Positions 1-64,000 of a DNA stretch of 64,000 nucleotides are shown in pieces. Source of the stretch: Deltaproteobacteria bacterium (GTDB taxonomy: Bacteria > Desulfobacterota > Desulfuromonadia > Desulfuromonadales > Geopsychrobacteraceae); assembly GCA_018399135.1 (NCBI GenBank), contig JAGYPB010000009.1:1-64000 (forward strand). Direction: 5' to 3'. Numbering within the stretch: position 1 is the first letter of the stretch; each line of letters opens with the position of its first letter. A model generated the notes under the pieces. The model made no database searches. It worked only from the letters and a program-made list of their open reading frames with translations, and was not told where the DNA came from. Made by a program: the position numbers and the translations under genes.

Positions 1-46
1 AACAATGGCGCGCCTTGCATTTGGCGCTTTTTGCTTAGCCATCCAA

Positions 47-74
47 CCTGATGCTTTTTTGCGAAAGCATCAGG
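47..74. other. perfect 11-bp stem-loop upstream of tRNA-Val
   Basis: The arms cctgatgcttt and aaagcatcagg are exactly complementary around a 6-nt loop. No T-tract follows on either strand, so it is not a textbook intrinsic terminator. It could be the 3' end of an upstream transcript or a processing hairpin. Bases 1-46 show nothing I can name. Confidence 0.5.
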
Positions 75-81
75 AAAGCGC

Positions 82-110
82 TTGACTTTTTCTGTTGTGA
101 TTTGTTACAA
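82..110 (+). promoter_or_regulatory. possible promoter for tRNA-Val
   Basis: TTGACT at 82-87 is a good -35 match. The -10 region (around 103-110, TGTTACAA) is only a weak match, so this rests mainly on the -35 element and its position about 20-45 bases before the tRNA. Confidence 0.35.
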
Positions 111-128
111 GGACGCCTCGGTTGTTGC

Positions 129-203
<75 letters not shown>

Positions 204-234
204 GCGACTGCAGCGAGACAATTCCAACCGAGTC

Positions 235-264
235 AAGGCATCTAATCGATGCCTTTTTTGTTTT
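235..264 (+). terminator. intrinsic terminator between tRNA-Val and thrS
   Basis: An 8-bp stem (aaggcatc/gatgcctt, 5-nt loop) is followed by a T-run. It sits immediately upstream of the thrS ribosome binding site. It therefore either ends the tRNA transcript or acts as an attenuator in the thrS leader. No alternative pairing partner is obvious. Confidence 0.75.
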
Positions 265-276
265 GGAGATAAATTG

Positions 277-2193
277 ATGGCCAGTATACAGATAGAACTT
301 CCAGATGGATCAACCAAGGATTTTGACGCTGGCGTGACCCCTTACGATGTTGCCCTGTCAATCAGTGAAGGGTTGGCACGCCAGACTCTCGCAGCACGTT
401 TTAATAATGCCCTGATCGATACCACCCGCGCACTGGAAGAATCCGGAAAATTACTGCTCATCACCCTCAGTTCTCCGGAAGCCCTTGAGATGATTCGTCA
501 CTCCTGCGCTCACCTGATGGCGCAGGCGGTCAAGGAATTGTACGGCAACGAGGTTCAGGTCACCATCGGACCGGCGATCAAGGATGGTTTTTACTACGAT
601 TTTTACAGCGAAACCAAAAAGTTTGTTCCCGAAGATTTCCCCGCTATTGAAGCCAAGATGGAAGAACTGGCCAAAGCCGACATGCCGGTTGAACGCAAGG
701 TGATGAGCCGTGACGAGGCGATCGCCATGTTTCGCTCTATGGGTGAGAGCTACAAGGTCGAACTGATTGAAGATCTTGAGCAGGATACTCTTTCATTGTA
801 CCAGCAGGGCAGCTTTATCGATCTATGTCGTGGGCCGCACGTGCCGCGTACCGGAGTTTTTAAGGCCTTCAAATTGACCAGCCTGGCTGGTGCCTATTGG
901 CGCGGTGACGAAAAGAAGGCGATGCTGCAGCGCATTTATGCGACCGCATTTCTGAATAAAAAGGATTTAAAAAAACATCTGGAGCGCCTTGAAGAGGCGC
1001 GCAAGCGTGATCACCGTAAGTTAGGGCGTGAGCTCGATCTGTTTTCTTTCAGTGACGAAATTGGTGCAGGAATGGTTCTCTGGCATCCCAAGGGCGCACT
1101 GTTACGAACCCTGATTGAAGATTTTGAGCGCAAGGAACACTTAAAGCGCGGCTACGATATCGTTGTCGGCCCGCAGTTGCTGAAAACAGAGTTGTGGAAA
1201 ACGTCGGGTCACTACGACAACTATCGGGAAAATATGTATTTTACCGAGGTTGACGAACAGGGTTACGGTATCAAGCCGATGAACTGCCTCGCGCACATGC
1301 TCATCTATAAAGCAAAACCACGCTCATATCGTAATCTGCCGATCCGTTATTTCGAACTCGGTACCGTTCATCGCCACGAAAAGTCCGGCGTATTGCACGG
1401 CCTATTGCGCGTCCGTGGTTTTACTCAGGATGATGCCCATATCATCTGTCGTCCCGACCAGATTGATGCGGAAGTCAAAGGCGTCATGTCGTTTGTCCGT
1501 GATGTTGCTGGAATTTTCGGTTTTGATTACACCATGGAACTGTCAACCCGGCCGGAAAAGTCGATTGGCAGTGATGCCGACTGGGAACTGGCAACCGGCG
1601 CTTTAAGAAGTGCTCTGGATGATGTCGGTGAATCTTATGAGGTGAATGAGGGTGATGGCGCTTTTTACGGGCCAAAGATTGACGTAAAGCTGAAGGACGC
1701 GCTTGACAGAGAGTGGCAATGTGCTACAATCCAGTGCGATTTTACCCTGCCGGAACGTTTTGATCTGACCTATACAGGACAGGATGGGGAAAAGCACCGT
1801 CCGGTGATGCTGCATCGGGTGATTGTTGGTTCCATCGAGCGGTTCATTGGTGTTCTCATTGAACATTATGCAGGTAGTTTCCCCCTCTGGTTGTCTCCGT
1901 TACAAGCCATCGTGCTGAACGTGACGGATCGTCAGGCAGAGTACGCTCAACACGTATTTGAGCAGTTGCGTGCTGTTGGTGTGCGGGTTGAGCTTGATCT
2001 GCGTAACGAGAAACTGGGTTTTAAGATTCGTGAAGCACAGGTGGCTAAAATTCCCTACATGCTGGTCATCGGCGACCGGGAAGTAGAAGATCAGACGGTC
2101 GCGCCACGCTTCCGTGATGGTAGTACCCTTGATTCATTGAGTGTTGCCGATTTTGCTGCCTTTGTCGCGGCAGAAGCGGCGGCATATAAATAA
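277..2193 (+). CDS. thrS: threonine-tRNA ligase
   Basis: Charges tRNA-Thr with threonine in the cytoplasm. The 638-residue protein has the family's usual length and order: N-terminal TGS domain (about 1-62), editing domain with [11 protein letters not shown] (about 75-225), class II catalytic core (about 245-535) and C-terminal anticodon-binding domain. The ORF track starts at TTG 274, but GGAGA at 265-269 is better spaced for the ATG at 277. The zinc-site cysteine lies in PMNCLAHM, where most homologues have Pro rather than Leu after the Cys. First gene of a translation operon; a hairpin separates it from infC. Confidence 0.97.
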
Positions 2194-2206
2194 ATAACGT
2201 TGCATT

Positions 2207-2228
2207 AAAGGCCCGATACGGGTCTTTT
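2207..2228 (+). terminator. hairpin between thrS and infC
   Basis: A stem aaaggcccg/cgggtcttt with a 3-nt loop and a short T-run follows the thrS stop. It may be a weak terminator or attenuator that separates thrS expression from infC-rpmI-rplT. Confidence 0.65.
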
Positions 2229-2273
2229 GTGTGTAAGTAAATGCGTTAGTTTTCCAAGAATAGGAGATATGTC

Positions 2274-2786
2274 ATAGCCAAAGAAGCGAACATCAACGAA
2301 GACATCAGAGCGCGGCAGGTGCGTGTTATTGATGATGAGGGCGGCCAGTTAGGAGTTCTTGATATTGACCGGGCGTTGGAGTTGGCGCGGGAGCAGGGTC
2401 TGGATCTGGTTGAAGTCTCACCACAGGCAGAGCCTCCTGTATGCCGGATCATGGATTATGGCAAGTACAAATATCAGCAGGCCAAGCGTTCTTCGGAAGC
2501 GAAGAAAAAGCAGGTTAAGTTTGAAATCAAAGAAGTCAAGATGCGCCCGAAAACAGATGATCATGACTTCCTTTTCAAAATGAAACATGCACGGCGATTC
2601 CTTGAGGAAGGAAACAAGGTTAAGATGACCATCATGTTTCGTGGACGTGAAAATGCCCACCCTGATCAAGGAATGATGCAACTTACTAAAGCTGTTGAAG
2701 CATTAAAAGATATTGGTCAGGTTGAAGCACAACCAAGCAAAATGGGACGCTTCATGACCATGATGATTGGTCCACTTAAAAAATAG
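2274..2786 (+). CDS. infC: translation initiation factor IF-3 (ATA start)
   Basis: IF-3 binds the 30S subunit and enforces start-codon choice. The ORF track begins at an internal GTG (2319), which would cut off the conserved N-terminal segment. The frame is open upstream through AKEANINEDIRARQ, the typical IF-3 start, to an ATA at 2274. AGGAGA (2262-2267) lies 6 nt before it. This gives 170 residues, normal for the family. A non-canonical initiator (AUU in Escherichia coli) is the known basis of IF-3 autoregulation, so ATA fits. The N-terminal domain, lysine-rich linker and C-terminal domain (VKMRPKTDDHD) are all present. Followed by rpmI. Confidence 0.95.
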   Translation: MAKEANINEDIRARQVRVIDDEGGQLGVLDIDRALELAREQGLDLVEVSPQAEPPVCRIMDYGKYKYQQAKRSSEAKKKQVKFEIKEVKMRPKTDDHDFLFKMKHARRFLEEGNKVKMTIMFRGRENAHPDQGMMQLTKAVEALKDIGQVEAQPSKMGRFMTMMIGPLKK

Positions 2787-2827
2787 TCTGTGGCTGCAGG
2801 CAGTCACATCGGTAACAGGAGAGAGCC

Positions 2828-3025
2828 ATGCCAAAGATCAAAACAAACCGTGGTGCCGCCAAGCGTTTTCGCAAAACCGGTACCGGAAAGATCCGTCGTA
2901 ATAAGGCTTATACCAGCCATATCCTTACTTCAAAAACAACCAAGCGCAAGCGTAACCTGCGCCAGGGGAGTACAGTGAATAAAGCTGATGAAAGAAATAT
3001 AGGTCAGTTGATTCCTTACCTGTAG
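2828..3025 (+). CDS. rpmI: 50S ribosomal protein L35
   Basis: A structural protein of the large ribosomal subunit. It has 65 very basic residues beginning [18 protein letters not shown], the family signature, and is of normal length. AGGAGAG lies just before the ATG. It sits between infC and rplT in the universally conserved infC-rpmI-rplT order. Translation of this operon is usually repressed by L20 in proteobacteria. Confidence 0.97.
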
Positions 3026-3149
3026 CATTTAGTTAAAGAACATCACAGCGTGATGCAGTGATGGGCGTGAACTGTGGGGACAATCTCCCCCTGCAGATCC
3101 GGCCACGGCAGATGCCGAAATCCCTATTTAAAATGAAGGAGCAAGTGAG
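3026..3149 (+). promoter_or_regulatory. rpmI-rplT spacer with small hairpins
   Basis: This 124-nt spacer is long for a ribosomal-protein operon. It contains GGGGA-caatc-TCCCC (3076-3090) and further short GC-rich inverted repeats before the AAGGAGC ribosome binding site of rplT. It could be an mRNA target for L20 or only a spacer. The sequence alone does not decide. Confidence 0.35.
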
Positions 3150-3506
3150 ATGGCAAGAGTTAAAAGAGGTTTTAAGGCCAGGCGTCGCCGCAACAAGATT
3201 CTCAAGCTGGCTAAAGGCTATCGCGGTGCCCGTAGTAAATTGTTTCGCTCGGCAACTGAGGCCGTTGATCGCGCCTTAAATTATGCATTCCGTGACCGTC
3301 GTGTTAAAAAACGTGATTTCCGGGCGCTATGGATTACCCGTATTAATGCCGCTGCTCGCGAAAATGGTTTGTCCTATAGCCGTTTGATTCATGGGCTGAA
3401 ACAGGCTGACGTGGCACTTGATCGCAAGATTATGGCCGATCTGGCTGTTAATGACCCGGCGGCCTTCGGTGTGATCGCAGAAGCTGCTAAAGCCCGTCTG
3501 CAGTAA
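3150..3506 (+). CDS. rplT: 50S ribosomal protein L20
   Basis: A large-subunit assembly protein of 118 residues, the standard length. It begins [19 protein letters not shown], the extended basic N-terminal tail that threads into 23S rRNA. The globular domain contains the conserved [14 protein letters not shown]20 commonly represses its own operon by binding the leader mRNA. AAGGAGC lies upstream, and a strong terminator follows at 3526-3563. Confidence 0.97.
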
Positions 3507-3525
3507 AAAATAACTGTTCATTTCC

Positions 3526-3563
3526 GGGAGACCGAGTGCTAGGCTCTGTCTCCCTTTTTTTTT
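3526..3563 (+). terminator. intrinsic terminator after rplT
   Basis: GGGAGAC pairs with GTCTCCC, with extra pairing inside, followed by nine T residues. It closes the infC-rpmI-rplT unit. Confidence 0.9.
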
Positions 3564-3650
3564 GTGAGCTGTTTCTTGTCGTTTTTACCTTCTGAAGTTG
3601 CAAGATGATTAATCTTCAGATATGCGGTGGATCGAGATACGGACTAAACC

Positions 3651-4670
3651 ATGAAAGAACGTATAGAGCAACTTCAGCAGGATGCACTGGCAACTCTACA
3701 TGCTGCAGCATCACTTAAAGACCTTCAGACGATCAGAGTTGAGGTTCTTGGTAAAAAAGGATCTTTAACCGACATCATGAAGGGAATGCGTGATCTGACT
3801 GTTGAGGAACGTCCGCTGGTAGGCAGTCTGGTCAATACCTTTAAGAATGCGTTTGAAGAGGCTTTTGCCGAGCGTTTGAGTGCTCTGCAAGATCAGGAAA
3901 TTTCTGCCCGCTTAAGTCGTGAAACCATTGATGTGACCTTGCCCGGCCGCCGCACTGGTAGCGGCAGTTTGCACCCGGTGACCCTGGTAATGGACGATAT
4001 TGTAGATATTTTTTCGCGTCTTGGCTTTTCGGTCGAAGAGGGTCCTGAAATTGAAAAAGATTTCTACAATTTTGAAGCACTGAATATTCCCAAGGATCAC
4101 CCTGCCAGAGATATGCAGGACACCTTTTACATCAATGAAGACCTGGTTCTGCGGACTCACACCTCGCCTGTACAGATACGAACCATGCTCAAACAACCAC
4201 CACCGGTACGAATTATTGCCCCAGGGACTGTGTATCGACGCGATTCCGACTTAACCCACAGCCCGATGTTTCATCAGATCGAAGGGTTCCTGGTCGATGA
4301 GCGGGTCACCTTTGGCGATCTGAAAGGTATTCTGACCCATTTTCTCAATGAATACTTCGGTGCCGGGTTGCAGGTGCGTTTTCGCCCTTCTTTCTTCCCT
4401 TTTACGGAGCCCAGCGCTGAGGTCGATATCGCCTGTGTTATCTGTGGTGGTAGTGGCTGTCGGGTTTGTGGTGGTACCGGCTGGCTGGAAATTCTTGGCT
4501 GTGGAATGATTGATCCGGAAGTGTTTGCCTCGGTCAATTATGATGCAACAACATACAGCGGTTTCGCCTTTGGTATGGGTCTTGAGCGGATTGCCATGCT
4601 GAAGTACGGGGTTAGCGATCTGCGTCTGTTCTTTGAAAACGATATACGCTTCCTCAAGCAGTTCAGTTAA
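3651..4670 (+). CDS. pheS: phenylalanine-tRNA ligase alpha subunit
   Basis: The catalytic subunit of the heterotetrameric enzyme that charges tRNA-Phe. Its 339 residues match the family. An N-terminal coiled-coil arm (about 1-90) is followed by the class II core, with [16 protein letters not shown] as motif 2 and [11 protein letters not shown] as motif 3. The start ATG has only a weak Shine-Dalgarno. A 7-bp inverted repeat (TCTGAAG...CTTCAGA) sits in the leader at about 3592-3621. pheT begins 20 nt downstream, so the two subunits are co-transcribed. Confidence 0.97.
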
Positions 4671-4690
4671 GCACAAAGGGCTAATAAGTT

Positions 4691-7102
4691 ATGATCGTTA
4701 CCTATAACTGGTTGAAAGAATTTGTCGATCTTGATGCGACACCGCAAGATTTATGTCATCGCCTGACGATGGCCGGGCTTGAGGTCGATTCCCTGAAAGA
4801 ATTGGGTGCCGGGTTTGAGTTGGTTATCGTCGCCCGGCTTGATCAGGTTGACCCCCATCCGGATGCCGATCGGCTGACTTTGTGTCAGGTCAATACCGGC
4901 AGCGAGGTTGTGACGGTGGTCTGTGGTGCAACCAATCACAAAGTCGGGGATCTGATCGCATTGGCGCAGCCTGGAACGGTTTTGCCGGGAGATTTCAAGA
5001 TCAAAAAATCGAAGATTCGCGGTCAGGTTTCCTGTGGCATGCTGTGCTCGGAAAAAGAACTGGGGCTGACTGATGAATCTGAGGGAATTATGATCCTTCC
5101 GGCGCACTTGCCGGTTGGTCAGCCGGTCTTTGATGCGATGGGGTGGCGCGACTATCAGATTGAAGTTGGTTTAACCCCTAACCGTCCCGATTGCCTGAGC
5201 GTCATTGGTGTTGCTCGTGAGGTTGCCGCCCTATACGGTAAACAGTTAAAGCTTCCGTCGAGCAATCTGATAGAGGCAAGTGAAACAATCGTGTCACACG
5301 CCAGCGTTGATATTGAAAATACCCGTGCCTGTCCACGTTATGCTGCGCGGATGATTCGTGGAGTAAAGATTGGACCATCACCCGATTGGATGGTGCGACG
5401 GCTGGAGGCTGTCGGCATGCGCTCGATCAATAATATTGTCGACGTCACCAACTACGTCATGATGGAACTGGGTCATCCCCTCCACGCCTTTGATTTTCGC
5501 TTTGTTGAAGAGGGGCGTATCGTCGTTAAGTGCGCACAAGAAGGGGATAGTTTTGCCACCCTGGACGATCAGAAACATCAGTTGTCAGCTGAGGATCTGA
5601 TGATCTGTGATGGTCGTAAAGCGGTGGCGCTGGCAGGTGTCATGGGGGGGCAGAACTCCGAAGTTCAGGGGGATACCGAAACCATCCTGCTTGAAGCAGC
5701 GTATTTTGATCCCATTACGGTAAGGCGCACCAGTAAACGCCATGGTTTGCATACGGAATCGTCCCATCGCTTTGAGCGTGGTGCCGATATCGACATGGTT
5801 CCCGTCGCCCTGGATCGGGCCGCTGCTCTGATGGCTGAATTGGGCCGTGGTGACGTTCTGGCCGGGGTTGTTGATGTTTATCCGCAGGCTCTGCCGCAAC
5901 GGCAGATTGAACTGACGTTGGTCAGTGTCAACCGCATGCTCGACCTGCCGCTGGATGCTGCCACTGTCACACAGTGTCTTGAGTCCATCGGTTTGAACGT
6001 GTCAACGCAAGTCAACGATGATGGAAAGTTGCTCGTCAGTATTCCCAGCTTTCGTCCGGATCTTGAGCGCGATATTGATCTGATTGAAGAGGTCGCTCGC
6101 CTTCACGGGTACGACAAGATTCCGGTCACTATGCCTATCGGTGTGGTGGATGCGACTCTACCACCGGCGCGTCAGCAGTTGCAGAAAAAGTTGCGTAACA
6201 TGCTGGTTGCCGGCGGGTTTTCCGAAACGATTAATTATTCCTTTATTGCGGCTGATGCGGTTGGAAAAATTGGTTTATCCGGCGCTGATAATCGTACTCA
6301 CCATGTGCCGATTTTAAATCCCCTTTCCGAAGAACAGGCGGTGATGCGCACCAGCCTGGTGCCGAGCTTACTGGAAACTGTAGCCAGAAATCTCAATTAT
6401 CGCAGTACCAATTTGCGTTTGTTTGAGCTGCGTCCGGTTTTTCTCGCCGGAGAAGATGAGCGGACCGCGGAACGTTTATCTCTGGCAGCGGTCATGACCG
6501 GACGTAAAGACCCGGAAGGGTGGGCGCAAAGCGTTGCAGCGGTCGATTTTTATGATCTGAAGGGGATTGTTGAAGAGCTTATGCAAGCTTTCGGGCTTGA
6601 ACAAGCCAAATTCGACGCTAACAGGTCGCAACCCTATCTGCATCCAGGCAAGTCCTGCGCAGTGGTGACACATAACGGAATGCTTCTGGGTTATCTGGGT
6701 GAGGTTCATCCGCGCACGCTAACAGGGTTTGATATTGATCAGCCCGTTTTTCTGCTTGATCTGGATGTTGAAGAACTGTTTCGTCATCATGTGTCGCGCC
6801 GGTCGTTTACCCCTTTGTCGCGTTTTCCCGATGTCAGTCGGGATACGGCACTGCTACTCAATGAAGATGTCAGGGCAGAACAGATTCTTGATATCCTGCA
6901 TCAGATTAAGAGCAAAACCGTCGAGGATTTGACTCTGTTTGATCTGTATACCGGCAAGGGAATCCCGCAAGGAAAGAAAAGCATTGGTGTTCGCATTCGG
7001 TATCGCGATATGACCAAGACGTTGACAGAAGAAGAGGTTGGTAAAGCGCATGATAAGATGGTCAACACCCTGTGTGAGAAATTGGCTGCAGAAATTCGCT
7101 GA
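4691..7102 (+). CDS. pheT: phenylalanine-tRNA ligase beta subunit
   Basis: The tRNA-binding and editing subunit that pairs with PheS. At 803 residues it is the normal bacterial length. The visible domains, in order, are an N-terminal EMAP-II-like tRNA-binding domain (about 40-150, PHPDADRLTLCQV), the B3/B4 editing domain, B5, a degenerate class II core and a C-terminal anticodon-binding domain (FTPLSRFPDVSRD to the end). ihfA follows about 95 nt downstream, the common pheST-ihfA order. Confidence 0.97.
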   Translation: MIVTYNWLKEFVDLDATPQDLCHRLTMAGLEVDSLKELGAGFELVIVARLDQVDPHPDADRLTLCQVNTGSEVVTVVCGATNHKVGDLIALAQPGTVLPGDFKIKKSKIRGQVSCGMLCSEKELGLTDESEGIMILPAHLPVGQPVFDAMGWRDYQIEVGLTPNRPDCLSVIGVAREVAALYGKQLKLPSSNLIEASETIVSHASVDIENTRACPRYAARMIRGVKIGPSPDWMVRRLEAVGMRSINNIVDVTNYVMMELGHPLHAFDFRFVEEGRIVVKCAQEGDSFATLDDQKHQLSAEDLMICDGRKAVALAGVMGGQNSEVQGDTETILLEAAYFDPITVRRTSKRHGLHTESSHRFERGADIDMVPVALDRAAALMAELGRGDVLAGVVDVYPQALPQRQIELTLVSVNRMLDLPLDAATVTQCLESIGLNVSTQVNDDGKLLVSIPSFRPDLERDIDLIEEVARLHGYDKIPVTMPIGVVDATLPPARQQLQKKLRNMLVAGGFSETINYSFIAADAVGKIGLSGADNRTHHVPILNPLSEEQAVMRTSLVPSLLETVARNLNYRSTNLRLFELRPVFLAGEDERTAERLSLAAVMTGRKDPEGWAQSVAAVDFYDLKGIVEELMQAFGLEQAKFDANRSQPYLHPGKSCAVVTHNGMLLGYLGEVHPRTLTGFDIDQPVFLLDLDVEELFRHHVSRRSFTPLSRFPDVSRDTALLLNEDVRAEQILDILHQIKSKTVEDLTLFDLYTGKGIPQGKKSIGVRIRYRDMTKTLTEEEVGKAHDKMVNTLCEKLAAEIR

Positions 7103-7196
7103 TAGCACTTGCGGCAGTTTGAACCCTGTGGTACAAAACTATTGAAATCAAATAGATACTTGATTCCAAGCTAATATGAAATGGGCAGGAGGGCTT

Positions 7197-7478
7197 ATGA
7201 CTAAAGCAGATCTGATAGAGAATGTTTATCTGACCACCGGATTTTCAAAAAAGGAATCAGCCGAAATTGTCGAGATGGTTTTTGATTTGATGAAGTCAAC
7301 TCTCGAAGATGGTGAGAAAATCAAGATTGCCGGATTTGGAAATTTTGTTGTCAAAGAAAAAGCCTCACGTCGTGGGCGCAATCCCCAGACAGGTGGAGAA
7401 ATCGAAATAACTGCGCGTAAAATTCTGACATTCAAGCCGAGTCAGGTACTCAAGGCGGCTATCAACGACGCTTCCTGA
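7197..7478 (+). CDS. ihfA: integration host factor alpha subunit
   Basis: A nucleoid protein of the HU/IHF family that bends DNA as a heterodimer with IhfB. The ORF track starts at 7176, but AGGAGGG immediately precedes the ATG at 7197, giving MTKADLIENVYLTTGFSKKE and 93 residues, the family length. The DNA-insertion arm RRGRNPQTG is present. Position after pheT supports IhfA over HU. The MerR gene follows after 20 nt and is probably co-transcribed. Confidence 0.92.
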   Translation: MTKADLIENVYLTTGFSKKESAEIVEMVFDLMKSTLEDGEKIKIAGFGNFVVKEKASRRGRNPQTGGEIEITARKILTFKPSQVLKAAINDAS

Positions 7479-7498
7479 TTTTTCCTTAAAGAGAAGCT

Positions 7499-7858
7499 GT
7501 GGCTGAGATACCCGACAAATTATTTTTTAAAATTGGTGAGGTGGCAGACATTCTCGATCTCAAGACGCATGTTTTGCGTTATTGGGAAACTGAGTTCAGC
7601 TGCCTTAAACCGGTTAAAAGTCGTACCAATCAGCGACTTTATCGCCGGCAGGATGTAGAAACGGCCCTGTTGATCAAAGATCTTCTTTATCAGCGGGGCT
7701 TTACTATTGCCGGGGCTCGCAATCAATTGGAGAATCTAGCCTTCGCCGACCTGCCGGTTTCTTCCCCGGAACGAACATCTCATCCAGTTCAACAGCGGTT
7801 GGCTCATGTCAAGTCTGATCTGCTGGCGTTGCGCCGATCCCTTCTGGAAAACCAATGA
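7499..7858 (+). CDS. MerR-family transcriptional regulator
   Basis: A small regulator of 119 residues starting at GTG. The N-terminal winged helix-turn-helix is clear: FFKIGEVADILDLKTHVLRYWETEF, then the wing with NQRLYRRQDVE. A short C-terminal helix replaces a ligand domain. This short MerR type next to ihfA is common in Geobacter relatives and its effector is unknown. No cysteine metal site is visible in the C-terminal part, so metal sensing is unlikely. surE starts 20 nt downstream. Confidence 0.88.
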   Translation: MAEIPDKLFFKIGEVADILDLKTHVLRYWETEFSCLKPVKSRTNQRLYRRQDVETALLIKDLLYQRGFTIAGARNQLENLAFADLPVSSPERTSHPVQQRLAHVKSDLLALRRSLLENQ

Positions 7859-7877
7859 TCCACCGAAAAGTGACGAC

Positions 7878-8638
7878 GTGTTGATACTGGTAACCAACGA
7901 TGATGGCGTATATTCCCCCGGGTTGCGTGCACTGGCGGAAGCCATGGCAACTCTTGGTGACGCTGTGATCGTTGCCCCGGATCGGAATCGAAGCGCAGTT
8001 GGTCATGCTCTCACGTTGGAACAACCGTTACGCGCTGAAGAAATTGAGCCCGGTATTTTTGCGGTCGATGGTACCCCGACGGATTGCGTCAATTTAGGAA
8101 TTCATGGCTTAATGATGCAACGCCCGGATCTGGTTGTCTCCGGCATCAACAGCGGCAGTAATCTAGGTGATGATATTACCTATTCCGGAACCGTCAGTGC
8201 GGCGATGGAGGCCTCGTTGATGGGGATACCGGCGATTGCCATTTCGCTGGATGCAAAAATATTTTCTGAAACTGATTTGCTTACCACTACCCAATTTGTC
8301 GTTTTGCTCGCCAACATGGTAATGAAGAAAGGTTTGCCTGCCGACACCTTTCTCTAATGTCAATATTCCTTCCGGTGCCTGCCATGGGTCGAAATTACCC
8401 GCCAGGGCAATGCCGCTACGGTCAAGCCGTGATTGTTAATGAAGATCCCTGCGGACGCAAGTACTATTGGATTGGCGGCTCCAGCGTGTTGGTTTTGAGG
8501 ATATTCCGGGAACTGACTGTTGTGCCGTATCACGGCTATATTTCTGTGACGCCGTTACACACCAATCTGACCAGCGATATTTTCTGCGAGAATCTGAAAA
8601 AATTCGTCGCTTCTTGTGCGCCGATGGAGATTTGTGAT
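7878..8638 (+). pseudogene. surE: 5'/3'-nucleotidase SurE (frameshifted in this sequence)
   Basis: SurE is a metal-dependent nucleotidase acting on nucleoside monophosphates. The GTG at 7878 opens LILVTNDDGVYSPG, the metal-binding start of the family, and VSGINSGSNLGDDITYSGTV follows. The frame is intact to about 8350 and then breaks where ctctaatgtc should read ctcaatgtc. After that, SurE-like pieces appear in alternating frames: VNEDPCGRKYYWIGG, then GFEDIPGTDCCAV, then GYISVTPLHTNLTSDI. The inferred stop (8636-8638) overlaps the pcm start. The original gene is of normal length (about 250 residues). The breaks look like sequence errors because the protein fragments stay conserved. Confidence 0.85.
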
Positions 8639-9291
8639 GGACTATACTGTCGCTCGGCGCCGAATGGTAGAGCAGCAGATTGTCGCTCGTGGTGTCTGAT
8701 GATCCACGTTTGATCGATGCGATGAACAAGGTTCCGCGCCAATTTTTTGTTGATGAAGGGCTGCGTGGCCACGCCCATGCCGATGGCCTCCCTTTGCCAA
8801 TTGGCCACAACAGACTATCTCTCAAACCATTTATGGTTGCCGCCATGTCGACAGCGTTAGAGCTGCAGGGCACGAACGGGTGCTTGAGATTGGCAATTGG
8901 CTCCGGGTTACCAGACGCTATCCTTGCCATGCTGGCTAAACGGGTCTATTCGGTTGAACGCACGCCGCCACACCCGCGCCCCGCAAAGCCTCGATCAATC
9001 TGCAATTAAGTAATGTCAATATCAAGATTGCTGACGGCACGCTGGGATGAAGGATCAAGCCCCCTTGATGCTATTCTGGTTGCTGCCGGCGCACCGATGT
9101 GCCGCAGAGTATCTACACCAGTTGGCTGCAGGGGGAAAAAGCTGGTTTTACGGTTGGTGGCTACAATCAGCAAAGCCTGATCCAGATAACCCGTTTGGGG
9201 GATGATCAGTTTCAGCGCGAAGAGTTGATGGGGCTGCCGTTTCGTGCCGTTGATCGGTGAAGCCGGCTGGGCGGAAACACAAGATGTATGA
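8637..9291 (+). pseudogene. pcm: protein-L-isoaspartate O-methyltransferase (frameshifted)
   Basis: Repairs isoaspartyl residues in damaged proteins using S-adenosylmethionine. The pieces appear in order across frames: ARRRMVEQQIVARGV, DPRLIDAMNKVPRQFFVDE, the SAM-loop region ALELQGT...RLAIGSGLPDAILAML (normally LEIGTGSGYQAA), KRVYSVER, and a C-terminal part ending GEAGWAETQDV with TGA at 9289-9291. At least four frame changes are needed. It overlaps the end of surE, the same surE-pcm order as upstream of rpoS in Escherichia coli. Confidence 0.8.
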
Positions 9292-9400
9292 TCATTTCGC
9301 CAAAAGTATTCACGTATATGGCCTCGAAAAACTCAACAAGTAACCAACGGCTGAGCAGATGCGCCGCCATCATGTATAAGGGATTATCGTTGGGTAAATT

Positions 9401-10033
9401 ATGCTGAAATCTGTTCGCCGCCTCTACGACTGGGTGCTGACCTGGGCAACAGCCGTTATGCGTTGTTGGCGTTGGGATTGCTCGCCACTGAAGCCAGCTT
9501 TTTCCCGATTCCCTGATGTTCTGATCATGGCTCTGGCTCTGTCTATGCCCCGATGTCTTATCGCTATGCACTGATTGCGACGGTCGGATCGGTATTGGGA
9601 GCGGCTCTTGGTTATGTGATTGGTTGGGGTTTGTGGGATGTCATGGCGGTGTACTTCTACGCTTATGTGCCGGGCGTCACCGAAGAAGGATTTGCCCGTG
9701 TCGGTCAGTTATTCAGCCAATACGATTTCTGGTTATTTTTGCTGCCGGCTTCACCCCGGATCCTTGCCAAAATCTTTACCATTGCCGTTGGTGTGTTTGC
9801 TATATTAATTTCCCGGTTTTTATGCTGGCATTCGATCGGCCGCGGTTTACGCTTTTATCTGGTGGCCAATTCTGTTTCATTATATGACAACCGGCTCGGA
9901 TCCTGATTGAGAAATATTTTGAATTCGCTAACCGTTTTTGTCTTTATTATTGTTGTTGTTTTTGTTGTTATCGTCCGGTTAGGCTGGTTAATGGCCAAGG
10001 CAGATGATAAAAAGAGGGAGCCTTTTTTTTTAA
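9401..10033 (+). pseudogene. DedA/YqaA-family membrane protein (frameshifted)
   Basis: An integral membrane protein of the VTT/SNARE-associated DedA family, implicated in envelope homeostasis. Recognisable pieces are MLKSVRRLYDWVLTWA, then ALGLLATEASFFPIP, GSVLGAALGYVIGWGLWDV, VPGVTEEGFARVGQLFSQYDFW, FTIAVGVFAI, and a last transmembrane stretch VFVFIIVVVFVVIVRLG near 9950. They lie in several frames with apparent indels. A TAA at 10031-10033, after a run of nine T, is the likely stop. A DedA-like gene between pcm and nlpD fits Geobacter-type gene order. Confidence 0.7.
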
Positions 10034-10049
10034 TTGCCGGCCGGATAAG

Positions 10050-10811
10050 GTGTGTTTTGTCCCGCTTCATTGGCTTTGCTTGATCGCCGTAACCGTTGTG
10101 GTTGCTGGCAGGCTGTCATCGTGGGTCTACCATATCGTTGAGCCGGGCCAAACTCTTCCGTATCAGTCGAACCTATGGGGTTGATCGTGATTATCTGGCC
10201 CGTATTAACAATATTTCTGATCCTACACAATTGCGATCTGGAACCAGGCTATATATCCCGGGAGCGAGTCAACAACGCCGTGTTGAGGTCGTAACAGCGC
10301 CATCTGCTCCTGCTACCACGACTCGATTCAGCACCCGCGCTCAGCCACCACCGCGATCATCTTCGCCCCCGTCTACCTAAACCCCGCACCCCCGTCCAGC
10401 GCCCGTGCCCGCTACGCCACCGACAACGGCAAGCGTGCCGCAAAAGAAACTTGGCTGGCCCCCAAAGGGCGAGTTGTCAGGCAGTTCAGCTCTGCAGCCG
10501 AGGCGGGCGCGGGGCGTGGTATTGAAATAGCCGCAAAGTCAGGCACATCTGTATTAGCTGCTGAGGCCGGGCGGTTATCTATAGCGGTGACGGGGTTAGG
10601 TGGCTACGGGCATCTGGTGATATTACAGCATGACAATCAACTTTTACGGTCTATGGTTTCAATCAGCGCAACCTGGTAAATCAGGGGGTATTTGTTAGCA
10701 GGGGCGATAGAATTGCTCTATCGGGTACGCCCTGCAGGAGGGGAGCCACGCTTGCATTTTTGAGGTTCAGGGATCAGGTAGAGCCGCAATCCCCAATTGT
10801 ATCTTCCTTAG
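10050..10811 (+). pseudogene. nlpD: NlpD-like LysM/M23 lipoprotein (frameshifted)
   Basis: NlpD-type proteins are outer-membrane lipoproteins with a LysM peptidoglycan-binding domain and an M23 (LytM) domain that activates amidases at division. A lipobox-like LLAGC is visible near 10100. It is followed in other frames by the LysM repeat (RISRTYGVDRDYLARINNISD...LYIPGA), a proline/threonine-rich linker, then LytM pieces (WPPKGRVV, GGYGHLVILQHDN, FNQRNLVNQG). RNPQLYLP with TAG at 10809-10811 is the typical M23 ending. The start is uncertain because of indels. Position directly before rpoS matches the classic nlpD-rpoS arrangement. Confidence 0.75.
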
Positions 10812-10854
10812 TGGTCACTGTGTATATAGGAAAACCAGGATTTGGAGTTTATTA

Positions 10855-11815
10855 ATGAGCAGATACGATTCAGAAGAGGATCCGATGAGTTGGATGGCTC
10901 GTCCGAAGATGAGGTCGCTGCTGCACCAGGATGCTGATATCGGGGATGACGAAGAAGAGAAAGAATACCAATCTGACGATGAGTCATCAACGGCCGACGC
11001 GATCAAGATCTATCTGAAAGATATTCAGAAAAGTCAGCTGTTAACAGCTGCACAGGAATGTGAACTGGCCGAATTGATTGCCGACGGTGATGAAAAAGCC
11101 AGGCAAAGATGATCGAATCGAATCTTGCGGCTGGTTGGGTGAAAATCGCCAAGCGCCATATGAATCGAGGACTCCCGTTTCTGGATTTGATCGAAGAAGT
11201 GAAGAGGGGTTGATCAAGGCTGTTGAAAAGTTCAAGGTCAGTAAGGGGTGCCGTTTTTCAACCTATGCTACATGGTGTGGGATTTTCCGTCAGTCGATTG
11301 AACGCCCTGGTGAACAGAGCTGACAATACGATTACCGTACATGTCGCTGACGAAATCAGCAAGACTGTCAAGGTTACCCGTGAACTGGTTCATACCTCAA
11401 TCGCGATCCTAGTGCCGCTGAAATTGCTCATGCCATGGGTGTTGACGAAGCCAAGGTTCATAAAATGCTTGTGCTGCTAAGAAAGACCTATTCAATTGAA
11501 CACCCATGGGGGATAACAGCGGTTACACTTTAATCGATACGGTCGAAGATACAAACTCCGGGTAGATCCAGCCAGCACCATCGAAGATGTTGATCTTTTT
11601 GCCATGTTCTTGAACTGATGGAGGATTTGACCAAAACCGAGCGGAAATTCTGATGATGCGTTTTGGCCTTGATGATTCTAAGCCTCAAACTCTTGAGATA
11701 CCCATAGGGCAACTTTTGAGTGACCCGTGAGCGTATTCGCCAGATAGAAGCCAAAAGTCTGGGAACCCTGCGCAAGGCCGCACAACAGAGGTTGATGCCG
11801 TCTGAACGGGAATAG
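10855..11815 (+). pseudogene. rpoS: RNA polymerase sigma factor RpoS (frameshifted)
   Basis: A group 2 sigma-70 factor for stationary-phase and stress promoters. The first 85 residues are in frame, with an acidic N-terminus and region 1.2/2.1 DAIKIYLKDIQKSQLLTAAQECELAEL. The frame breaks at about 11103, where caaag should be caaaag. Region 2 (FKVSKGCRFSTYATW...RQSIER), region 3 (EISKTVKVTRELVHT) and region 4 (RERIRQIEAKSLGTLRKAAQQRL) are then recovered in other frames, ending PSERE-TAG at 11815. GGAG lies 9 nt before the ATG. Loss of such a regulator together with all its neighbours is less likely than sequence error. Confidence 0.85.
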
Positions 11816-11836
11816 CATTTTTATGGGAGAACAATG

Positions 11837-12381
11837 ATGGAAGAGTTGAAAAATATTATTCGTGATATCCCCGATTTTCCTAAAAAAAGGGATTATCTTC
11901 AAAGATGTCACCACCTTGCTGGCCGATGCAAAAAGTTATCAGCGGATGATTGACTTGCTAGCCCATCGCTATATCGGCGAAAAAATTGATCAGATTGTCG
12001 GCATTGAAGCCCGCGGATTTATTCTGGGGCAGCATTCTGGCGTATAAACTAGGTACCGGTATCACTCTGTGCGAAAGTCGGGAAAAACTCCCCTACAAAA
12101 CTCATCAGGTGACCTATGATCTTGAGTATGGCAGCGATGTCCTTGAAATCCATGAAGACGCCTCTGCTAAAGGCGATAGGGTCATTATTGCCGATGATCT
12201 GCTTGCTACCGGCGGCACCATGGCCGCGGTTATTAACTTCAACCGTACAGGTGCTGACCTGGTTGAATGTGCTTTTCTGGCAGAACTGGAATTTCTCAAT
12301 GGTCGCAGTAAACTTCCAGAGGACAAAGGTTTTCAGTCTGTTGACGTTCTGATTGCGGCGTCACCGGGTTGCCCCAACTAG
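11837..12381 (+). pseudogene. apt: adenine phosphoribosyltransferase (frameshifted)
   Basis: A purine salvage enzyme: adenine plus PRPP gives AMP. GGGAGA precedes tandem ATGs at 11834/11837. The protein reads [28 protein letters not shown] once one A is dropped from a run of seven at 11882-11888. It becomes [14 protein letters not shown] once one G is dropped from GGGG near 12027. The PRPP-binding motif VIIADDLLATGGTM is intact, and the corrected length (about 180 residues) is normal. Both breaks are homopolymer over-calls. tRNA-Arg follows 26 nt downstream. Confidence 0.85.
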
Positions 12382-12406
12382 CGGATTCATGTATAAGCCT
12401 TCATAC

Positions 12407-12480
12407 GACCCCCATAGCTCAGCTGGATAGAGCGACTCCTCCTAAGGAGTATTGAGGTTCGAATCCTCCTGGGGTCGCCA
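12407..12480 (+). tRNA. tRNA-Arg (CCT), with apparent indels
   Basis: It has a D-arm gctc-agctggata-gagc, anticodon stem actcc/ggagt, T-loop ttcgaat and encoded 3' CCA. The stem encloses only six loop bases (tcctaa) instead of seven; adding one C gives ctCCTaa, the normal CCU-anticodon loop. The 5' acceptor has one C too many (gaccccca against tggggtc), and the T-stem lacks a G (gagg for ggagg). Each fault is a homopolymer length change, so the real gene is probably intact. Confidence 0.85.
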
Positions 12481-12505
12481 TTTTTATTATATATTAATAA
12501 ATTGA

Positions 12506-12639
12506 CAGGAGGATTCGAAGCGCAGCGAACGTGTTGACTGAATGTTAGAAGAGCGGTCATGGATGGCCGCGGCAGAGCGTAGGGGAGCCGACGCAGGAAC
12601 CGCCGTGATGGCGGTGACGTAGTGGGCGAATCCTCCCTG
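12506..12639. repeat. about 130-bp element bounded by inverted repeats that mimic the tRNA T-arm
   Basis: The left end caggaggattcg (12506-12517) and right end cgaatcctccctg (12627-12639) are inverted repeats, perfect over 10 bp and 12 bp if one C is ignored. The same right-end sequence occurs in tRNA-Arg (cgaatcctcctgg, 12460-12472). The interior is rich in short GC-rich hairpins, such as aaccgccgtgatggcggt. No convincing ORF spans it. It may be a tRNA-linked repeat family, a structured RNA or a mini mobile element. Confidence 0.55.
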
Positions 12640-12657
12640 GTCGTGCCGGGTAGCATA

Positions 12658-12702
12658 AGAAAAACGGCTGTTCAGGAGTGATCTTGACAGCTGTTTTTCT
12701 TA
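12658..12702. terminator. bidirectional terminator
   Basis: agaaaaacggctgt pairs with acagctgtttttct over 14 positions (one G-T wobble) around a 15-nt loop, with T-runs on both strands. It lies between plus-strand apt/tRNA-Arg and the minus-strand SMR gene and could serve both. Confidence 0.8.
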
Positions 12703-12771
12703 TTTCTGACATATGAATTCACCGCACCCACCATCACCCGTCTGGTGATCATGTCGTAAGCCATCAGGGGT

Positions 12772-13133
12772 TTAGCCGTAACGCCTGATCGACGCTCTTA
12801 TTACTGTGGTACCGCTTTGAGAGAAGACATTTAACACGATAACGCCCGCAACGATCAGCAATATCCCGATTATCGCGGCAGCATCCAACTTGACCAAAAC
12901 CACCCAGGCAATCAGGGAAATCAACGCAATGCCGACACTCCGACCAGATGGCATAAGCACACCCACCGGGATGGTCTTTGAGGGTTAAGGAGAGAAAGAA
13001 AAGGCGGTTGAGTAGCCGATGACGACAATCACCGACGGCCACAGGCGGGTAAACCCTTCTGCTGACTTTAAAGCCGACGTTCCAATGACTTCGCTGACGA
13101 TGGCTGCCGAGAGGAAACCCACTGTTGCATCAT
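12772..13133 (-). pseudogene. SMR-family efflux transporter (frameshifted)
   Basis: A small four-helix proton-coupled exporter of cationic drugs (EmrE/Qac type). On the minus strand the pieces read [25 protein letters not shown] (with the essential membrane Glu), then a second helix ending SLTLK, then IPVG, SVGIALISLIAWVVL, KLDAAAIIGILLIVAGVIVLNVFSQ. They fall in two or three frames, broken for example near the Met start and around 12975. The total length (about 110-120 residues) is right for SMR. The sequence resembles the Qac rather than the guanidinium-exporter subtype, which is a judgement by eye. Confidence 0.75.
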
Positions 13134-13187
13134 CACACACCCTTTGTGGTTAGAGACGTGTCCGCCTGAATGAAACGGATCTGAAAT

Positions 13188-13227
13188 AAAAACCCTCGTG
13201 CGGAGGGGGTGCACGAAGGGTTTTTTT
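13188..13227. terminator. bidirectional intrinsic terminator in the SMR upstream region
   Basis: aaaaaccctcgtgc pairs with gcacgaagggttttttt, with one bulge, and T-runs exist in both orientations. On the minus strand it lies about 55 nt upstream of the SMR start, so it could be an attenuator. The rest of the gene-free stretch 13134-13462 shows no aptamer or promoter that I recognise. Confidence 0.65.
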
Positions 13228-13462
13228 GGAAGCTGCATGAGCCCCCTGATTGAAAGACTACCCCAGCCGGGACTTTGGGGCAAGTAATAATCGACAGAAA
13301 AGCTGCACCCCAACCAGACGCACCGACGTTACGAATTGGGTAGATGAATGAACAGGCTGAAGGGCTGACGAGCTTCGATAAATAAAAAAGGATCTTTTCA
13401 CAAAGCGCATTTGCTGTGCTATGACACTATGTGCAGGATGCGAATATACTTACTTGAACGGT

Positions 13463-14425
13463 ATGTTGTTGTCCAAACTTACGCCCCCTGATGTTCAGGA
13501 TCGTTCTGACTTTATGCGCAGACTCTTCATTATTCTGATTCCTTTTATGTTCGTTTTTCTCTGACACTGGCTTTATTGCCGCCAAATATGCTCTGGCCTT
13601 TTATCGAGCCCTTGTTTTCTGTTGATCAGATGGTGCTGACGATTGTTGCCTTTCTGGTGCTATGTCAGGTTTTCCGCGCCGGGCGTCTGACAGGGTACTC
13701 AGACTGGTCACCAGATGATTGCCGGATTACTGATCCACGGAACCTATCTCGGTGGCGTTTTTGCGGCCATTAAATGGGGGATGCCGCAGGAGTCACAGCG
13801 ATTATTGTCGGAGTGCAACCCGTTCTGACGGCCGCAGTGGGGCGCTTCTGGCTGGGAGAATCCTGAGGAGGGTACAGTGGTTAGTTTGTTGCTCGGGTTG
13901 GCGGGCGTGACCACCGTGCTGCTCAGCAGTAATCGACCTGATAGTTTTGAATTTTCCTGGCCTGCAACGTTCGCAGCCTTGATGGCTCTGATCGGTATAT
14001 CCTTAGGTACACTTTTATCAAAAGCGTTTTGGAAAAATATCAATCTGCTGGCTGGTTCCTTGTAGTCACTACATCGGGGCGGCTGCTTTAATGGCATTGC
14101 TGGCAGGTTTGTTTGAAGACTGGCACATTGAATGGGATGTGCAACTGATCCTCGCACTTGCCTGGCTGGTTTTCGGAATATCGGTCGTAGCCATCCTGCC
14201 GCTGATGTACATGATCCGTGAAGGGGAAACGTCCCGCGTGTCGTCAGCTATTTTTATCTGGTTCCTCCCGGGTGGCGGCCAGGAAGCCTGGCTGCTATTT
14301 GATGAAACCCTGACCATCCCAGGCATCTGTGCCATGGTTGTCACCGTTCTCGGAGTGTACCTCGTGACCAAAAACAAGCTGTCATCCAAAAGTCCCCAGT
14401 TAAGCGGAACGCTCAGAGCAACAAA
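13463..14425 (+). pseudogene. EamA/DMT-family transporter (frameshifted)
   Basis: A drug/metabolite transporter of ten predicted transmembrane helices; substrate unknown. In-order pieces are TGFIAAKYAL, the helix MVLTIVAFLVLCQVFRAGRL, GTYLGGVFAAIKWGMPAGVTAIIVGVQPVLTAAVGRFWLGE (the typical EamA repeat end), GLAGVTTVLLSSN, FAALMALIGISLGTL, ILALAWLVFGISVVAILPLMYMIREGETSRVSS, and a last helix TLTIPGICAMVVTVLGVYLVTKNK. They occupy all three frames. The start is uncertain (ATG at 13463 or 13514). It lies between two tRNA genes with SMR and umuDC, which suggests accessory DNA. Confidence 0.75.
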
Positions 14426-14475
14426 TAGACAATCTGGCAAGTTTCGAGATCATCGTGCTGCCAAAAGGAGAGGTC

Positions 14476-14884
14476 ATGGATCAGAGTGTCAAAATCCCCC
14501 AGTTTACTGACGATCAGGTCGCTGCCGGCTTCCCCAGTCCCGCTGCCGATTACTGCGAGAGCCGTCTGGATCTCAATGATCTGTGTGTGAAACACCCGGC
14601 CGCGACGTTTTTTGTCCGGGCCCAAGGATTCCATGATCGATGCCGGTATCTTCCCCGGAGATGTCATTGTGGTGGATCGGTCGCTCACCGCCAAGCATGG
14701 TGATATCGTTATTGCACCTTCAACGGTGAGCACACCATCAAAAAGTTTGAAACCAAACCGACCTTACGATTGGTGCCGATGAACAGCAACTACACGCCCA
14801 TCGAGATACCCGAAGGCACTGACTTTCAGATTTTCGTCGCTTACTCACACGGTTCATGCCCCGCAGAACCTGGGTGAATCATGA
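14476..14884 (+). pseudogene. umuD: UmuD-like SOS protease/polymerase subunit (frameshifted)
   Basis: UmuD is a LexA-like serine protease that cleaves itself and then joins UmuC as DNA polymerase V. The ATG at 14476 follows AAAGGAGAGG. The first frame runs through GFPSPAADYCESRLDLNDLCVKHPAATFFVRAQG. The catalytic-serine segment SMIDAGIFPGDVIVVDRSLTAKHGDIV and the lysine segment HTIKKFETKPTLRLVPMNSNY continue in other frames. It ends QNLGES-TGA at 14882-14884, overlapping the umuC start. No LexA box is evident upstream, although LexA sites in this group differ from the enterobacterial one. Confidence 0.82.
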
Positions 14885-16145
14885 TGCACTGGTCGATTGC
14901 AACAACTTCTATGTCAGCTGTGAACGACTTTCAGCCCTCGCCAGCTGAGTGGCTCAGCCGGTGGTGGTTCTGTCCAACAACGATGGCTGTGTTGTTGCCC
15001 GTAGCCCTTGAAGCCAAAATCCTTGGGATCAAGATGGCGGTACCTGCCTTCCAGATTGCCGATCTGACTGAAAAAGCACAACATCAAGGTCTACTTTCCA
15101 ACTACGCCCTCACTTAAGCGATATTTCCTCCCGGGTGATGGGCGACCCTTGAATCCCTGGCACCACAGATCGAAGTCGAGCTCCATCGATGAAGCCTCTG
15201 ACCTGGCGGGGTTTTCCCGGATGGGCTCTTCGGAGGACTATGGTCGTATGGTGCAGCAGACATTAAACAGCATATCGGCGTCCCGGTTTGAAGCCGGGAT
15301 TGCTCCTACCAAAACTCTGCAAAACTGGCCAATCATGCGGCCAAAACCTACAAGGCAACCGGCGGGGTGGTCGATCTGTCCTGTTTCGAGCGGCAACAGA
15401 AACTGACAGAGCTTGCTGCCCGTCGGTGAAATCTGGGCGGGCCGCAAGACCAGCCCAGAAGCTGCTACAGCAAGGCATAAAAACCGTCCTGCAGCTATCC
15501 TGGTAAGTGATACCACCAGAGCGCGCAGAATCGGCTCTATCAATCTGGTCAAAACCATCGATGAGCTCAACGGGATCATCCGTTACGCCATGGAAGAAGA
15601 GCCCGATACCCGCAAGAGTTGATGTGCTCGCGCTCCTTTTGCCGAAAAATGACCGACCATGACACCTTGCGCCAAACCATCTGCAGTTTGCTGCTCGTGC
15701 TGCTGAACGCCTGCGCAGCGAAAAACCTCGGCCTGTCGCAGTCGTCCAGGTCTTTATCCGTACTCCAGCCAGTTCAACAGCAATGGATCCCACGTACTCC
15801 AACAGCTACTGCCAAGCTCTCCACACCCACCAGCGATACCCGCACCATCACCATGACCTGCACCGACTTGTTCGATCTCCATCTGGAAAGAGGGTTACCG
15901 CCATGCCGCCCGGCGTGATGCTTGGAGAGTTTTGTGACCAGGCAGCCATCCAGCATGATCTGTTTACCGATCACACCGCCCCGCTGAAATGACAGCCTGA
16001 TGTGCGCGGTCGATAAATCAATCAAGCGAGCCGCAGTAAGGTCTGGTTTGCCGGTCAACGTTCCCGGAAGGACTGGTTCATGAAACGCGCCAATCTGTCT
16101 CCCGGCTACACCACCCGCTGGAGGGATATCCCAAAGGTGAGTTAG
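14881..16145 (+). pseudogene. umuC: UmuC-like Y-family DNA polymerase (frameshifted)
   Basis: The error-prone translesion polymerase subunit. Pieces in several frames spell the family: LVDCNNFYVSCERL, VVVLSNNDGCVVARS, EAKILGIKMAVPAFQI, IEVYSIDEAFLDLAGF (catalytic DE), CAGIAPTKTLAKLANHAAK, GIKTVLQLS and DTLRQTICSF. The C-terminal region has SPGYTTRWRDIP before TAG at 16143-16145. The corrected length (about 420 residues) matches UmuC. It starts inside the umuD stop (ATGA-type overlap), so the two form one operon. Ten or so indels are needed. Confidence 0.82.
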
Positions 16146-16329
16146 TCGTGAAGAGGCGTGCACTGTCTGACACTTTTTTTATAGTTTATTTGTAACTATT
16201 CGCAGTGGGCAGTAAAAATGCAAATCGTGTCTGTTCAGCACACCAAGCAGGTGCGCAATCAGCCACGATATAATTGTAGCCACGATTCCAGCGGCCAGGA
16301 GGTCGTCTTTGGGTTACGACAACAAGCAA

Positions 16330-16358
16330 TTGACAGATCAACAGGTTGCTGTTATAAA
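16330..16358 (+). promoter_or_regulatory. sigma-70 promoter for tRNA-Val
   Basis: TTGACA (16330-16335), a 17-nt spacer and TATAAA (16353-16358) lie 12 nt upstream of the tRNA. This is the best sigma-70 consensus match I found in the window. The rest of 16146-16329 has an isolated TATAAT (16269-16274) but no gene. Confidence 0.8.
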
Positions 16359-16370
16359 AACGCCTCATGC

Positions 16371-16445
16371 GGGCGGGTTAGCTCAAAGGAGAGCATCTGG
16401 CCCACACGCGAAGGGTCACTGGTTCGATCCCAGTACCGCCCACCA
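16371..16445 (+). tRNA. tRNA-Val (probably CAC), damaged sequence
   Basis: The acceptor gggcggg/accgccc, T-arm actgg-ttcgatc-ccagt and encoded CCA are clear. The D-loop is short (gctc-aaaggag-agc), and the anticodon arm tctggcccacacgcgaagg does not pair as written. The expected form would be close to tctgc-ctCACac-gcaga. The anticodon is therefore most likely CAC (Val), but the arm is unreliable here. A strong promoter upstream and a strong terminator downstream argue for a functional gene with local errors. Confidence 0.7.
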
Positions 16446-16453
16446 AAAACACG

Positions 16454-16488
16454 AGACTCAGGCTTACGACTTGAGTCTTTTTTTTTTT
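16454..16488 (+). terminator. intrinsic terminator after tRNA-Val
   Basis: agactca pairs with tgagtct around an 11-nt loop, followed by about a dozen T residues. Confidence 0.88.
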
Positions 16489-16526
16489 GTTCAGGCTCTG
16501 ATACCTGCTTAAAAGGATGATAAATC

Positions 16527-16691
16527 ATGCGTTATATCTGCACCTGCTGTGGCTATAAAAAGTTTATGACCCCGAGCAGGGTGATGCTCTGAATAATGTT
16601 CTTCCTGGTGGCAGAATTTGCCGATTTGCCGCCGGAATGGGTGTGCCCTTTGTGTTACGCAGAACGGGATCAGTTCGACCCTCTGGATTAG
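16527..16691 (+). pseudogene. rubredoxin (two compensating frameshifts)
   Basis: A small cytoplasmic electron carrier with one Fe(Cys)4 site. The start MRYICTCCGY holds the first CxxCGY knuckle. The second, PPEWVCPLCYAERDQFDPLD, ends at TAG 16689-16691 in the same frame as the start. The middle is shifted by at least two cancelling indels (for example tataaaaagtttatgacc for a Y-K-VYDP-like segment). From ATG to stop is 165 nt, or 54 residues, exactly the usual rubredoxin size, so the gene is probably intact in reality. Confidence 0.85.
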
Positions 16692-16880
16692 CTGGAGGGT
16701 ATCTGTTCAGCACAGGATCGGGGATCCTATGTCAAGGGACGCTTTTCGTCATCCATGACCGCTTGTTGTCGCCGTCCATGGCGACAAACACCCTTGCCAC
16801 AGGAACCCTGATCCTGCGCAAGGACTACAGCTGAATAGTTACGCTGGAGGTAGAAATCTCTTTTATGCAGACGTTTAGCT
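16692..16880. other. gene-free stretch with hairpin and a repeated 33-bp motif
   Basis: It contains an 8-bp perfect hairpin, ttgtcgcc-gtccat-ggcgacaa (16766-16787), without a T-run. It also contains tgttcagcac...cctatgtcaag (16704-16730), whose closest relative in the window is at 19471-19497. No convincing coding region was found. The convergent minus-strand aminotransferase ends at 16881. Confidence 0.4.
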
Positions 16881-18038
16881 CTACAGCTGTTTCAATCGCT
16901 CGATCAATTCACCAATCTGATTTGTTTCTATGTTACCGAAAGCCAGGCGTAAATAAGACTTGAGGCCGGGGCCGAAGGCTTCCCCCGGCAGACAAATGAT
17001 TCCCGCCTTGTCCAGCAGGTTGCGTGCGGCCTGGCGACTGTTCATGTCGCCCCAGGGATGTTTGATCCAGGCGAAAAAAGAACCACTGGCGATTAATTCA
17101 AATTCATTGATGCCGGCGCTGAAGCTCGCAGTAACGGCGGCATGGCGCTGTTGCATTATCACCGTGTTTTCCACAATCCAGCTATCCAGATGACAACATC
17201 CATACTGCAGCGCCAGTTGGGTCGGGCGCGGCTGACAGACCACCATGCTGTCCTGGATTTTTAATGCTTGTTCGATTAGTTCAGCACTGCCGATCAGGGC
17301 GCCACAGCGTAGGCCGGTCAGAGCAAAGGTTTTTCCGAAAGAAGCGATATGAACAAAGTGGTGATGCCAGTTGCTGCGGGTAAAGAGTTGGTGCGGTGTG
17401 GAGCCGATGAAGCAATTATAGGTTTCGTCAATGAGCAGCACAATTGAGCGCGACTGCGCCAGATCAAAAAGTTGTTCCAGTTGCTGCGGTGGGATAATTG
17501 CCCCGGTGGGGTTGCTGGGCGACACCAGCAGAATCGCACGGGTTCTGGGGGTGATTTTTTCTTCAATGGCGGCAAGGTTCGGCAATCCACCGCTGTTTGC
17601 ATCGAAGGGAATATATTGCGAATTGACCCCATAGCTTTGCAGCGCCATCAAATGATCAAAATAGGCCGGCAGGGGAACGATCACTTCATCCCCAGGCTGG
17701 CACAGGCACAGCATGGCGAGCCAAAATGCCTGGCTGGCACCGATAGTCAGACAAATCTGGTCGGGGTAGAGAACACTCTGGTAGTGGCGTTGATACCAAT
17801 GGCACAGATCAGCTCGAACCTCTGCTAACCCCTCATCAGGGCTGTAGCGATAGGTGGCCGGGTCATCGAGGGCTTGGTGCAGATGAGCAATGAGCTCAGG
17901 TGCCGGCGGATAGTTGGGTACCGCCTGACAGAGATCGAGTAATGGATATTTAGCAGCGGTATCACATTCACCAAGCCAGCTTTTGACTTCGGTAATTGGC
18001 GGTGCTTGTATCTGTCGTAACCAGCTGTTGATGTTCAT
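16881..18038 (-). CDS. PLP-dependent aminotransferase (class I/II)
   Basis: A fold-type I aminotransferase of 385 residues. PLP-site features are visible: SPSNPTG (substrate/cofactor loop), LIDETYNCF (Asp binding the pyridine nitrogen) and SFGKTFALTGLRCG carrying the Schiff-base lysine. The C-terminal part has LPGEAFGPGLKSYLRLAFG. It resembles aspartate/aromatic aminotransferases, and the substrate cannot be fixed from sequence. The MTHFR-like and AMMECR1 genes lie upstream on the same strand with short gaps and may share a transcript. First fully clean gene after the error-rich patch. Confidence 0.9.
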   Translation of the reverse strand: MNINSWLRQIQAPPITEVKSWLGECDTAAKYPLLDLCQAVPNYPPAPELIAHLHQALDDPATYRYSPDEGLAEVRADLCHWYQRHYQSVLYPDQICLTIGASQAFWLAMLCLCQPGDEVIVPLPAYFDHLMALQSYGVNSQYIPFDANSGGLPNLAAIEEKITPRTRAILLVSPSNPTGAIIPPQQLEQLFDLAQSRSIVLLIDETYNCFIGSTPHQLFTRSNWHHHFVHIASFGKTFALTGLRCGALIGSAELIEQALKIQDSMVVCQPRPTQLALQYGCCHLDSWIVENTVIMQQRHAAVTASFSAGINEFELIASGSFFAWIKHPWGDMNSRQAARNLLDKAGIICLPGEAFGPGLKSYLRLAFGNIETNQIGELIERLKQL

Positions 18039-18071
18039 GGGCCTATCCGTTTCACTGGTTGTAAAATGACG

Positions 18072-18812
18072 TCAAAGGATGCCTTGCAGATATGGAATGA
18101 TGTCGGTTTTAATCGGCATAAAGTAAACATTGTCATCATGGCTCTGGGCGAACTTCAGGGTCTTGAGCGCAAATTCACGATTCCATTCCAGGGTAGCCGT
18201 GAAGTCGCGGGGGAATATTGCGTGGTTTTTGTTCTCCCAATAGCTGCGGCTGCTGTCGGTAAGAACGGGCGACACGCCCCAGTATACGGTGGTGTTACGA
18301 ATAAACCCCTGATAAATCTCCATCAAACGCAGATCAAAAAAAGGTTGGGTAAAAAACCCATCGGCGCCGGCATCTTGCTTGGCACGCATATAATCAATTT
18401 CATCCTTAATGCCACTACGATAGGGGTCGATGCCTGCATAGATGGTCAGTTCAGGGCATTCGCGTTTAAGGCGCCGAATCAGTTCGAGGGAACTGGTTCG
18501 GTAATAAGTGTGTTTTATCTCCTGCGGGGGGTCGCCGTTAATAATTAACACCGCCTCGATTTTACTGTCACCTAGTTGTTCAATAATCGGCAGGGGTGCA
18601 TCAGGATTAAAATCTATAGCACGTAAATGGGGGATAGTGCGGGGAACGTATTCGCCGGCAATGGCGCACCCCTGCCAGCTGCGCATATCAAAACGCAAGA
18701 TATCAGGGATGTTGATCCTTTTCACTGCAGGGAAATGCCGGTGTACCATTTCCAGTTCTTTACGCAGGGAAGGTTCACTTCGGGGGACAAGTTCCAGTGA
18801 AATTTCAGTCAT
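18072..18812 (-). CDS. methylenetetrahydrofolate reductase-like protein
   Basis: A TIM-barrel protein of the MTHFR family, 246 residues, shorter than Escherichia coli MetF (296). It starts MTEISLELVPRSEPSLRKEL, carrying the conserved early Glu of strand 1. The core motifs are INGDPPQE, YAGIDPYRSG, KQDAGADGFFTQPFFD and GVSPVL. It may reduce methylene-THF with an electron donor other than NADH, as other short homologues in anaerobes are thought to do. That is inference: no partner gene (such as metV) is adjacent. AMMECR1 lies 20 nt upstream. Confidence 0.82.
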   Translation of the reverse strand: MTEISLELVPRSEPSLRKELEMVHRHFPAVKRINIPDILRFDMRSWQGCAIAGEYVPRTIPHLRAIDFNPDAPLPIIEQLGDSKIEAVLIINGDPPQEIKHTYYRTSSLELIRRLKRECPELTIYAGIDPYRSGIKDEIDYMRAKQDAGADGFFTQPFFDLRLMEIYQGFIRNTTVYWGVSPVLTDSSRSYWENKNHAIFPRDFTATLEWNREFALKTLKFAQSHDDNVYFMPIKTDIIPYLQGIL

Positions 18813-18832
18813 TTTGTCTCCTGAAAAGTAAT

Positions 18833-19378
18833 TTAGGGCTTTTCTGCAATGATTTCTCCACTAAAGCGATAAATTTCGGTATCAGGGGCATGCCACATGT
18901 CTGTTGACAGCCCGGCTTTGTTACAGGTCTGACGCAAAAAAGTCAAGGCATCCCAATGGTGCTCGCTGGCAACCTGGGGGAGCAGAACCCCACGGTTGAA
19001 CCCATTTTCAAGGTAGATGCCATGCACGCCGATGATGATGTCGTCAGGACCGGAAATCTTCTCAAGTGGTGATAGTATGGTAATTTCTATTTTAACCAGA
19101 TCCAGTTCAGATCTGGTCAGAGGAGCAAAGCGCGGATCTTCGGTCGCAGCGGCGACAGCCATCAGCGCTACTTCCTTATACAATGGTCGGCGTGATTGAA
19201 AATTACCGATGCAGCCGCGCAGTTGTCCATCCATTATAAGCGTGACAAAACACCCTGATCGCTCATTCAGGGATTGCTCTTCCCGGGGCGCGGGTGTGCA
19301 GGGCAGCTGTTCCAGCTCATGTTCAATGGCGCTTCGCGCTATCCCCAGCAGAACTTGCGTTGCGACGTCGGATATCAT
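18833..19378 (-). CDS. AMMECR1-domain protein (AmmeMemoRadiSam system A-like)
   Basis: 181 residues forming a single AMMECR1 domain, identified by LRGCIGNFQSRRPLYKEV and the surrounding pattern (AAATEDPRFAPLT, LVKIEITILSPLEKI). In many prokaryotes this domain is encoded beside a Memo-like protein and a radical SAM protein, a set of unknown biochemical role. Neither partner is in this window. It is the first gene of a minus-strand group with the MTHFR-like protein and aminotransferase. The facing M48-like gene is divergent. Confidence 0.88.
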   Translation of the reverse strand: MISDVATQVLLGIARSAIEHELEQLPCTPAPREEQSLNERSGCFVTLIMDGQLRGCIGNFQSRRPLYKEVALMAVAAATEDPRFAPLTRSELDLVKIEITILSPLEKISGPDDIIIGVHGIYLENGFNRGVLLPQVASEHHWDALTFLRQTCNKAGLSTDMWHAPDTEIYRFSGEIIAEKP

Positions 19379-19470
19379 GGTGACTCCCTGAATAGATAAA
19401 GTTGTTTTTCATCGACGAGATAACTTATAGTTGCTGCTCGCTTTCGACGCAACCGTTTTAATATCGTATT

Positions 19471-19497
19471 TGTTCAGCACCGGGTCGGGAAACCTGT
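19471..19497. repeat. second copy of a dispersed tgttcagcac motif
   Basis: tgttcagcaccgggtcgggaaacctgtggcaag resembles 16704-16730 at most positions; its first 10 nt also occur at 16232-16241. It lies in the 203-bp divergent spacer between AMMECR1 and the M48-like gene, which otherwise holds weak short inverted repeats only. Confidence 0.35.
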
Positions 19498-19581
19498 GGC
19501 AAGTTGAGAGCTGGACAGCTGCATCAATATTCCAAAGCAACAGCTGAATGTTGATTTGAAAGCCGGTGAAAGGGTTATCTG

Positions 19582-20853
19582 TTGGTACGATTTTTTGGAT
19601 TTTTATCGATCGTTCTCATCCTGCTTGTTGTCGGTGGATGTGCTCTTCGTCCACCTGTTGCATGGGTTAAGGATGACACGCCTCTCAGCGTTCAGCAGAA
19701 AATCCGGCTTGGCCAGATATTGAGCAATACCCTTGTCCAATATCTTGGGGGTGATTATCCCGAGACCGCTCTTGAAAGCTATGTCAATCAGGTTGCCCGG
19801 TCTTTGATGACAGATAATGGCAGCTTGTTAAAAAAGATCAGGATAGCCAATCATTCTGATTCATATTCTTTTGCATTGCCGGGGGGGGTTGTCGTCGTTA
19901 CGCGCGGTCTGTTGCATGGCCTTGAGTCTGAACCCCAACTTGCTGCCCTGTTGGCTCGTGAAATCGGTCATTTCCAGGCAGGTTTTGTAACGGAAAGGTT
20001 GAGACCCCTGATTCGTGGTCGCGCTGTTTTTTTGCAGGATGTGCATCCTGGAGGTCAGCACTATTCACAACGATTATTGTTAATACGAGAACTGACCGAT
20101 GTCACGCTGCGTAAGGCATTTGGAGGAGAGAAGGACAATAACGCTGATATTGCAGCTATCGATGTGCTGGTGCGTGGTGGCTATCCCTTAAACGGTTTTT
20201 TTGAGCTGAATGACATATGGCAGCGCCTGAGCCGGACTGACATAGAGGGCAGTCAGTTAGCCCACCCTTATCAATTGTCTGCGCTGCGGTTGCAAGCGGC
20301 CCGTGACTATATAGACGCAACCTATCCCGGCTATCGTGGTACTAAAGGTCTTGATTCTATCACCCATGTCCAGCAGTTGGTAAATCCTCAATCCTTGGCG
20401 GTTGCCTATCAATTATATGATCAGGCTCGCTCTGCTGAAGCGGCGGGAGAGCAAACAAAAGCCATGCAGTTATACCATCAGGCGATTCGACAGCAGCCCC
20501 AGAGTCTGCTGCTGACGGCGTTGGGGATGGCTTATCTGCGCGGCGAGGACCTGATCCCGGCACGGCGTTATTTGCGTCAGGCGGTTACGGTCGCTGCGGA
20601 TTTTTATCAGTCACGACTGGGCCTTGGTTACATTCATCTGCGCCGCTCTGAATGGTCGGATGCCGTCGCAGAAATAGAGGCGTCGCTGGCTCTGTTGCCG
20701 ACATTACAAGGAGTTTTTCTCCTGGCGGAAGCAGAAGAGGGGCGTGGCAACGGTGATCGCGCCCGCAACCTGTATCGGCATCTGCTGGAAGTTGATGGCC
20801 GCAGTGCGCTCGGGCGTGCCGCCACTGAGCGGTTGCGTCAGTTACCGCGCTGA
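19582..20853 (+). CDS. M48-like TPR lipoprotein with degenerate zinc site
   Basis: 423 residues, TTG start after GAAAGGG. A signal peptide ends in the lipobox VVGGC (about residue 19), so it is a predicted lipoprotein. Residues about 40-215 match BepA/YfgC-type M48 metalloproteases (SLMTDNGSLLKKIRI, FALPGGVVVVTRGLLHGLESEPQLAALLAREIGHF). The active-site HExxH reads REIGH, and the usual EAD zinc ligand region reads NNADIAAIDVL. At least two of three zinc ligands are therefore missing. The C-terminal half (about 270-420) carries tetratricopeptide repeats. Likely a non-catalytic envelope chaperone or scaffold (inference). The next gene begins 5 nt downstream. Confidence 0.85.
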   Translation: MVRFFGFLSIVLILLVVGGCALRPPVAWVKDDTPLSVQQKIRLGQILSNTLVQYLGGDYPETALESYVNQVARSLMTDNGSLLKKIRIANHSDSYSFALPGGVVVVTRGLLHGLESEPQLAALLAREIGHFQAGFVTERLRPLIRGRAVFLQDVHPGGQHYSQRLLLIRELTDVTLRKAFGGEKDNNADIAAIDVLVRGGYPLNGFFELNDIWQRLSRTDIEGSQLAHPYQLSALRLQAARDYIDATYPGYRGTKGLDSITHVQQLVNPQSLAVAYQLYDQARSAEAAGEQTKAMQLYHQAIRQQPQSLLLTALGMAYLRGEDLIPARRYLRQAVTVAADFYQSRLGLGYIHLRRSEWSDAVAEIEASLALLPTLQGVFLLAEAEEGRGNGDRARNLYRHLLEVDGRSALGRAATERLRQLPR

Positions 20854-20858
20854 ACTGT

Positions 20859-21362
20859 ATGCTAGTATGGCCCCTGGAAAAAAATGAGGTTTTGCTCTGG
20901 CAGGGGCGGCCGGCGCCGCGTTGCTATCTGTTTCGTTACTGGCGCAGTCAGCTTGGCGCGCTTGTTGTTCTACTGTTTTTTGGGGCCCTCTTTGGACAGG
21001 CCTGGCAGCGCGATATGTCGCTTCCGACGCTGGTTTTTTTACTGTTGCCGTTGCTGCCGGCGCTGCTCTTCGGCCCCATTCGCTTGGTGTATTTACGCTG
21101 GCGCTGGGAAACCCTTTTTTATGCCATCAGCGACCGGCATTTATTCGTCCGGCACGGATGGAACAAACACATCCTCAGCTATCCGTGGTTAACGCTGCAT
21201 GCCGTTATTCTTCATCCCTATACAGACCGGCTGGCCACTATTGAACTAAAATTTGCTGATTCGCGCAGGGTGTTGCTCGAATGTCTGGAAGAGCCCACAA
21301 CCTGCCTGCACACCTTACCTGCTGCGGTGATTAATCCCCTGGGACAAGAGGATCCTGTTTGA
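20859..21362 (+). CDS. PH-like (bacterial pleckstrin-homology) membrane protein
   Basis: 167 residues. A start like PLEKNEVLLWQGRPAPRCYLFR and two adjacent hydrophobic helices (about 33-48 and 55-78) are followed by RWETLFYAISDRHLFVRHG and a beta-rich C-terminal part. This layout matches the DUF304/bPH family of membrane-anchored PH domains, of unknown function. It starts 5 nt after the M48-like gene with no separate Shine-Dalgarno and is probably translationally coupled to it. Confidence 0.65.
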   Translation: MLVWPLEKNEVLLWQGRPAPRCYLFRYWRSQLGALVVLLFFGALFGQAWQRDMSLPTLVFLLLPLLPALLFGPIRLVYLRWRWETLFYAISDRHLFVRHGWNKHILSYPWLTLHAVILHPYTDRLATIELKFADSRRVLLECLEEPTTCLHTLPAAVINPLGQEDPV

Positions 21363-21441
21363 CTCGGATAAGTTGTCGTGGGTATCATATCAGGTTGACT
21401 GAAAATCCGTGTCGCAAGACACTTAAACGACTGATGGTGAT

Positions 21442-22767
21442 ATGAAATCTTTTTACCTGGAAACTTTTGGCTGTCAGATGAATGTGGTTGATTCCGAGCA
21501 GATTACCGCGCTGCTGCAGGGCATCGGTTATCAGCCCGTTGGCGCACCTGATCAGGCCGATCTGGTATTGCTCAACACCTGTTCGGTACGGGATAAGGCC
21601 GAACGTAAGGTGTATGGACATCTCGGACGCTTCAAGCCGATTAAGGACAAGCGCCCTGATCTGATTATCGGTGTTGGTGGCTGTGTCGCCCAGCAGGAAG
21701 GGCAGCGCATGCTTGATACGGTTTCCTATCTTGATCTGGTCTTTGGCACCCACAATATTCACCGCTTGCCGGAGATGGTGCAGCAGGTGGAGCAGACGCG
21801 TGGGCGCGCCAGTGAGACTGATTTCCTCGACCGTGAAACGCGTTTGAATCTGTTCCCTGAACGTTCGGCAAGCGAGAGTGTCACCCGTTTTGTCACTATC
21901 ATGCAAGGGTGTGATAATTTTTGTTCTTACTGCATTGTCCCCCATGTCAGAGGACGTGAGATCAGTCGATCCAGTGCTGAAATCCTTCATGAAATTGAAG
22001 CCCTCGTTGCTGCCGGGGTTAAAGAAGTCACCTTGCTTGGCCAGAATGTCAACTCTTACGGTTGCAAGATCGACGATGAGATGTCTTTTCCCCGGTTGTT
22101 GCAGGCTGTGGATGAAATCCCTGGTCTGGAGCGTTTACGCTTCGCTACCTCGCACCCCAAGGATATTACGGCTGAGCTGATTGACTGCTTTGGTCGTTTG
22201 AACAGCCTGTGCCCGCAAATACATCTACCGGTACAGAGTGGTTCCGACCGGATTCTGGCGTTGATGAATCGTGGTTATGATGCTACCGACTATCTTGACA
22301 AGATTCGGTGTTTAAAAGCCGTGTGTCCACAGATCCGTTTCACTACCGATATCATTGTCGGTTTTCCCGGTGAGACAGAAGAAGATTTTCAGGCGACACT
22401 CGATCTGGTCGAAAAGGTCAGATACGCTGATGCCTTTACCTTTTTATATTCACCGCGGGTTGAGACGGCAGCAGCAACCATGCCTGACAATGCCTCTGCT
22501 CGGCAGAAACAGCAGCGTTTTGAAAGGCTGCTGACATTGCAACAACGAATCAGCGGGGAACTCTGGCAAGAGGATGCCGGTCAAGTGCTGCCGGTGTTGG
22601 TTGAGGGGACGAGCAAGCAGGGGGATGGTCAACTTTTCGGGCGCAGCGCCTGGAACCGGATTGTCAACTTCGGCGGGCCGCAGGAACTGATCGGCAGGAT
22701 AGTCCCCGTTGCTATTGTCAAGGTGCTGCGCAACTCCCATCTGGGTGAATCCCAGGATAACTTTTGA
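21442..22767 (+). CDS. miaB: tRNA-2-methylthio-N6-dimethylallyladenosine synthase
   Basis: A radical SAM methylthiotransferase that adds a 2-methylthio group to i6A37 of tRNAs reading UNN codons. The 441 residues show the N-terminal MTTase domain with three Cys (ETFGCQMN, LNTCSVRDKAE, GGCVAQQ) holding one Fe-S cluster. The radical SAM motif CDNFCSYC (Cys157/161/164) and a C-terminal TRAM domain with GRSAWNRIVNF follow. The SVRDKAERK string distinguishes MiaB from MtaB and RimO. The PHP gene follows 13 nt later. Confidence 0.95.
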   Translation: MKSFYLETFGCQMNVVDSEQITALLQGIGYQPVGAPDQADLVLLNTCSVRDKAERKVYGHLGRFKPIKDKRPDLIIGVGGCVAQQEGQRMLDTVSYLDLVFGTHNIHRLPEMVQQVEQTRGRASETDFLDRETRLNLFPERSASESVTRFVTIMQGCDNFCSYCIVPHVRGREISRSSAEILHEIEALVAAGVKEVTLLGQNVNSYGCKIDDEMSFPRLLQAVDEIPGLERLRFATSHPKDITAELIDCFGRLNSLCPQIHLPVQSGSDRILALMNRGYDATDYLDKIRCLKAVCPQIRFTTDIIVGFPGETEEDFQATLDLVEKVRYADAFTFLYSPRVETAAATMPDNASARQKQQRFERLLTLQQRISGELWQEDAGQVLPVLVEGTSKQGDGQLFGRSAWNRIVNFGGPQELIGRIVPVAIVKVLRNSHLGESQDNF

Positions 22768-22780
22768 TGACAGGAATACG

Positions 22781-23434
22781 ATGATGATTGATCTCCATAC
22801 CCATACTTTTTTTAGTGATGGTGAACTGGTTCCCGCAGAGTTGGTACGTCGCGCTGCCGTTGCCGGCTATCGCGCCATCGCCATTACTGATCATGCCGAT
22901 AAAAGCAATACCGCCTGGCTGCTGGCCAATATTGTCGATGTTGTCAACGAGCTTGGTGAGACCAACGGCATGCAGGTTCTTGCCGGAGTGGAACTGACCC
23001 ATGTAGCACCGGCAGCTATTGCTGATGCTACCCAGCTGGCACGCGATCACGGTGCGGAACTGATAGTCGTCCACGGTGAAACGATTGTCGAACCGGTGAT
23101 GCCGGGAACTAATCTGGCAGCTATCAAGGCCGGTGTTGATATTCTGTCTCATCCTGGCCTGATTACGGCCGAAGAGGTTCAGCTGGCTGCAGAAAGGGGG
23201 GTTTGTCTGGAAATCACTACGCGCAAAGGACACTCTCTAACGAATGGACATGTGGCCAAACTGGCACATCAATACGGAGCTAAGCTCGTTGTCAATAATG
23301 ATGCCCATGGTCCGGGAGATCTGGTTTCTGCCGAGCAGATGCGTAGAATTGCTTTGGGGGCGGCCATGACCGAAGAACAGTTTTTGCAGGCCCAGGCCAA
23401 CTCAAGCGCCCTGGTTGCGCGCGCCAAAGGGTAG
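22781..23434 (+). CDS. PHP-domain phosphoesterase-like protein
   Basis: 217 residues from the ATG at 22781, preceded by AGGA; the longer ORF in the track overlaps miaB. Metal-binding PHP motifs are clear: DLHTHTFFSDG, AITDHADK, GVELTHV, VVHGE, ILSHPG, and a closing NNDAHGPGD. The family includes histidinol phosphatase and nucleases; the substrate is unknown. It lies in a row with miaB and an M42 peptidase, spaced 3-13 nt, so probably an operon, though no shared pathway is obvious. Confidence 0.85.
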   Translation: MMIDLHTHTFFSDGELVPAELVRRAAVAGYRAIAITDHADKSNTAWLLANIVDVVNELGETNGMQVLAGVELTHVAPAAIADATQLARDHGAELIVVHGETIVEPVMPGTNLAAIKAGVDILSHPGLITAEEVQLAAERGVCLEITTRKGHSLTNGHVAKLAHQYGAKLVVNNDAHGPGDLVSAEQMRRIALGAAMTEEQFLQAQANSSALVARAKG

Positions 23435-23437
23435 ACC

Positions 23438-24505
23438 ATGAACAATGTTGATAATTTTGATTTTCTAAAACAGCTGGTTGAAACACCCAGCCCATCGGGT
23501 TTTGAACAGCCGGTTCAGCGTTTGATCCGCCGGCAGCTGGAAGGGATTGCTGATCATCTTGAAACTGATGTTATGGGGAATCTGATGGCTTTGCTCAAAG
23601 GGCATGGTGGTCCCACGGTGATGCTTGCCGGTCATTGTGATGAGATTGGCTTCATGGTTCAGTTTGTCGATGACAATGGCTTTATCTATTTTGGGGCCAT
23701 TGGTGGCGTTGATCCCCATTTGTCTCCGGGGCAACGGGTGAGTATCCATACCAATCAGGGGGATATTGCCGGTGTCATCGGCAAAAAAGCGATTCATCTG
23801 ATCGAAAGTAAAGACCGTGAAACCGTCATTAATCTGAAAAAGCAGTATATCGACATTGGCTGTACGTCACGCCAAGAGGTAGAAAAACTGGTTTGTATCG
23901 GTGATCCAATCACCTTCACTGTTGGTTTACAACAGCTACAGGGGCGACGGGTCACGGCGCGCGCCTTTGACGATAAAATGGGTGCCTTTATTGTCACCGA
24001 AGTGATGAAAGAGGTAAAGCGCAACGGCGGTATGTCGGCCGATCTGTATAGCGTTTCGACGGTTCAGGAAGAGCTTGGCCTGCGCGGTGGCACGACCAGT
24101 ACCTATGGGATCAACCCTGATATTGGTATTGTTGTTGAAGTGACCCATGCCACCGATTGTCCTGATGTCGAGCATAATGGCATTGGTCGCGTTGAACTGG
24201 GCAAGGGGCCGGTTATTGCCCGCGGTGCCAACATCAACCCCATGCTTTTTAACCTGCTGGTTGAAACCGCAAAAGCGGAAGATATCCCGGTGCAGATCAT
24301 CGGGGTGCCGCGGGCAACCGGTACCGATGCCAATGTGATGCAATTGTCACGCGGCGGAGTAGCCACCGCACTGCTGGGTATTCCTTTACGCTATATGCAC
24401 ACACCGGTAGAAACCCTTGATCTGGGTGATCTGGAAATGGCGATCAGATTATTGACTGCGGCTCTGGACAAAATCAACAGTCAGAGCAACTTTATTCCGG
24501 TGTAA
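23438..24505 (+). CDS. M42-family aminopeptidase
   Basis: A metal-dependent aminopeptidase (glutamyl aminopeptidase/deblocking type) that typically forms dodecameric tetrahedral shells. Its 355 residues have the normal length. Active-site features are AGHCDEIGF (first metal His and Asp), FDDKMGAF (bridging Asp), QEELGLRG (catalytic Glu pair), and RYMHTPVE near the end (last metal His). It begins 3 nt after the PHP stop. Confidence 0.92.
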   Translation: MNNVDNFDFLKQLVETPSPSGFEQPVQRLIRRQLEGIADHLETDVMGNLMALLKGHGGPTVMLAGHCDEIGFMVQFVDDNGFIYFGAIGGVDPHLSPGQRVSIHTNQGDIAGVIGKKAIHLIESKDRETVINLKKQYIDIGCTSRQEVEKLVCIGDPITFTVGLQQLQGRRVTARAFDDKMGAFIVTEVMKEVKRNGGMSADLYSVSTVQEELGLRGGTTSTYGINPDIGIVVEVTHATDCPDVEHNGIGRVELGKGPVIARGANINPMLFNLLVETAKAEDIPVQIIGVPRATGTDANVMQLSRGGVATALLGIPLRYMHTPVETLDLGDLEMAIRLLTAALDKINSQSNFIPV

Positions 24506-24520
24506 AGACAGGTGAGGGAT

Positions 24521-25678
24521 ATGACATCCGCATCACAAGACCAGCAGGCGTACGCAGCGCGCAAGGTCACCCTGGTTGGACTGGTGGTTAATGTTATCAA
24601 TGCTGTCATCAAGATTGTTGTAGGTTTTTGGGCTAATTCCTACGCGTTGATCGCCGATGGTATTCATTCTGCGTCCGATATGCTCAGCGATATTCTGGTG
24701 CTGGTGGCCAGCCACTATGGACGGCAGCAGCCGGATAAAGACCATCCCTATGGTCACGATCGGTATGAAACCCTGGCGACCCTGATTCTGGGAGCCCTGC
24801 TGATTGCCGTTGCCGGTGCCCTGGTGTGGGACAGTATGATGCGTCTGTTGACTCCGCGCGAACTGGTAACGCCCGGTGCCATTGCTTTGATCGTTGCCCT
24901 GGCCTCGATTGCCAGCAAGGAGTGGATTTATCGTTATACCCTGAGGATTGCCCGGCAGATTAATTCTCGTCTGCTTGAAGGTAACGCCTGGCATCATCGT
25001 ACGGACTCCCTGTCATCTATTGTCGTATTTGTCGCCGTTGGTGGTGCGATCCTTGGCATTACCTGGCTGGATCAGGTTGCGGCAGTCATTGTGGCATTAA
25101 TGGTGGCGCGTATTGGTTTTGCGTTGATCTGGGACAGTCTCAAAGAACTGGTTGATACGGCACTGCCACAGGATGAGGTGAACAATCTCCGGGCGACCGC
25201 ACTGACCATCCCTGGAGTCCGGGATGTGCACGACCTGCGTAGCCGACGCATGGCGAACCGTACCTTACTCGATATCCATCTACAGGTTGATCCCCATATC
25301 AGTGTAACAGAGGGGCATGAAGTTGGTGCCTGGGTAGCGCGCCTGCTGCGAAAACAAAACGACCATATTTCCGATGTCACCTTTCATATCGACCCTGAAT
25401 ATGATGAACATCTTGATGTGACCGATGACATCCACCGGCTGCCCTTGCGACCGGATGCGGTTGCACAGCTGAATGAGCGCTGGCAGGGAGAGCCACTGTT
25501 CGAATATCCTCACCATACCGTTCTGCACTATCTTGATCAGGCGATTGATGTTGACTTGTTCTATGCGGCTAAAGATGTACCGGCTGGTCATATTGAGCAG
25601 CTACAGGTCGCCTTGACAACTCGAGCCGACGATCTGCCATGGTTGCGACAGGTAAAGGTATGGGTTGGCCAAGCCTGA
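24521..25678 (+). CDS. cation diffusion facilitator family transporter
   Basis: An inner-membrane divalent-metal/proton antiporter (Zn, Fe, Co or Mn). The GTG of the ORF track at 24512 lies inside the ribosome binding site GGTGAGGG, so ATG 24521 is the better start, giving 385 residues. The metal site in helix 2 reads ADGIHSASDMLSD; helix 5 reads NAWHHRTDSLSS. The cytoplasmic ferredoxin-like domain follows at about 205-290 (VRDVHDLRSRRMANRTLLDIHLQVD). The roughly 95 extra C-terminal residues exceed the usual CDF length and could be a second metal-sensing domain (inference). Confidence 0.9.
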   Translation: MTSASQDQQAYAARKVTLVGLVVNVINAVIKIVVGFWANSYALIADGIHSASDMLSDILVLVASHYGRQQPDKDHPYGHDRYETLATLILGALLIAVAGALVWDSMMRLLTPRELVTPGAIALIVALASIASKEWIYRYTLRIARQINSRLLEGNAWHHRTDSLSSIVVFVAVGGAILGITWLDQVAAVIVALMVARIGFALIWDSLKELVDTALPQDEVNNLRATALTIPGVRDVHDLRSRRMANRTLLDIHLQVDPHISVTEGHEVGAWVARLLRKQNDHISDVTFHIDPEYDEHLDVTDDIHRLPLRPDAVAQLNERWQGEPLFEYPHHTVLHYLDQAIDVDLFYAAKDVPAGHIEQLQVALTTRADDLPWLRQVKVWVGQA

Positions 25679-25752
25679 CACCTCCCCCAAAACCATCAAC
25701 TTGAGAATATCTTCGTTTTGACTGATGAAGATGTCAATGTCTGGCTGCCGCT

Positions 25753-27495
25753 TCAGTGTTTCGGGGTTCTGCTGCGCGGTGGTATCTTTTTGGGTGCCGG
25801 GCTTCGCCCTTTACCGGCAATGCGTTTACCACGGTTTGTTCTTGTCTGTTTGTCCTGCTGAGTTTGTCCCTTGGTGTCGAGGCTGATCTGCAAGGGATGT
25901 TTATTGATGCTAATGTCCCTGATTCGTTTAAGCTGAGCCGCGTCGATGGGGGTGAGCAGATCCACCAGGCTGAAGTGCTCAAAAATATTGATTCTACCGA
26001 TCTGGCGGCTGTCGATGCGCCCTTCGTTGCTCAAAGCACCAACAATGTTTCCTGGTTCAACACCGTGAGTGCGACCAACCTCCAGGCGGTAACAGGTCGC
26101 CTGCTCGTTGCCGCTGCGATCCGACATCCTGCGCGGGGGGCGTTGTTCGCTCAGATCTTCTTGAACGAAGTTGTCTTCCTCCATCTGCAGGGGGCGTTCC
26201 TTCTGCAGGAGGAACGCCAAGGCTGCAGCGATGCGCCGATGACCGATATCATAATCCGTCTGAATGTCATCAATCAATTCTTCAAAAAACTCAAGATCCT
26301 GGGATTCCAAGGTGGCATTGACCTGTTCTTTAAATATGCCGACCCGACGATTGGTAATTTCTTTACGGCTTGGCAAGGCCATGGCCTTGATCGGCTGCCG
26401 AGTGGCGCGTTCAATAGAGGCCAGCATCCTTTTTTCACGGGGCGCAACAAACAGAATAGCTTTGCCTTCCCGTCCGGCGCGTCCGGTGCGACCGATGCGG
26501 TGAACGTATGCCTCGGTGTCGTGGGGGATATCATAATTGATGACGTGGCTGATGCGCTTGACGTCCAGCCCGCGGGCAGCAACATCGGTGGCAACGACAA
26601 TATCAAGGCTGCCATCCTTGAGGCGTTCAACGGTTTTCTCGCGCATCACCTGGGTCATATCGCCGTTTAGCGGGGCACTGGAAAAACCGCGCGCTTCGAG
26701 TTTTTCCGCAAGTTCCACGGTGGCGATTTTGGTGCGCACAAAGATGATCATACCGTCAATTTCTTCCGCCTCAAGAATGCGGGTAAGGGCATCCAGCTTG
26801 TGCAGACCCTTGACCTGCCAATAACGCTGGCTGACCTGCTCAACCGTTGAGGTTTTGGATTTGATCCGAATTTCCACCGGGTCTGTAAGATGACGGCGGG
26901 CAATTTTGAGCACTTCCTGCGGCATGGTGGCTGAAAATAGCGCGGTCTGATGTTCGGCAGGGGCGTGGGAAAGGATCTCCTCAACGTCGTCGATAAATCC
27001 CATTTTCAGCATTTCGTCAGCTTCGTCGATTACCACGGCGTTCAGTCTGTCGAGTTTAAGGGTTCCCCTGTTCAGGTGATCCTTAATCCTTCCCGGAGTG
27101 CCGACCACGACCTGAACACCACGTTGCAATTGGCGCAACTGTTGTACCATGTTTTGGCCACCATACACTGGAAGAACCTGAAACCCCGGCAGATAACGGG
27201 CGTAGGTCTGCACTGCCTCGGCCACTTGCAGTGCCAGTTCGCGGGTCGGGGTCAAAATCAGTAGTTGCGGATATTTCAGCTCCGGTTTGATGCGGGTTAA
27301 TAACGGTAATGAAAAAGCCGCTGTCTTGCCGGTACCGGTCTGAGCCTGACCAAGCAGATCGCGTCCGGCGAGCAAAGGGGGAATGCTCTGTGCCTGAATA
27401 GGTGTTGGTGATTCGTAACCGACTTCGTCGATGACTTTAATGATGGCCGGCGCCAGTGCCAATTCGCTGAAAGAAAGTGGTTCGTTGCTGCTCAT
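25753..27495 (-). CDS. deaD: DEAD-box RNA helicase (DeaD/CsdA-like)
   Basis: An ATP-dependent RNA helicase for ribosome assembly or mRNA remodelling, often cold-induced. The ATG at 27495 (MSSNEPLSFSELAL) follows CAGGA and fits the family better than the longer ORF. It has 580 residues. The motifs, in order, are the Q-motif, AQTGTGKT, PTRELA, TPGR, DEAD, SAT, RGLDV and HRIGRTGRAGR. About 460-540 holds a DbpA/CsdA-like RNA-binding domain (RLEVGRTHGVEPGNIVGAL), followed by a basic tail. A 304-codon antisense ORF on the plus strand is a shadow. Confidence 0.93.
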   Translation of the reverse strand: MSSNEPLSFSELALAPAIIKVIDEVGYESPTPIQAQSIPPLLAGRDLLGQAQTGTGKTAAFSLPLLTRIKPELKYPQLLILTPTRELALQVAEAVQTYARYLPGFQVLPVYGGQNMVQQLRQLQRGVQVVVGTPGRIKDHLNRGTLKLDRLNAVVIDEADEMLKMGFIDDVEEILSHAPAEHQTALFSATMPQEVLKIARRHLTDPVEIRIKSKTSTVEQVSQRYWQVKGLHKLDALTRILEAEEIDGMIIFVRTKIATVELAEKLEARGFSSAPLNGDMTQVMREKTVERLKDGSLDIVVATDVAARGLDVKRISHVINYDIPHDTEAYVHRIGRTGRAGREGKAILFVAPREKRMLASIERATRQPIKAMALPSRKEITNRRVGIFKEQVNATLESQDLEFFEELIDDIQTDYDIGHRRIAAALAFLLQKERPLQMEEDNFVQEDLSEQRPPRRMSDRSGNEQATCYRLEVGRTHGVEPGNIVGALSNEGRIDSRQIGRINIFEHFSLVDLLTPIDAAQLKRIRDISINKHPLQISLDTKGQTQQDKQTRTNRGKRIAGKGRSPAPKKIPPRSRTPKH

Positions 27496-27587
27496 GATAA
27501 TCCTGTCCTGAAGAAAGTCGTGTGTAGATGGCAAAGTTTCGAACAATAACCTGTCCGTTGTCTGGACGCCAGTTTTTTATATTGGTT

Positions 27588-30095
27588 TTAGGTCTGTTGC
27601 TGTCGTGGTTGCCACAACAATAACAAGAGCGCCAACAGGGTCAAGTTGGCAAACATTGCGACAATCATGGCCAGGCCGGTGAACAAACCAAAGTAGATGG
27701 TTGGGTTGAAGTTGGACAGCGCCAGAATGGAGAAGCCGGTAATGATGGTGATAGAGGTATAATACATAGCGCGACCCACGCTGTCGTGGGTGCGCATGAT
27801 CGCCTTGAGGGGGTTGTTATCGACACGCAGTTCGTCAATATAGCGATGGACATAATGGATGGTGTCATCGACAGCGATGCCGATGGTGATGGCAGCGATT
27901 GTAATCGTCATGATGTCGAGGGGTATCTTCATCAACCCCATCAAGCCCAGCACGGCAGCCGCTGAAATCAAGTTGGGAACAATGGCAATGAGGGCCAGCC
28001 GTAATGAGCGGAACTGAATCAGGAACATACCGACAATCACCAGGAACACGACGCCGATGGTCATAATCTGGGATGCGAACAGGCTTTGCAGGACATTATT
28101 ATAGAGTACGAACATGCCGGTCAGATTGACTTGCTCCGGCTTGAGATCGAACAATTTAACCAGATCCTTTTCGATTTTACCGAGAAGCTCATTGCGCTGC
28201 AGGCTTGGGTCGGAGTCGATAATCCGCAGATTAAAACGGATCTGGTTGCCATCGGTAGACATATAGGGGCGAAACAGGCTGTTGTCGATTACTTCCGGGA
28301 GCATGCGATGAATCACCGACAGGGCCATATTGTCCAGCGGTTGTCCATCATTGACATGCTGCATCAGGGTAAAGGTGGTTGACATTGACAGCACTTTGCC
28401 TGATTCCGGCAGCTGATCGAGATACTCATGAATCGCATGAATGTCACTGATCTGATAACTGTTGAACCAGTAGCTGCTACCGGACAGCCCGGCTTCAACC
28501 CTGTCTTCAGCGAAAAAATCGTCGGCGAAGGGGTCATCTTCTGCAAACGCCGCCTCTTGTTCGAGGGCAACAAAAAACTCAGGATCAGCGTCAATGACGA
28601 CATCGAGGGGGGTGGTGCCACCCAGTTGCCGATCGATCAGTGCCATCCCCTGATAGATTTCCGTTGTCGGCTTAAAATAATCGATAAAGCGGTTTTCAAC
28701 CGTTAATTGTGCGATGCCATAGAGGCTGACGAGGGAGATCAGGGCAAAGGCTAACAGCGTTGCCCGGCCATGGTGTTCGACCAGATGTCCGCAACCGCGG
28801 GTGATATAACCGGTCATGTCAATGCGGGGGGCAAAGGGTTGAGGTTTTTTCAGCAGTACCAGTCCCGCTGGAAAGAGGATCAGACTGATAATCAGGGCAA
28901 AGCCGATACCGATAGCCATCATCCAGCCGAAATCAATAATCGGGCGGATGTCACTGGTCAACAGCGAGGCAAATGCAGCGATGGTGGTTAATGCGGTAAA
29001 AATGCTTGGCAGCGCCTTGGTGCGAATGGTTTCGCGCACTAATTCAGCATGGCTGGCCTGGGGTTGTTCAGCCAGCAGTTCGTTGTAGCGGACAATCAGG
29101 TGGACGCAGAGGGAGAGGGTGATAATCAGCAGCAGGGAGGTGAAATTGGACGAAACCACCGTGACTTTCCAGCCGACCATCCCCAAAAAACCGAACATAA
29201 ATAATACCGTGCAAAAACAACAGGCCATGGGTAACAAGACCCACTGGGTACGGCGAAAAATCAGCACAAGCATGGAAACCAGAAACACGAGCACAGCAAT
29301 GCCAAACTTGACCAGATCATTGCGAATAAAATCGATCATGTCGACAACAATCATGGGAATGCCGCCTAAAAACAGCTCGGCCGTATCGCGATGCTCATCC
29401 ATGATGGCGCGGATGGTGGCGATGTCACGGGCTTCCCGTTCGTTATGGTCACGGCTGATCCGGTCGTAGGTAGCGGTAACCTCCGCCAGTTGTTGCTCTT
29501 CATGTGCGGTGATGACCCCATCATCGCGCTTTTCCCGCAGTTCGGTGCGTTGGCGATGCAAAGAGCGCAGCTCTTCATTGGTTGCGAGCATAACCTGTAG
29601 AGCAGTGGTGCGCCCGTCAGCACTGACCAATAGATCTTTATAGATGGGACCGGTGGTAAATTCGGCCAGCGCCAGTTCCATGTCGACTCCAGGCGTATCA
29701 ACCGTGCGGATTTCGCGACTGAGTTCTGCCAGGGTGACGCGGGGACTGTCAATCAATGGCGCATCAAGAATGCTCAGTACCTGTGTAACACGTTCAATGT
29801 TCAACAGGTGATCGCGTAGTTTCCGGATGTCAGCGAGGGTATCTGGTGCCAACAGCGCGTCTTTGGGAGAGTAACTGATGATCAGAAAGTCACTGGTGCC
29901 GTACTGGGCGTTAATCTGGCGAAAATAGCGCAGGTCTTCGTCATGCTCGAGCATCAGCGAATCGGCTGAAGCGTCGAGATGAAAATCCTTAGCAAAAAAA
30001 CCGATGGATGCAATCAGCACCAACAACAGGCTCAAGGTGGTTAAGGGGTGTTTTAAAATCAGACGTTCATAGGTAGAAATGATCGTTTGTTTCAT
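27588..30095 (-). CDS. RND/MMPL-superfamily exporter
   Basis: An inner-membrane protein of 835 residues with the RND pseudo-repeat: one N-terminal helix (about 15-33), a large periplasmic loop, five helices with a sterol-sensing-like stretch (about 255-415), a second large loop and five more helices. The motifs GIAVDDTIHYVHRYIDE and SLCVHLIVRYNELL carry the conserved helix-4 and helix-10 acidic residues. This type is annotated as hydrophobe/hopanoid exporter or patched-like protein; the substrate is unknown. No periplasmic adaptor or outer-membrane channel gene is adjacent. Confidence 0.85.
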   Translation of the reverse strand: MKQTIISTYERLILKHPLTTLSLLLVLIASIGFFAKDFHLDASADSLMLEHDEDLRYFRQINAQYGTSDFLIISYSPKDALLAPDTLADIRKLRDHLLNIERVTQVLSILDAPLIDSPRVTLAELSREIRTVDTPGVDMELALAEFTTGPIYKDLLVSADGRTTALQVMLATNEELRSLHRQRTELREKRDDGVITAHEEQQLAEVTATYDRISRDHNEREARDIATIRAIMDEHRDTAELFLGGIPMIVVDMIDFIRNDLVKFGIAVLVFLVSMLVLIFRRTQWVLLPMACCFCTVLFMFGFLGMVGWKVTVVSSNFTSLLLIITLSLCVHLIVRYNELLAEQPQASHAELVRETIRTKALPSIFTALTTIAAFASLLTSDIRPIIDFGWMMAIGIGFALIISLILFPAGLVLLKKPQPFAPRIDMTGYITRGCGHLVEHHGRATLLAFALISLVSLYGIAQLTVENRFIDYFKPTTEIYQGMALIDRQLGGTTPLDVVIDADPEFFVALEQEAAFAEDDPFADDFFAEDRVEAGLSGSSYWFNSYQISDIHAIHEYLDQLPESGKVLSMSTTFTLMQHVNDGQPLDNMALSVIHRMLPEVIDNSLFRPYMSTDGNQIRFNLRIIDSDPSLQRNELLGKIEKDLVKLFDLKPEQVNLTGMFVLYNNVLQSLFASQIMTIGVVFLVIVGMFLIQFRSLRLALIAIVPNLISAAAVLGLMGLMKIPLDIMTITIAAITIGIAVDDTIHYVHRYIDELRVDNNPLKAIMRTHDSVGRAMYYTSITIITGFSILALSNFNPTIYFGLFTGLAMIVAMFANLTLLALLLLLWQPRQQQT

Positions 30096-30168
30096 TAATT
30101 GTCCATCGTTATTGGAGCGGTACGCGTTAAGAACCTGTTATCACTATAGCGTTGATACACTAAAAAGA

Positions 30169-30199
30169 CAAAAGCCCCGACCTGGTGCCGGGGCTTTTG
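30169..30199. terminator. intrinsic terminator after fumarase
   Basis: caaaagccccg pairs with cggggcttttg around a 9-nt loop. On the minus strand the stem is followed by a T-rich run, placing it as the terminator of the fumarase gene. The RND gene start lies 75 nt further on. Confidence 0.88.
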
Positions 30200-30221
30200 T
30201 GACGCTTTTAGTGACTGTTGA

Positions 30222-31841
30222 CTAGAGGCCCAGCTTTTTGAAAAAGTCGTTACCTTTGTCATCTACTAGAATGAAGGCCGGGAAGTCAACGACATCAATC
30301 TTCCATACTGCTTCCATTCCCAGTTCGGGGAAATCGATACACTCGACCTTCTTGATGTTCTCTTCCGCAAGAACGGCAGCCGGGCCACCAATGGAGCCAA
30401 GATAGAAGCCGCCATGTTTGGCACAAGCGTCCGTAACCTGCTGGCTGCGGTTGCCTTTGGCAATCATTACCATGGAGCCGCCGTTGCTCTGGAGTAAGCC
30501 AACATAGCTGTCCATGCGCCCGGCTGTGGTCGGGCCGAAGGAGCCGGAGGCTTTGCCGGATGGGGTTTTTGCCGGGCCGGCATAGTAGATCGGGTGCTGT
30601 TTCAGGTAGTCCGGTAGAGGCTTGCCACTATCTAGAATTTCCTTGAACTTTGAGTGGGCAATATCTCGACCTACGACGATTGTTCCATCAAGTAGCAGAG
30701 GGGCTCCAACCTCAAGCTTGGAGAGGTCAGCAAGAATCTCCGGCATCGGGCGGTTGAGGTCAATACGGGTTCCCTGACTGGTTTTGCCACGATATTTTTC
30801 CGGAATCAGGCGCCCGGGATTACGATCCATTTCTTCAACAAAAAGGCCGTCGCGGGTGATCTTGGCTTTGATGTTACGATCCGCCGAACAGGAAACCGCC
30901 ATGCCGACGGGGCAGGAGGCGCCATGGCGCGGCAGTCGGATGACGCGCACATCATGAGCGAAATACTTGCCGCCAAATTGGGCACCGATGCCAAGCTCCT
31001 GGGCCGCCTTGAGGAGCTTTTCTTCGAGTTCAATGTCACGGAAGGCTTGTCCATGGTCATTGCCGCTGGTCGGGAGACCATCAAGGTAGCGAGCGGTTGC
31101 CAGCTTGACAGTTTTCATGCAGGCATCGGCTGAAGTGCCGCCGATAACAAAGGCCAGATGATAGGGCGGACAGGCAGCGGTGCCGATCGTTTTCATCTTC
31201 TGGACGAGGAAATTATAGAGGGAATCAGGGTTGAGAAGAGCCTTGGTTTCCTGATAGAGCATGGTTTTGTTGGCCGAGCCACCACCCTTGGCAATAAAAA
31301 GAAATTTGTAGGCATCTCCATCCGTAGCGTAAATGTCTATTTGAGCCGGAAGGTTGGTGCCGGTATTTTTTTCCGTATACATATCAAGGGCGACAGTCTG
31401 ACTGTATCGCAGGTTTTCCTCTGTGTAGGTTTTGAATACTCCAGCAGAAATCAATACGGCGTCGTTGCAGCCGGTCCAGACCTGCTGACCTTTTTTGGCG
31501 ACAACGGTAGCGGTACCGGTGTCCTGGCAGGTTGGCAGTTCGAACATGGCAGAAATTTCGGCGTTGCGTAAAAAGGCCATCGCTACTCCGCGATCATTAT
31601 CGCTGGCTTCCGGATCGCTGAGAATTTTCGCAACTTGTTCATTGTGTTCAGGCCGTAGCAGGAAGGAGACATCGCGCATGGCGACATTGGATAGCAGTTT
31701 CAGCGCCTCAGGATCAACTTTGATGACCTCTTTGCCGTCAAAATTTGAGACACTGACATATTTTTCAGAACCTTCAATTTTATAATACTTGGTGGTGTCT
31801 GTTCCCATCGGCATGGGATCCTGGTAGGTGAACTCCGGCAT
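30222..31841 (-). CDS. fumarate hydratase, class I (4Fe-4S)
   Basis: Interconverts fumarate and malate in the TCA cycle using an oxygen-sensitive 4Fe-4S cluster. A single-chain FumA-type enzyme of 539 residues. The cluster cysteines lie in [28 protein letters not shown] and further on. The C-terminal beta domain has TTAGRMDSY and the conserved tail [21 protein letters not shown] lies before the ATG. A perfect TATAAT (minus strand, 31872-31877) and a GGCCA-atg-TGGCC palindrome lie upstream and could be its promoter and operator. Monocistronic by position. Confidence 0.95.
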
Positions 31842-31994
31842 CTCTCTCGCTCCTTGGTCAGTGTGGATAGGATTATAAGGCCAATGTGGCCGGCAAATTA
31901 ATGTTACTGACTATAGGTGATTTTTGAACCAGTGTCGACCGTTAAGTACGGCGCCCAGGTGTAAAACAATTGAGAGCATATTCGAGTCATTACA

Positions 31995-32051
31995 AGGTAT
32001 GAATACCTGACTGTTTCTCTTGAAAAGAAATTGACAGAAACAGTCAGGTAT
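31995..32051 (+). promoter_or_regulatory. two abutting IscR type-1-like operator sites
   Basis: ATACCTGACTG (32003-32013) and CAGTCAGGTAT (32041-32051) each match a half of the Escherichia coli IscR type 1 consensus (ATASYYGACTRWWWYAGTCRRSTAT) at all 11 positions. They lie too far apart to be one site. Each can instead be the outer half of a 25-bp site: 32003-32027, and 32027-32051 (GAAATTGACAG-AAA-CAGTCAGGTAT). Together they form a 16-bp perfect inverted repeat with a 17-nt centre. A third half, AGGTAT, at 31995-32000 makes AGGTAT-GA-ATACCT. The IscR-like gene is in the operon downstream. Confidence 0.65.
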
Positions 32052-32057
32052 GATAGT
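32031..32057 (+). promoter_or_regulatory. candidate promoter of the cysE-isc operon
   Basis: TTGACA (32031-32036) with GATAGT (32052-32057), spacing 15. The -35 lies inside the right-hand IscR-like site, the usual geometry for repression. The spacing is short, so the -10 assignment is tentative. Confidence 0.5.
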
Positions 32058-32139
32058 GGTTCGAGTCAGATTGAAGAGTATATGTCAGTATTTGTCCGGT
32101 TTTGTGTCTTGCCATCGCGGTGTATTCAGGAGGTTGTTC

Positions 32140-32838
32140 ATGCTCGTTTTTTTAAAAGATGATATCAGGGCAGTTTTTGATCGCGATCCGGCTGTACGTA
32201 GTGTTTTTGAAGTGATTTTCTGTTACCCCGGTTTTCATGCCATGCTGTTTTATCGTCTTTCCCACTGGTTGTGGGGCAAGAAACGAACCTTTATGGGACG
32301 CTATGTTTCTCACCTTGGGCGCTTTTTCACCGGTATTGAGATCCATCCCGGCGCCAAAATCGGTCGCGGTTTTTTTATTGATCATGGCATGGGGGTTGTG
32401 ATTGGTGAAACGGCTGAAATCGGTGATAATTGTACCCTTTACCATGGAGTCACCCTGGGAGGGACGTCCTGGGCCAAAGAGAAGCGTCATCCGACCCTGG
32501 GCAACAATGTGGTCGTCGGCGCCGGAGCGAAAATTCTTGGACCCTTCAAGGTTGGTGATGATAGCAAGGTTGGTTCCAATTCCGTTGTGGTCAAAGAGGT
32601 TCCAGCTATGGCGACGGTGGTTGGCATCCCTGGGCGGGTGGTTCTGTCCGGTGAAAAACGGGTCGGTGTCGATTTACAGCATGGTGAATTACCTGACCCT
32701 GTGGCTAAGGCGGTGAGCTGCGTGTTTGATCAGATTCAACGACTCGAGGAGCAAGTGGACAGTTTGCGCCAGGAGCAAGGTAAGCTCAAGACTGAGTTGG
32801 CACAGTATCGGGCTGATGAGGAGGACACGGTTTCATGA
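32140..32838 (+). CDS. cysE: serine O-acetyltransferase
   Basis: Makes O-acetylserine, the first step of cysteine synthesis. The ORF track starts at 32050 inside the operator. AGGAGG before the ATG at 32140 gives [18 protein letters not shown] and 232 residues. The left-handed beta-helix hexapeptide repeats are clear ([52 protein letters not shown]). A 40-residue coiled-coil tail ([20 protein letters not shown]) follows. First gene of an operon that links sulfur assimilation to Fe-S assembly; its stop overlaps the iscR start. Confidence 0.95.
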
Positions 32839-33281
32839 GATTGTCAACCAAAGCTCAGTATGCAGTACGTGCTCTGGTGAGTTTGAATCTGACCAGTGAT
32901 GGCCATCCGGTGACCATCAAGGATATCTCTGCGCGCGAAAATATTTCACTGAATTATCTGGAACAGCTTTTTGTCAAGCTTAGACGTGGAGATATTGTCA
33001 AAAGTGTCCGGGGTCCCGGTGGTGGTTATCTGCTGGCGCGCGCAGCCAATCAGATAAGCGTGGACCAGATTGTTGATACGGTTGAGGAAATTCTCGTGCC
33101 GGTGTCCTGTATGAACGATGACGGCAGCTGTGGTTGCGATCTGGAATGTGCGACCCAGTCGGTATGGCAGGGTCTCGGCAATCAGATTCGAAATTTCCTT
33201 GCCTCCTTGACCCTGGAAGATCTGACCACAGATGCCCGTCGTCGTCTCGACCAACAGAGCCGTGAGAAGGCTTCCCTTTAA
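32835..33281 (+). CDS. iscR: Rrf2-family Fe-S regulator (IscR-like)
   Basis: 148 residues. The N-terminal winged helix [17 protein letters not shown] and the recognition region [32 protein letters not shown] are typical of IscR/CymR. The cluster-binding loop reads [14 protein letters not shown], with three cysteines near positions 92-104 as in IscR plus one more, so Fe-S sensing is likely. The start overlaps the cysE stop (ATGA). It is expected to bind the tandem sites upstream of cysE. CymR-like sensing through CysK is an alternative. Confidence 0.9.
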
Positions 33282-33319
33282 TTTTAAATTTTCTTATTTT
33301 CGTAACCCGGAGGATTTTT

Positions 33320-34540
33320 GTGAAGCAGATTTATCTCGATAACAATGCAACAACAGCGGTCAAGCCGGAAGTTCTGGAGGCTATGCTTCCTTATTTTCGT
33401 GAGCAGTTTGGCAACCCTTCCAGTGTTCATTGGGCCGGCCGCATGGTCAGTGGTGCCATTGAAAAGGCCCGCGAACAGGTGGCGGAACTGCTGAATTGTT
33501 CCCCGGCTGAAATCATTTTTGTTTCTTGCGGCAGTGAAGGCGATAATTTTGCTATTAAAGGGACTGCCGAAGCGTTGCGGCACAAGGGGAATCATATTAT
33601 CACCACAACGGTGGAACATCCTGCCGTATTGGAAACCTGTGAGTATCTTGAAAAAAATGGCTTTGAGGTGACTTATCTACCGGTCGATAAAGACGGCATG
33701 CTTGATCTGGCTGAACTGGAAGCCGCTATTACCGACAAGACGGTTCTCATTTCGGTCATGTGGGCCAACAACGAAACCGGTAATCTTTTCCCCATTCACG
33801 CCATTGGTGAGATTGCCAGTCGCCATAAGGTGCGCTTTCACACTGATGCGGTTCAGGCCATCGGCAAGGTGCCGGTTGATGTGAAAGCTGCCAAAGTTGA
33901 TATGCTGGTATTGTCAGGCCATAAAATTGGTGCGCCCAAGGGGATTGGTGCTCTTTATTTGCGTCGCGGTACGCGCATGACGCGTTTTATGCACGGTGGT
34001 CATCAGGAACGCAATCGTCGCGCCGGAACCCATAATGTTGCCGGTATTGTCGGTCTCGGAGTGGCTTGTGAACTGGCTCGTCTTCATCAGGAAAAAGATT
34101 ATGTCTCTGTTCGTCGCCTGCGCGATAAGCTTGAGCGGGGGATTCTCAGTACGGTTCCCGACGTTAAACTCAATGGCCATCCAGACCCTGATCTGCGCCT
34201 GCCCAACACCCTTAATGTCAGTTTTAATTTCATCGAAGGGGAATCGTTGTTGTTGTTTTTTGATATGAAAGGGATTGCCGCTTCCTCTGGTTCTGCCTGT
34301 ACGTCCGGTTCGTTGGAACCCTCCCACGTGATGCAGGCCATGGGGGTGGATATTGTTCTTGCTCACTCTAGTGTTCGGTTCAGTTTAAGTGCAGAAAATA
34401 CCGAGGACGAGATTGATTATATTCTCGCCGAGCTTCCCCCGATTGTTCAGCGCTTGCGTGATATGAGCCCACTTTACCAACGTGAAGAACCGACCCCGCT
34501 GCACTGTGATGAGTGCCGGATGGTACATAAAGCCAGCTGA
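33320..34540 (+). CDS. iscS: cysteine desulfurase (NifS/IscS)
   Basis: A PLP enzyme that takes sulfur from cysteine as a persulfide for Fe-S clusters and tRNA thiolation. GTG start, 8 nt after GGAGG; 406 residues. Key features are YLDNNATT, ANNETG, the PLP lysine in LSGHKIGAPKG, and the active-site Cys in SSGSACTSGSLEPSHV. After the usual end it has a short tail with LHCDECRMVH, a possible extra metal or thiol site. iscU lies 54 nt downstream and mnmA further on, the natural sulfur acceptors. Confidence 0.95.
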   Translation: MKQIYLDNNATTAVKPEVLEAMLPYFREQFGNPSSVHWAGRMVSGAIEKAREQVAELLNCSPAEIIFVSCGSEGDNFAIKGTAEALRHKGNHIITTTVEHPAVLETCEYLEKNGFEVTYLPVDKDGMLDLAELEAAITDKTVLISVMWANNETGNLFPIHAIGEIASRHKVRFHTDAVQAIGKVPVDVKAAKVDMLVLSGHKIGAPKGIGALYLRRGTRMTRFMHGGHQERNRRAGTHNVAGIVGLGVACELARLHQEKDYVSVRRLRDKLERGILSTVPDVKLNGHPDPDLRLPNTLNVSFNFIEGESLLLFFDMKGIAASSGSACTSGSLEPSHVMQAMGVDIVLAHSSVRFSLSAENTEDEIDYILAELPPIVQRLRDMSPLYQREEPTPLHCDECRMVHKAS

Positions 34541-34594
34541 TAAGGGATGTCAACCCATTGTTTATAAATATCTGATTATATAGGAGATAAAGGG

Positions 34595-34963
34595 ATGTAC
34601 ACAGAAAAAGTCATGGATCATTTCAGCAACCCACGCAATGTTGGAGAGATCGAAAACGCTAACGGGGTCGGTGAAGTTGGCAATGCCTCTTGTGGCGATA
34701 TCATGAAGATCTATCTGCAGGTTGAAGGTGACATCATTAAGGATGTCAAATTCAAGACCTTTGGTTGCGGAGCGGCCATAGCCACCTCCTCTATGGTAAC
34801 GGAGCTCGCCATCGGCAAAACCCTCGACGAGGCATTGGTGTTGACCAATCAAGCTGTTGCTGAAGCCCTTGACGGTCTGCCTCCGGCCAAAATGCACTGT
34901 TCCAATCTAGCCGCCGATGCCTTGCATGAAGCGATCAAGGATTACAAGGCCAAAAATTCCTGA
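34595..34963 (+). CDS. iscU: Fe-S cluster assembly scaffold (IscU/NifU N-terminal type)
   Basis: The scaffold on which iron and persulfide sulfur are assembled into 2Fe-2S/4Fe-4S clusters. 122 residues with the three ligand cysteines in GNASCGD, FGCGAAIA and AKMHCSNLA, and the start MYTEKVMDHFSNPRNVGEIE. It consists only of the U-domain, without the NifU ferredoxin or Nfu domains. The HscA-binding LPPVK of IscU appears as LPPAK. GGAGA precedes the ATG. A hairpin terminator follows at 34998-35022. Confidence 0.95.
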   Translation: MYTEKVMDHFSNPRNVGEIENANGVGEVGNASCGDIMKIYLQVEGDIIKDVKFKTFGCGAAIATSSMVTELAIGKTLDEALVLTNQAVAEALDGLPPAKMHCSNLAADALHEAIKDYKAKNS

Positions 34964-34997
34964 TTTGTCAGTGTTCCTGCAAACAATTAGTGCAAGG

Positions 34998-35022
34998 GGC
35001 TCCGCTTATGCCGGGGCCTTTT
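34998..35022 (+). terminator. short terminator-like hairpin between iscU and mnmA
   Basis: GGCTCCG pairs with CGGGGCC (one wobble), loop 7 nt, followed by TTTT. The T-run is short, so partial read-through into mnmA is plausible. Confidence 0.6.
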
Positions 35023-35035
35023 GTCTGAGGTGGGT

Positions 35036-36112
35036 GTGAAAAAACGTGTTGTAGTCGCCATGAGTGGTGGTGTCGATTCCTCAGTAACAGCTGCACTGCT
35101 GAAAGAACAGGGGTATGAGGTTGTCGGTATGACCATGCAGATCTGGGATTATTCTCTGTATACTGATCAACATGGTGAAACCTTCGGCAGTTGCTGTTCT
35201 CTTGATGATGTCTACGATGCCAGACGCGTCGCCGAGCAGCTTGATATTCCCTTTTATGTTATCAATTTTGAAAAACAATTTAAGCAGCAGGTGATTGATC
35301 GTTTTTGTGATGACTATCTTGCCGGCTTGACCCCCAATCCCTGTGTTCTATGCAATCAGGTGCTCAAATTTGAGTTGTTGATGCGTAAGGCGCGTGAACT
35401 CGAAGCGGACTTTCTGGCGACTGGACACTATGCGCAGATTATTGCCGGCGCTGATGGTAGCTACGCTCTGCACAAAGGGATCGATGGCGACAAGGATCAG
35501 AGTTACTTCCTTTTTACTCTGACCAGGGAGCAGATGGCGCAAGTGCGTTTTCCTTTAGGTGGTATGACCAAGGAAGAGGTGAGGGGACATGCGGCGCGCT
35601 TTAATCTGCGTGTCGCCGAAAAGGCTGAAAGTCAGGATATCTGTTTTGTCCCCGATGGTGATTATGTACGTTTTTTGGAGGAAGAGCGGCAACTTGATGA
35701 TTGCGCCGGCCCGATTGTCCATATCAGGGGGCAGGTGCTTGGGCAACATCAGGGCTACTACCGTTATACGGTTGGTCAGCGCAAAGGTTTAGGTGTCGGC
35801 TGGAGTGAGCCCCTTTACGTGATCCGTATCGATGCTGCTAACAAGACGGTTTTCGTCGGTGAAAAACAGCACCTGCTGTGTCAGGAAATGCTTGTTGGCA
35901 GCTGTCTGTGGAGCATTGAACCACCACAACAACCTTTTGTGGTCGACTGTCGGATCCGCTATCGTCAGCACGAACAACCGGCGCAGGTTGTTCCTCTGGT
36001 TGATGGGCGCATTAAAGTGATTTTTTTGACTCCCCAGGCCGGGGTGACACCGGGACAGGCAGCCGTGTTCTATCGGGGGGATCGCGTACTGGGGGGGGGA
36101 TGGATACAGTAA
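35036..36112 (+). CDS. mnmA: tRNA-specific 2-thiouridylase
   Basis: Adds sulfur to U34 of Lys, Glu and Gln tRNAs. The TTG start in the ORF track (35021) falls in the preceding terminator. GTG 35036, 5 nt after GAGG, gives MKKRVVVAMSGGVDSS and 358 residues. The PP-loop SGGVDSS, catalytic Cys in NPCVLCNQ, second Cys in SQDICFVPDGDY and the C-terminal beta-barrel are present. Sulfur probably comes from the upstream IscS. The last 13 nt overlap mtaB, so both tRNA-modifying enzymes are coupled. Confidence 0.95.
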   Translation: MKKRVVVAMSGGVDSSVTAALLKEQGYEVVGMTMQIWDYSLYTDQHGETFGSCCSLDDVYDARRVAEQLDIPFYVINFEKQFKQQVIDRFCDDYLAGLTPNPCVLCNQVLKFELLMRKARELEADFLATGHYAQIIAGADGSYALHKGIDGDKDQSYFLFTLTREQMAQVRFPLGGMTKEEVRGHAARFNLRVAEKAESQDICFVPDGDYVRFLEEERQLDDCAGPIVHIRGQVLGQHQGYYRYTVGQRKGLGVGWSEPLYVIRIDAANKTVFVGEKQHLLCQEMLVGSCLWSIEPPQQPFVVDCRIRYRQHEQPAQVVPLVDGRIKVIFLTPQAGVTPGQAAVFYRGDRVLGGGWIQ

Positions 36113-37419
36113 CCAGGTCAGTGGCGATAGTCACCCTCGGTTGTAAGACTAACCAGTTTGAATCAGCGGCTATGCTTGAACAATTGACCGGCAACGGTTA
36201 TCACCAGGTAGATCTCGACGCTGGAGCTGATCTGGTGATCGTCAATACCTGTACGGTGACGGCGGCCACTGATTCCCAGTCGCGTAATATCATCCGCCGC
36301 GTGCAGCGTTCTAACCCGTCAGCGCAGATTGTTGTCACCGGTTGTTACGCCCAGATTAATCCCGACGAGTTACAAAAACTCCCCGGTGTAAATCTGATTA
36401 TCGGTAATGAAGAGAAAAAGGAATTGATGCGTCTGCTGGCGCATACACAACAGAACGATCGAAGCAAAACCACCACGCTGGTGACTGATATTCGTGCCGT
36501 CCAATACTGTGCCCCCCTTGATCTTCATACCTTCGCCCAGCGCAGCCGCGCCTTTGTCCAGATCCAGAACGGCTGTGATGCCTTCTGTTCCTACTGCATC
36601 ATCCCCTATGCCCGCGGTGCCAGTCGTTCGGTTCCGGTTGAGCAGGTTGTAGCCCAGATCAAGCGTCTGGAGGCGAACGGTTATCGTGAAATTGTACTGA
36701 CCGGTATCCACATTGGTGGTTATGGCCGGGATTTTGTGGATGGTACCAGTTTGCTGACCCTATTGCAGGCGATAGCGGCCAGTGAGTATACCGGTCGCGT
36801 GCGCTTAGGCTCGATTGAGCCGACGGAGCTGTCCCTTGATCTGCGCGATTATCTCGATCAGGCTGCGTGGGTTTGTCCTCATCTGCACATTCCCCTGCAG
36901 GCCGGTGATGACGAGATTCTGCGACGAATGAATCGCCACTACGATACTGCTTTTTTTATCGATCTGCTGGCTGATCTGCAGCGGCGCAATCCCGCTATGG
37001 CGATTGGGCTTGATGTGATTTGCGGGTTTCCCGGTGAGTCGGAGGAGCACTTTGCCCGGACTTTTGAACTGTTACAGCACCTGTCTTTCAGTCATCTTCA
37101 TGTTTTTCCCTTCAGTCGCAGACCCGGTACCCCGGCGGAGACCATGCCCGATCATGTCGCTCCAGCGCTGATAAAAGAGCGTGCCGCCAGATTGCGCGTG
37201 TTGGGAAAAGAAAAATTGCAGCAGTTCAGCCGTCGTTTTGTCGGCACGGAATTGCTAATGCTGGTCGAAGGGGGGGTCAGTAACGGTAGGCGCAAAGGGT
37301 TATCGGAGAACTATCTGACCTTGTTGATCGATCAGCACCAGGCACAACCGGGGGAACTTTGCCTGGTGCGGGTAACTGATCAGCTGGCTGATGAGCTGAA
37401 AGTCGAGCGCCTTGACTGA
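36100..37419 (+). CDS. mtaB: threonylcarbamoyladenosine tRNA methylthiotransferase
   Basis: A radical SAM enzyme that converts t6A37 to ms2t6A37 in tRNAs reading ANN codons. 439 residues with MTTase cysteines in TLGCKTNQFES, VNTCTVT and TGCYAQ, and the radical SAM motif CDAFCSYC. The sequence TLGCKTNQFES and the IIPYARG stretch separate MtaB from MiaB and RimO. A G-rich Shine-Dalgarno sits inside the end of mnmA. Its substrate modification depends on TsaD, encoded at 42.7 kb. Its stop abuts the convergent CxxCxxCC gene with no spacer. Confidence 0.93.
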   Translation: MDTVTRSVAIVTLGCKTNQFESAAMLEQLTGNGYHQVDLDAGADLVIVNTCTVTAATDSQSRNIIRRVQRSNPSAQIVVTGCYAQINPDELQKLPGVNLIIGNEEKKELMRLLAHTQQNDRSKTTTLVTDIRAVQYCAPLDLHTFAQRSRAFVQIQNGCDAFCSYCIIPYARGASRSVPVEQVVAQIKRLEANGYREIVLTGIHIGGYGRDFVDGTSLLTLLQAIAASEYTGRVRLGSIEPTELSLDLRDYLDQAAWVCPHLHIPLQAGDDEILRRMNRHYDTAFFIDLLADLQRRNPAMAIGLDVICGFPGESEEHFARTFELLQHLSFSHLHVFPFSRRPGTPAETMPDHVAPALIKERAARLRVLGKEKLQQFSRRFVGTELLMLVEGGVSNGRRKGLSENYLTLLIDQHQAQPGELCLVRVTDQLADELKVERLD

Positions 37420-37689
37420 TCAGTATAGTTCTGAACGGTAAGAACAGTTTGCCGGTAACCAGTGAAGGGTGTCGATATTTTCTGGTGTCAGTTGAACACA
37501 GTCGTCTTCCAGTTCCTGGCGTTGATGATAAACGCGGCAGGTACGCTCATGAATGTCGAGGAAACGGCAGGGCTCCGGTGTGGTGTGAACACAGCCGTAA
37601 CGATCGATGGTTTTTTCGAAACAACATTCGCCACAGCGACGACACCGACCTTCCCATTCCTGCAATTTTTTTGGATCAGGCACACTCAC
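37420..37689 (-). CDS. YkgJ-like CxxCxxCC cysteine-cluster protein
   Basis: A small protein of about 89 residues. The ORF track start at 37767 lies deep inside nrdJ; the GTG at 37689 (or 37683) overlaps the nrdJ stop and is more likely. The signature CRRCGECCFEK plus further cysteines (YGCVH, PCRFLD, TCRVY, CSYR) places it in the UPF0153/YkgJ family, thought to bind zinc or an Fe-S cluster; function unknown. Overlap with nrdJ suggests the two are translated together. Confidence 0.8.
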   Translation of the reverse strand: MSVPDPKKLQEWEGRCRRCGECCFEKTIDRYGCVHTTPEPCRFLDIHERTCRVYHQRQELEDDCVQLTPENIDTLHWLPANCSYRSELY

Positions 37690-39895
37690 TATAGCCGCAG
37701 GCGTGGCAAACACAGCAACCCCCCTCATGCTCCACCGGGCCACCACAGTCGGGACAGGCACCGCCATTGTTGCTGAACGCGGCGACGGTTTCTTCAGCGT
37801 CGATCATATGCAGCTGGATCGCCTTGGCAACGGCGTCGGCACAAGAGGTAATGCGGTTATTGCCGAAGCCGCTCGGCTTATGACAAGTGATACCGATCAG
37901 TTGTTTGACGCTCTGACGTGCCTGCACACCGCTACGCCAGGCCAGGGATACCAGCCGGCCGATCGCTTCACACTGTGAGGCCGCACAGCCCCCCGCCTTG
38001 CCCATAGTGGTAAAGAGCTCAAAAAGTCCTTTTTCATCCTGGTTGATGGTGATGTAGAGCGGCCCGCAACCGGTTTCCATCTGATAGGTAGCGCCGGTCA
38101 GGGCGCGTGGGCGTTCACGTTTACGCAACCCCTTGCGGGTCTCCATCGGGACATCCTCTTCCGTTTTTCCTTCTGCCTTACCGGCAACCGAGAGGACCTG
38201 CATGGAGCGTGACCCATCGCGATAGATGGTCACCCCTTTACACCCCTGCTGGTAGGCGAGACGGTAGACGGTAGAGACATCTTCACGGGTGGCGCTGTGA
38301 CAAAAATTGACGGTTTTGGAGACGGCATTATCGGTAAATTTCTGGAACGCTGCCTGCATCATCACATGATCGGTCGGGGTAATGTCGTGGGCGGTGACAA
38401 AAATCTTGCGGATATCGTCGGGGATCGCTTTAACATCCTGCACGGAACCTTTTTCAGCGATTTCCTGCATCAGCTCTTCCGAGTAAAAGCCGCGCTCGCG
38501 AGCAATACGGGCAAATACCGGATGGACTTCAATCAGTTTATTGTTGTCCATGACCTGGCGCACATAGGAAACGGCGAACAAGGGTTCAACACCGCTGGAA
38601 CAGTTGGCGATAATTGAAATGGTGCCGGTGGGAGCAATGGTGGTGCAGGTGGCATTGCGCATGGCGCGGCCTTCGGGATGGTCAAAAATACTCCCCGGGA
38701 AGTTGGGGAAGGAACCGCGTTCGGCCGCCAACTGTGCTGATTGTTCGTGAGCGGCGTCATTGATAAAGCGCATCACCGTTTCAGCCAGGGCCACCGCTTC
38801 GGAGCTGTTGTAGGGGATTTTGAGCAGAATCAGCAGGTCAGCCCAGCCCATGACACCGAGGCCAATCTTACGGTTGGCGCGGGTCATCTGATCGATTTCC
38901 GGTAGCGGGTAGTTGTTGGCTTCGATGACGTTGTCAAGGAAGCGGGTAGCCAGATCCACGGTTTTTTTCAGTTTGTCCCAATCGATCTGCTCGTTGCTGA
39001 TCATCCGCGCCAGGTTAATCGAGCCCAGATTGCACGACTCGTAGGGGAGTAGAGGCTGTTCACCACAGGGGTTGGTGCTTTCGATTTCGCCTACCAGTGG
39101 GGTGGGGTTGTCACGGTTCAGCCGGTCGAGGAAAACAATACCGGGTTCGCCATTGTTCCAGGCCATATCGACAATCTGGGTAAACACTTTGGTGGCATTC
39201 AGGAGTTTGACCTGTGCGCCGGTACGCGGGTTGATCAGGGGGTAGTCATCTCCTGCTTCCACTGCGTGCATAAAGGCTTCAGTAACGCCGACGGAGATGT
39301 TGAAGTTGGTCAACACCGTCGGATCTCGTTTGGCCATGATAAAGTCCATGATGTCGGGATGATCAACCCGCAGGATGGCCATATTGGCACCGCGGCGGGT
39401 GCCGCCTTGTTTAATGGTTTCCGTCGCGGCATCAAACACCTGCATGAAAGAGATAGGGCCCGAGGACACGCCGCTGGTCGATTGCACCTCATCGTTGGCT
39501 GGACGAATGCGGGTAAAGGAAAAACCGGTGCCGCCGCCACTTTTGTGAATCAGTGCAGTGTGCTTGATGGCATCGAAAATACTTTCCATCGAATCGCCGA
39601 TGGGCAGAACAAAGCAGGCTGACAATTGCCCCAGAGGGCGTCCGGCGTTCATCAAGGTTGGTGAGTTGGGCAAAAAGTTGAGCTGAGACATCATTTCATA
39701 GCAAGATGCTTCAAACTGTTCACGCCGGTTGGTATCTTTTTCAACCCCGGCAATAGTACGAGCAACACGACGGAATAGTTCCTCGGTATTCTCCAGCGTA
39801 TTGCCGTTAGCATCGCGGATGAAATAGCGCTTACGTAAAACGGTAAGGGCGTTACTGGACAGATTGAGGGTGTTTTCCGCTTGATTTTCGGTCAT
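37676..39895 (-). CDS. nrdJ: adenosylcobalamin-dependent (class II) ribonucleotide reductase
   Basis: Makes deoxyribonucleotides without oxygen, using B12 to generate the thiyl radical. ATG 39895 (MTENQAENTLNL) follows AAGGA; the longer ORF start is unsupported. 739 residues. The active-site region reads STNPCGEQPLLPYESCNLGSINL, and the substrate loop TIAPTGTISIIANCSSGVEPLF. GGTRRGANMAIL is near 200. The C-terminal tail has CPDCGGPVEHEGGCCVCHACGY, a zinc-ribbon-like redox tail. Two NrdR boxes lie upstream. It may be the main aerobic/anaerobic reductase, but other classes outside the window cannot be excluded. Confidence 0.96.
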   Translation of the reverse strand: MTENQAENTLNLSSNALTVLRKRYFIRDANGNTLENTEELFRRVARTIAGVEKDTNRREQFEASCYEMMSQLNFLPNSPTLMNAGRPLGQLSACFVLPIGDSMESIFDAIKHTALIHKSGGGTGFSFTRIRPANDEVQSTSGVSSGPISFMQVFDAATETIKQGGTRRGANMAILRVDHPDIMDFIMAKRDPTVLTNFNISVGVTEAFMHAVEAGDDYPLINPRTGAQVKLLNATKVFTQIVDMAWNNGEPGIVFLDRLNRDNPTPLVGEIESTNPCGEQPLLPYESCNLGSINLARMISNEQIDWDKLKKTVDLATRFLDNVIEANNYPLPEIDQMTRANRKIGLGVMGWADLLILLKIPYNSSEAVALAETVMRFINDAAHEQSAQLAAERGSFPNFPGSIFDHPEGRAMRNATCTTIAPTGTISIIANCSSGVEPLFAVSYVRQVMDNNKLIEVHPVFARIARERGFYSEELMQEIAEKGSVQDVKAIPDDIRKIFVTAHDITPTDHVMMQAAFQKFTDNAVSKTVNFCHSATREDVSTVYRLAYQQGCKGVTIYRDGSRSMQVLSVAGKAEGKTEEDVPMETRKGLRKRERPRALTGATYQMETGCGPLYITINQDEKGLFELFTTMGKAGGCAASQCEAIGRLVSLAWRSGVQARQSVKQLIGITCHKPSGFGNNRITSCADAVAKAIQLHMIDAEETVAAFSNNGGACPDCGGPVEHEGGCCVCHACGYSECA

Positions 39896-39944
39896 TTTCC
39901 GGTCCTTCTGGTCTGGATAGGCAGTTTGTGGATAAATCAGTTTG

Positions 39945-39991
39945 GCACTACATATATGAATTTTTGAGACTCTAACGACTATATATTGTGG
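39945..39991 (-). promoter_or_regulatory. tandem NrdR boxes upstream of nrdJ
   Basis: Box 1, gcactacatatatgaa (39945-39960), and box 2, cgactatatattgtgg (39976-39991), match the NrdR consensus acaCwAtATaTwgtgt at about 10 and 13 of 16 positions. They start exactly 31 bp apart, about three helical turns, the spacing known for NrdR pairs. The rest of the 324-bp gap 39896-40219 shows no other feature beyond AT-rich promoter-like DNA. Confidence 0.8.
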
Positions 39992-40219
39992 TTTCAAGTT
40001 CTTTTTTATTTGTTTATTATAACCCTGCCGGTGAAAACGGTTACTCATGGGCTTGGTTACTCTGGCAGCAAGAATCGGCTATAATCACCAATGTTGTTTG
40101 ATCGTGATTTTGACAGTGTGAGATTGTCTTGTAGCCATCCCAAAATTTAAGTATTGTTCGAAACTTGACGTTGCTTTGCCATGCTGCAGCTAGCGGCACC
40201 AAAAGGATCAATAGCGCCC

Positions 40220-41368
40220 ATGAAGCGGCTTTATCTGGACAACGCTGCGACCAGCCATCCTAAACCGGAAGCCGTGTATCTAGCGGTTGATGACGCTCTG
40301 CGTGGTGGTGGAAGTGCCGGGCGCGGCAGTCATCAACAGGGGATTGCCGCTGATCGTGAGGTGTTTGCCACGCGTGAGCTTTTGGCCCGGCTGTTTGGGG
40401 TTGCCTCGTCAGAACGCTTTATCTTTTGCGCTAATGCCACCCAAGCCTTAAATTTAGCTATTTTCGGTCTCTTAAATAACGGTGATCGGGTGGTTACCAC
40501 CAGTATGGAACACAATGCCGTTTCCCGGCCGTTACGTGCACTACAGGATCAGGGTGTCGAAATCGTCAAGGTGCCTGCCGATCCGTATACCGGGGTGGTA
40601 GCAACAGCGGATATTCAGTCTGCCTGTCTCGCGGCGCCGACCCGCCTGTTGGTGATTAATCATGTTTCCAATGTGTTCGGTTCTCTACAGCCATTGGATG
40701 GCCTGGGACGCTGGTGTCGTCAACAAGGCATTGTTTTGCTGGTTGATGGCTCCCAGTCTGCCGGTCAGCTACCAATCAATCTCGATGAATTAGCGATTGA
40801 TCTGTTCGCTGCTCCCGGCCATAAAGGGCTATTGGGACCACAGGGCACCGGTTTTTTATATGTGCATGAGGGAATTGCATTGCGCCCTTTGATCTATGGT
40901 GGTACCGGTGCCAATTCGCATTCCTCCCGGCAACCGGAAATACTCCCCGAGCGCTTTGAAAGCGGTACGTTCAATATTCCTGGTCTGACCGGTCTGGGTG
41001 CTGCCTTAAATTTTTTGCTGGAAACTGGTGTTGAGCAGATTCACCAACGCGAAACACAGCTTGTGCAACAACTGATCAGTGGACTGTCACAGATTCATGG
41101 TGTTCAGCTTTACGGCCCACCTGCAGGGCAAATCCGTGGTTCAGCCGTATCTTTTGCCATCAGGGATATTGACCCGGCTACCGTTGGGTTCCTTCTTGAT
41201 CAGCGTGGCATTGCAGTGCGTACCGGATTGCACTGTTCACCCGATAGCCATCGTAGCTGTGGAACCTTTCCCGCTGGAACCATCCGCGTGAGCCCCGGTT
41301 TTTTTACTACAGCAGCACAAATTGACTATTTTATCGAACAGGTTGACAGTTTGAAGTCGATTTTATGA
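40220..41368 (+). CDS. class-V aminotransferase / cysteine desulfurase-family protein
   Basis: 382 residues from ATG 40220 (MKRLYLDNAATSHPKPEAV); the ORF track start at 40181 is less likely. The PLP lysine lies in AAPGHKGLLGPQGTG and a cysteine in GLHCSPDSHRSCGTFPAGTIRVSPG, at the place of the SufS-type active-site Cys. It belongs to the desulfurase-like subfamily seen in anaerobes rather than to NifS/IscS. It could mobilise sulfur or selenium from cysteine or selenocysteine; no SelD or SelA neighbour is present to decide. Confidence 0.85.
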   Translation: MKRLYLDNAATSHPKPEAVYLAVDDALRGGGSAGRGSHQQGIAADREVFATRELLARLFGVASSERFIFCANATQALNLAIFGLLNNGDRVVTTSMEHNAVSRPLRALQDQGVEIVKVPADPYTGVVATADIQSACLAAPTRLLVINHVSNVFGSLQPLDGLGRWCRQQGIVLLVDGSQSAGQLPINLDELAIDLFAAPGHKGLLGPQGTGFLYVHEGIALRPLIYGGTGANSHSSRQPEILPERFESGTFNIPGLTGLGAALNFLLETGVEQIHQRETQLVQQLISGLSQIHGVQLYGPPAGQIRGSAVSFAIRDIDPATVGFLLDQRGIAVRTGLHCSPDSHRSCGTFPAGTIRVSPGFFTTAAQIDYFIEQVDSLKSIL

Positions 41369-41408
41369 ACTGGACTGTTGGAGTCCTGACCTCAGGGAGA
41401 GATATGTA

Positions 41409-42725
41409 ATGAAACACTATATTCTGGATACCAATGTTGTCCTTCACGATCCCCAGGCAATTTTTAAGTTTGATGACAATGTTGTCGTGCTTCCTTTGAC
41501 GGTGATAGAGGAAATTGATCGCTTCAAAAAAGATCAGAGTGAGACGGGGCGAAACGCTCGCCATATATCCCGGATGATCGATGGTTTCCGCTCCCGCGGT
41601 AAGCTGGTTGAAGGTGTCGGTCTGGATAACGGTGGCATCCTGAAGGTTGCTATCTATAGTCAGGAGTTCATGCTGAAGCTACCACCGGAGTTACGCGTTG
41701 ATCGCGGTGATAACCGGATTCTGGCCATAGCGAAGGATCTCATGGAGTCTTTGCCTGATGGTAGAGTGACCCTTGTCTCCAAAGATATCAACCTGCGGAT
41801 TAAGGCCGATACCATGGGGTTGCGGGCGGAGGATTTTTGGAATGACAAGGTGCCGGTGGATGAACTCTATACAGGTACGGTGGAACAGCTTGTCAGTAAA
41901 GAACTGGTTGATCAGTTTTATGAGCAAGGTTCTATTGCTGTTGCTGTGGATCTTTATGCCAATCAGGGGGTGACCCTGGTCGATGAAACCAACCCCTCTC
42001 ACACTGCTCTCGGACGTTATATTGCGGCTCAGCAGAAAATCGTTCCCTTGATCAAGGTTCCTAAAGAGGGAGTGTGGGGTATCCATCCGCGCAACCGTGA
42101 ACAGCAGTTTGCTTTTGACCTGCTGCTGAATGACGATGTTCAGCTGGTTTCCCTGGTCGGTAAGGCCGGCACCGGCAAGACTCTGCTGGCGATTGCTGCC
42201 GGCCTGCTTAAATCGGCAGACGAGGGAACCTATAACCGTCTGCTGATTTCGCGGCCGGTCTTCCCTATGGGGCGCGATCTCGGTTTTTTGCCGGGTGATA
42301 TTGAGGAAAAACTGGCACCCTGGATGCAACCGATTTTCGATAATGTTGAACTGTTATTGTCGTCTCAGGATGAGGGCGGTAAGCGCAAACGCGGCTATCG
42401 GGAGTTGATCGATCTTGGTTTGATGGAGATCGAGCCTCTAACCTACATCCGTGGACGTTCCATCCCCAAACAATATCTGATCGTCGATGAGGCACAGAAC
42501 CTGACCCCTCATGAAATCAAAACGATTATCAGTCGCGCCGGTGAGGGAACAAAAATCGTCTTGACCGGTGACCCCTATCAGATCGATAACCCTTATGTGG
42601 ATTCTGCCAGCAACGGGCTTTCCTTTTCGGTAGAGCGTCTCAAAGGTCAGGAACTTGTCGGCCACGTGACCTTGACCAAAGGGGAACGCTCGGCGTTGGC
42701 CGAGGTAGCTGCGAATTTGTTATGA
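41409..42725 (+). CDS. PIN-PhoH fusion protein (PhoH2-like)
   Basis: 438 residues: an N-terminal PIN RNase domain (about 1-135, YILDTNVVLHDP and VSKDINLRIKAD with acidic residues) and a C-terminal PhoH ATPase (about 225-438). The ATPase has Walker A VGKAGTGKTLLA, Walker B YLIVDEAQNLTPHE and LTGDPYQID. PhoH2 proteins in mycobacteria unwind and cleave RNA. Here it is a likely RNA helicase/nuclease; no antitoxin-like ORF precedes it. tsaD follows 16 nt downstream. Confidence 0.92.
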   Translation: MKHYILDTNVVLHDPQAIFKFDDNVVVLPLTVIEEIDRFKKDQSETGRNARHISRMIDGFRSRGKLVEGVGLDNGGILKVAIYSQEFMLKLPPELRVDRGDNRILAIAKDLMESLPDGRVTLVSKDINLRIKADTMGLRAEDFWNDKVPVDELYTGTVEQLVSKELVDQFYEQGSIAVAVDLYANQGVTLVDETNPSHTALGRYIAAQQKIVPLIKVPKEGVWGIHPRNREQQFAFDLLLNDDVQLVSLVGKAGTGKTLLAIAAGLLKSADEGTYNRLLISRPVFPMGRDLGFLPGDIEEKLAPWMQPIFDNVELLLSSQDEGGKRKRGYRELIDLGLMEIEPLTYIRGRSIPKQYLIVDEAQNLTPHEIKTIISRAGEGTKIVLTGDPYQIDNPYVDSASNGLSFSVERLKGQELVGHVTLTKGERSALAEVAANLL

Positions 42726-42741
42726 TTTATAAGGTTCTGTA

Positions 42742-43755
42742 ATGTTACTGCTGGCTCTGGAAAGTTCCTGCGATGAGACCGCCGCTGCTATTGTTCGTAA
42801 TGGCCGTGAGATCCTGTCGAATATTATTTCGTCACAAATCGATCTTCATTCAATTTATGGTGGGGTGGTGCCGGAGCTGGCATCGCGCCGCCATCTGGAA
42901 GTGATTAATCCGCTGGTTGACGAAGCGCTGCAATGTGCTGGAGTAGCGGCTGGTGATCTTGAAGGGGTGGCCGTAACCAGTGGCCCCGGGTTGACCGGTG
43001 CTCTGCTGGTCGGCGTGTCATTTGCCAAAGCCTTTGCTTACGCCCTGAACATCCCGTTTATCGGGGTTCATCATATCGAAGCACATATCCAGGCGATTCA
43101 TCTTGAGCAGAAGGTCGTTTATCCGTTTCTCGGTGCAGCGGTTTCCGGTGGTCATACCCACCTGTATCGCGTTGATGGTATCGGCTCTTACCATTTGCTC
43201 GGACGCACTATTGATGACGCTGCCGGTGAAGCCTTTGATAAGGTAGCTAAAATGCTCGGGCTTGGTTATCCCGGTGGGCCGATTGTTGATAAGCTGGCTG
43301 CCAGGTACGATAGTGGTGATATTAAATTTCCGCGTCCCCTGCTCAATCGCGCCAATCACGATTTCAGTTTTTCCGGTTTGAAAACCGCTGTTCTCCAGCA
43401 TATCCAGGGGTTACAATCGCCTTTAAGTGAAGAGCAGATCGGACAAATTGCCAGTGCCTTTCAACAAGCTGCGGTCGATGTGCTCACCATCAAGATTTTA
43501 CGTGCGGCACAGCAGGAAGGACTGGAGCGGATTGTTGTTGCCGGTGGGGTTGCCTGTAATTCGGGGTTGCGTCAGCGTTTTGCCGATTTGGTTGCCGGGA
43601 CTGCGGTGCGAGTATATTTCCCCAAGCCCTTGTTATGCGCTGATAACGCGGCGATGATTGCTGTTGCTGCCGACTATTATTTAAGTCATGGCAAAAGATC
43701 CGGCTTTGACCTGAATGCCGTCTCAAGTTGGCCGCTGGAGCAGGTATCCCTTTGA
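42742..43755 (+). CDS. tsaD: tRNA threonylcarbamoyladenosine transferase subunit TsaD
   Basis: Transfers the threonylcarbamoyl group to A37 of ANN-decoding tRNAs, with TsaB, TsaE and TsaC made elsewhere. 337 residues, standard length. It starts LLLALESSCDETAAAIV. The metal ligands are in GVHHIEAHIQA, and SGGHTHLY, VAGGVACNSGLR and the final ADNAAMIA are all present. It supplies the t6A substrate for MtaB. Overlaps the TTG start of the DUF2062 gene by four bases. Confidence 0.97.
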   Translation: MLLLALESSCDETAAAIVRNGREILSNIISSQIDLHSIYGGVVPELASRRHLEVINPLVDEALQCAGVAAGDLEGVAVTSGPGLTGALLVGVSFAKAFAYALNIPFIGVHHIEAHIQAIHLEQKVVYPFLGAAVSGGHTHLYRVDGIGSYHLLGRTIDDAAGEAFDKVAKMLGLGYPGGPIVDKLAARYDSGDIKFPRPLLNRANHDFSFSGLKTAVLQHIQGLQSPLSEEQIGQIASAFQQAAVDVLTIKILRAAQQEGLERIVVAGGVACNSGLRQRFADLVAGTAVRVYFPKPLLCADNAAMIAVAADYYLSHGKRSGFDLNAVSSWPLEQVSL

Positions 43756-44282
43756 ACGATCCTTCCGACAATCGCTGGCAGCGTTTCGGTTTTTTTCGCC
43801 AGTTCAAACTTCATCTGATTCGTCTGGCACGCATCAAATCTTCTCCTGATGCCGTTGCCCGAGGGATGTCCCTTGGTGTTTTTATCGGATTTACGCCGTT
43901 TTTCGGTTTTCACATCCTGATTGCCCTGCTTTTTGCCTTTATTCTGCGTCAGAATAAGATTGCGACCTTCGTTGGGGTCTGGGTTACTAACCCGGTTACT
44001 GCACCATTTATTTACGCCCTTGAATATGAAACAGGTCGAATGTTGCTTGGTATGCCGCCTATTGGTATGGCTGTGTTCAGTCGCGAATTAACCTGGAATA
44101 CCGCGGTGCAGCTGGGTTTGCCGTTGGGTCTTGGTTCTGTTGTCCTTGGACTGCCGTTGGCAATGATCAGTTATGCGTTAACCCTGCGTTTTATCCCCTG
44201 GTTGCGCCAATATCGGATACCGCGCTGGCCAAAACCATTGCGCAAGCTGTTACCCGGCGACAACAAGAACGAGAAACCATGA
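43752..44282 (+). CDS. DUF2062 membrane protein
   Basis: 176 residues from TTG 43752, 9 nt after GGAGCAGG; the track start at 43728 lies inside tsaD. It shows the DUF2062 pattern ARGMSLGVFIGFTPFFGFHI, a helix IALLFAFILRQNK, GVWVTNPVTAPFIYALEYETG and a last hydrophobic stretch (about 130-160). Function unknown. Its position between tsaD and rsmA with overlaps on both sides implies co-expression with RNA-modification genes. Confidence 0.82.
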   Translation: MNDPSDNRWQRFGFFRQFKLHLIRLARIKSSPDAVARGMSLGVFIGFTPFFGFHILIALLFAFILRQNKIATFVGVWVTNPVTAPFIYALEYETGRMLLGMPPIGMAVFSRELTWNTAVQLGLPLGLGSVVLGLPLAMISYALTLRFIPWLRQYRIPRWPKPLRKLLPGDNKNEKP

Positions 44283-45079
44283 TTTATCAGACGAAAAAAC
44301 GTTTCGGCCAGCATTTTCTCCATGATCCAGTAGTGATTGACAAAATTATTTGCGCTGCCCGCCTCGAATCACATCAGCGTGTTGTCGAAATCGGCCCCGG
44401 CTTGGGTGTGCTTACTGACCAACTGCTTAAGAAAGCAGGTCGGGTTGAGGTAATGGAAATCGACCGCGACCTGATCGCGTTGCTGCACCAACGTCAGGAG
44501 AATCATCTGATTATCCATGAAGGTGACGTTCTTAAGCTGTCATGGTCTGACCTGCTGACGGACCCTCCCTACTCCCTGGTTGCTAACCTGCCTTATAATA
44601 TCTCCAGCCAAATTCTGTTTAAATTGCTGGATCATCGGCCCCTATTTGCCCGGATGGTGCTGATGTTTCAACGCGAAGTTGGCGAGCGTCTGATGGCTCA
44701 GCCTGGCACTAAAGATTATGGTATTCTGTCGGTACTGTGCCAACTCTGGTATGATATCAATAAGGTGGTGCTGGTTAAACCCGGAGCTTTTAATCCCCCT
44801 CCCAAGGTTGATTCCCTGGTGCTCTCGTTTCTTCCTCTGGCACAGCCGCGCGTTGATCCGGTTGACGAAGTCCTGTTTAAAAAACTGGTGAAGGGGGCTT
44901 TTACCCAGCGGCGTAAAACATTGCGCAACAGTTTGCTGGCCAGCGGGTTCAAAGCCGCAGATATCGATGTCGCTTTGGCTCTCGCGGTTGTTGATCCCGG
45001 TTGTCGCGGCGAAACCCTGAGCCTGCCGCAGTTTTCGGCCATGGCTAAAGCTTTTCTTGCTATAATGGTAGCTGAATAA
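44279..45079 (+). CDS. rsmA: 16S rRNA (adenine1518-N6/adenine1519-N6)-dimethyltransferase
   Basis: KsgA: dimethylates two adjacent adenines in helix 45 of 16S rRNA late in 30S assembly. 266 residues, normal length. RFGQHFLHD start, SAM motif VVEIGPGLGVLT, catalytic NLPYNISS, and a C-terminal helical domain with FTQRRKTLRNSL. The ATG overlaps the preceding stop (ATGA). Confidence 0.96.
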   Translation: MIYQTKKRFGQHFLHDPVVIDKIICAARLESHQRVVEIGPGLGVLTDQLLKKAGRVEVMEIDRDLIALLHQRQENHLIIHEGDVLKLSWSDLLTDPPYSLVANLPYNISSQILFKLLDHRPLFARMVLMFQREVGERLMAQPGTKDYGILSVLCQLWYDINKVVLVKPGAFNPPPKVDSLVLSFLPLAQPRVDPVDEVLFKKLVKGAFTQRRKTLRNSLLASGFKAADIDVALALAVVDPGCRGETLSLPQFSAMAKAFLAIMVAE

Positions 45080-45186
45080 AAGCTCGCAGTTCCTTGCGCA
45101 TCGCCGGTAGCTACTTTATATTTCATGGGTGCCAACGGTTAAGTCGGCAGTGAATACTGTTCTAATCACCAACAAAGGAGTCGGTA

Positions 45187-48100
45187 ATGAAGGTAACGGT
45201 TCTCAGTAGCGGATCCACCACAGAAAATGAACAGCTGTTTGAACCGGAGGCGATAAAAAAAGAATTACGACGACAGGGGCAAAAGACCCACCTCGATACC
45301 TTTGTTGCTCTGTCTGACGTATTGCGCAGTGAGATTCCTGAGCGTTTATTGACACAATTGAGCTTCGCCGAACTGACCCAGCAGTTGATTCAGGCCGGAA
45401 ACTTTCTTTTCGAACAGGAGCGGGAGGTCAGGGTTAAACTGATTCCCCTCAAAGACTCCGGGCACTATCGCCTGTTTACCAACTCTCCCGATGCCAATCA
45501 TATTTTTTCTACCCTGCAGGAATACCTGCACCGCAGGGCTTTGCAATTTCATGTGGTCTGTCATCCAATAATCTCTGTAGCAAGAACAAATGGAAAAATT
45601 GAAAGCCTTACTCATGCCTCCGATGAACTGCCACGTGAATCCTTTGTCTGGATGGAGCTTGAGCGGTTTGCTGAAGGACAGGTTGATGAGCTGGAATCAG
45701 CACTGCAAACAATTATTTCAGCTGCGCTGACCATCTATCGTGACCGTCCAGCCATGCTTGAAAACTTCGATGAACTTTTGCAACTTAAGGAATTTGCCAA
45801 TCATCAGGCCCTTTTTGAATGGTTGCAACAGGATAATTTCATCCCCGTTGCCACACGCAGCTTCACTTATGTTTCCGGTGACGATATCAGTGGCTTCAAA
45901 GAAGAAAAAAACAAAGCCCTGGGGTTGAAAGAATTCTATCTTGAGCCCTTCCATAAGGCCGACAAGCCGTTCACTCTGAATGTGGAAAAGGTTTTTACAC
46001 TGCTTGGTCATGGAAAAATTGTTGATGTTGAGCGAACCGAATTTCGCTGTCCCTTGCACCGTTTTGAGCGCCTGACCTATCTGGGATTCCGTGAGAAAAT
46101 CAAGGGCGGGTTTCGTGAATATTGCTTTTTTGGCTTTTATACCCAGAAAAGTATTGATGAAAACAGTTTTATGATTCCAGCATTGCGCCTGCGAATCGAG
46201 AGGGCACAGCAGCAGCTGAACATCGTGCGCGACAGTCACAACTATCGCAAGACGGTTCAGATCATCAACAGCTTCCCCAAAATTGAAATGTTTTTGATGG
46301 AAGAGGATGAACTGCGGCGTATGCTGCGCTCTTTTATTCAGATGCATCGCCAGGCCGGTGTTAAGGTTGTTGTTGCTCCAACTACGGCGGAGCAGGGTCT
46401 GACTCTGTTGTTGATTATGCCCAGTGAATATTATCTGCCTGAACATATCGAACGGCTTGAGGCTTACTTGCGCCGTTATTTCAAGGCGGTCAGCGTGGAT
46501 ATTCGTCTGATTCATGCCGCCTCTGATTATTTGACCCTCCACGTCAATTTACAGCTGCGCCAGAAAGAGGTTCAGGTCGATTTGCTGAAACTGGAACAAG
46601 GATTGACTCGTTTAACCATGCCGTGGAAGCTCCGTTTTCGCACCCTGCTGGAAAAAAACTTCAGCAGCGAATCCTTTGCTACCTGGGACACCTACATCAG
46701 GGCATTTGACAAAGATTATCGTGCGCGTAATGAGCCGCGCTTTGCTATCAGGGATCTGCGTAACATCGAAAAACTTCTCCATTTTCAGCAGGATGTTTTC
46801 GATTTGTGGGGGCCGTTCCATGATCAGCGTGATTATTTTCGCTTACAGTATTACAGTTTGAACCGATGTTACCTGAACGATCTGATGCCATATCTGCAGA
46901 ATCTCGATTTGTATGTACTGCATCAAGTCGATTCTGATCTGATGATCAACGATCAGCCGGTTTACATTAAAAGCTTTTCCGTGCGGGCAGATACCGTCAA
47001 AAGTTTGCCCATGGCACAGGTAAAAAAACAGCTGATCGAAACCCTGTGTGCGTTGAACAATAACGAAGTAGAGAATGATTATCTGCACAAGTTGTTACTG
47101 CCAACCGGGCTCTCATGGCGTCAGATCGATGTCTTCCGTGCCTATCGAAATTATTATCTGCAACTGGGAAGTCCTTTCTCCAAAAAAAGGGTAGCGGAAA
47201 CCCTGACCAATAATATTGCTGCAGCGCAGCTGTTGTATCGGTATTTTGAAGGACGGTTCAAACCGGCACCTGAGTGGGAAGATCCGATGGTGCGTGAACT
47301 TGAGGTGCTTTCTCCGGTGCGGCAGGAACTGGTCAATGTCTTGGAGGATGTTACCAATCCTAATGAGGACAAAATCCTGCGCACCCTGTTTAATCTGATT
47401 GACTCTACCATCCGCACCAACTTTTTTGTGCGCTGTGACAAGGATGACTACTTTATCTCCTTGAAAGTCAGCTCGCTGGGTGTCATTGATATGCCGGCAC
47501 CGCGACCGCTCTATGAGGTTTATGTCCATTCAGCACAGATAGAAGGGGTACATCTGCGCGGCGGCAAGGTGGCCCGTGGCGGTATCCGCTGGTCCGATCG
47601 ACCTGATGATTTCAGAACTGAGGTATTGGGACTGGTCAAGGCGCAGATGACCAAGAATGCGGTCATTGTGCCGGAAGGCTCCAAGGGGGGATTTGTTACC
47701 AAACGCATCAGTAATGATCGCGACCAGCAAGGGCAGATTGTCAAAGAAGCCTATCAGACTTTCATGCGTGGGTTGCTCGATATCACTGATAACCGTGTTG
47801 GTAAGGAGATTGTCAGTCCCAGCGGGGTGATCGCCTATGATGATTATGACCCCTATCTGGTGGTGGCAGCCGACAAAGGGACAGCGCATCTGTCTGATGT
47901 TGCTAATGCAATCAGCGAGTCCTATAACTTCTGGCTCGGTGACGCCTTCGCCAGTGGTGGCTCCCACGGTTATGACCATAAAAAACTGGGCATCACCGCC
48001 CGTGGTGCCTGGGAGAGCGTCAAACGCCTGTTCCGGGAGATGGGGCACGATATCCAGACTGAGCCCTTTACCGTGGTCGGTATCGGTGACATGAGTGGCG

Positions 48101-49944
48101 ACGTCTTTGGTAACGGCATGCTGTTATCGAATAAAATTCGTTTGCTTGCGGCCTTTGATCACCGCCATGTTTTCCTTGATCCCGATCCCGATCCGGAAAT
48201 TTCCTGGAATGAGCGTCAGCGTCTGTTTAATCTGCCGCGTTCAACCTGGGAAGACTACAGCAGTAACCTTATTTCTGCCGGCGGCGGTATTTACTCGCGT
48301 CAACTTAAAGAGATTCCCTTGAGCCCGCAGGTAGCCAAATGGCTTGGTGTGCGCCAGAGCAGTATTGACGTGCCCGGATTGCTCAAACTGTTGTTGACGG
48401 CACCGGTAGATTTGTTGTGGAACGGTGGTATTGGTACATATATCAAAGCCTCAAGTCAGAATCATGAAGAAGCAGGGGATCGGGTCAATGACGGGTTGCG
48501 TGCTGATGGTCTTGAGATCCGGGCCAGGGTGATAGGTGAGGGGGGCAACCTTGGGTTGACCCAGGCCGGGCGGATCGAGTTTGCTCTTAATGGCGGTCGG
48601 GTGAATACTGATGCTATCGACAACTCTGGTGGTGTTGACAGCTCTGATCACGAGGTCAACCTGAAGATCATGTTGCGTCTGTTGCGTCAGGAAAAGAAAG
48701 TTAAATCCCTTAAGGCGGGGTATGCTTTGCTGGAAGAGATTGAAGAGATTGTTTGCCAGGATGTTCTTGCCAACAACTATACCCAGACACTGTCTATCTC
48801 TCTAGATGAGATGCGCATTGAAAAAGATGTTGAACCGCACCTCGAATTGATCGATCGTTTAAGCCGTGCGGGCCTACTCGATCGCCGTGGCGAAGGATTA
48901 CCAAGCCGTAAAGATGTCGCATTGCGGCAACCTAACCGGTTGACTCGCCCGGAGCTGGCAGTTCTGTTGGCCTACAGCAAGATGTTCCTGTACCGCGGCC
49001 TGCTCGACGCAGAATTGCCGGACAATAAGGTAATAAAGCAGCTGCTGTATGATTATTTTCCGGGGGTTATTGGTGAGCGTTATGCTGACCAGCTGCCGCG
49101 TCATCCGCTGGCACGTGAAATTACTGCTACCATGCTGACCAACCGCGTGGTCGATCAGGCCGGCAGCGCTTTTTTGCAGACGGCCAGCCGTTTGACCGGG
49201 CGATCGCAAGTCAGTGTCGCCAATGCATATTTGATTTTTGATAGTCTGCTCAGTGGTAATGATTTGCGTCGGGCGATTTATGCTCTGGATAATCAGATGC
49301 CGGCAGCGCGTCAATATGAGCTGCTGCTGAGTCTGGAAAATATTCTGGCAACTTTCAGTGTTTTTGCCCTTGGCAATGGTATGGCCATCCCATCGACTAC
49401 CGCCGATCTCGAACGGATCAGCACCCAGTTGCATGACTACGCTGGTTTGTTGCCTAAGGTTCTGCCGGCCAATGTCTGGCAGGAATGTCGGCAACGTAAA
49501 AGCACGCTACAGAATGAAGGATTTACTCCCGACATTGCCTACAAAATTTCAGTGCTCGATAATCTGGTCGATTTTCTGCCGCTTTTGTGTATGGTTGACA
49601 GCTCCGGTCAGAGCCTTGAAACCCTGGCTCAGATCAAGGTTCTGGTCGATCAGCAGGTCAAGATAGATGTGCTGATGGAGCAACTGGCAAAAGTGCCGGT
49701 GCGTGACACCTGGGATCGTCAGGCCCGCGAGTCTTTGATCAGCAGTCTTCATGCCGTCAATGTTAAGCTGGTCTATCAAGTGGCGACGGAATCGGCAGAG
49801 CGCCCGGAAGCTTTTTTCAGCCAACGGCGTGCCAAACTGCGTTTCCTTGATAACGCCCGTCAATCCTTAATCGCCGAGGAACCACAGAATTTTCATCCTT
49901 TTTCGGTGCTGCTGCACAATCTTGAGGGGTTAGTAAGCTCCTGA
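45187..49944 (+). CDS. NAD-dependent glutamate dehydrogenase, large (GDH-160/180 type)
   Basis: Oxidatively deaminates glutamate to 2-oxoglutarate with NAD. The 1585-residue subunit belongs to the very large GDH class known from Streptomyces and Pseudomonas. It has an N-terminal region with ACT-like repeats (about 1-700), a catalytic core at about 790-1200 (GGIRWSDRPDDFRTEVLGLVKAQMTKNAVIVPEGSKGGF, with the catalytic Lys and the glycine loop GIGDMSGDVFGNGML), and a C-terminal helical domain. It has its own AAAGGAG and is monocistronic by position. A catabolic role feeding the TCA cycle fits an amino-acid or acetate oxidiser. Confidence 0.93.
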   Translation: MKVTVLSSGSTTENEQLFEPEAIKKELRRQGQKTHLDTFVALSDVLRSEIPERLLTQLSFAELTQQLIQAGNFLFEQEREVRVKLIPLKDSGHYRLFTNSPDANHIFSTLQEYLHRRALQFHVVCHPIISVARTNGKIESLTHASDELPRESFVWMELERFAEGQVDELESALQTIISAALTIYRDRPAMLENFDELLQLKEFANHQALFEWLQQDNFIPVATRSFTYVSGDDISGFKEEKNKALGLKEFYLEPFHKADKPFTLNVEKVFTLLGHGKIVDVERTEFRCPLHRFERLTYLGFREKIKGGFREYCFFGFYTQKSIDENSFMIPALRLRIERAQQQLNIVRDSHNYRKTVQIINSFPKIEMFLMEEDELRRMLRSFIQMHRQAGVKVVVAPTTAEQGLTLLLIMPSEYYLPEHIERLEAYLRRYFKAVSVDIRLIHAASDYLTLHVNLQLRQKEVQVDLLKLEQGLTRLTMPWKLRFRTLLEKNFSSESFATWDTYIRAFDKDYRARNEPRFAIRDLRNIEKLLHFQQDVFDLWGPFHDQRDYFRLQYYSLNRCYLNDLMPYLQNLDLYVLHQVDSDLMINDQPVYIKSFSVRADTVKSLPMAQVKKQLIETLCALNNNEVENDYLHKLLLPTGLSWRQIDVFRAYRNYYLQLGSPFSKKRVAETLTNNIAAAQLLYRYFEGRFKPAPEWEDPMVRELEVLSPVRQELVNVLEDVTNPNEDKILRTLFNLIDSTIRTNFFVRCDKDDYFISLKVSSLGVIDMPAPRPLYEVYVHSAQIEGVHLRGGKVARGGIRWSDRPDDFRTEVLGLVKAQMTKNAVIVPEGSKGGFVTKRISNDRDQQGQIVKEAYQTFMRGLLDITDNRVGKEIVSPSGVIAYDDYDPYLVVAADKGTAHLSDVANAISESYNFWLGDAFASGGSHGYDHKKLGITARGAWESVKRLFREMGHDIQTEPFTVVGIGDMSGDVFGNGMLLSNKIRLLAAFDHRHVFLDPDPDPEISWNERQRLFNLPRSTWEDYSSNLISAGGGIYSRQLKEIPLSPQVAKWLGVRQSSIDVPGLLKLLLTAPVDLLWNGGIGTYIKASSQNHEEAGDRVNDGLRADGLEIRARVIGEGGNLGLTQAGRIEFALNGGRVNTDAIDNSGGVDSSDHEVNLKIMLRLLRQEKKVKSLKAGYALLEEIEEIVCQDVLANNYTQTLSISLDEMRIEKDVEPHLELIDRLSRAGLLDRRGEGLPSRKDVALRQPNRLTRPELAVLLAYSKMFLYRGLLDAELPDNKVIKQLLYDYFPGVIGERYADQLPRHPLAREITATMLTNRVVDQAGSAFLQTASRLTGRSQVSVANAYLIFDSLLSGNDLRRAIYALDNQMPAARQYELLLSLENILATFSVFALGNGMAIPSTTADLERISTQLHDYAGLLPKVLPANVWQECRQRKSTLQNEGFTPDIAYKISVLDNLVDFLPLLCMVDSSGQSLETLAQIKVLVDQQVKIDVLMEQLAKVPVRDTWDRQARESLISSLHAVNVKLVYQVATESAERPEAFFSQRRAKLRFLDNARQSLIAEEPQNFHPFSVLLHNLEGLVSS

Positions 49945-50162
49945 TGTTAAAAAAGCTGATGGACAGGTTTTTCCCCTCTGTGTTATATCCGGGACAATTT
50001 TACCGGAAAGGGTGATGGTAGTATCTATCTGCAGCCATTGAATGAGTGTGTAAGTAATAATCATAGAGACCCGGAACTTGTGCTGGAGTCTTGCTTGGAC
50101 GCATAATCTGTCAATAAAACGCCTGGATCTTTACGACCGGGACGAAATGGTATCCTTTTCAG

Positions 50163-50214
50163 CGAAGCTTGGTGCTTCGACTGTTGCCTTTCGTTACGAC
50201 GGAGGGCTTTTTTT
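50163..50214 (+). terminator. two tandem hairpins before panB (terminator or attenuator)
   Basis: CGAAGC-ttggt-GCTTCG (50163-50179) is followed by GCCTTTCG-ttacga-CGGAGGGC (50186-50207) and seven T residues, a good intrinsic terminator. It lies 20 nt before the panB start. The 290-bp gap 49945-50234 has no ORF I believe in. A third weak hairpin with a similar ttacgac loop (around 50124-50143) precedes these two. Leader control of panB is therefore as likely as termination of the gdh transcript. Confidence 0.7.
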
Positions 50215-50234
50215 ATTTGAAACACAGGATCTGT

Positions 50235-51041
50235 ATGGTGGAAAAAAGAAAAAACATTCTTGATATTGCCCGTATGAAACAGGACAAGAGCAAGATTGCT
50301 GTCCTGACTGCCTACGATTATCCCTTTGCCCGTCTGATGGACGAAGCGGGCATCGATATTATTCTGGTCGGTGATTCGGTTGGATCGGTGGTGTCCGGGT
50401 ATGATAACACCCTGCCGGTTACCCTGGACGAAATGATCTACCATACCAAAGCTGTCATGCGTGGCAGTCGCCAGGCTCTGGTGGTGACTGATATGCCTTT
50501 TATGTCCTATCAGACCGATATTCGCGATGCCCGTATCAATGCTGGTCGTTTGATCAAGGAGGGTGGCGCACAGGCGGTCAAACTCGAAGGTGGCGTGCTG
50601 ATGGCGGCTACTATCCGTGCATTGGTCGATATTGATATCCCGGTTGTTGGTCATATTGGTCTGACGCCACAGTCGATCCATCGCATGGGCGGTTTTCGGG
50701 TGCAGGGACGGGTGGAGGAGCAGGCCCAACAATTGATTGCAGACGCCCGAGCGGTAGAAGAAGCTGGCGCTTTTGCTCTGGTAATGGAGGGCATACCGGC
50801 ACTGTTGGCGCGTGAAATTACCCGCCTGCTGACGATTCCCACCATTGGTATCGGTGCCGGAGTCGGCTGCGATGGGCAAGTCCTGGTGATTCATGATTTG
50901 CTGGGACTGTATGATAAATATGCACCCAAGTTTGTCAAACGCTATGTCGATGTGGCTCCGTTGATTACGCGTGGCATCGAGGACTACATTCACGAAGTCA
51001 AAGAGGGTATGTTCCCGACTGATGATCACTCCTTCAAATAG
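50235..51041 (+). CDS. panB: 3-methyl-2-oxobutanoate hydroxymethyltransferase
   Basis: First committed step of pantothenate synthesis: ketoisovalerate plus methylene-THF gives ketopantoate. ATG 50235 ([15 protein letters not shown]) follows AGGATC; the track start at 50169 lies in the leader hairpins. 268 residues, normal. Motifs are [49 protein letters not shown] and GHIGLTPQS. panC starts 10 nt downstream. Confidence 0.96.
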
Positions 51042-51051
51042 GTGTTAAAGG

Positions 51052-51903
51052 ATGGAGATTGTTGAATCGATCGAATTGATGCAGCAGCGCATGGCGAGAA
51101 CTCGGGCTGCCGGTTCCACCATCGCCTTTGTGCCCACCATGGGGTTTCTCCACGATGGTCATCTGTCACTGCTCAAAGAGGGGCGGCGGCGTAGTGATCT
51201 GCTGGTGCTCTCCATTTTTGTTAATCCAACCCAGTTTGGGCAGGGTGAAGATTTTGATGATTACCCGCGCGATTTCCAGCAGGACTGTGTTCTGGCCCAA
51301 TCAGCCGGTGTCGACATAATTTTCACCCCAACTGCAATGGCTATGTATTCGACTGGCTATGCCACCGAGGTCAATGTCAGTGGCATCACCTCCGGGCTCT
51401 GCGGTGCCAGCCGGCCAACCCACTTTCGCGGGGTCTGCACGGTTGTCACCAAGCTGTTCAATATTGTTCAACCGCATATTGCCCTGTTTGGATCCAAGGA
51501 TTTTCAACAACTGGCAGTGGTAAAAAGGATGACCCGGGATCTTAATCTGCCGATTGAGATCGTCGGGATGGCAATTTACCGTGAAACAGATGGTCTGGCA
51601 ATGAGCTCGCGCAATGTCTATCTCAATTCCGAGCAGCGCTGCCAGGCACTGGCCTTGTCACAAGGGATCACGCTGGCGCAGGATATGGTCAAACAGGGGG
51701 AGGCGGAGGCTGGGGCTGTTCTTGCTGCCGTTTCCAGTCACCTGGGTGCTCAGTCACTGATTCGTCCGGATTATATTGCTGTCTGTCACCAATCAACCCT
51801 TGAACCACAGCAGCAGATCGATAAAGATTCAGTGCTGCTTATCGCTGCTTTTGTTGGTTCCACACGCCTGATTGACAACGGCTATCTGATGGATGCGTCA
51901 TGA
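51052..51903 (+). CDS. panC: pantoate-beta-alanine ligase
   Basis: Joins pantoate and beta-alanine with ATP to make pantothenate. 283 residues. The ATP-binding HIGH-like signature is PTMGFLHDGHLSLL; NPTQFGQGEDFDDYPR, KLFNIVQPHIALFGSKDFQQL and MSSRNVYL are all typical. It overlaps panP by four bases, so the ligase and the enzyme thought to supply its beta-alanine are coupled. Confidence 0.97.
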   Translation: MEIVESIELMQQRMARTRAAGSTIAFVPTMGFLHDGHLSLLKEGRRRSDLLVLSIFVNPTQFGQGEDFDDYPRDFQQDCVLAQSAGVDIIFTPTAMAMYSTGYATEVNVSGITSGLCGASRPTHFRGVCTVVTKLFNIVQPHIALFGSKDFQQLAVVKRMTRDLNLPIEIVGMAIYRETDGLAMSSRNVYLNSEQRCQALALSQGITLAQDMVKQGEAEAGAVLAAVSSHLGAQSLIRPDYIAVCHQSTLEPQQQIDKDSVLLIAAFVGSTRLIDNGYLMDAS

Positions 51904-53546
51904 CCGAAACAGCACGGGCCAATCTGGAAAATCTCTATCGAATTTTTACCGTACCGGAAGCCCCTGATTCCACCCTGGGGGCTATTGACCAGGCTATTAC
52001 CAAGAATGTCGCTGACTTTCTTCAGAAGCATGTCGTCTCCCTGGAGCGTAGCCTCGAAGATATAGAAAAAGATTTTTTTCTCAGTCGTATTCCTGATGAA
52101 CCGACTTTTGTTTCCGAATACACCACTTTCGTTAAAGAAAAACTCGTTGCTCAGTCGGTGCATACGGCCGCCCCTGGTTTTATCGGCCACATGACATCGG
52201 CGTTGCCCTATTTTATGTTACCCTTATCGCGCATTATGATGGCACTCAATCAGAATCTGGTGAAGGTTGAGACCTCAAAAGCATTCACCCCGATGGAACG
52301 TCAGGTTCTGGCCATGCTGCATCGGTTGATCTATGCTCAGGATGACAACTTTTATCAACACTGGATTCACGACAGCCGTCATGCCCTTGGCGCTTTTTGT
52401 TCCGGTGGAACCATCGCTAATATTACTGCCCTGTGGGCCGCCCGCAACCGTCTCTGTGGAGCGCGGGATGATTTTGCGGGGCTGGCAATTGAAGGCTTGC
52501 CACGGACCCTTGAATACCTGGATTGTGCCGGTTTGGCGGTTCTGGTGTCGCGCCGAGGCCATTATTCCCTCGGCAAAGCGGCTGATCTGTTGGGAATCGG
52601 ACGTAAGCAACTGATACTTGTTGATACAGATGTCAATAACCGGATTGACATGCAGTGCCTGCGCGAGGAGTACCGCAAGCTGCAGCAGCAGAACCTGCGC
52701 GTTATGGCACTGGTTGGCATTGCCGGCACCACAGAAACAGGCCATATTGATCCACTGGAACAGATGGCAGATTTTGCCACCGAATTTGGCTGCCATTTTC
52801 ATGTTGATGCGGCCTGGGGTGGTCCGACCCTCTTTTCCGATACCTACCGTTATTTGTTGCGTGGCATTGATCGTGCCGATTCTGTTACTATTGATGCCCA
52901 TAAACAACTTTATGTACCGATGGGAGCCGGGATGGTTCTCTTCAAAGACCCCCATACCCTGACGGCTATCGAGCATCATGCGAATTACATCCTGCGTGAA
53001 GGTTCAAAGGATCTTGGTAGCCATACCCTGGAGGGATCGCGTCCAGGCAAGGCCATGCTGGTTCATGCCGGACTGTCTATTATCGGTCGACGTGGCTACG
53101 AACTGTTGATTGATCTGGGGATCGAAAAAGCCCGACGTTTTGCGGATATGATTGATGCTCATCCTGATTTCGAGTTGATCACCGCCCCGGAGTTGAATAT
53201 CCTCACCTACCGTTATCACCCGGCTTGGTTACAGCAGCAGATGGAGAACCTTGACCCGCAACGTCAGCAACAAATCAATGATTTACTCGATCAGTTAACC
53301 CGTGAAGTGCAAAAACGTCAACGCGAAGACGGTAAGACCTTTGTTTCCAGAACGCGTCTGCGCAGTGCTTTATATGGAACGGAGCAGATTACCGTATTTC
53401 GTGTTGTTCTGGCCAATCCTCTGGCAACCGATGCTATCCTTGTAGCGGTTCTGGCGGAACAGCTTGAGATCATTTCTTCTGCGGATCTGCAGGCGCTTTT
53501 TTCAGCGATGAATGAGATCTGTCAGTTGGCTACACAGAGCGTCTGA
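51900..53546 (+). CDS. panP: PLP-dependent aspartate 1-decarboxylase-like protein (PanP type)
   Basis: A group II (glutamate/aspartate/aromatic) amino-acid decarboxylase of 548 residues. The PLP lysine is in TIDAHKQLYVPMGAGM, the cofactor-binding segment HVDAAWGG, and SGGTIANITALWAARN and GHMTSALPYF are family motifs. Homologues placed next to panBC and lacking a pyruvoyl PanD are thought to make beta-alanine from aspartate. The exact substrate here (aspartate rather than glutamate) is inferred from context. No panD is in this window. Confidence 0.85.
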   Translation: MTETARANLENLYRIFTVPEAPDSTLGAIDQAITKNVADFLQKHVVSLERSLEDIEKDFFLSRIPDEPTFVSEYTTFVKEKLVAQSVHTAAPGFIGHMTSALPYFMLPLSRIMMALNQNLVKVETSKAFTPMERQVLAMLHRLIYAQDDNFYQHWIHDSRHALGAFCSGGTIANITALWAARNRLCGARDDFAGLAIEGLPRTLEYLDCAGLAVLVSRRGHYSLGKAADLLGIGRKQLILVDTDVNNRIDMQCLREEYRKLQQQNLRVMALVGIAGTTETGHIDPLEQMADFATEFGCHFHVDAAWGGPTLFSDTYRYLLRGIDRADSVTIDAHKQLYVPMGAGMVLFKDPHTLTAIEHHANYILREGSKDLGSHTLEGSRPGKAMLVHAGLSIIGRRGYELLIDLGIEKARRFADMIDAHPDFELITAPELNILTYRYHPAWLQQQMENLDPQRQQQINDLLDQLTREVQKRQREDGKTFVSRTRLRSALYGTEQITVFRVVLANPLATDAILVAVLAEQLEIISSADLQALFSAMNEICQLATQSV

Positions 53547-54826
53547 TGCAACAGCGTATCATTACTGCCAGACTCCTGGTGACAGCAGATCGCCCACCCA
53601 TCGACAACGGAGCGTTGCTCTGCAACGCTGATCGGATTGTCGCCGTAGACAACCTGACTGCTCTTAAAAAATCCCACCCCGGCATCTTTGTTAAAGACTA
53701 TGGCGATGCTGTTATCCTCCCCCTGCTTGTCAACGCTCATACCCATCTGGAACTGACTGATTTTTCTCACTGGGCAGATAGAAAAGGGGAGGTGGTTGAT
53801 GAGTATAAAGGCTTTGTTGACTGGATTCTTCAGCTGATTCAGGTCAAAAAAAAACTCGATCCCGACAATTATCGTCACGCTGTTATTAACGGTATTGAAC
53901 AATCCGTCAGCGCCGGAACCGGAGTGGTTGGCGATATTCTTGCCCATCACAGTGCGCGTAGCGCCTATCAAGGAACACCCCTGGCTGGTGTTGTTTTTCT
54001 TGAAACCCTGGGGCAAGACCCGGCGATGATCCGGCGTCTGAAAAAAGCGTTGTATCAGAACCTGGAAGAACCATTCGCTGCAGAGGCTGTGCTTGGTCTC
54101 TCTCCCCATTCTCCCTACACCATCAGCAATGTCTATTTGCGCCATGTTTATCATCTGTGCAAACGTCGTGGGCTGCGCTGCTGTACCCATATTGCCGAAT
54201 CGAAAGAAGAATTGTCGTTTACCCGTGACAGTCGTGGTGCGATTGCTGAGCGTTTTTACCAGGCCATCAACTGGCAGCGGTTTATCCCACCACCGAGCGG
54301 CTTACGTCCTGTAGCGTATCTTGAAAAGCTTGGTGGGTTGTTTCCTGAGAACCTGTTGGTTCATGGTGTGCATCTTGATGAGAACGACGTCGAGCTACTG
54401 GCGTGCAACAAGATGTCTCTGTCCTTGTGCCCACGCAGTAATCAACGTTTAAACGTCGGCAAGGCGCCTGCCGGTCGTTTGCTCAAAGCCGGCGTCAACC
54501 TGGCCCTGGGTACTGACAGCCTGGCCAGTAATGATAGTCTGTCAATCTGGGATGAAATGCACTTTGCCGCTCACTGGTTTGCCGGTGAGCTCGACGCCCC
54601 GACAATCTTTGCCATGGCGACCAGGCAGGGAGCTGCAGCCCTTGGCGTCAGTGATGATTATGGCAGTTTGAGTGTGGGAAAAAGGAGTGGTTTTCAGATT
54701 GTCACTGCTCCAGATGGTGCAGCTTCAGAAGTGTATGAATATTTCACCTCCGGAATTGCTACGGATGCTATAATGCAAATTTACCACGATGGTGTTCCAC
54801 TCCTTTCCGGGGTAAAGTCATCATGA
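53546..54826 (+). CDS. amidohydrolase-superfamily metal-dependent deaminase/hydrolase
   Basis: 426 residues of the cyclic deaminase (TRZ/ATZ) branch. Metal ligands are seen in LVNAHTHLELT, CTHIAES, LVHGVHLDENDVE and LGTDSLASNDSLSIWDE. The substrate is unknown. Aminodeoxyfutalosine deaminase of the futalosine menaquinone route is one candidate in this branch; S-adenosylhomocysteine or guanine-like deaminases are others. The ATG shares a base with the panP stop (TGATG), and the gene overlaps rseC by four bases. Confidence 0.82.
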   Translation: MQQRIITARLLVTADRPPIDNGALLCNADRIVAVDNLTALKKSHPGIFVKDYGDAVILPLLVNAHTHLELTDFSHWADRKGEVVDEYKGFVDWILQLIQVKKKLDPDNYRHAVINGIEQSVSAGTGVVGDILAHHSARSAYQGTPLAGVVFLETLGQDPAMIRRLKKALYQNLEEPFAAEAVLGLSPHSPYTISNVYLRHVYHLCKRRGLRCCTHIAESKEELSFTRDSRGAIAERFYQAINWQRFIPPPSGLRPVAYLEKLGGLFPENLLVHGVHLDENDVELLACNKMSLSLCPRSNQRLNVGKAPAGRLLKAGVNLALGTDSLASNDSLSIWDEMHFAAHWFAGELDAPTIFAMATRQGAAALGVSDDYGSLSVGKRSGFQIVTAPDGAASEVYEYFTSGIATDAIMQIYHDGVPLLSGVKSS

Positions 54827-55272
54827 TTGAGGAGTTTGGTACCGTTATTGCGCTGCGTAACGGTGGGCGTATTGCCCTGGTACAATGTCATAAACAATCG
54901 GCCTGTGATGCCTGCCAGGCAGCAAGTGTTTGTCAACCTGGTAATGGCAAGCTGCGTGAGGTAGAGGCACGCAACGATGCACAGGCCCTTGAACATGATC
55001 GGGTCAGGTTGGCCACCACCACCACAAATTTTCTGCGCTCTTCTTTTATCCTCTATATCCTCCCGGTGCTGGGGATGCTCAGCGGCGCCGGATTGGGCCA
55101 CCGACTTGGCAACTCCGGGTTTTTGACCATTGACCCGGAATTGCTCATGGCACTATCAGCGGTTACCGGGATGGTGGTTGTTTTTGGATTGATTTATTAT
55201 CTAACTCGCCGCCTCAAGCGAAATGCATTTATGCCGGTTGTCGTTGCGGTAGAGGTAGAAAAATTGCAGTAA
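54823..55272 (+). CDS. rseC: RseC/MucC-family membrane protein
   Basis: 149 residues: a soluble N-terminal part with four cysteines (CHKQSACDACQAASVCQPG), then two transmembrane helices (about 68-90 and 105-128). This is the layout of RseC, linked in other bacteria to the SoxR-reducing Rsx/Rnf complex or to sigma-E control. In an anaerobe the Rnf link is more plausible, but no rnf genes are here. ATGA overlap with the amidohydrolase; smpB follows 16 nt downstream. Confidence 0.82.
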   Translation: MIEEFGTVIALRNGGRIALVQCHKQSACDACQAASVCQPGNGKLREVEARNDAQALEHDRVRLATTTTNFLRSSFILYILPVLGMLSGAGLGHRLGNSGFLTIDPELLMALSAVTGMVVVFGLIYYLTRRLKRNAFMPVVVAVEVEKLQ

Positions 55273-55288
55273 AAGGACGTATGCACCC

Positions 55289-55744
55289 ATGGGAATCAAA
55301 ATTATTGCCACCAATAAAAAGGCCTATCACGATTATTTTATCAGTGATGTGTTTGAAGCCGGTCTGGTGTTGACCGGGACGGAAGTCAAATCGATCCGCG
55401 ATGGTAAGGTCAACCTAAAGGAGGCCTTTTGCCGGATCAAGGATGGCGAGGTCTTTATCAACAACATGAATGTTGCGGAATATACCCACGGAAATCGCGA
55501 AAATCACGATCCCACCCGGATGCGCAAGTTATTGTTACATCATTCTGAAATCGATAAATTGGTACGCATGACCGAGCAGAAAGGGTTGGCCCTGATCCCG
55601 ACCAAAATTTATTTCAAAAACAATTATGTCAAAGTGGAAATCGGCCTTGGACGTGGTAAAAAACTTCATGATAAGCGTGAGACGTTAAAACGCAAGGAAG
55701 CCGACCGCGATATGGCGAAGGCGATTAAGCAGCATAATCGATAA
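55289..55744 (+). CDS. smpB: SsrA-binding protein SmpB
   Basis: Binds tmRNA and places it in stalled ribosomes for trans-translation. 151 residues, standard length. IIATNKKAYHDYFISDVFEAGLVLTGTEVKSIR start, HGNRENHDPTRMRKLLLH, VKVEIGLGRGKKLHDKRETLK and a basic C-terminal tail. It is the last gene of the panB operon, and its RNA partner ssrA lies 90 bp downstream. Confidence 0.97.
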   Translation: MGIKIIATNKKAYHDYFISDVFEAGLVLTGTEVKSIRDGKVNLKEAFCRIKDGEVFINNMNVAEYTHGNRENHDPTRMRKLLLHHSEIDKLVRMTEQKGLALIPTKIYFKNNYVKVEIGLGRGKKLHDKRETLKRKEADRDMAKAIKQHNR

Positions 55745-55774
55745 CAAATCATAACTGATTCATAACTGATAAAT

Positions 55775-55803
55775 TTGCTTTTTTTATCGATATTTGAGAT
55801 AAT
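55775..55803 (+). promoter_or_regulatory. promoter of ssrA
   Basis: TTGCTT (55775-55780), a 17-nt spacer and GATAAT (55798-55803) lie 31 nt before the mature 5' end. Just upstream, tcataactgat occurs twice in tandem (55749-55759, 55760-55770). Confidence 0.65.
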
Positions 55804-55834
55804 TAGAATATTGAAGTTCAACCACTTTATCAAT

Positions 55835-56191
55835 GGGGGTGTCAAGGTTTCGACGGGGGAAGGAAACGAAGTGCCGCATGCCGGAGTGGGCAGGCTCCGT
55901 AAAAAAGCCCAACTTAACTAAACGCAGACTCTGACGTTAGTTACGCATTAGCAGCTTAATAGCTGTTACGTCCTGTCACTCATCGCCTGTGTGGCTGTTG
56001 GGACGTTAATTGAAGCGGGCTGGTTTTGAAGAAAGACTGTGGCTTCGAAACGAGACTAAAAGCAGACTCGCCTGATCTGTATCCTGTCTGTAGGAGCCTG
56101 ATCAAGGTTAAACTCAATTTACAGACTAAGCATGTAGAAGCCTTACGCGGATAGCTTTCGGACGCGGGTTCAATTCCCGCCACCTCCACCA
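55835..56191 (+). ncRNA. ssrA: transfer-messenger RNA (tmRNA)
   Basis: A one-piece tmRNA of 357 nt. The 5' end gggggtgtcaaggtttcgac and 3' end gacgcgggttcaattcccgccacctccacca form the tRNA-like domain with encoded CCA. The resume codon GCA (55924) opens the tag ADSDVSYALAA ending in TAA TAG (55957-55962). The YALAA end is the degradation signal for ClpXP-type proteases. Pseudoknot-forming repeats follow the tag. A strong terminator lies 5 nt downstream. Confidence 0.97.
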
Positions 56192-56195
56192 ATAA

Positions 56196-56242
56196 AACAC
56201 GAGGGAGATCAGTTTCTTAGCTGGTCTCCCTCGTGTTTTTTT
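56196..56242 (+). terminator. intrinsic terminator of ssrA
   Basis: aacacgagggaga pairs perfectly over 13 bp with tctccctcgtgtt and is followed by seven or more T residues. Confidence 0.95.
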
Positions 56243-56308
56243 AAATGAATGCCTTGCTACTCAGCGGGGTGGGGCTCACTTCCTTGACTGGGGCTGCGCC
56301 TGATTTTT

Positions 56309-57457
56309 CTACTCAGCCAGAGAAAACTTTCCGTCCCTGACCTGAACCATGACCATAGAGTCGACATCAAGACCATTGTGATCTTCAGCGGTCATGTTAT
56401 AGATGCCGGAAACTCCAATGAAGTTGGTGGTGCTTTCAATGATGGTGCGTATTTTGTGCGGGTCGGTTCCCACCTCACGGATGGCATTGGCGATGATCAT
56501 GATCGCATCCCAGGCATAGCCGGAATGAGTGTTGATCGGAAATTGCTTGTCGTAACCTTTTTCCTTATAGAGGCGGATGAATTCCTGGATGATCGCTTTC
56601 TGCGGGTCGCTGTCCGGCAGTTCATCGGCAACCATCAGCTTGGTCGAGGGCATCCGATCACCTTCACTGGCTGATCCGGCCAGCTCAATGTACTTGGGAT
56701 CCGGCAGCCCGTGGCACTGGAACAGGGGGATATCTATGCCAAGCTGGGCGCGGTTTTTAGCAACAATGGAGCCTGCCGGTCCGATGGTCCAGGTCAGAAT
56801 CGCCTGGGGATTGCTGTTCCGCAGCCGGGTCAGTTGAGCAGTCATGTCGGTGTCACGAGTTCCGAAGGACTCCTTGGCGATGATCTCAATGCCGTATTTC
56901 GGCGCTAGAGCTTCCATCCAGCGTTCGCCATCCTTACCGAAACCGTCTGCCGCCGCCATCAGGGCAACGCGGGTCAACCCCTTTTCTTTCAGGTAAACGA
57001 ACAGTCGTTCAACGGCGGTACTGGAACGCTGAGGTGACTTGAACACCCACTCGAAAGAACCAAGCTGCCCGCCCATGATGACCGGGTCTCCACCGACGGT
57101 CATAACGATAGGAATCTGACCTTTGTCGACATGCGGTTTGACCGCCATGCCGACGTCGGTCAAGGTCGGTCCGATAATGGCCACCACCTTATCGCGGTGG
57201 ATAAAACGACGGACCAGGGAAACCGCTTTGGCCGGGTCGGCCTCGGTATCTGCGATCACCAGTTCGAGTTTCTTGCCGTTAATGCCGCCTTCGGCGTTGA
57301 TTTTGTCAATTACAAGTTCGGCTACCAATTTGGTTGGAGTGCCGATGAAGGCGGCTCGTCCTGACAGGTCAAAAAAGGCGCCTAGTTTGATGGTGTCAGC
57401 CGCTGCCACACTCGCTAGCAGAAGCAGGCTGGCCAATAATGCTGCTGTTTTATTCAT
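56309..57457 (-). CDS. livJ: branched-chain/aromatic amino-acid ABC transporter substrate-binding protein
   Basis: A periplasmic type I binding protein of 382 residues. An N-terminal signal peptide (MNKTAALLASLLLLASVAAA) is followed by IKLGAFFDLSGRAAFIG, NAEGGINGKKLELVIADTEADPAKAV and IIGPTLT, the LivJ/HAAT pattern. AAGGAG precedes the ATG. It lies downstream of the Liv ATPases but is separated from livF-paaK by 262 bp that shows no clear terminator. The ligand is unknown. The linked iorAB and phenylacetate-CoA ligase suggest aromatic amino acids or aryl acids, possibly branched-chain ones. Confidence 0.9.
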   Translation of the reverse strand: MNKTAALLASLLLLASVAAADTIKLGAFFDLSGRAAFIGTPTKLVAELVIDKINAEGGINGKKLELVIADTEADPAKAVSLVRRFIHRDKVVAIIGPTLTDVGMAVKPHVDKGQIPIVMTVGGDPVIMGGQLGSFEWVFKSPQRSSTAVERLFVYLKEKGLTRVALMAAADGFGKDGERWMEALAPKYGIEIIAKESFGTRDTDMTAQLTRLRNSNPQAILTWTIGPAGSIVAKNRAQLGIDIPLFQCHGLPDPKYIELAGSASEGDRMPSTKLMVADELPDSDPQKAIIQEFIRLYKEKGYDKQFPINTHSGYAWDAIMIIANAIREVGTDPHKIRTIIESTTNFIGVSGIYNMTAEDHNGLDVDSMVMVQVRDGKFSLAE

Positions 57458-57719
57458 TTGCTACTCCTTGTTAATGTCAGATGAAATGGAAAAGCAGGGA
57501 GTTGTTCGCTCCGACTGTAATCAACGAATCAGATATTTTTTGGTACTGCAAACGGTTTTTGTTCGTTACAAACATCGTTTGATTGAAAGAGGTTTGAATA
57601 TTACGGAAATGCCCGAGAAAATCAACACATTTACCGGAATTCTACAATTGATGGCGATGAGGATTTTCTTCTGTTTCTGATCAAGACAGATAGTGCCGGT
57701 AATCTCTTGCATATGTCCG

Positions 57720-59807
57720 TCAGACGATCTCCCCCTGCAGGCGATTGTCGAACACCCGTTGGCTCTTGCGTTCGGAGCGGGGGAGGGTCGCGTATTCGAC
57801 AAGTTCCAGGTCGGCAGACACCAACAGTTGTTTTTTGATCTGATGCCCGATCTCATGGATCAGTTCGGCGCTGCGGGTTGTGGCAACCTTTTCGGCGCGT
57901 TCGATGATCAGACGCATGGAGTCGCGCCCGGTGTTGTCACGGGTTAGATGGATCTGGTACTCGGATCCGATGCCAGGCACGGCTGAGAGGATGGTGTCGA
58001 TGCTGCTCGGATAGATGTTGACGCCACGGAATTTGATTGTGTCGTCACTGCGTCCCTTGATACGGGAGTGGCGCGGCAGGATGCTGCCACAGTTGCAGCG
58101 GCCGGGAATAATCCGGGTAATGTCACGGGTGCGGTAACGGATCAGTGGGGCGGCCTCTTTACACAGAGAGGTAACAACCATTTCGCCCCATTCACCTTCG
58201 GGTACCGGTTGGAGGGTTTCGGGATCAAGGATTTCAAGGAGGTAATAATCTCCCCAGTAGTGGATGCAGTCGTGTTCGCTGCATTCGATCCCGGTGCCGG
58301 GACCGTAGAGTTCGGTCAGTCCGGTAATGTCGAACAGTTCCGCTCCGCCAAAGAGCTCGGAAATTTTCAGGCGCATGGCCCGGCTGGAGCGTTCGGATCC
58401 ATAGATGATTTTTTTGACAGCGATCTTGTCGGCGATGCCGCGTTTGTGGATCTCTTCCGCCATCAGCAGGGCCATGGAGGCGGTGGAACAGAACACGGTC
58501 GATTGAAAATCGAGGAGAAACTGGATCTGCATATCGATGTTACCCGGCCCGACCGGAATGGCCAGTGCCCCCATCTTTTCACAGCCGCTCTGGAATCCGA
58601 CCCCGGCGGTCCAGACCCCGTAGCCGACAGCGATCTGAACCCGGTCAAGGGGGGTTACTCCGGCCATCTGATAGCAGCGGGCAAAGAAATGGCCCCAATC
58701 GTCGATATCTTTCTGGGTGTAGCTGAGAACCTTGCGCTTGCCGGTGGTGCCGGAAGAGGCATGGATCCGGACAATCTGTTCAAACGGCACTGCTCTCAGG
58801 GGAAAGGGGTATTCCGCCCGTAGATCCTCGGCGGTAGTGAAGGAGAGTTTGCGCAGATCGTTGAGTGACTGGATCGATGCCGGCGTCATGCCGGCCCCTT
58901 CAAATTTTTTGCGATAAAAGCTCGATCCTTCCCAAACATGATTAACCGTCCACTTCAATCCGTTCAGCTGATGCGCGGCAAGTTCCGTTTCGGTGCTGAA
59001 GTCAGGCATAAAGCTCAGTTCTGACATAAGGTTCTTCTCCAGGCGGATATTGGTCAAGCCTGCGCCGCCGAGGCGGCTGGCAGCAGGATTATCATCACTG
59101 GCGGCGCCCAGAAAGGCTGAGCGCAGCGCCGGATCATTGAGCAATTTGCGGCTTGGCCCCTGTTCCACGACCTTGCCGTGAGCCAGCAGGTAAGCGTAGT
59201 CGGATGCCGATAAGGCGCGGGCGGCGTTCTGTTCCACCAGCAGGATGGTGGTGCCGGAGCGGGACAGCTGGTGGATGATGGCAAAGATGTCGTCGGTAAT
59301 ACGTGGTGCCAGCCCCAGGCTTGGTTCATCCAATAACAGCAGGGACGGGCCTGCCATCAGGGCGCGCCCCATGGCGAGCATCTGCTGTTCGCCACCGGAG
59401 AGGGTTCCGGCCAGTTGCTGGTACCGTTCGCGCAGTTTGGGGAAGCGCACAAAGATCTCATCCATGCGCTCAGCCCCCAGCTTTTTTGACAGCTTCAGGG
59501 GAAGGGCTCCCAAGCGCAGATTGTCATGGACACTTAAGTGAGGAAAAACTTCCCGACCTTCCGGCGACAGGGCAACCCCCAGACGCGCCATCTGCGCTGG
59601 TGCCTTGCGGGTGATCTCCTGTCCGCTGAGGCTGATGATTCCACCGGTCGGAGAGTGAAGACCCATGATGCATTTAAGCAAGGTACTTTTTCCCGCGCCG
59701 TTCGCGCCAACCAGCGCAACGGTCGTACCTTTTTGAAGCTCCAGATCAACCCCGAACAGAGCCTGAGCCGCACCGTAATGCGCAGTGAGATTGGTAATTT
59801 TCAGCAT
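57720..59807 (-). CDS. LivF ABC ATPase fused in frame to phenylacetate-CoA ligase
   Basis: 695 residues. Positions 1-235 are a LivF-type ABC ATPase: Walker A GANGAGKST, signature LSGGEQQ, Walker B LLLLDEPSLGLAP. After a 25-residue linker, positions 261-695 form a complete phenylacetate-CoA ligase (PaaK), 435 residues. It has HASSGTTGKRKVLSYT (AMP-binding), YGSERSSRAMR, DITGLTELYGPG, RTRDIT and KGRSDDTIKFRGVNIYPS. ATG at 59027 begins MSELSFMPDF, with GGAGAA (59040-59035) 7 nt upstream. PaaK can thus be made alone, as usual, or as a fusion. CoA activation of the arylacetate from the IOR route is a likely role. Confidence 0.9.
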   Translation of the reverse strand: MLKITNLTAHYGAAQALFGVDLELQKGTTVALVGANGAGKSTLLKCIMGLHSPTGGIISLSGQEITRKAPAQMARLGVALSPEGREVFPHLSVHDNLRLGALPLKLSKKLGAERMDEIFVRFPKLRERYQQLAGTLSGGEQQMLAMGRALMAGPSLLLLDEPSLGLAPRITDDIFAIIHQLSRSGTTILLVEQNAARALSASDYAYLLAHGKVVEQGPSRKLLNDPALRSAFLGAASDDNPAASRLGGAGLTNIRLEKNLMSELSFMPDFSTETELAAHQLNGLKWTVNHVWEGSSFYRKKFEGAGMTPASIQSLNDLRKLSFTTAEDLRAEYPFPLRAVPFEQIVRIHASSGTTGKRKVLSYTQKDIDDWGHFFARCYQMAGVTPLDRVQIAVGYGVWTAGVGFQSGCEKMGALAIPVGPGNIDMQIQFLLDFQSTVFCSTASMALLMAEEIHKRGIADKIAVKKIIYGSERSSRAMRLKISELFGGAELFDITGLTELYGPGTGIECSEHDCIHYWGDYYLLEILDPETLQPVPEGEWGEMVVTSLCKEAAPLIRYRTRDITRIIPGRCNCGSILPRHSRIKGRSDDTIKFRGVNIYPSSIDTILSAVPGIGSEYQIHLTRDNTGRDSMRLIIERAEKVATTRSAELIHEIGHQIKKQLLVSADLELVEYATLPRSERKSQRVFDNRLQGEIV

Positions 59808-59865
59808 TTCCTTGTTTGTCCCTTGTCCCTTGAACCTCGAGCCTTGTGCATTCTAAATTCCGCCC

Positions 59866-60630
59866 TCACGCCGTCGCCTCCATCGTCCCCAGATAGGCTT
59901 CCAGTACCAGTGGATTGCGGCGGACTTCATCAGGGGTGCCGCTGGCGATACAGCGGCCGCTGTCCAGCACAATGACCTCATCAGCAATACTCATGACCAG
60001 ATCCATATCATGTTCCACCAGCAGCATGGTGTGTCCGGCGCTGCGCAGAATTCGCAGCTGTTCAGCAATAGCGGCGGTCTCTTCGCTGTTAAGGCCGGCG
60101 ACCGGTTCATCCAGTAACAGCAGGTGCGGTTCGCTGACGGCGGCCCGCGCCATTTCCAGCCGTTTCCTGTCACCATAGGAAAGTATGCCGGCAGGCCAAT
60201 CGGCCTTGGCGCTCAGTTGAAACCGGTCAAGGGAATCGAGAGCCTGCAGTTTTAACCGCCGCTCTCGATGGCGTAAATAGGGCAGGCGCAGCATCGCCAT
60301 CAGCAAGGAGTTACCGCCCTGAACTGTCAGACCCGCCAGAACATTGTCGAGCACAGTTAATCGGGGAAAGATTTTCAGGTTCTGGAAGGTGCGGGCAATA
60401 CCGAGGTGACTGATCTGATGAGCTGCCAGACCGACCAGGTTCTGACCACGAAAACGGATGTTGCCGCTATCCGGTTGCAGGATCCCGGTGATGCAGTTGA
60501 TCAGGGTGGTCTTGCCGGCACCATTGGGGCCGATGAGGGCGGTCAGTTGACCGGCTTTAACTTCAAACCCGACCTCACATAAGGCTGGTAGACCACCGAA
60601 ATTTTTTGCAACATGTTCAAGATGGAGCAT
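59866..60630 (-). CDS. livG: branched-chain amino-acid ABC transporter ATP-binding protein
   Basis: A cytoplasmic ATPase of 254 residues. Walker A GPNGAGKTT, a signature region SYGDRKRLEMARA (LSYG replaces the common LSGG, as in other LivG), and Walker B LLLLDEPVAGLN. The GIARTFQNLKIFPRLTVLDNVL stretch is typical of LivG. It overlaps the end of livM by 14 nt, and the livF-paaK start is 58 nt downstream. Confidence 0.94.
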   Translation of the reverse strand: MLHLEHVAKNFGGLPALCEVGFEVKAGQLTALIGPNGAGKTTLINCITGILQPDSGNIRFRGQNLVGLAAHQISHLGIARTFQNLKIFPRLTVLDNVLAGLTVQGGNSLLMAMLRLPYLRHRERRLKLQALDSLDRFQLSAKADWPAGILSYGDRKRLEMARAAVSEPHLLLLDEPVAGLNSEETAAIAEQLRILRSAGHTMLLVEHDMDLVMSIADEVIVLDSGRCIASGTPDEVRRNPLVLEAYLGTMEATA

Positions 60631-61615
60631 TTTTTTGCCTGTGTAATGCTAATTTGATCCGCACCATATCCACCAGTCCGGCAACCAGCCCCTGCGGGAG
60701 AAAAATCAGTACCAGTACCAGGATGCCGCCGTGGACAAAATCCTTGTAGGTTTCAAATAGATCGACCCATTCCGGCAGCATGGTGATCAGGCCGGTGCCG
60801 ACCAGAGTTCCCCAGATGGAACCCATGCCGCCGATGACAACCATGATAACAAAGTCGGTAGCGACGAAAATATCAAAGGAATCGGGACTGATAAAGTTGT
60901 AGGTGTGCGCGAACAGGCTGCCGGCGATGGAAGCCATGGTCGCCGAGAGGACAAACACCTTGACCTTGGCACGGGCGGTATCGACCCCAAGTGCGGCAGC
61001 AGCGGTTTCATCTCCGGCCAGAGCCGCCAGGCCTCGCCCTACACCACTGCGGACCAGGTTAAGGCAGAGCAGCAGGGCGAGCAGGGTGAAGCCCCAGAGC
61101 AAGTAATGGAGGCGCACCTCATCATCAAACATCAGGGGGCCGATGGCGAGGGAGGGGATCCCGGCAAAACCGCTGGGCCCGCCGGTGACTTGATCCCATT
61201 GGAGCAGAATGTTGTGAAAAACAAAGTTCATGCCCAGAGTCGCCATCGCCAGATAGTGTCCGGCCAGCCGCAGGAGCGGTACACCAATCAGGCCGGCGAA
61301 CAAGGCGACCAGCAGGGCGGTGAGGGCCAGGGCGGGCCAGGGCGAGAGACCGAAGGTGACGGTGGCGATGGCCGAACCATAAGCGCCCATGCCGAAAAAG
61401 GCAGCATGGCCGAGGGAGATCTGGCCGGCATAGCCGACAAACAGAGCCAGGCCGAGAACGACGATGGTATTGATGGCGATCAGATTGGACAGGCCGAGGG
61501 TGTAAGGGTTGTCCTGAAAAAGGGGATAGACCAGCAGCACCGTAGAGAGGACGGCGACGGTTAACCCGGTGCGGTGCAGATAGATGAAGTAAAATAACTT
61601 TTCTTTGCTGGTCAT
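60617..61615 (-). CDS. livM: branched-chain amino-acid ABC transporter permease
   Basis: A membrane permease of 332 residues with about nine hydrophobic helices. It carries NLIAINTIVVLGLALFVGYAGQISLGHAAFFGMGAYG, the LivM/LivH signature, and GGMGSIWGTLVGTGLI, the coupling-helix region. It is LivM by length and by the extended N-terminus. The usual partner LivH is not found between here and the window end. It lies 16 nt after iorB. Confidence 0.93.
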   Translation of the reverse strand: MTSKEKLFYFIYLHRTGLTVAVLSTVLLVYPLFQDNPYTLGLSNLIAINTIVVLGLALFVGYAGQISLGHAAFFGMGAYGSAIATVTFGLSPWPALALTALLVALFAGLIGVPLLRLAGHYLAMATLGMNFVFHNILLQWDQVTGGPSGFAGIPSLAIGPLMFDDEVRLHYLLWGFTLLALLLCLNLVRSGVGRGLAALAGDETAAAALGVDTARAKVKVFVLSATMASIAGSLFAHTYNFISPDSFDIFVATDFVIMVVIGGMGSIWGTLVGTGLITMLPEWVDLFETYKDFVHGGILVLVLIFLPQGLVAGLVDMVRIKLALHRQKNAPS

Positions 61616-61631
61616 GTCATTTCCCGGTCAC

Positions 61632-62135
61632 TCAGGGTGTTGCCTGCCCGCGCCGAAATGCGGTCAGATTCTGCTCAACGAATTTTTGCGGGGCCAGCAG
61701 TCTGATAGCTTTTTCGCAGTCCACTGCGGTACAGAAGATTGCTTGCTCACGTACTGCCACGCCGAGGAGTACCAGGTTCAGAAGCACCGCATTGCCCAGT
61801 TGTCTGGCGATGTCTGCGGCATCGATACGGATACCGCTGTCACTATTGGCGGAATTGATGACCCAGCAGCCGTCTTCTTTCAGTAAGCTGTTGTGCACTG
61901 GCAGGTTTGCTTCCCATAGCAGCAGACCCAGATCCGCCTGGCCGCTACGGATCAGTGGGCCGGAAAAATCTCCCACCTTGATGGTCGACAGCACCGTGCC
62001 GCCGCGCTGGGCCATGCCGTGGGTTTCGGAGGTCAGAACCGGTATCCCCCGATCGACGGCCACTTGCGCAATCACGCGGGTCAGTAACAGAACCCCCTGA
62101 CCGCCGATACCGCTGACAATTATCTGTTGTTTCAT
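61632..62135 (-). CDS. iorB: indolepyruvate:ferredoxin oxidoreductase, beta subunit
   Basis: The gamma-domain subunit of the 2-keto-acid ferredoxin oxidoreductase. ATG 62135 (MKQQIIVSGIGGQGVLLLTRVIA), with GGAGG just upstream, overlaps the iorA stop (ATGA). 167 residues, slightly shorter than most IorB (about 190-200). SETHGMAQRGGTVLSTIKVG is the family signature. With IorA it converts aryl pyruvates to aryl-acetyl-CoA and reduced ferredoxin. Confidence 0.93.
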   Translation of the reverse strand: MKQQIIVSGIGGQGVLLLTRVIAQVAVDRGIPVLTSETHGMAQRGGTVLSTIKVGDFSGPLIRSGQADLGLLLWEANLPVHNSLLKEDGCWVINSANSDSGIRIDAADIARQLGNAVLLNLVLLGVAVREQAIFCTAVDCEKAIRLLAPQKFVEQNLTAFRRGQATP

Positions 62136-63958
62136 GGCGCCTCCTGCGGGACAATAGCGGCCACCGGACAGACCGGGATACAACAGCCGCAGCCACTGCA
62201 ACGATCGACATCAACGACCGCAAGTTTGCGTTCACGATCTAGGGATAAAGCCGGGCATTCAAAATGGCCGGTACACTTGCCGCACCCGATGCAACTGGCG
62301 AGAATTTTCACTATGGTAGAGGCCTGGGCCTTGCGGACTACCGGATCCATGACGCAACCGTGGCGGGCAATAAGGACAGCTACCCCGCCATCCGGGCGGC
62401 GAATATGGTCGTCGGCCTGTTTCAACAGATGTTCAAACCGCAGCTGGTCGTAAGGGTCGCAGACTTCAAGATAGTCGACCCCACAGGCGCTAACCAGTGG
62501 TTCGATGGCGATAGTCCTGGTTGGTCTGCCACCGGCGGCGATTCCCATGTGAGGAACCGGCTGGCCACCGGTCATCGCGGTGGTTGCGTTATCAAGAATC
62601 ACGACAATGATTCGTGCTTGCTGAACCACCGCATTGATCAGGGCCGGAATACCGGCGTGGAAAAAGGTCGAGTCGCCGATGGTCACGACAACCGTCGGGA
62701 AGTCCTCGCCATCCTGACGGAAGGATTGGTAAAATCCAGCACCTTGACTGATACAAGCGCCCATACAATGGACGGTATCGACGGCACCCAGGTTCATGCC
62801 AAGGGTATAGCAACCGATATCGGACGGGAAAATCCCCTTGGGAAAACATTTTTTAATGCTGTAGAAAGCAGCGCGATGAGGGCAGCCGGGGCACAGGGAA
62901 GGCCGCTGACCTCGGCGTTCAGCCGGCACATCAGGTGGTGCTTCCAGATCAATAAAGTCGGCCAATGCCTGATAGATCAGATCAGGTGTCAGCTCCCCTT
63001 CCCGTGGTACGGCTCCACTCTGCTTGCCAAAGGCACCGGGATGGGCCAGTTGCAGCTCGATGACTGGATAGGTTTCTTCCAGAATCAGAATCCGGTCATA
63101 ATCGTGGTGCAATCCGGCAACAAATTCAGGATTTAGCGGGTAGGGCATCAGGACCTGATAAAGGTCGAAGACTTTCGCAAGTCCGAGTTCGTTCAGCAGG
63201 TCGACCAGGTGACTATAGACAATTCCGGAAGCGACCAGCGCCGTGCGGGTATCATTGTCGTCACCAGGGGTCAGTCGGGGTTGCCAGGTTGGTTCACGCG
63301 AGATCTTCTCCAGAGTAGCGTTAAGCTGGCGGTGCAGGGCAGGTAAAAACGCCGGCGTTGCGGCCCAGCGGGTCGGGTTCTTTTCGAAAACGGCACGGCG
63401 CTGCAGGAGTTGAGGCTTGTTCGTTGCGACATTCTGACGTGAATGGCAGATGCGGGTTGTTGGCCGCAGGACGATATTTAACTGATACTTTTCTGACAGC
63501 TCATAGGCCGGACCAATCAGTTCTTTGGCTTCCCGGGGGCTGGCCGGGTCGATGACCGGAACCCGTGCCTGCAGGCAGAACAGCCGGGTGTCCTGTTCGT
63601 TCTGAGAGCTGTGGGGGCCGGGATCATCGGCGACAATGGTCAGCATCCCCCCGGCTGTGCCGATATAAGCGGTGCGCATGAAGGGATCGGCGGCCACATT
63701 CAGACCGACCTGTTTCATCACCGCGACACTGCGCTTACTGGTATAGCTGCCGGCCAGTGCCACCTCAAAGGCGATTTTTTCGTTCAGGGACCATTCGATG
63801 TGCAACGGTTCCAGTGCCAGGCCCCGGCGGTCAATCATCGCCTGGAGAATTTCCGTTGAGGGGGTGCCTGGGTAGGCTGCTGCTACTTGGCAACCGGCTT
63901 CGATCAATCCCTGACCGATGGCCTCGTTGCCCATGAGTAATTGAATATTTTGGGTCAT
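62132..63958 (-). CDS. iorA: indolepyruvate:ferredoxin oxidoreductase, alpha subunit
   Basis: The catalytic subunit using thiamine diphosphate and Fe-S clusters. 608 residues. An N-terminal pyrimidine-binding domain (LLMGNEAIGQGLIEAGCQVAAAYPGTPSTEI) is followed by a linker domain and a TDP-binding domain (about 340-530, LCPGCPHRAAFYSIKK, SDIGCYTLG, GDSTFFHAGIPALINAV). A C-terminal ferredoxin domain has CIGCGKCTGHFECP and CSGCGCCIPVCP, for two 4Fe-4S clusters. AGGATAG precedes the ATG. First gene visible of a minus-strand operon running through iorB, livMG, livF-paaK and perhaps livJ. Confidence 0.96.
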   Translation of the reverse strand: MTQNIQLLMGNEAIGQGLIEAGCQVAAAYPGTPSTEILQAMIDRRGLALEPLHIEWSLNEKIAFEVALAGSYTSKRSVAVMKQVGLNVAADPFMRTAYIGTAGGMLTIVADDPGPHSSQNEQDTRLFCLQARVPVIDPASPREAKELIGPAYELSEKYQLNIVLRPTTRICHSRQNVATNKPQLLQRRAVFEKNPTRWAATPAFLPALHRQLNATLEKISREPTWQPRLTPGDDNDTRTALVASGIVYSHLVDLLNELGLAKVFDLYQVLMPYPLNPEFVAGLHHDYDRILILEETYPVIELQLAHPGAFGKQSGAVPREGELTPDLIYQALADFIDLEAPPDVPAERRGQRPSLCPGCPHRAAFYSIKKCFPKGIFPSDIGCYTLGMNLGAVDTVHCMGACISQGAGFYQSFRQDGEDFPTVVVTIGDSTFFHAGIPALINAVVQQARIIVVILDNATTAMTGGQPVPHMGIAAGGRPTRTIAIEPLVSACGVDYLEVCDPYDQLRFEHLLKQADDHIRRPDGGVAVLIARHGCVMDPVVRKAQASTIVKILASCIGCGKCTGHFECPALSLDRERKLAVVDVDRCSGCGCCIPVCPVAAIVPQEAP

Positions 63959-64000
63959 GGTTTTCTTCTATCCTGAAAATAAGCTGACAAATGGAGACTT

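Follow-up and report, generated by a model that had tools for sequence, protein, structure and literature searches.

In Escherichia coli, reduced [2Fe-2S]-IscR represses isc at type 1 sites (PMC12594620). Two such 25-bp sites lie side by side in the E. coli iscR promoter, ATACCCGACTAAATCAGTCAAGTAA directly followed by ATAGTTGACCAATTTACTCGGGAAT, and the autorepressor is encoded in the operon that they control. The isc promoter of Pseudomonas aeruginosa has footprinted sites A (-67 to -43) and B (-42 to -18) (PMC6599224), which match the consensus at 68% and 76% (PMC3899308). IscR binds B first, as the primary site, and then A, as the minor one, and both add to repression; mutations in B lead to strong derepression and mutations in A to slight derepression, and cluster ligation is required (PMC6599224). 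In Myxococcus xanthus, a former deltaproteobacterium, Fe-S assembly genes are repressed by RisR, an Rrf2 regulator that is reported to be phylogenetically distant from IscR and to have diverged DNA sites (PMC9973013).

Here, we describe a related locus in the Desulfuromonadales. Within the 64-kb window (the whole stretch of DNA that was analysed), we read positions 32003-32051 as the operator-promoter of cysE-iscR-iscS-iscU-mnmA-mtaB, probably repressed by the operon's own cluster-loaded Rrf2 protein (probability roughly 0.85). The two-site layout is already known and fairly ordinary, and the architecture in the window is not unusual because E. coli and P. aeruginosa share it. What is new is the lineage: its version of the known autoregulated IscR promoter with two sites also takes in cysE, and known biology explains it well. 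The Desulfuromonadales thus share the two-site type 1 architecture of Gammaproteobacteria, and the proximal site hardly varies within the order. The serine acetyltransferase gene lies within the controlled operon, which offers a concrete and testable connection between the supply of cysteine and the demand for Fe-S in bacteria that reduce iron and sulfur and rely heavily on Fe-S proteins. A literature search that covered few subscription journals found no published description for Desulfuromonadales.

The proposed operator-promoter and its operon

The features of the locus are as follows.

30222-31841, minus strand: class I (Fe-S type) fumarase, divergent and upstream, sharing its intergenic region with the operator
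32003-32051, unstranded: 16-bp perfect inverted repeat with arms 32003-32018 and 32036-32051
32003-32027, plus strand: site A, distal type 1-like IscR site, ATACCTGACTG TTT CTCTTGAAAAG, 19/25, outer half perfect
32027-32051, plus strand: site B, proximal type 1-like IscR site, GAAATTGACAG AAA CAGTCAGGTAT, 21/25, overlapping the promoter
32031-32036, plus strand: -35 element TTGACA inside site B, TTGAC 99-100% and the last A 89% conserved (113 aligned loci)
32051-32059, plus strand: predicted extended -10, TGA-TAGTGG, 17-bp spacer to the -35, conserved only in the TGnTA part
32128-32133, plus strand: Shine-Dalgarno AGGAGG, 6 nt before the cysE ATG, read from the sequence
32140-32838, plus strand: cysE, serine O-acetyltransferase, first gene of the operon (TIGR01172, 255.9 bits, above the cut-off of 210.65)
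32835-33281, plus strand: iscR-like Rrf2 regulator gene, 4-bp overlap with cysE (TIGR00738, above cut-off)
33320-34540, plus strand: iscS/nifS-type cysteine desulfurase (TIGR03402, 597.9 bits, above cut-off)
34595-34963, plus strand: iscU/NifU-type scaffold (TIGR03419, 224.1 bits, above cut-off)
35021-36112, plus strand: mnmA, tRNA 2-thiouridine synthase (TIGR00420, 360.7 bits, above cut-off)
36100-37419, plus strand: mtaB, tRNA methylthiotransferase, a radical SAM Fe-S enzyme (TIGR01579, 466.1 bits, above cut-off)

The 11-mers at 32003-32013 (ATACCTGACTG) and 32041-32051 (CAGTCAGGTAT) each agree at 11 of 11 positions with an E. coli IscR type 1 half-site (ATASYYGACTR and YAGTCRRSTAT; consensus from PMC3899308) and are separated by 27 nt, just as a preliminary description of positions 31995-32057 had reported. 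They are the only perfect type 1 half-sites in the 64 kb, for which first-order Markov simulations give an expectation of 0.25, and a left-right pair of perfect halves no more than 60 nt apart occurred in 0 of 60 simulated windows. The 25-bp inverted motif of 11-3-11 form (ATASYYGACTRWWWYAGTCRRSTAT) is represented by positions 32027-32051 (21/25) and 32003-32027 (19/25), which rank first and second in the window against the E. coli consensus; the earlier identification as IscR type 1-like is supported. No 25-mer in the window matches the full palindromic consensus with three or fewer mismatches; known functional type 1 sites are similarly degenerate. The two 25-bp sites had been called abutting, and they do lie side by side, although not in strict abutment: base 32027 belongs to both, and the sites start 24 nt apart.

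The right-hand site covers a -35 element, as had been proposed, with TTGACA at 32031-32036. In the 113 aligned loci the T, G, T and A of TGnTA are each 99% conserved at their offsets from it. The -10 hexamer itself is weak and absent from the output of a consensus promoter scanner, so the -10 was assigned by conservation; on this evidence, the predicted promoter is fixed by the conserved -35, the 17-bp spacer and TGnTA. A further mark of type 1 sites is that they overlap promoters of Fe-S assembly operons, as is seen here, with TTGACA in site B, TGnTA at the 17-bp spacing and operon genes identified by NCBIfam.

The 16-bp inverted symmetry noted in the preliminary description is present and perfect, and is the only such repeat in the window with a gap of up to 40. 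The suggestion that its full length matters is not supported: only the outer 11-bp halves are kept beyond the genus and the inner TTTCT/AGAAA pairing is peculiar to the genus; the 16-bp symmetry was rejected as a functional unit because conservation is limited to the outer 11 bp. A third AGGTAT, at 31995, had been counted as part of the arrangement. It is missing from the three nearest relatives and was rejected as a third site, being unconserved in the genus.

The proximal site of E. coli has the same asymmetric form as that of the window, ATAGTTGACC...TACTCGGGAAT with a -35-like TTGACC inside. However, the E. coli sites lie closer to the consensus (24 and 22 of 25, compared with 19 and 21 in the window) and start 25 nt apart rather than 24, and E. 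coli has iscR as the first gene of an operon without cysE. P. aeruginosa shares with the window a strong promoter-proximal site B over the promoter and a weak distal site A abutting it, both of type 1. Autorepression is experimentally established in P. aeruginosa, where the promoter that was footprinted belongs to iscR itself (PMC3899308, PMC6599224), whereas that of the window precedes cysE. RisR resembles the window regulator as an Rrf2 Fe-S regulator that represses Fe-S assembly genes and has three conserved cysteines (PMC9973013), but the operator of the window is of the IscR type 1 kind, which sets it apart from RisR as described.

The order of the operon genes through mnmA is kept in most relatives, and cysE-iscR is found in 80 of 80 named loci. 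Site B precedes cysE, the first gene, and the earlier proposal that cysteine synthesis is placed under the same operator as the isc genes is supported. A divergent fumarase lies within the fetched DNA in 40 of those 80 loci, and co-regulation of the fumarase with the operon is possible. The intergenic region between fumarase and operator also holds a promoter-like TCGACA-17-TATAGT on the minus strand (31938-31910).

Conservation of the two sites

Of the 136 genomes of the order, 125 encode homologues of the regulator (E up to 1e-30), with cysE directly before the regulator gene in nearly all loci fetched; among named relatives, a Pelovirga terrestris strain and related MAGs are the closest. 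Within the 250 bp upstream of cysE, the top type 1 match reaches at least 20/25 in 110 of 116 distinct loci, compared with 1 of 2320 Markov control sequences of the same composition. Inside cysE, before iscR, the same scan found a match of at least 20/25 in 1 of the 116 loci only. Site B thus precedes cysE in nearly all Desulfuromonadales sampled, and its flanks are unconserved. Anchored alignment gives the consensus ATAaTTGACAgWWWyacTCaGGTATGnTA, in which the columns TTGAC, TC, GG, TATG and the following TA are 84-100% conserved and the columns beyond are at background level. With a family-derived pattern and up to three mismatches, site B is the sole match in the whole genome. Phylogenetic footprinting of relatives, which had been proposed as a check on the half-sites, accordingly found them conserved upstream of cysE-iscR, and the footprint over 116 distinct loci indicates that the operator pair is real and under selection.

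The site extends beyond the order. In other orders of the phylum it takes the form ATACTTGACAAAATTRATAAGGTAT or similar and stands immediately upstream of iscR at loci in which no cysE was found, and otherwise before cysE; several more distant homologues in the phylum survey showed no such site.

Site A has a narrower distribution. Its outer half (at least 9/11, 22-25 bp upstream of site B) is found in 28 of 113 anchored loci, compared with control scans that gave a score of 9 in 10 of 854 and a score of 10 or more in 0 of 854. All but one of the 28 belong to the family of the window (Pelovirga, Desulfuromusa, Malonomonas and neighbours), and over many genera of this family the outer 11 bp are invariant or nearly so, with unconserved sequence upstream. 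The inner half agrees with the consensus at 5 of 11 positions in the window and is degenerate in most loci, with a fuller site A in L030 (ATACCTGACAAAAATAGACAGTTAT, 22/25). The exception outside the family, L096, carries near-copies of site B in tandem within the 250 bp upstream of cysE, ATAGTTGACGCAATCACTCAGATTA then ATAGTTGACGCATTCACTCAGGTAT, with a period of 25 bp, and this two-site operator is apparently of separate origin.

Regulator and competing explanations

Over 133 residues, the window Rrf2 protein shares 42% identity with E. coli IscR, and the solved structures that match it best are those of IscR. It passes the rrf2 superfamily cut-off, and its best family match is TIGR02010 (IscR) at 149 bits, below the equivalog cut-off of 207.55, which is why we call it IscR-like. 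The cluster ligands C92, C98 and C104 are present in 121 of 121 homologues, including the window. The wing residue R59 (121/121) and E43, which discriminates type 1 sites in the apo form (120/121), are both kept in the window. The fourth ligand of E. coli IscR, H107, is Q in the window; among the 121 homologues, 80 have H and 35 have Q, and the two residues alternate across the order. Homologues in the order also commonly carry an additional Cys two positions after C98 (CxC). Given the change at H107 and the extra Cys, cluster ligation may differ from that of E. coli IscR. The protein therefore falls outside formal E. coli-type IscR membership on two tested features, H107 and the TIGR02010 cut-off. 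Operator, context and ligands nevertheless suggest that it should work in an IscR-like manner.

In raw counts, loci with site A have Q at position 107 in 24 cases and H in 3, and loci without it have Q in 8 and H in 70. A tie between gain of site A and the H107 to Q change was rejected, given that site A needs no more than about four changes on a protein tree with few columns and long branches, and independent pairs fell short of significance. In other orders of the phylum, Q107 is frequent among relatives with a single site too, so shared ancestry is enough to account for the pattern.

Autoregulation, as anticipated in the preliminary description, is the likeliest function given the type 1 sites, the promoter overlap and the conservation before the iscR operon. 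The analysis shows the sites and their conservation, the overlap with the promoter, the gene order and the retention of the cysteines that ligate the cluster and of the residues that contact DNA. By analogy with the characterized systems, we infer binding, its dependence on the cluster, which way regulation runs and that site A acts as a helper. With an ample supply of clusters, the Fe-S-loaded Rrf2 protein would occupy site B (32027-32051), the predicted primary operator, and would shut out RNA polymerase, since site B covers the -35 and runs as far as the extended -10. A second dimer, probably aided by the first, would then bind the weaker site A (32003-32027) and tighten repression. Loss of clusters would lead to derepression, so that CysE, which belongs to the sulfur donor pathway, would rise together with IscS, IscU and the sulfur-using tRNA enzymes. 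The proposed division into a main operator B and an auxiliary A is drawn from the geometry shared with A and B of P. aeruginosa, by which analogy cooperativity between the sites is plausible. Points against this explanation are the TIGR02010 score (149 versus 207.55), Q107, the 5/11 inner half of site A and the weak -10.

Site B might also work by itself, with site A a relic or weak half-site and the two-site symmetry functionless. The absence of site A from most of the order, where site B is nearly universal, and its degenerate inner half would fit such a view, but a relic would not show an outer 11 bp that is near-invariant across many genera of the family, nor does the fuller 22/25 site of L030 suggest one, and we consider it unlikely. 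A sensor of cysteine or O-acetylserine, like CymR in Firmicutes, would make the operon mainly a cysteine-control unit. The position of cysE as first gene in nearly all loci examined is in keeping with this, and the CymR model (NF047409) also matches the regulator, albeit far below its equivalog cut-off (92.6 bits versus 195). However, the three cluster-ligand cysteines are invariant (121/121), the operator has the IscR type 1 form, the IscR model scores much higher than the CymR model (149 versus 92.6 bits) and the same operator persists in relatives that have no cysE at the locus; control by cysteine is hence quite improbable.

Four Rrf2 matches occur in the genome, three besides that of the operon, any of which might bind the operator instead. 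The linkage of the site to the operon's iscR in more than 110 loci, across several orders, makes this very improbable, and the remaining Rrf2 proteins are only distantly similar to that of the operon (39% identity for the L001 protein and 27% for L003). Although the inverted repeat is perfect over 16 bp, there is next to no chance that it is an RNA hairpin or terminator, or a product of chance: it lies upstream of the predicted transcription start, its inner part is unconserved, and simulation and conservation exclude chance. A terminator or hairpin was also rejected as a candidate because a scan found no terminator-like site. Repression by the operon's own cluster-loaded Rrf2 protein remains our preferred explanation.

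Further type 1-like sites

We tentatively picture an order-wide IscR-like circuit in Desulfuromonadales, in which cysE and cluster assembly would be under one type 1 operator, the Q107/CxC regulator of the window lineage may read the same site via a differently ligated cluster, and some genera would add tpx and a second nifS; this wider picture is possible, but on the doubtful side.

Further sites were sought by a family-wide pattern scan. Upstream of tpx (thiol peroxidase), type 1-like palindromes such as ATATCTGACAAAATTAGTCATATAT are found 53-58 bp before the start codon in Desulfuromusa and Malonomonas (L203-L209 and L214; tpx loci L219-L234), and no type 1-like site was found before tpx in the window's own genus. 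In P. aeruginosa, experiments have established tpx as a type 1 target of IscR (PMC6599224). In nine of the ten genomes with a gene for a second NifS-type cysteine desulfurase (L249-L251 and L253-L258, the exception being L252), that gene is preceded by a type 1-like site, ATAACAGACTATTTTTGTCAGATAT or a similar one, which lies immediately upstream of ATTGACC. In L001, a 19/25 type 1-like match with TTGACA (1956-1980) lies approximately 40 bp before the start of a second Rrf2 gene of the genome. Finally, in two genera (L211 and L212, around position 2501), a type 1-like site (in L211, ATAGTTGACAAAAATAGTCAGAGAT as read on the minus strand) is located approximately 50 bp before an rpsD-like ribosomal S4 gene.
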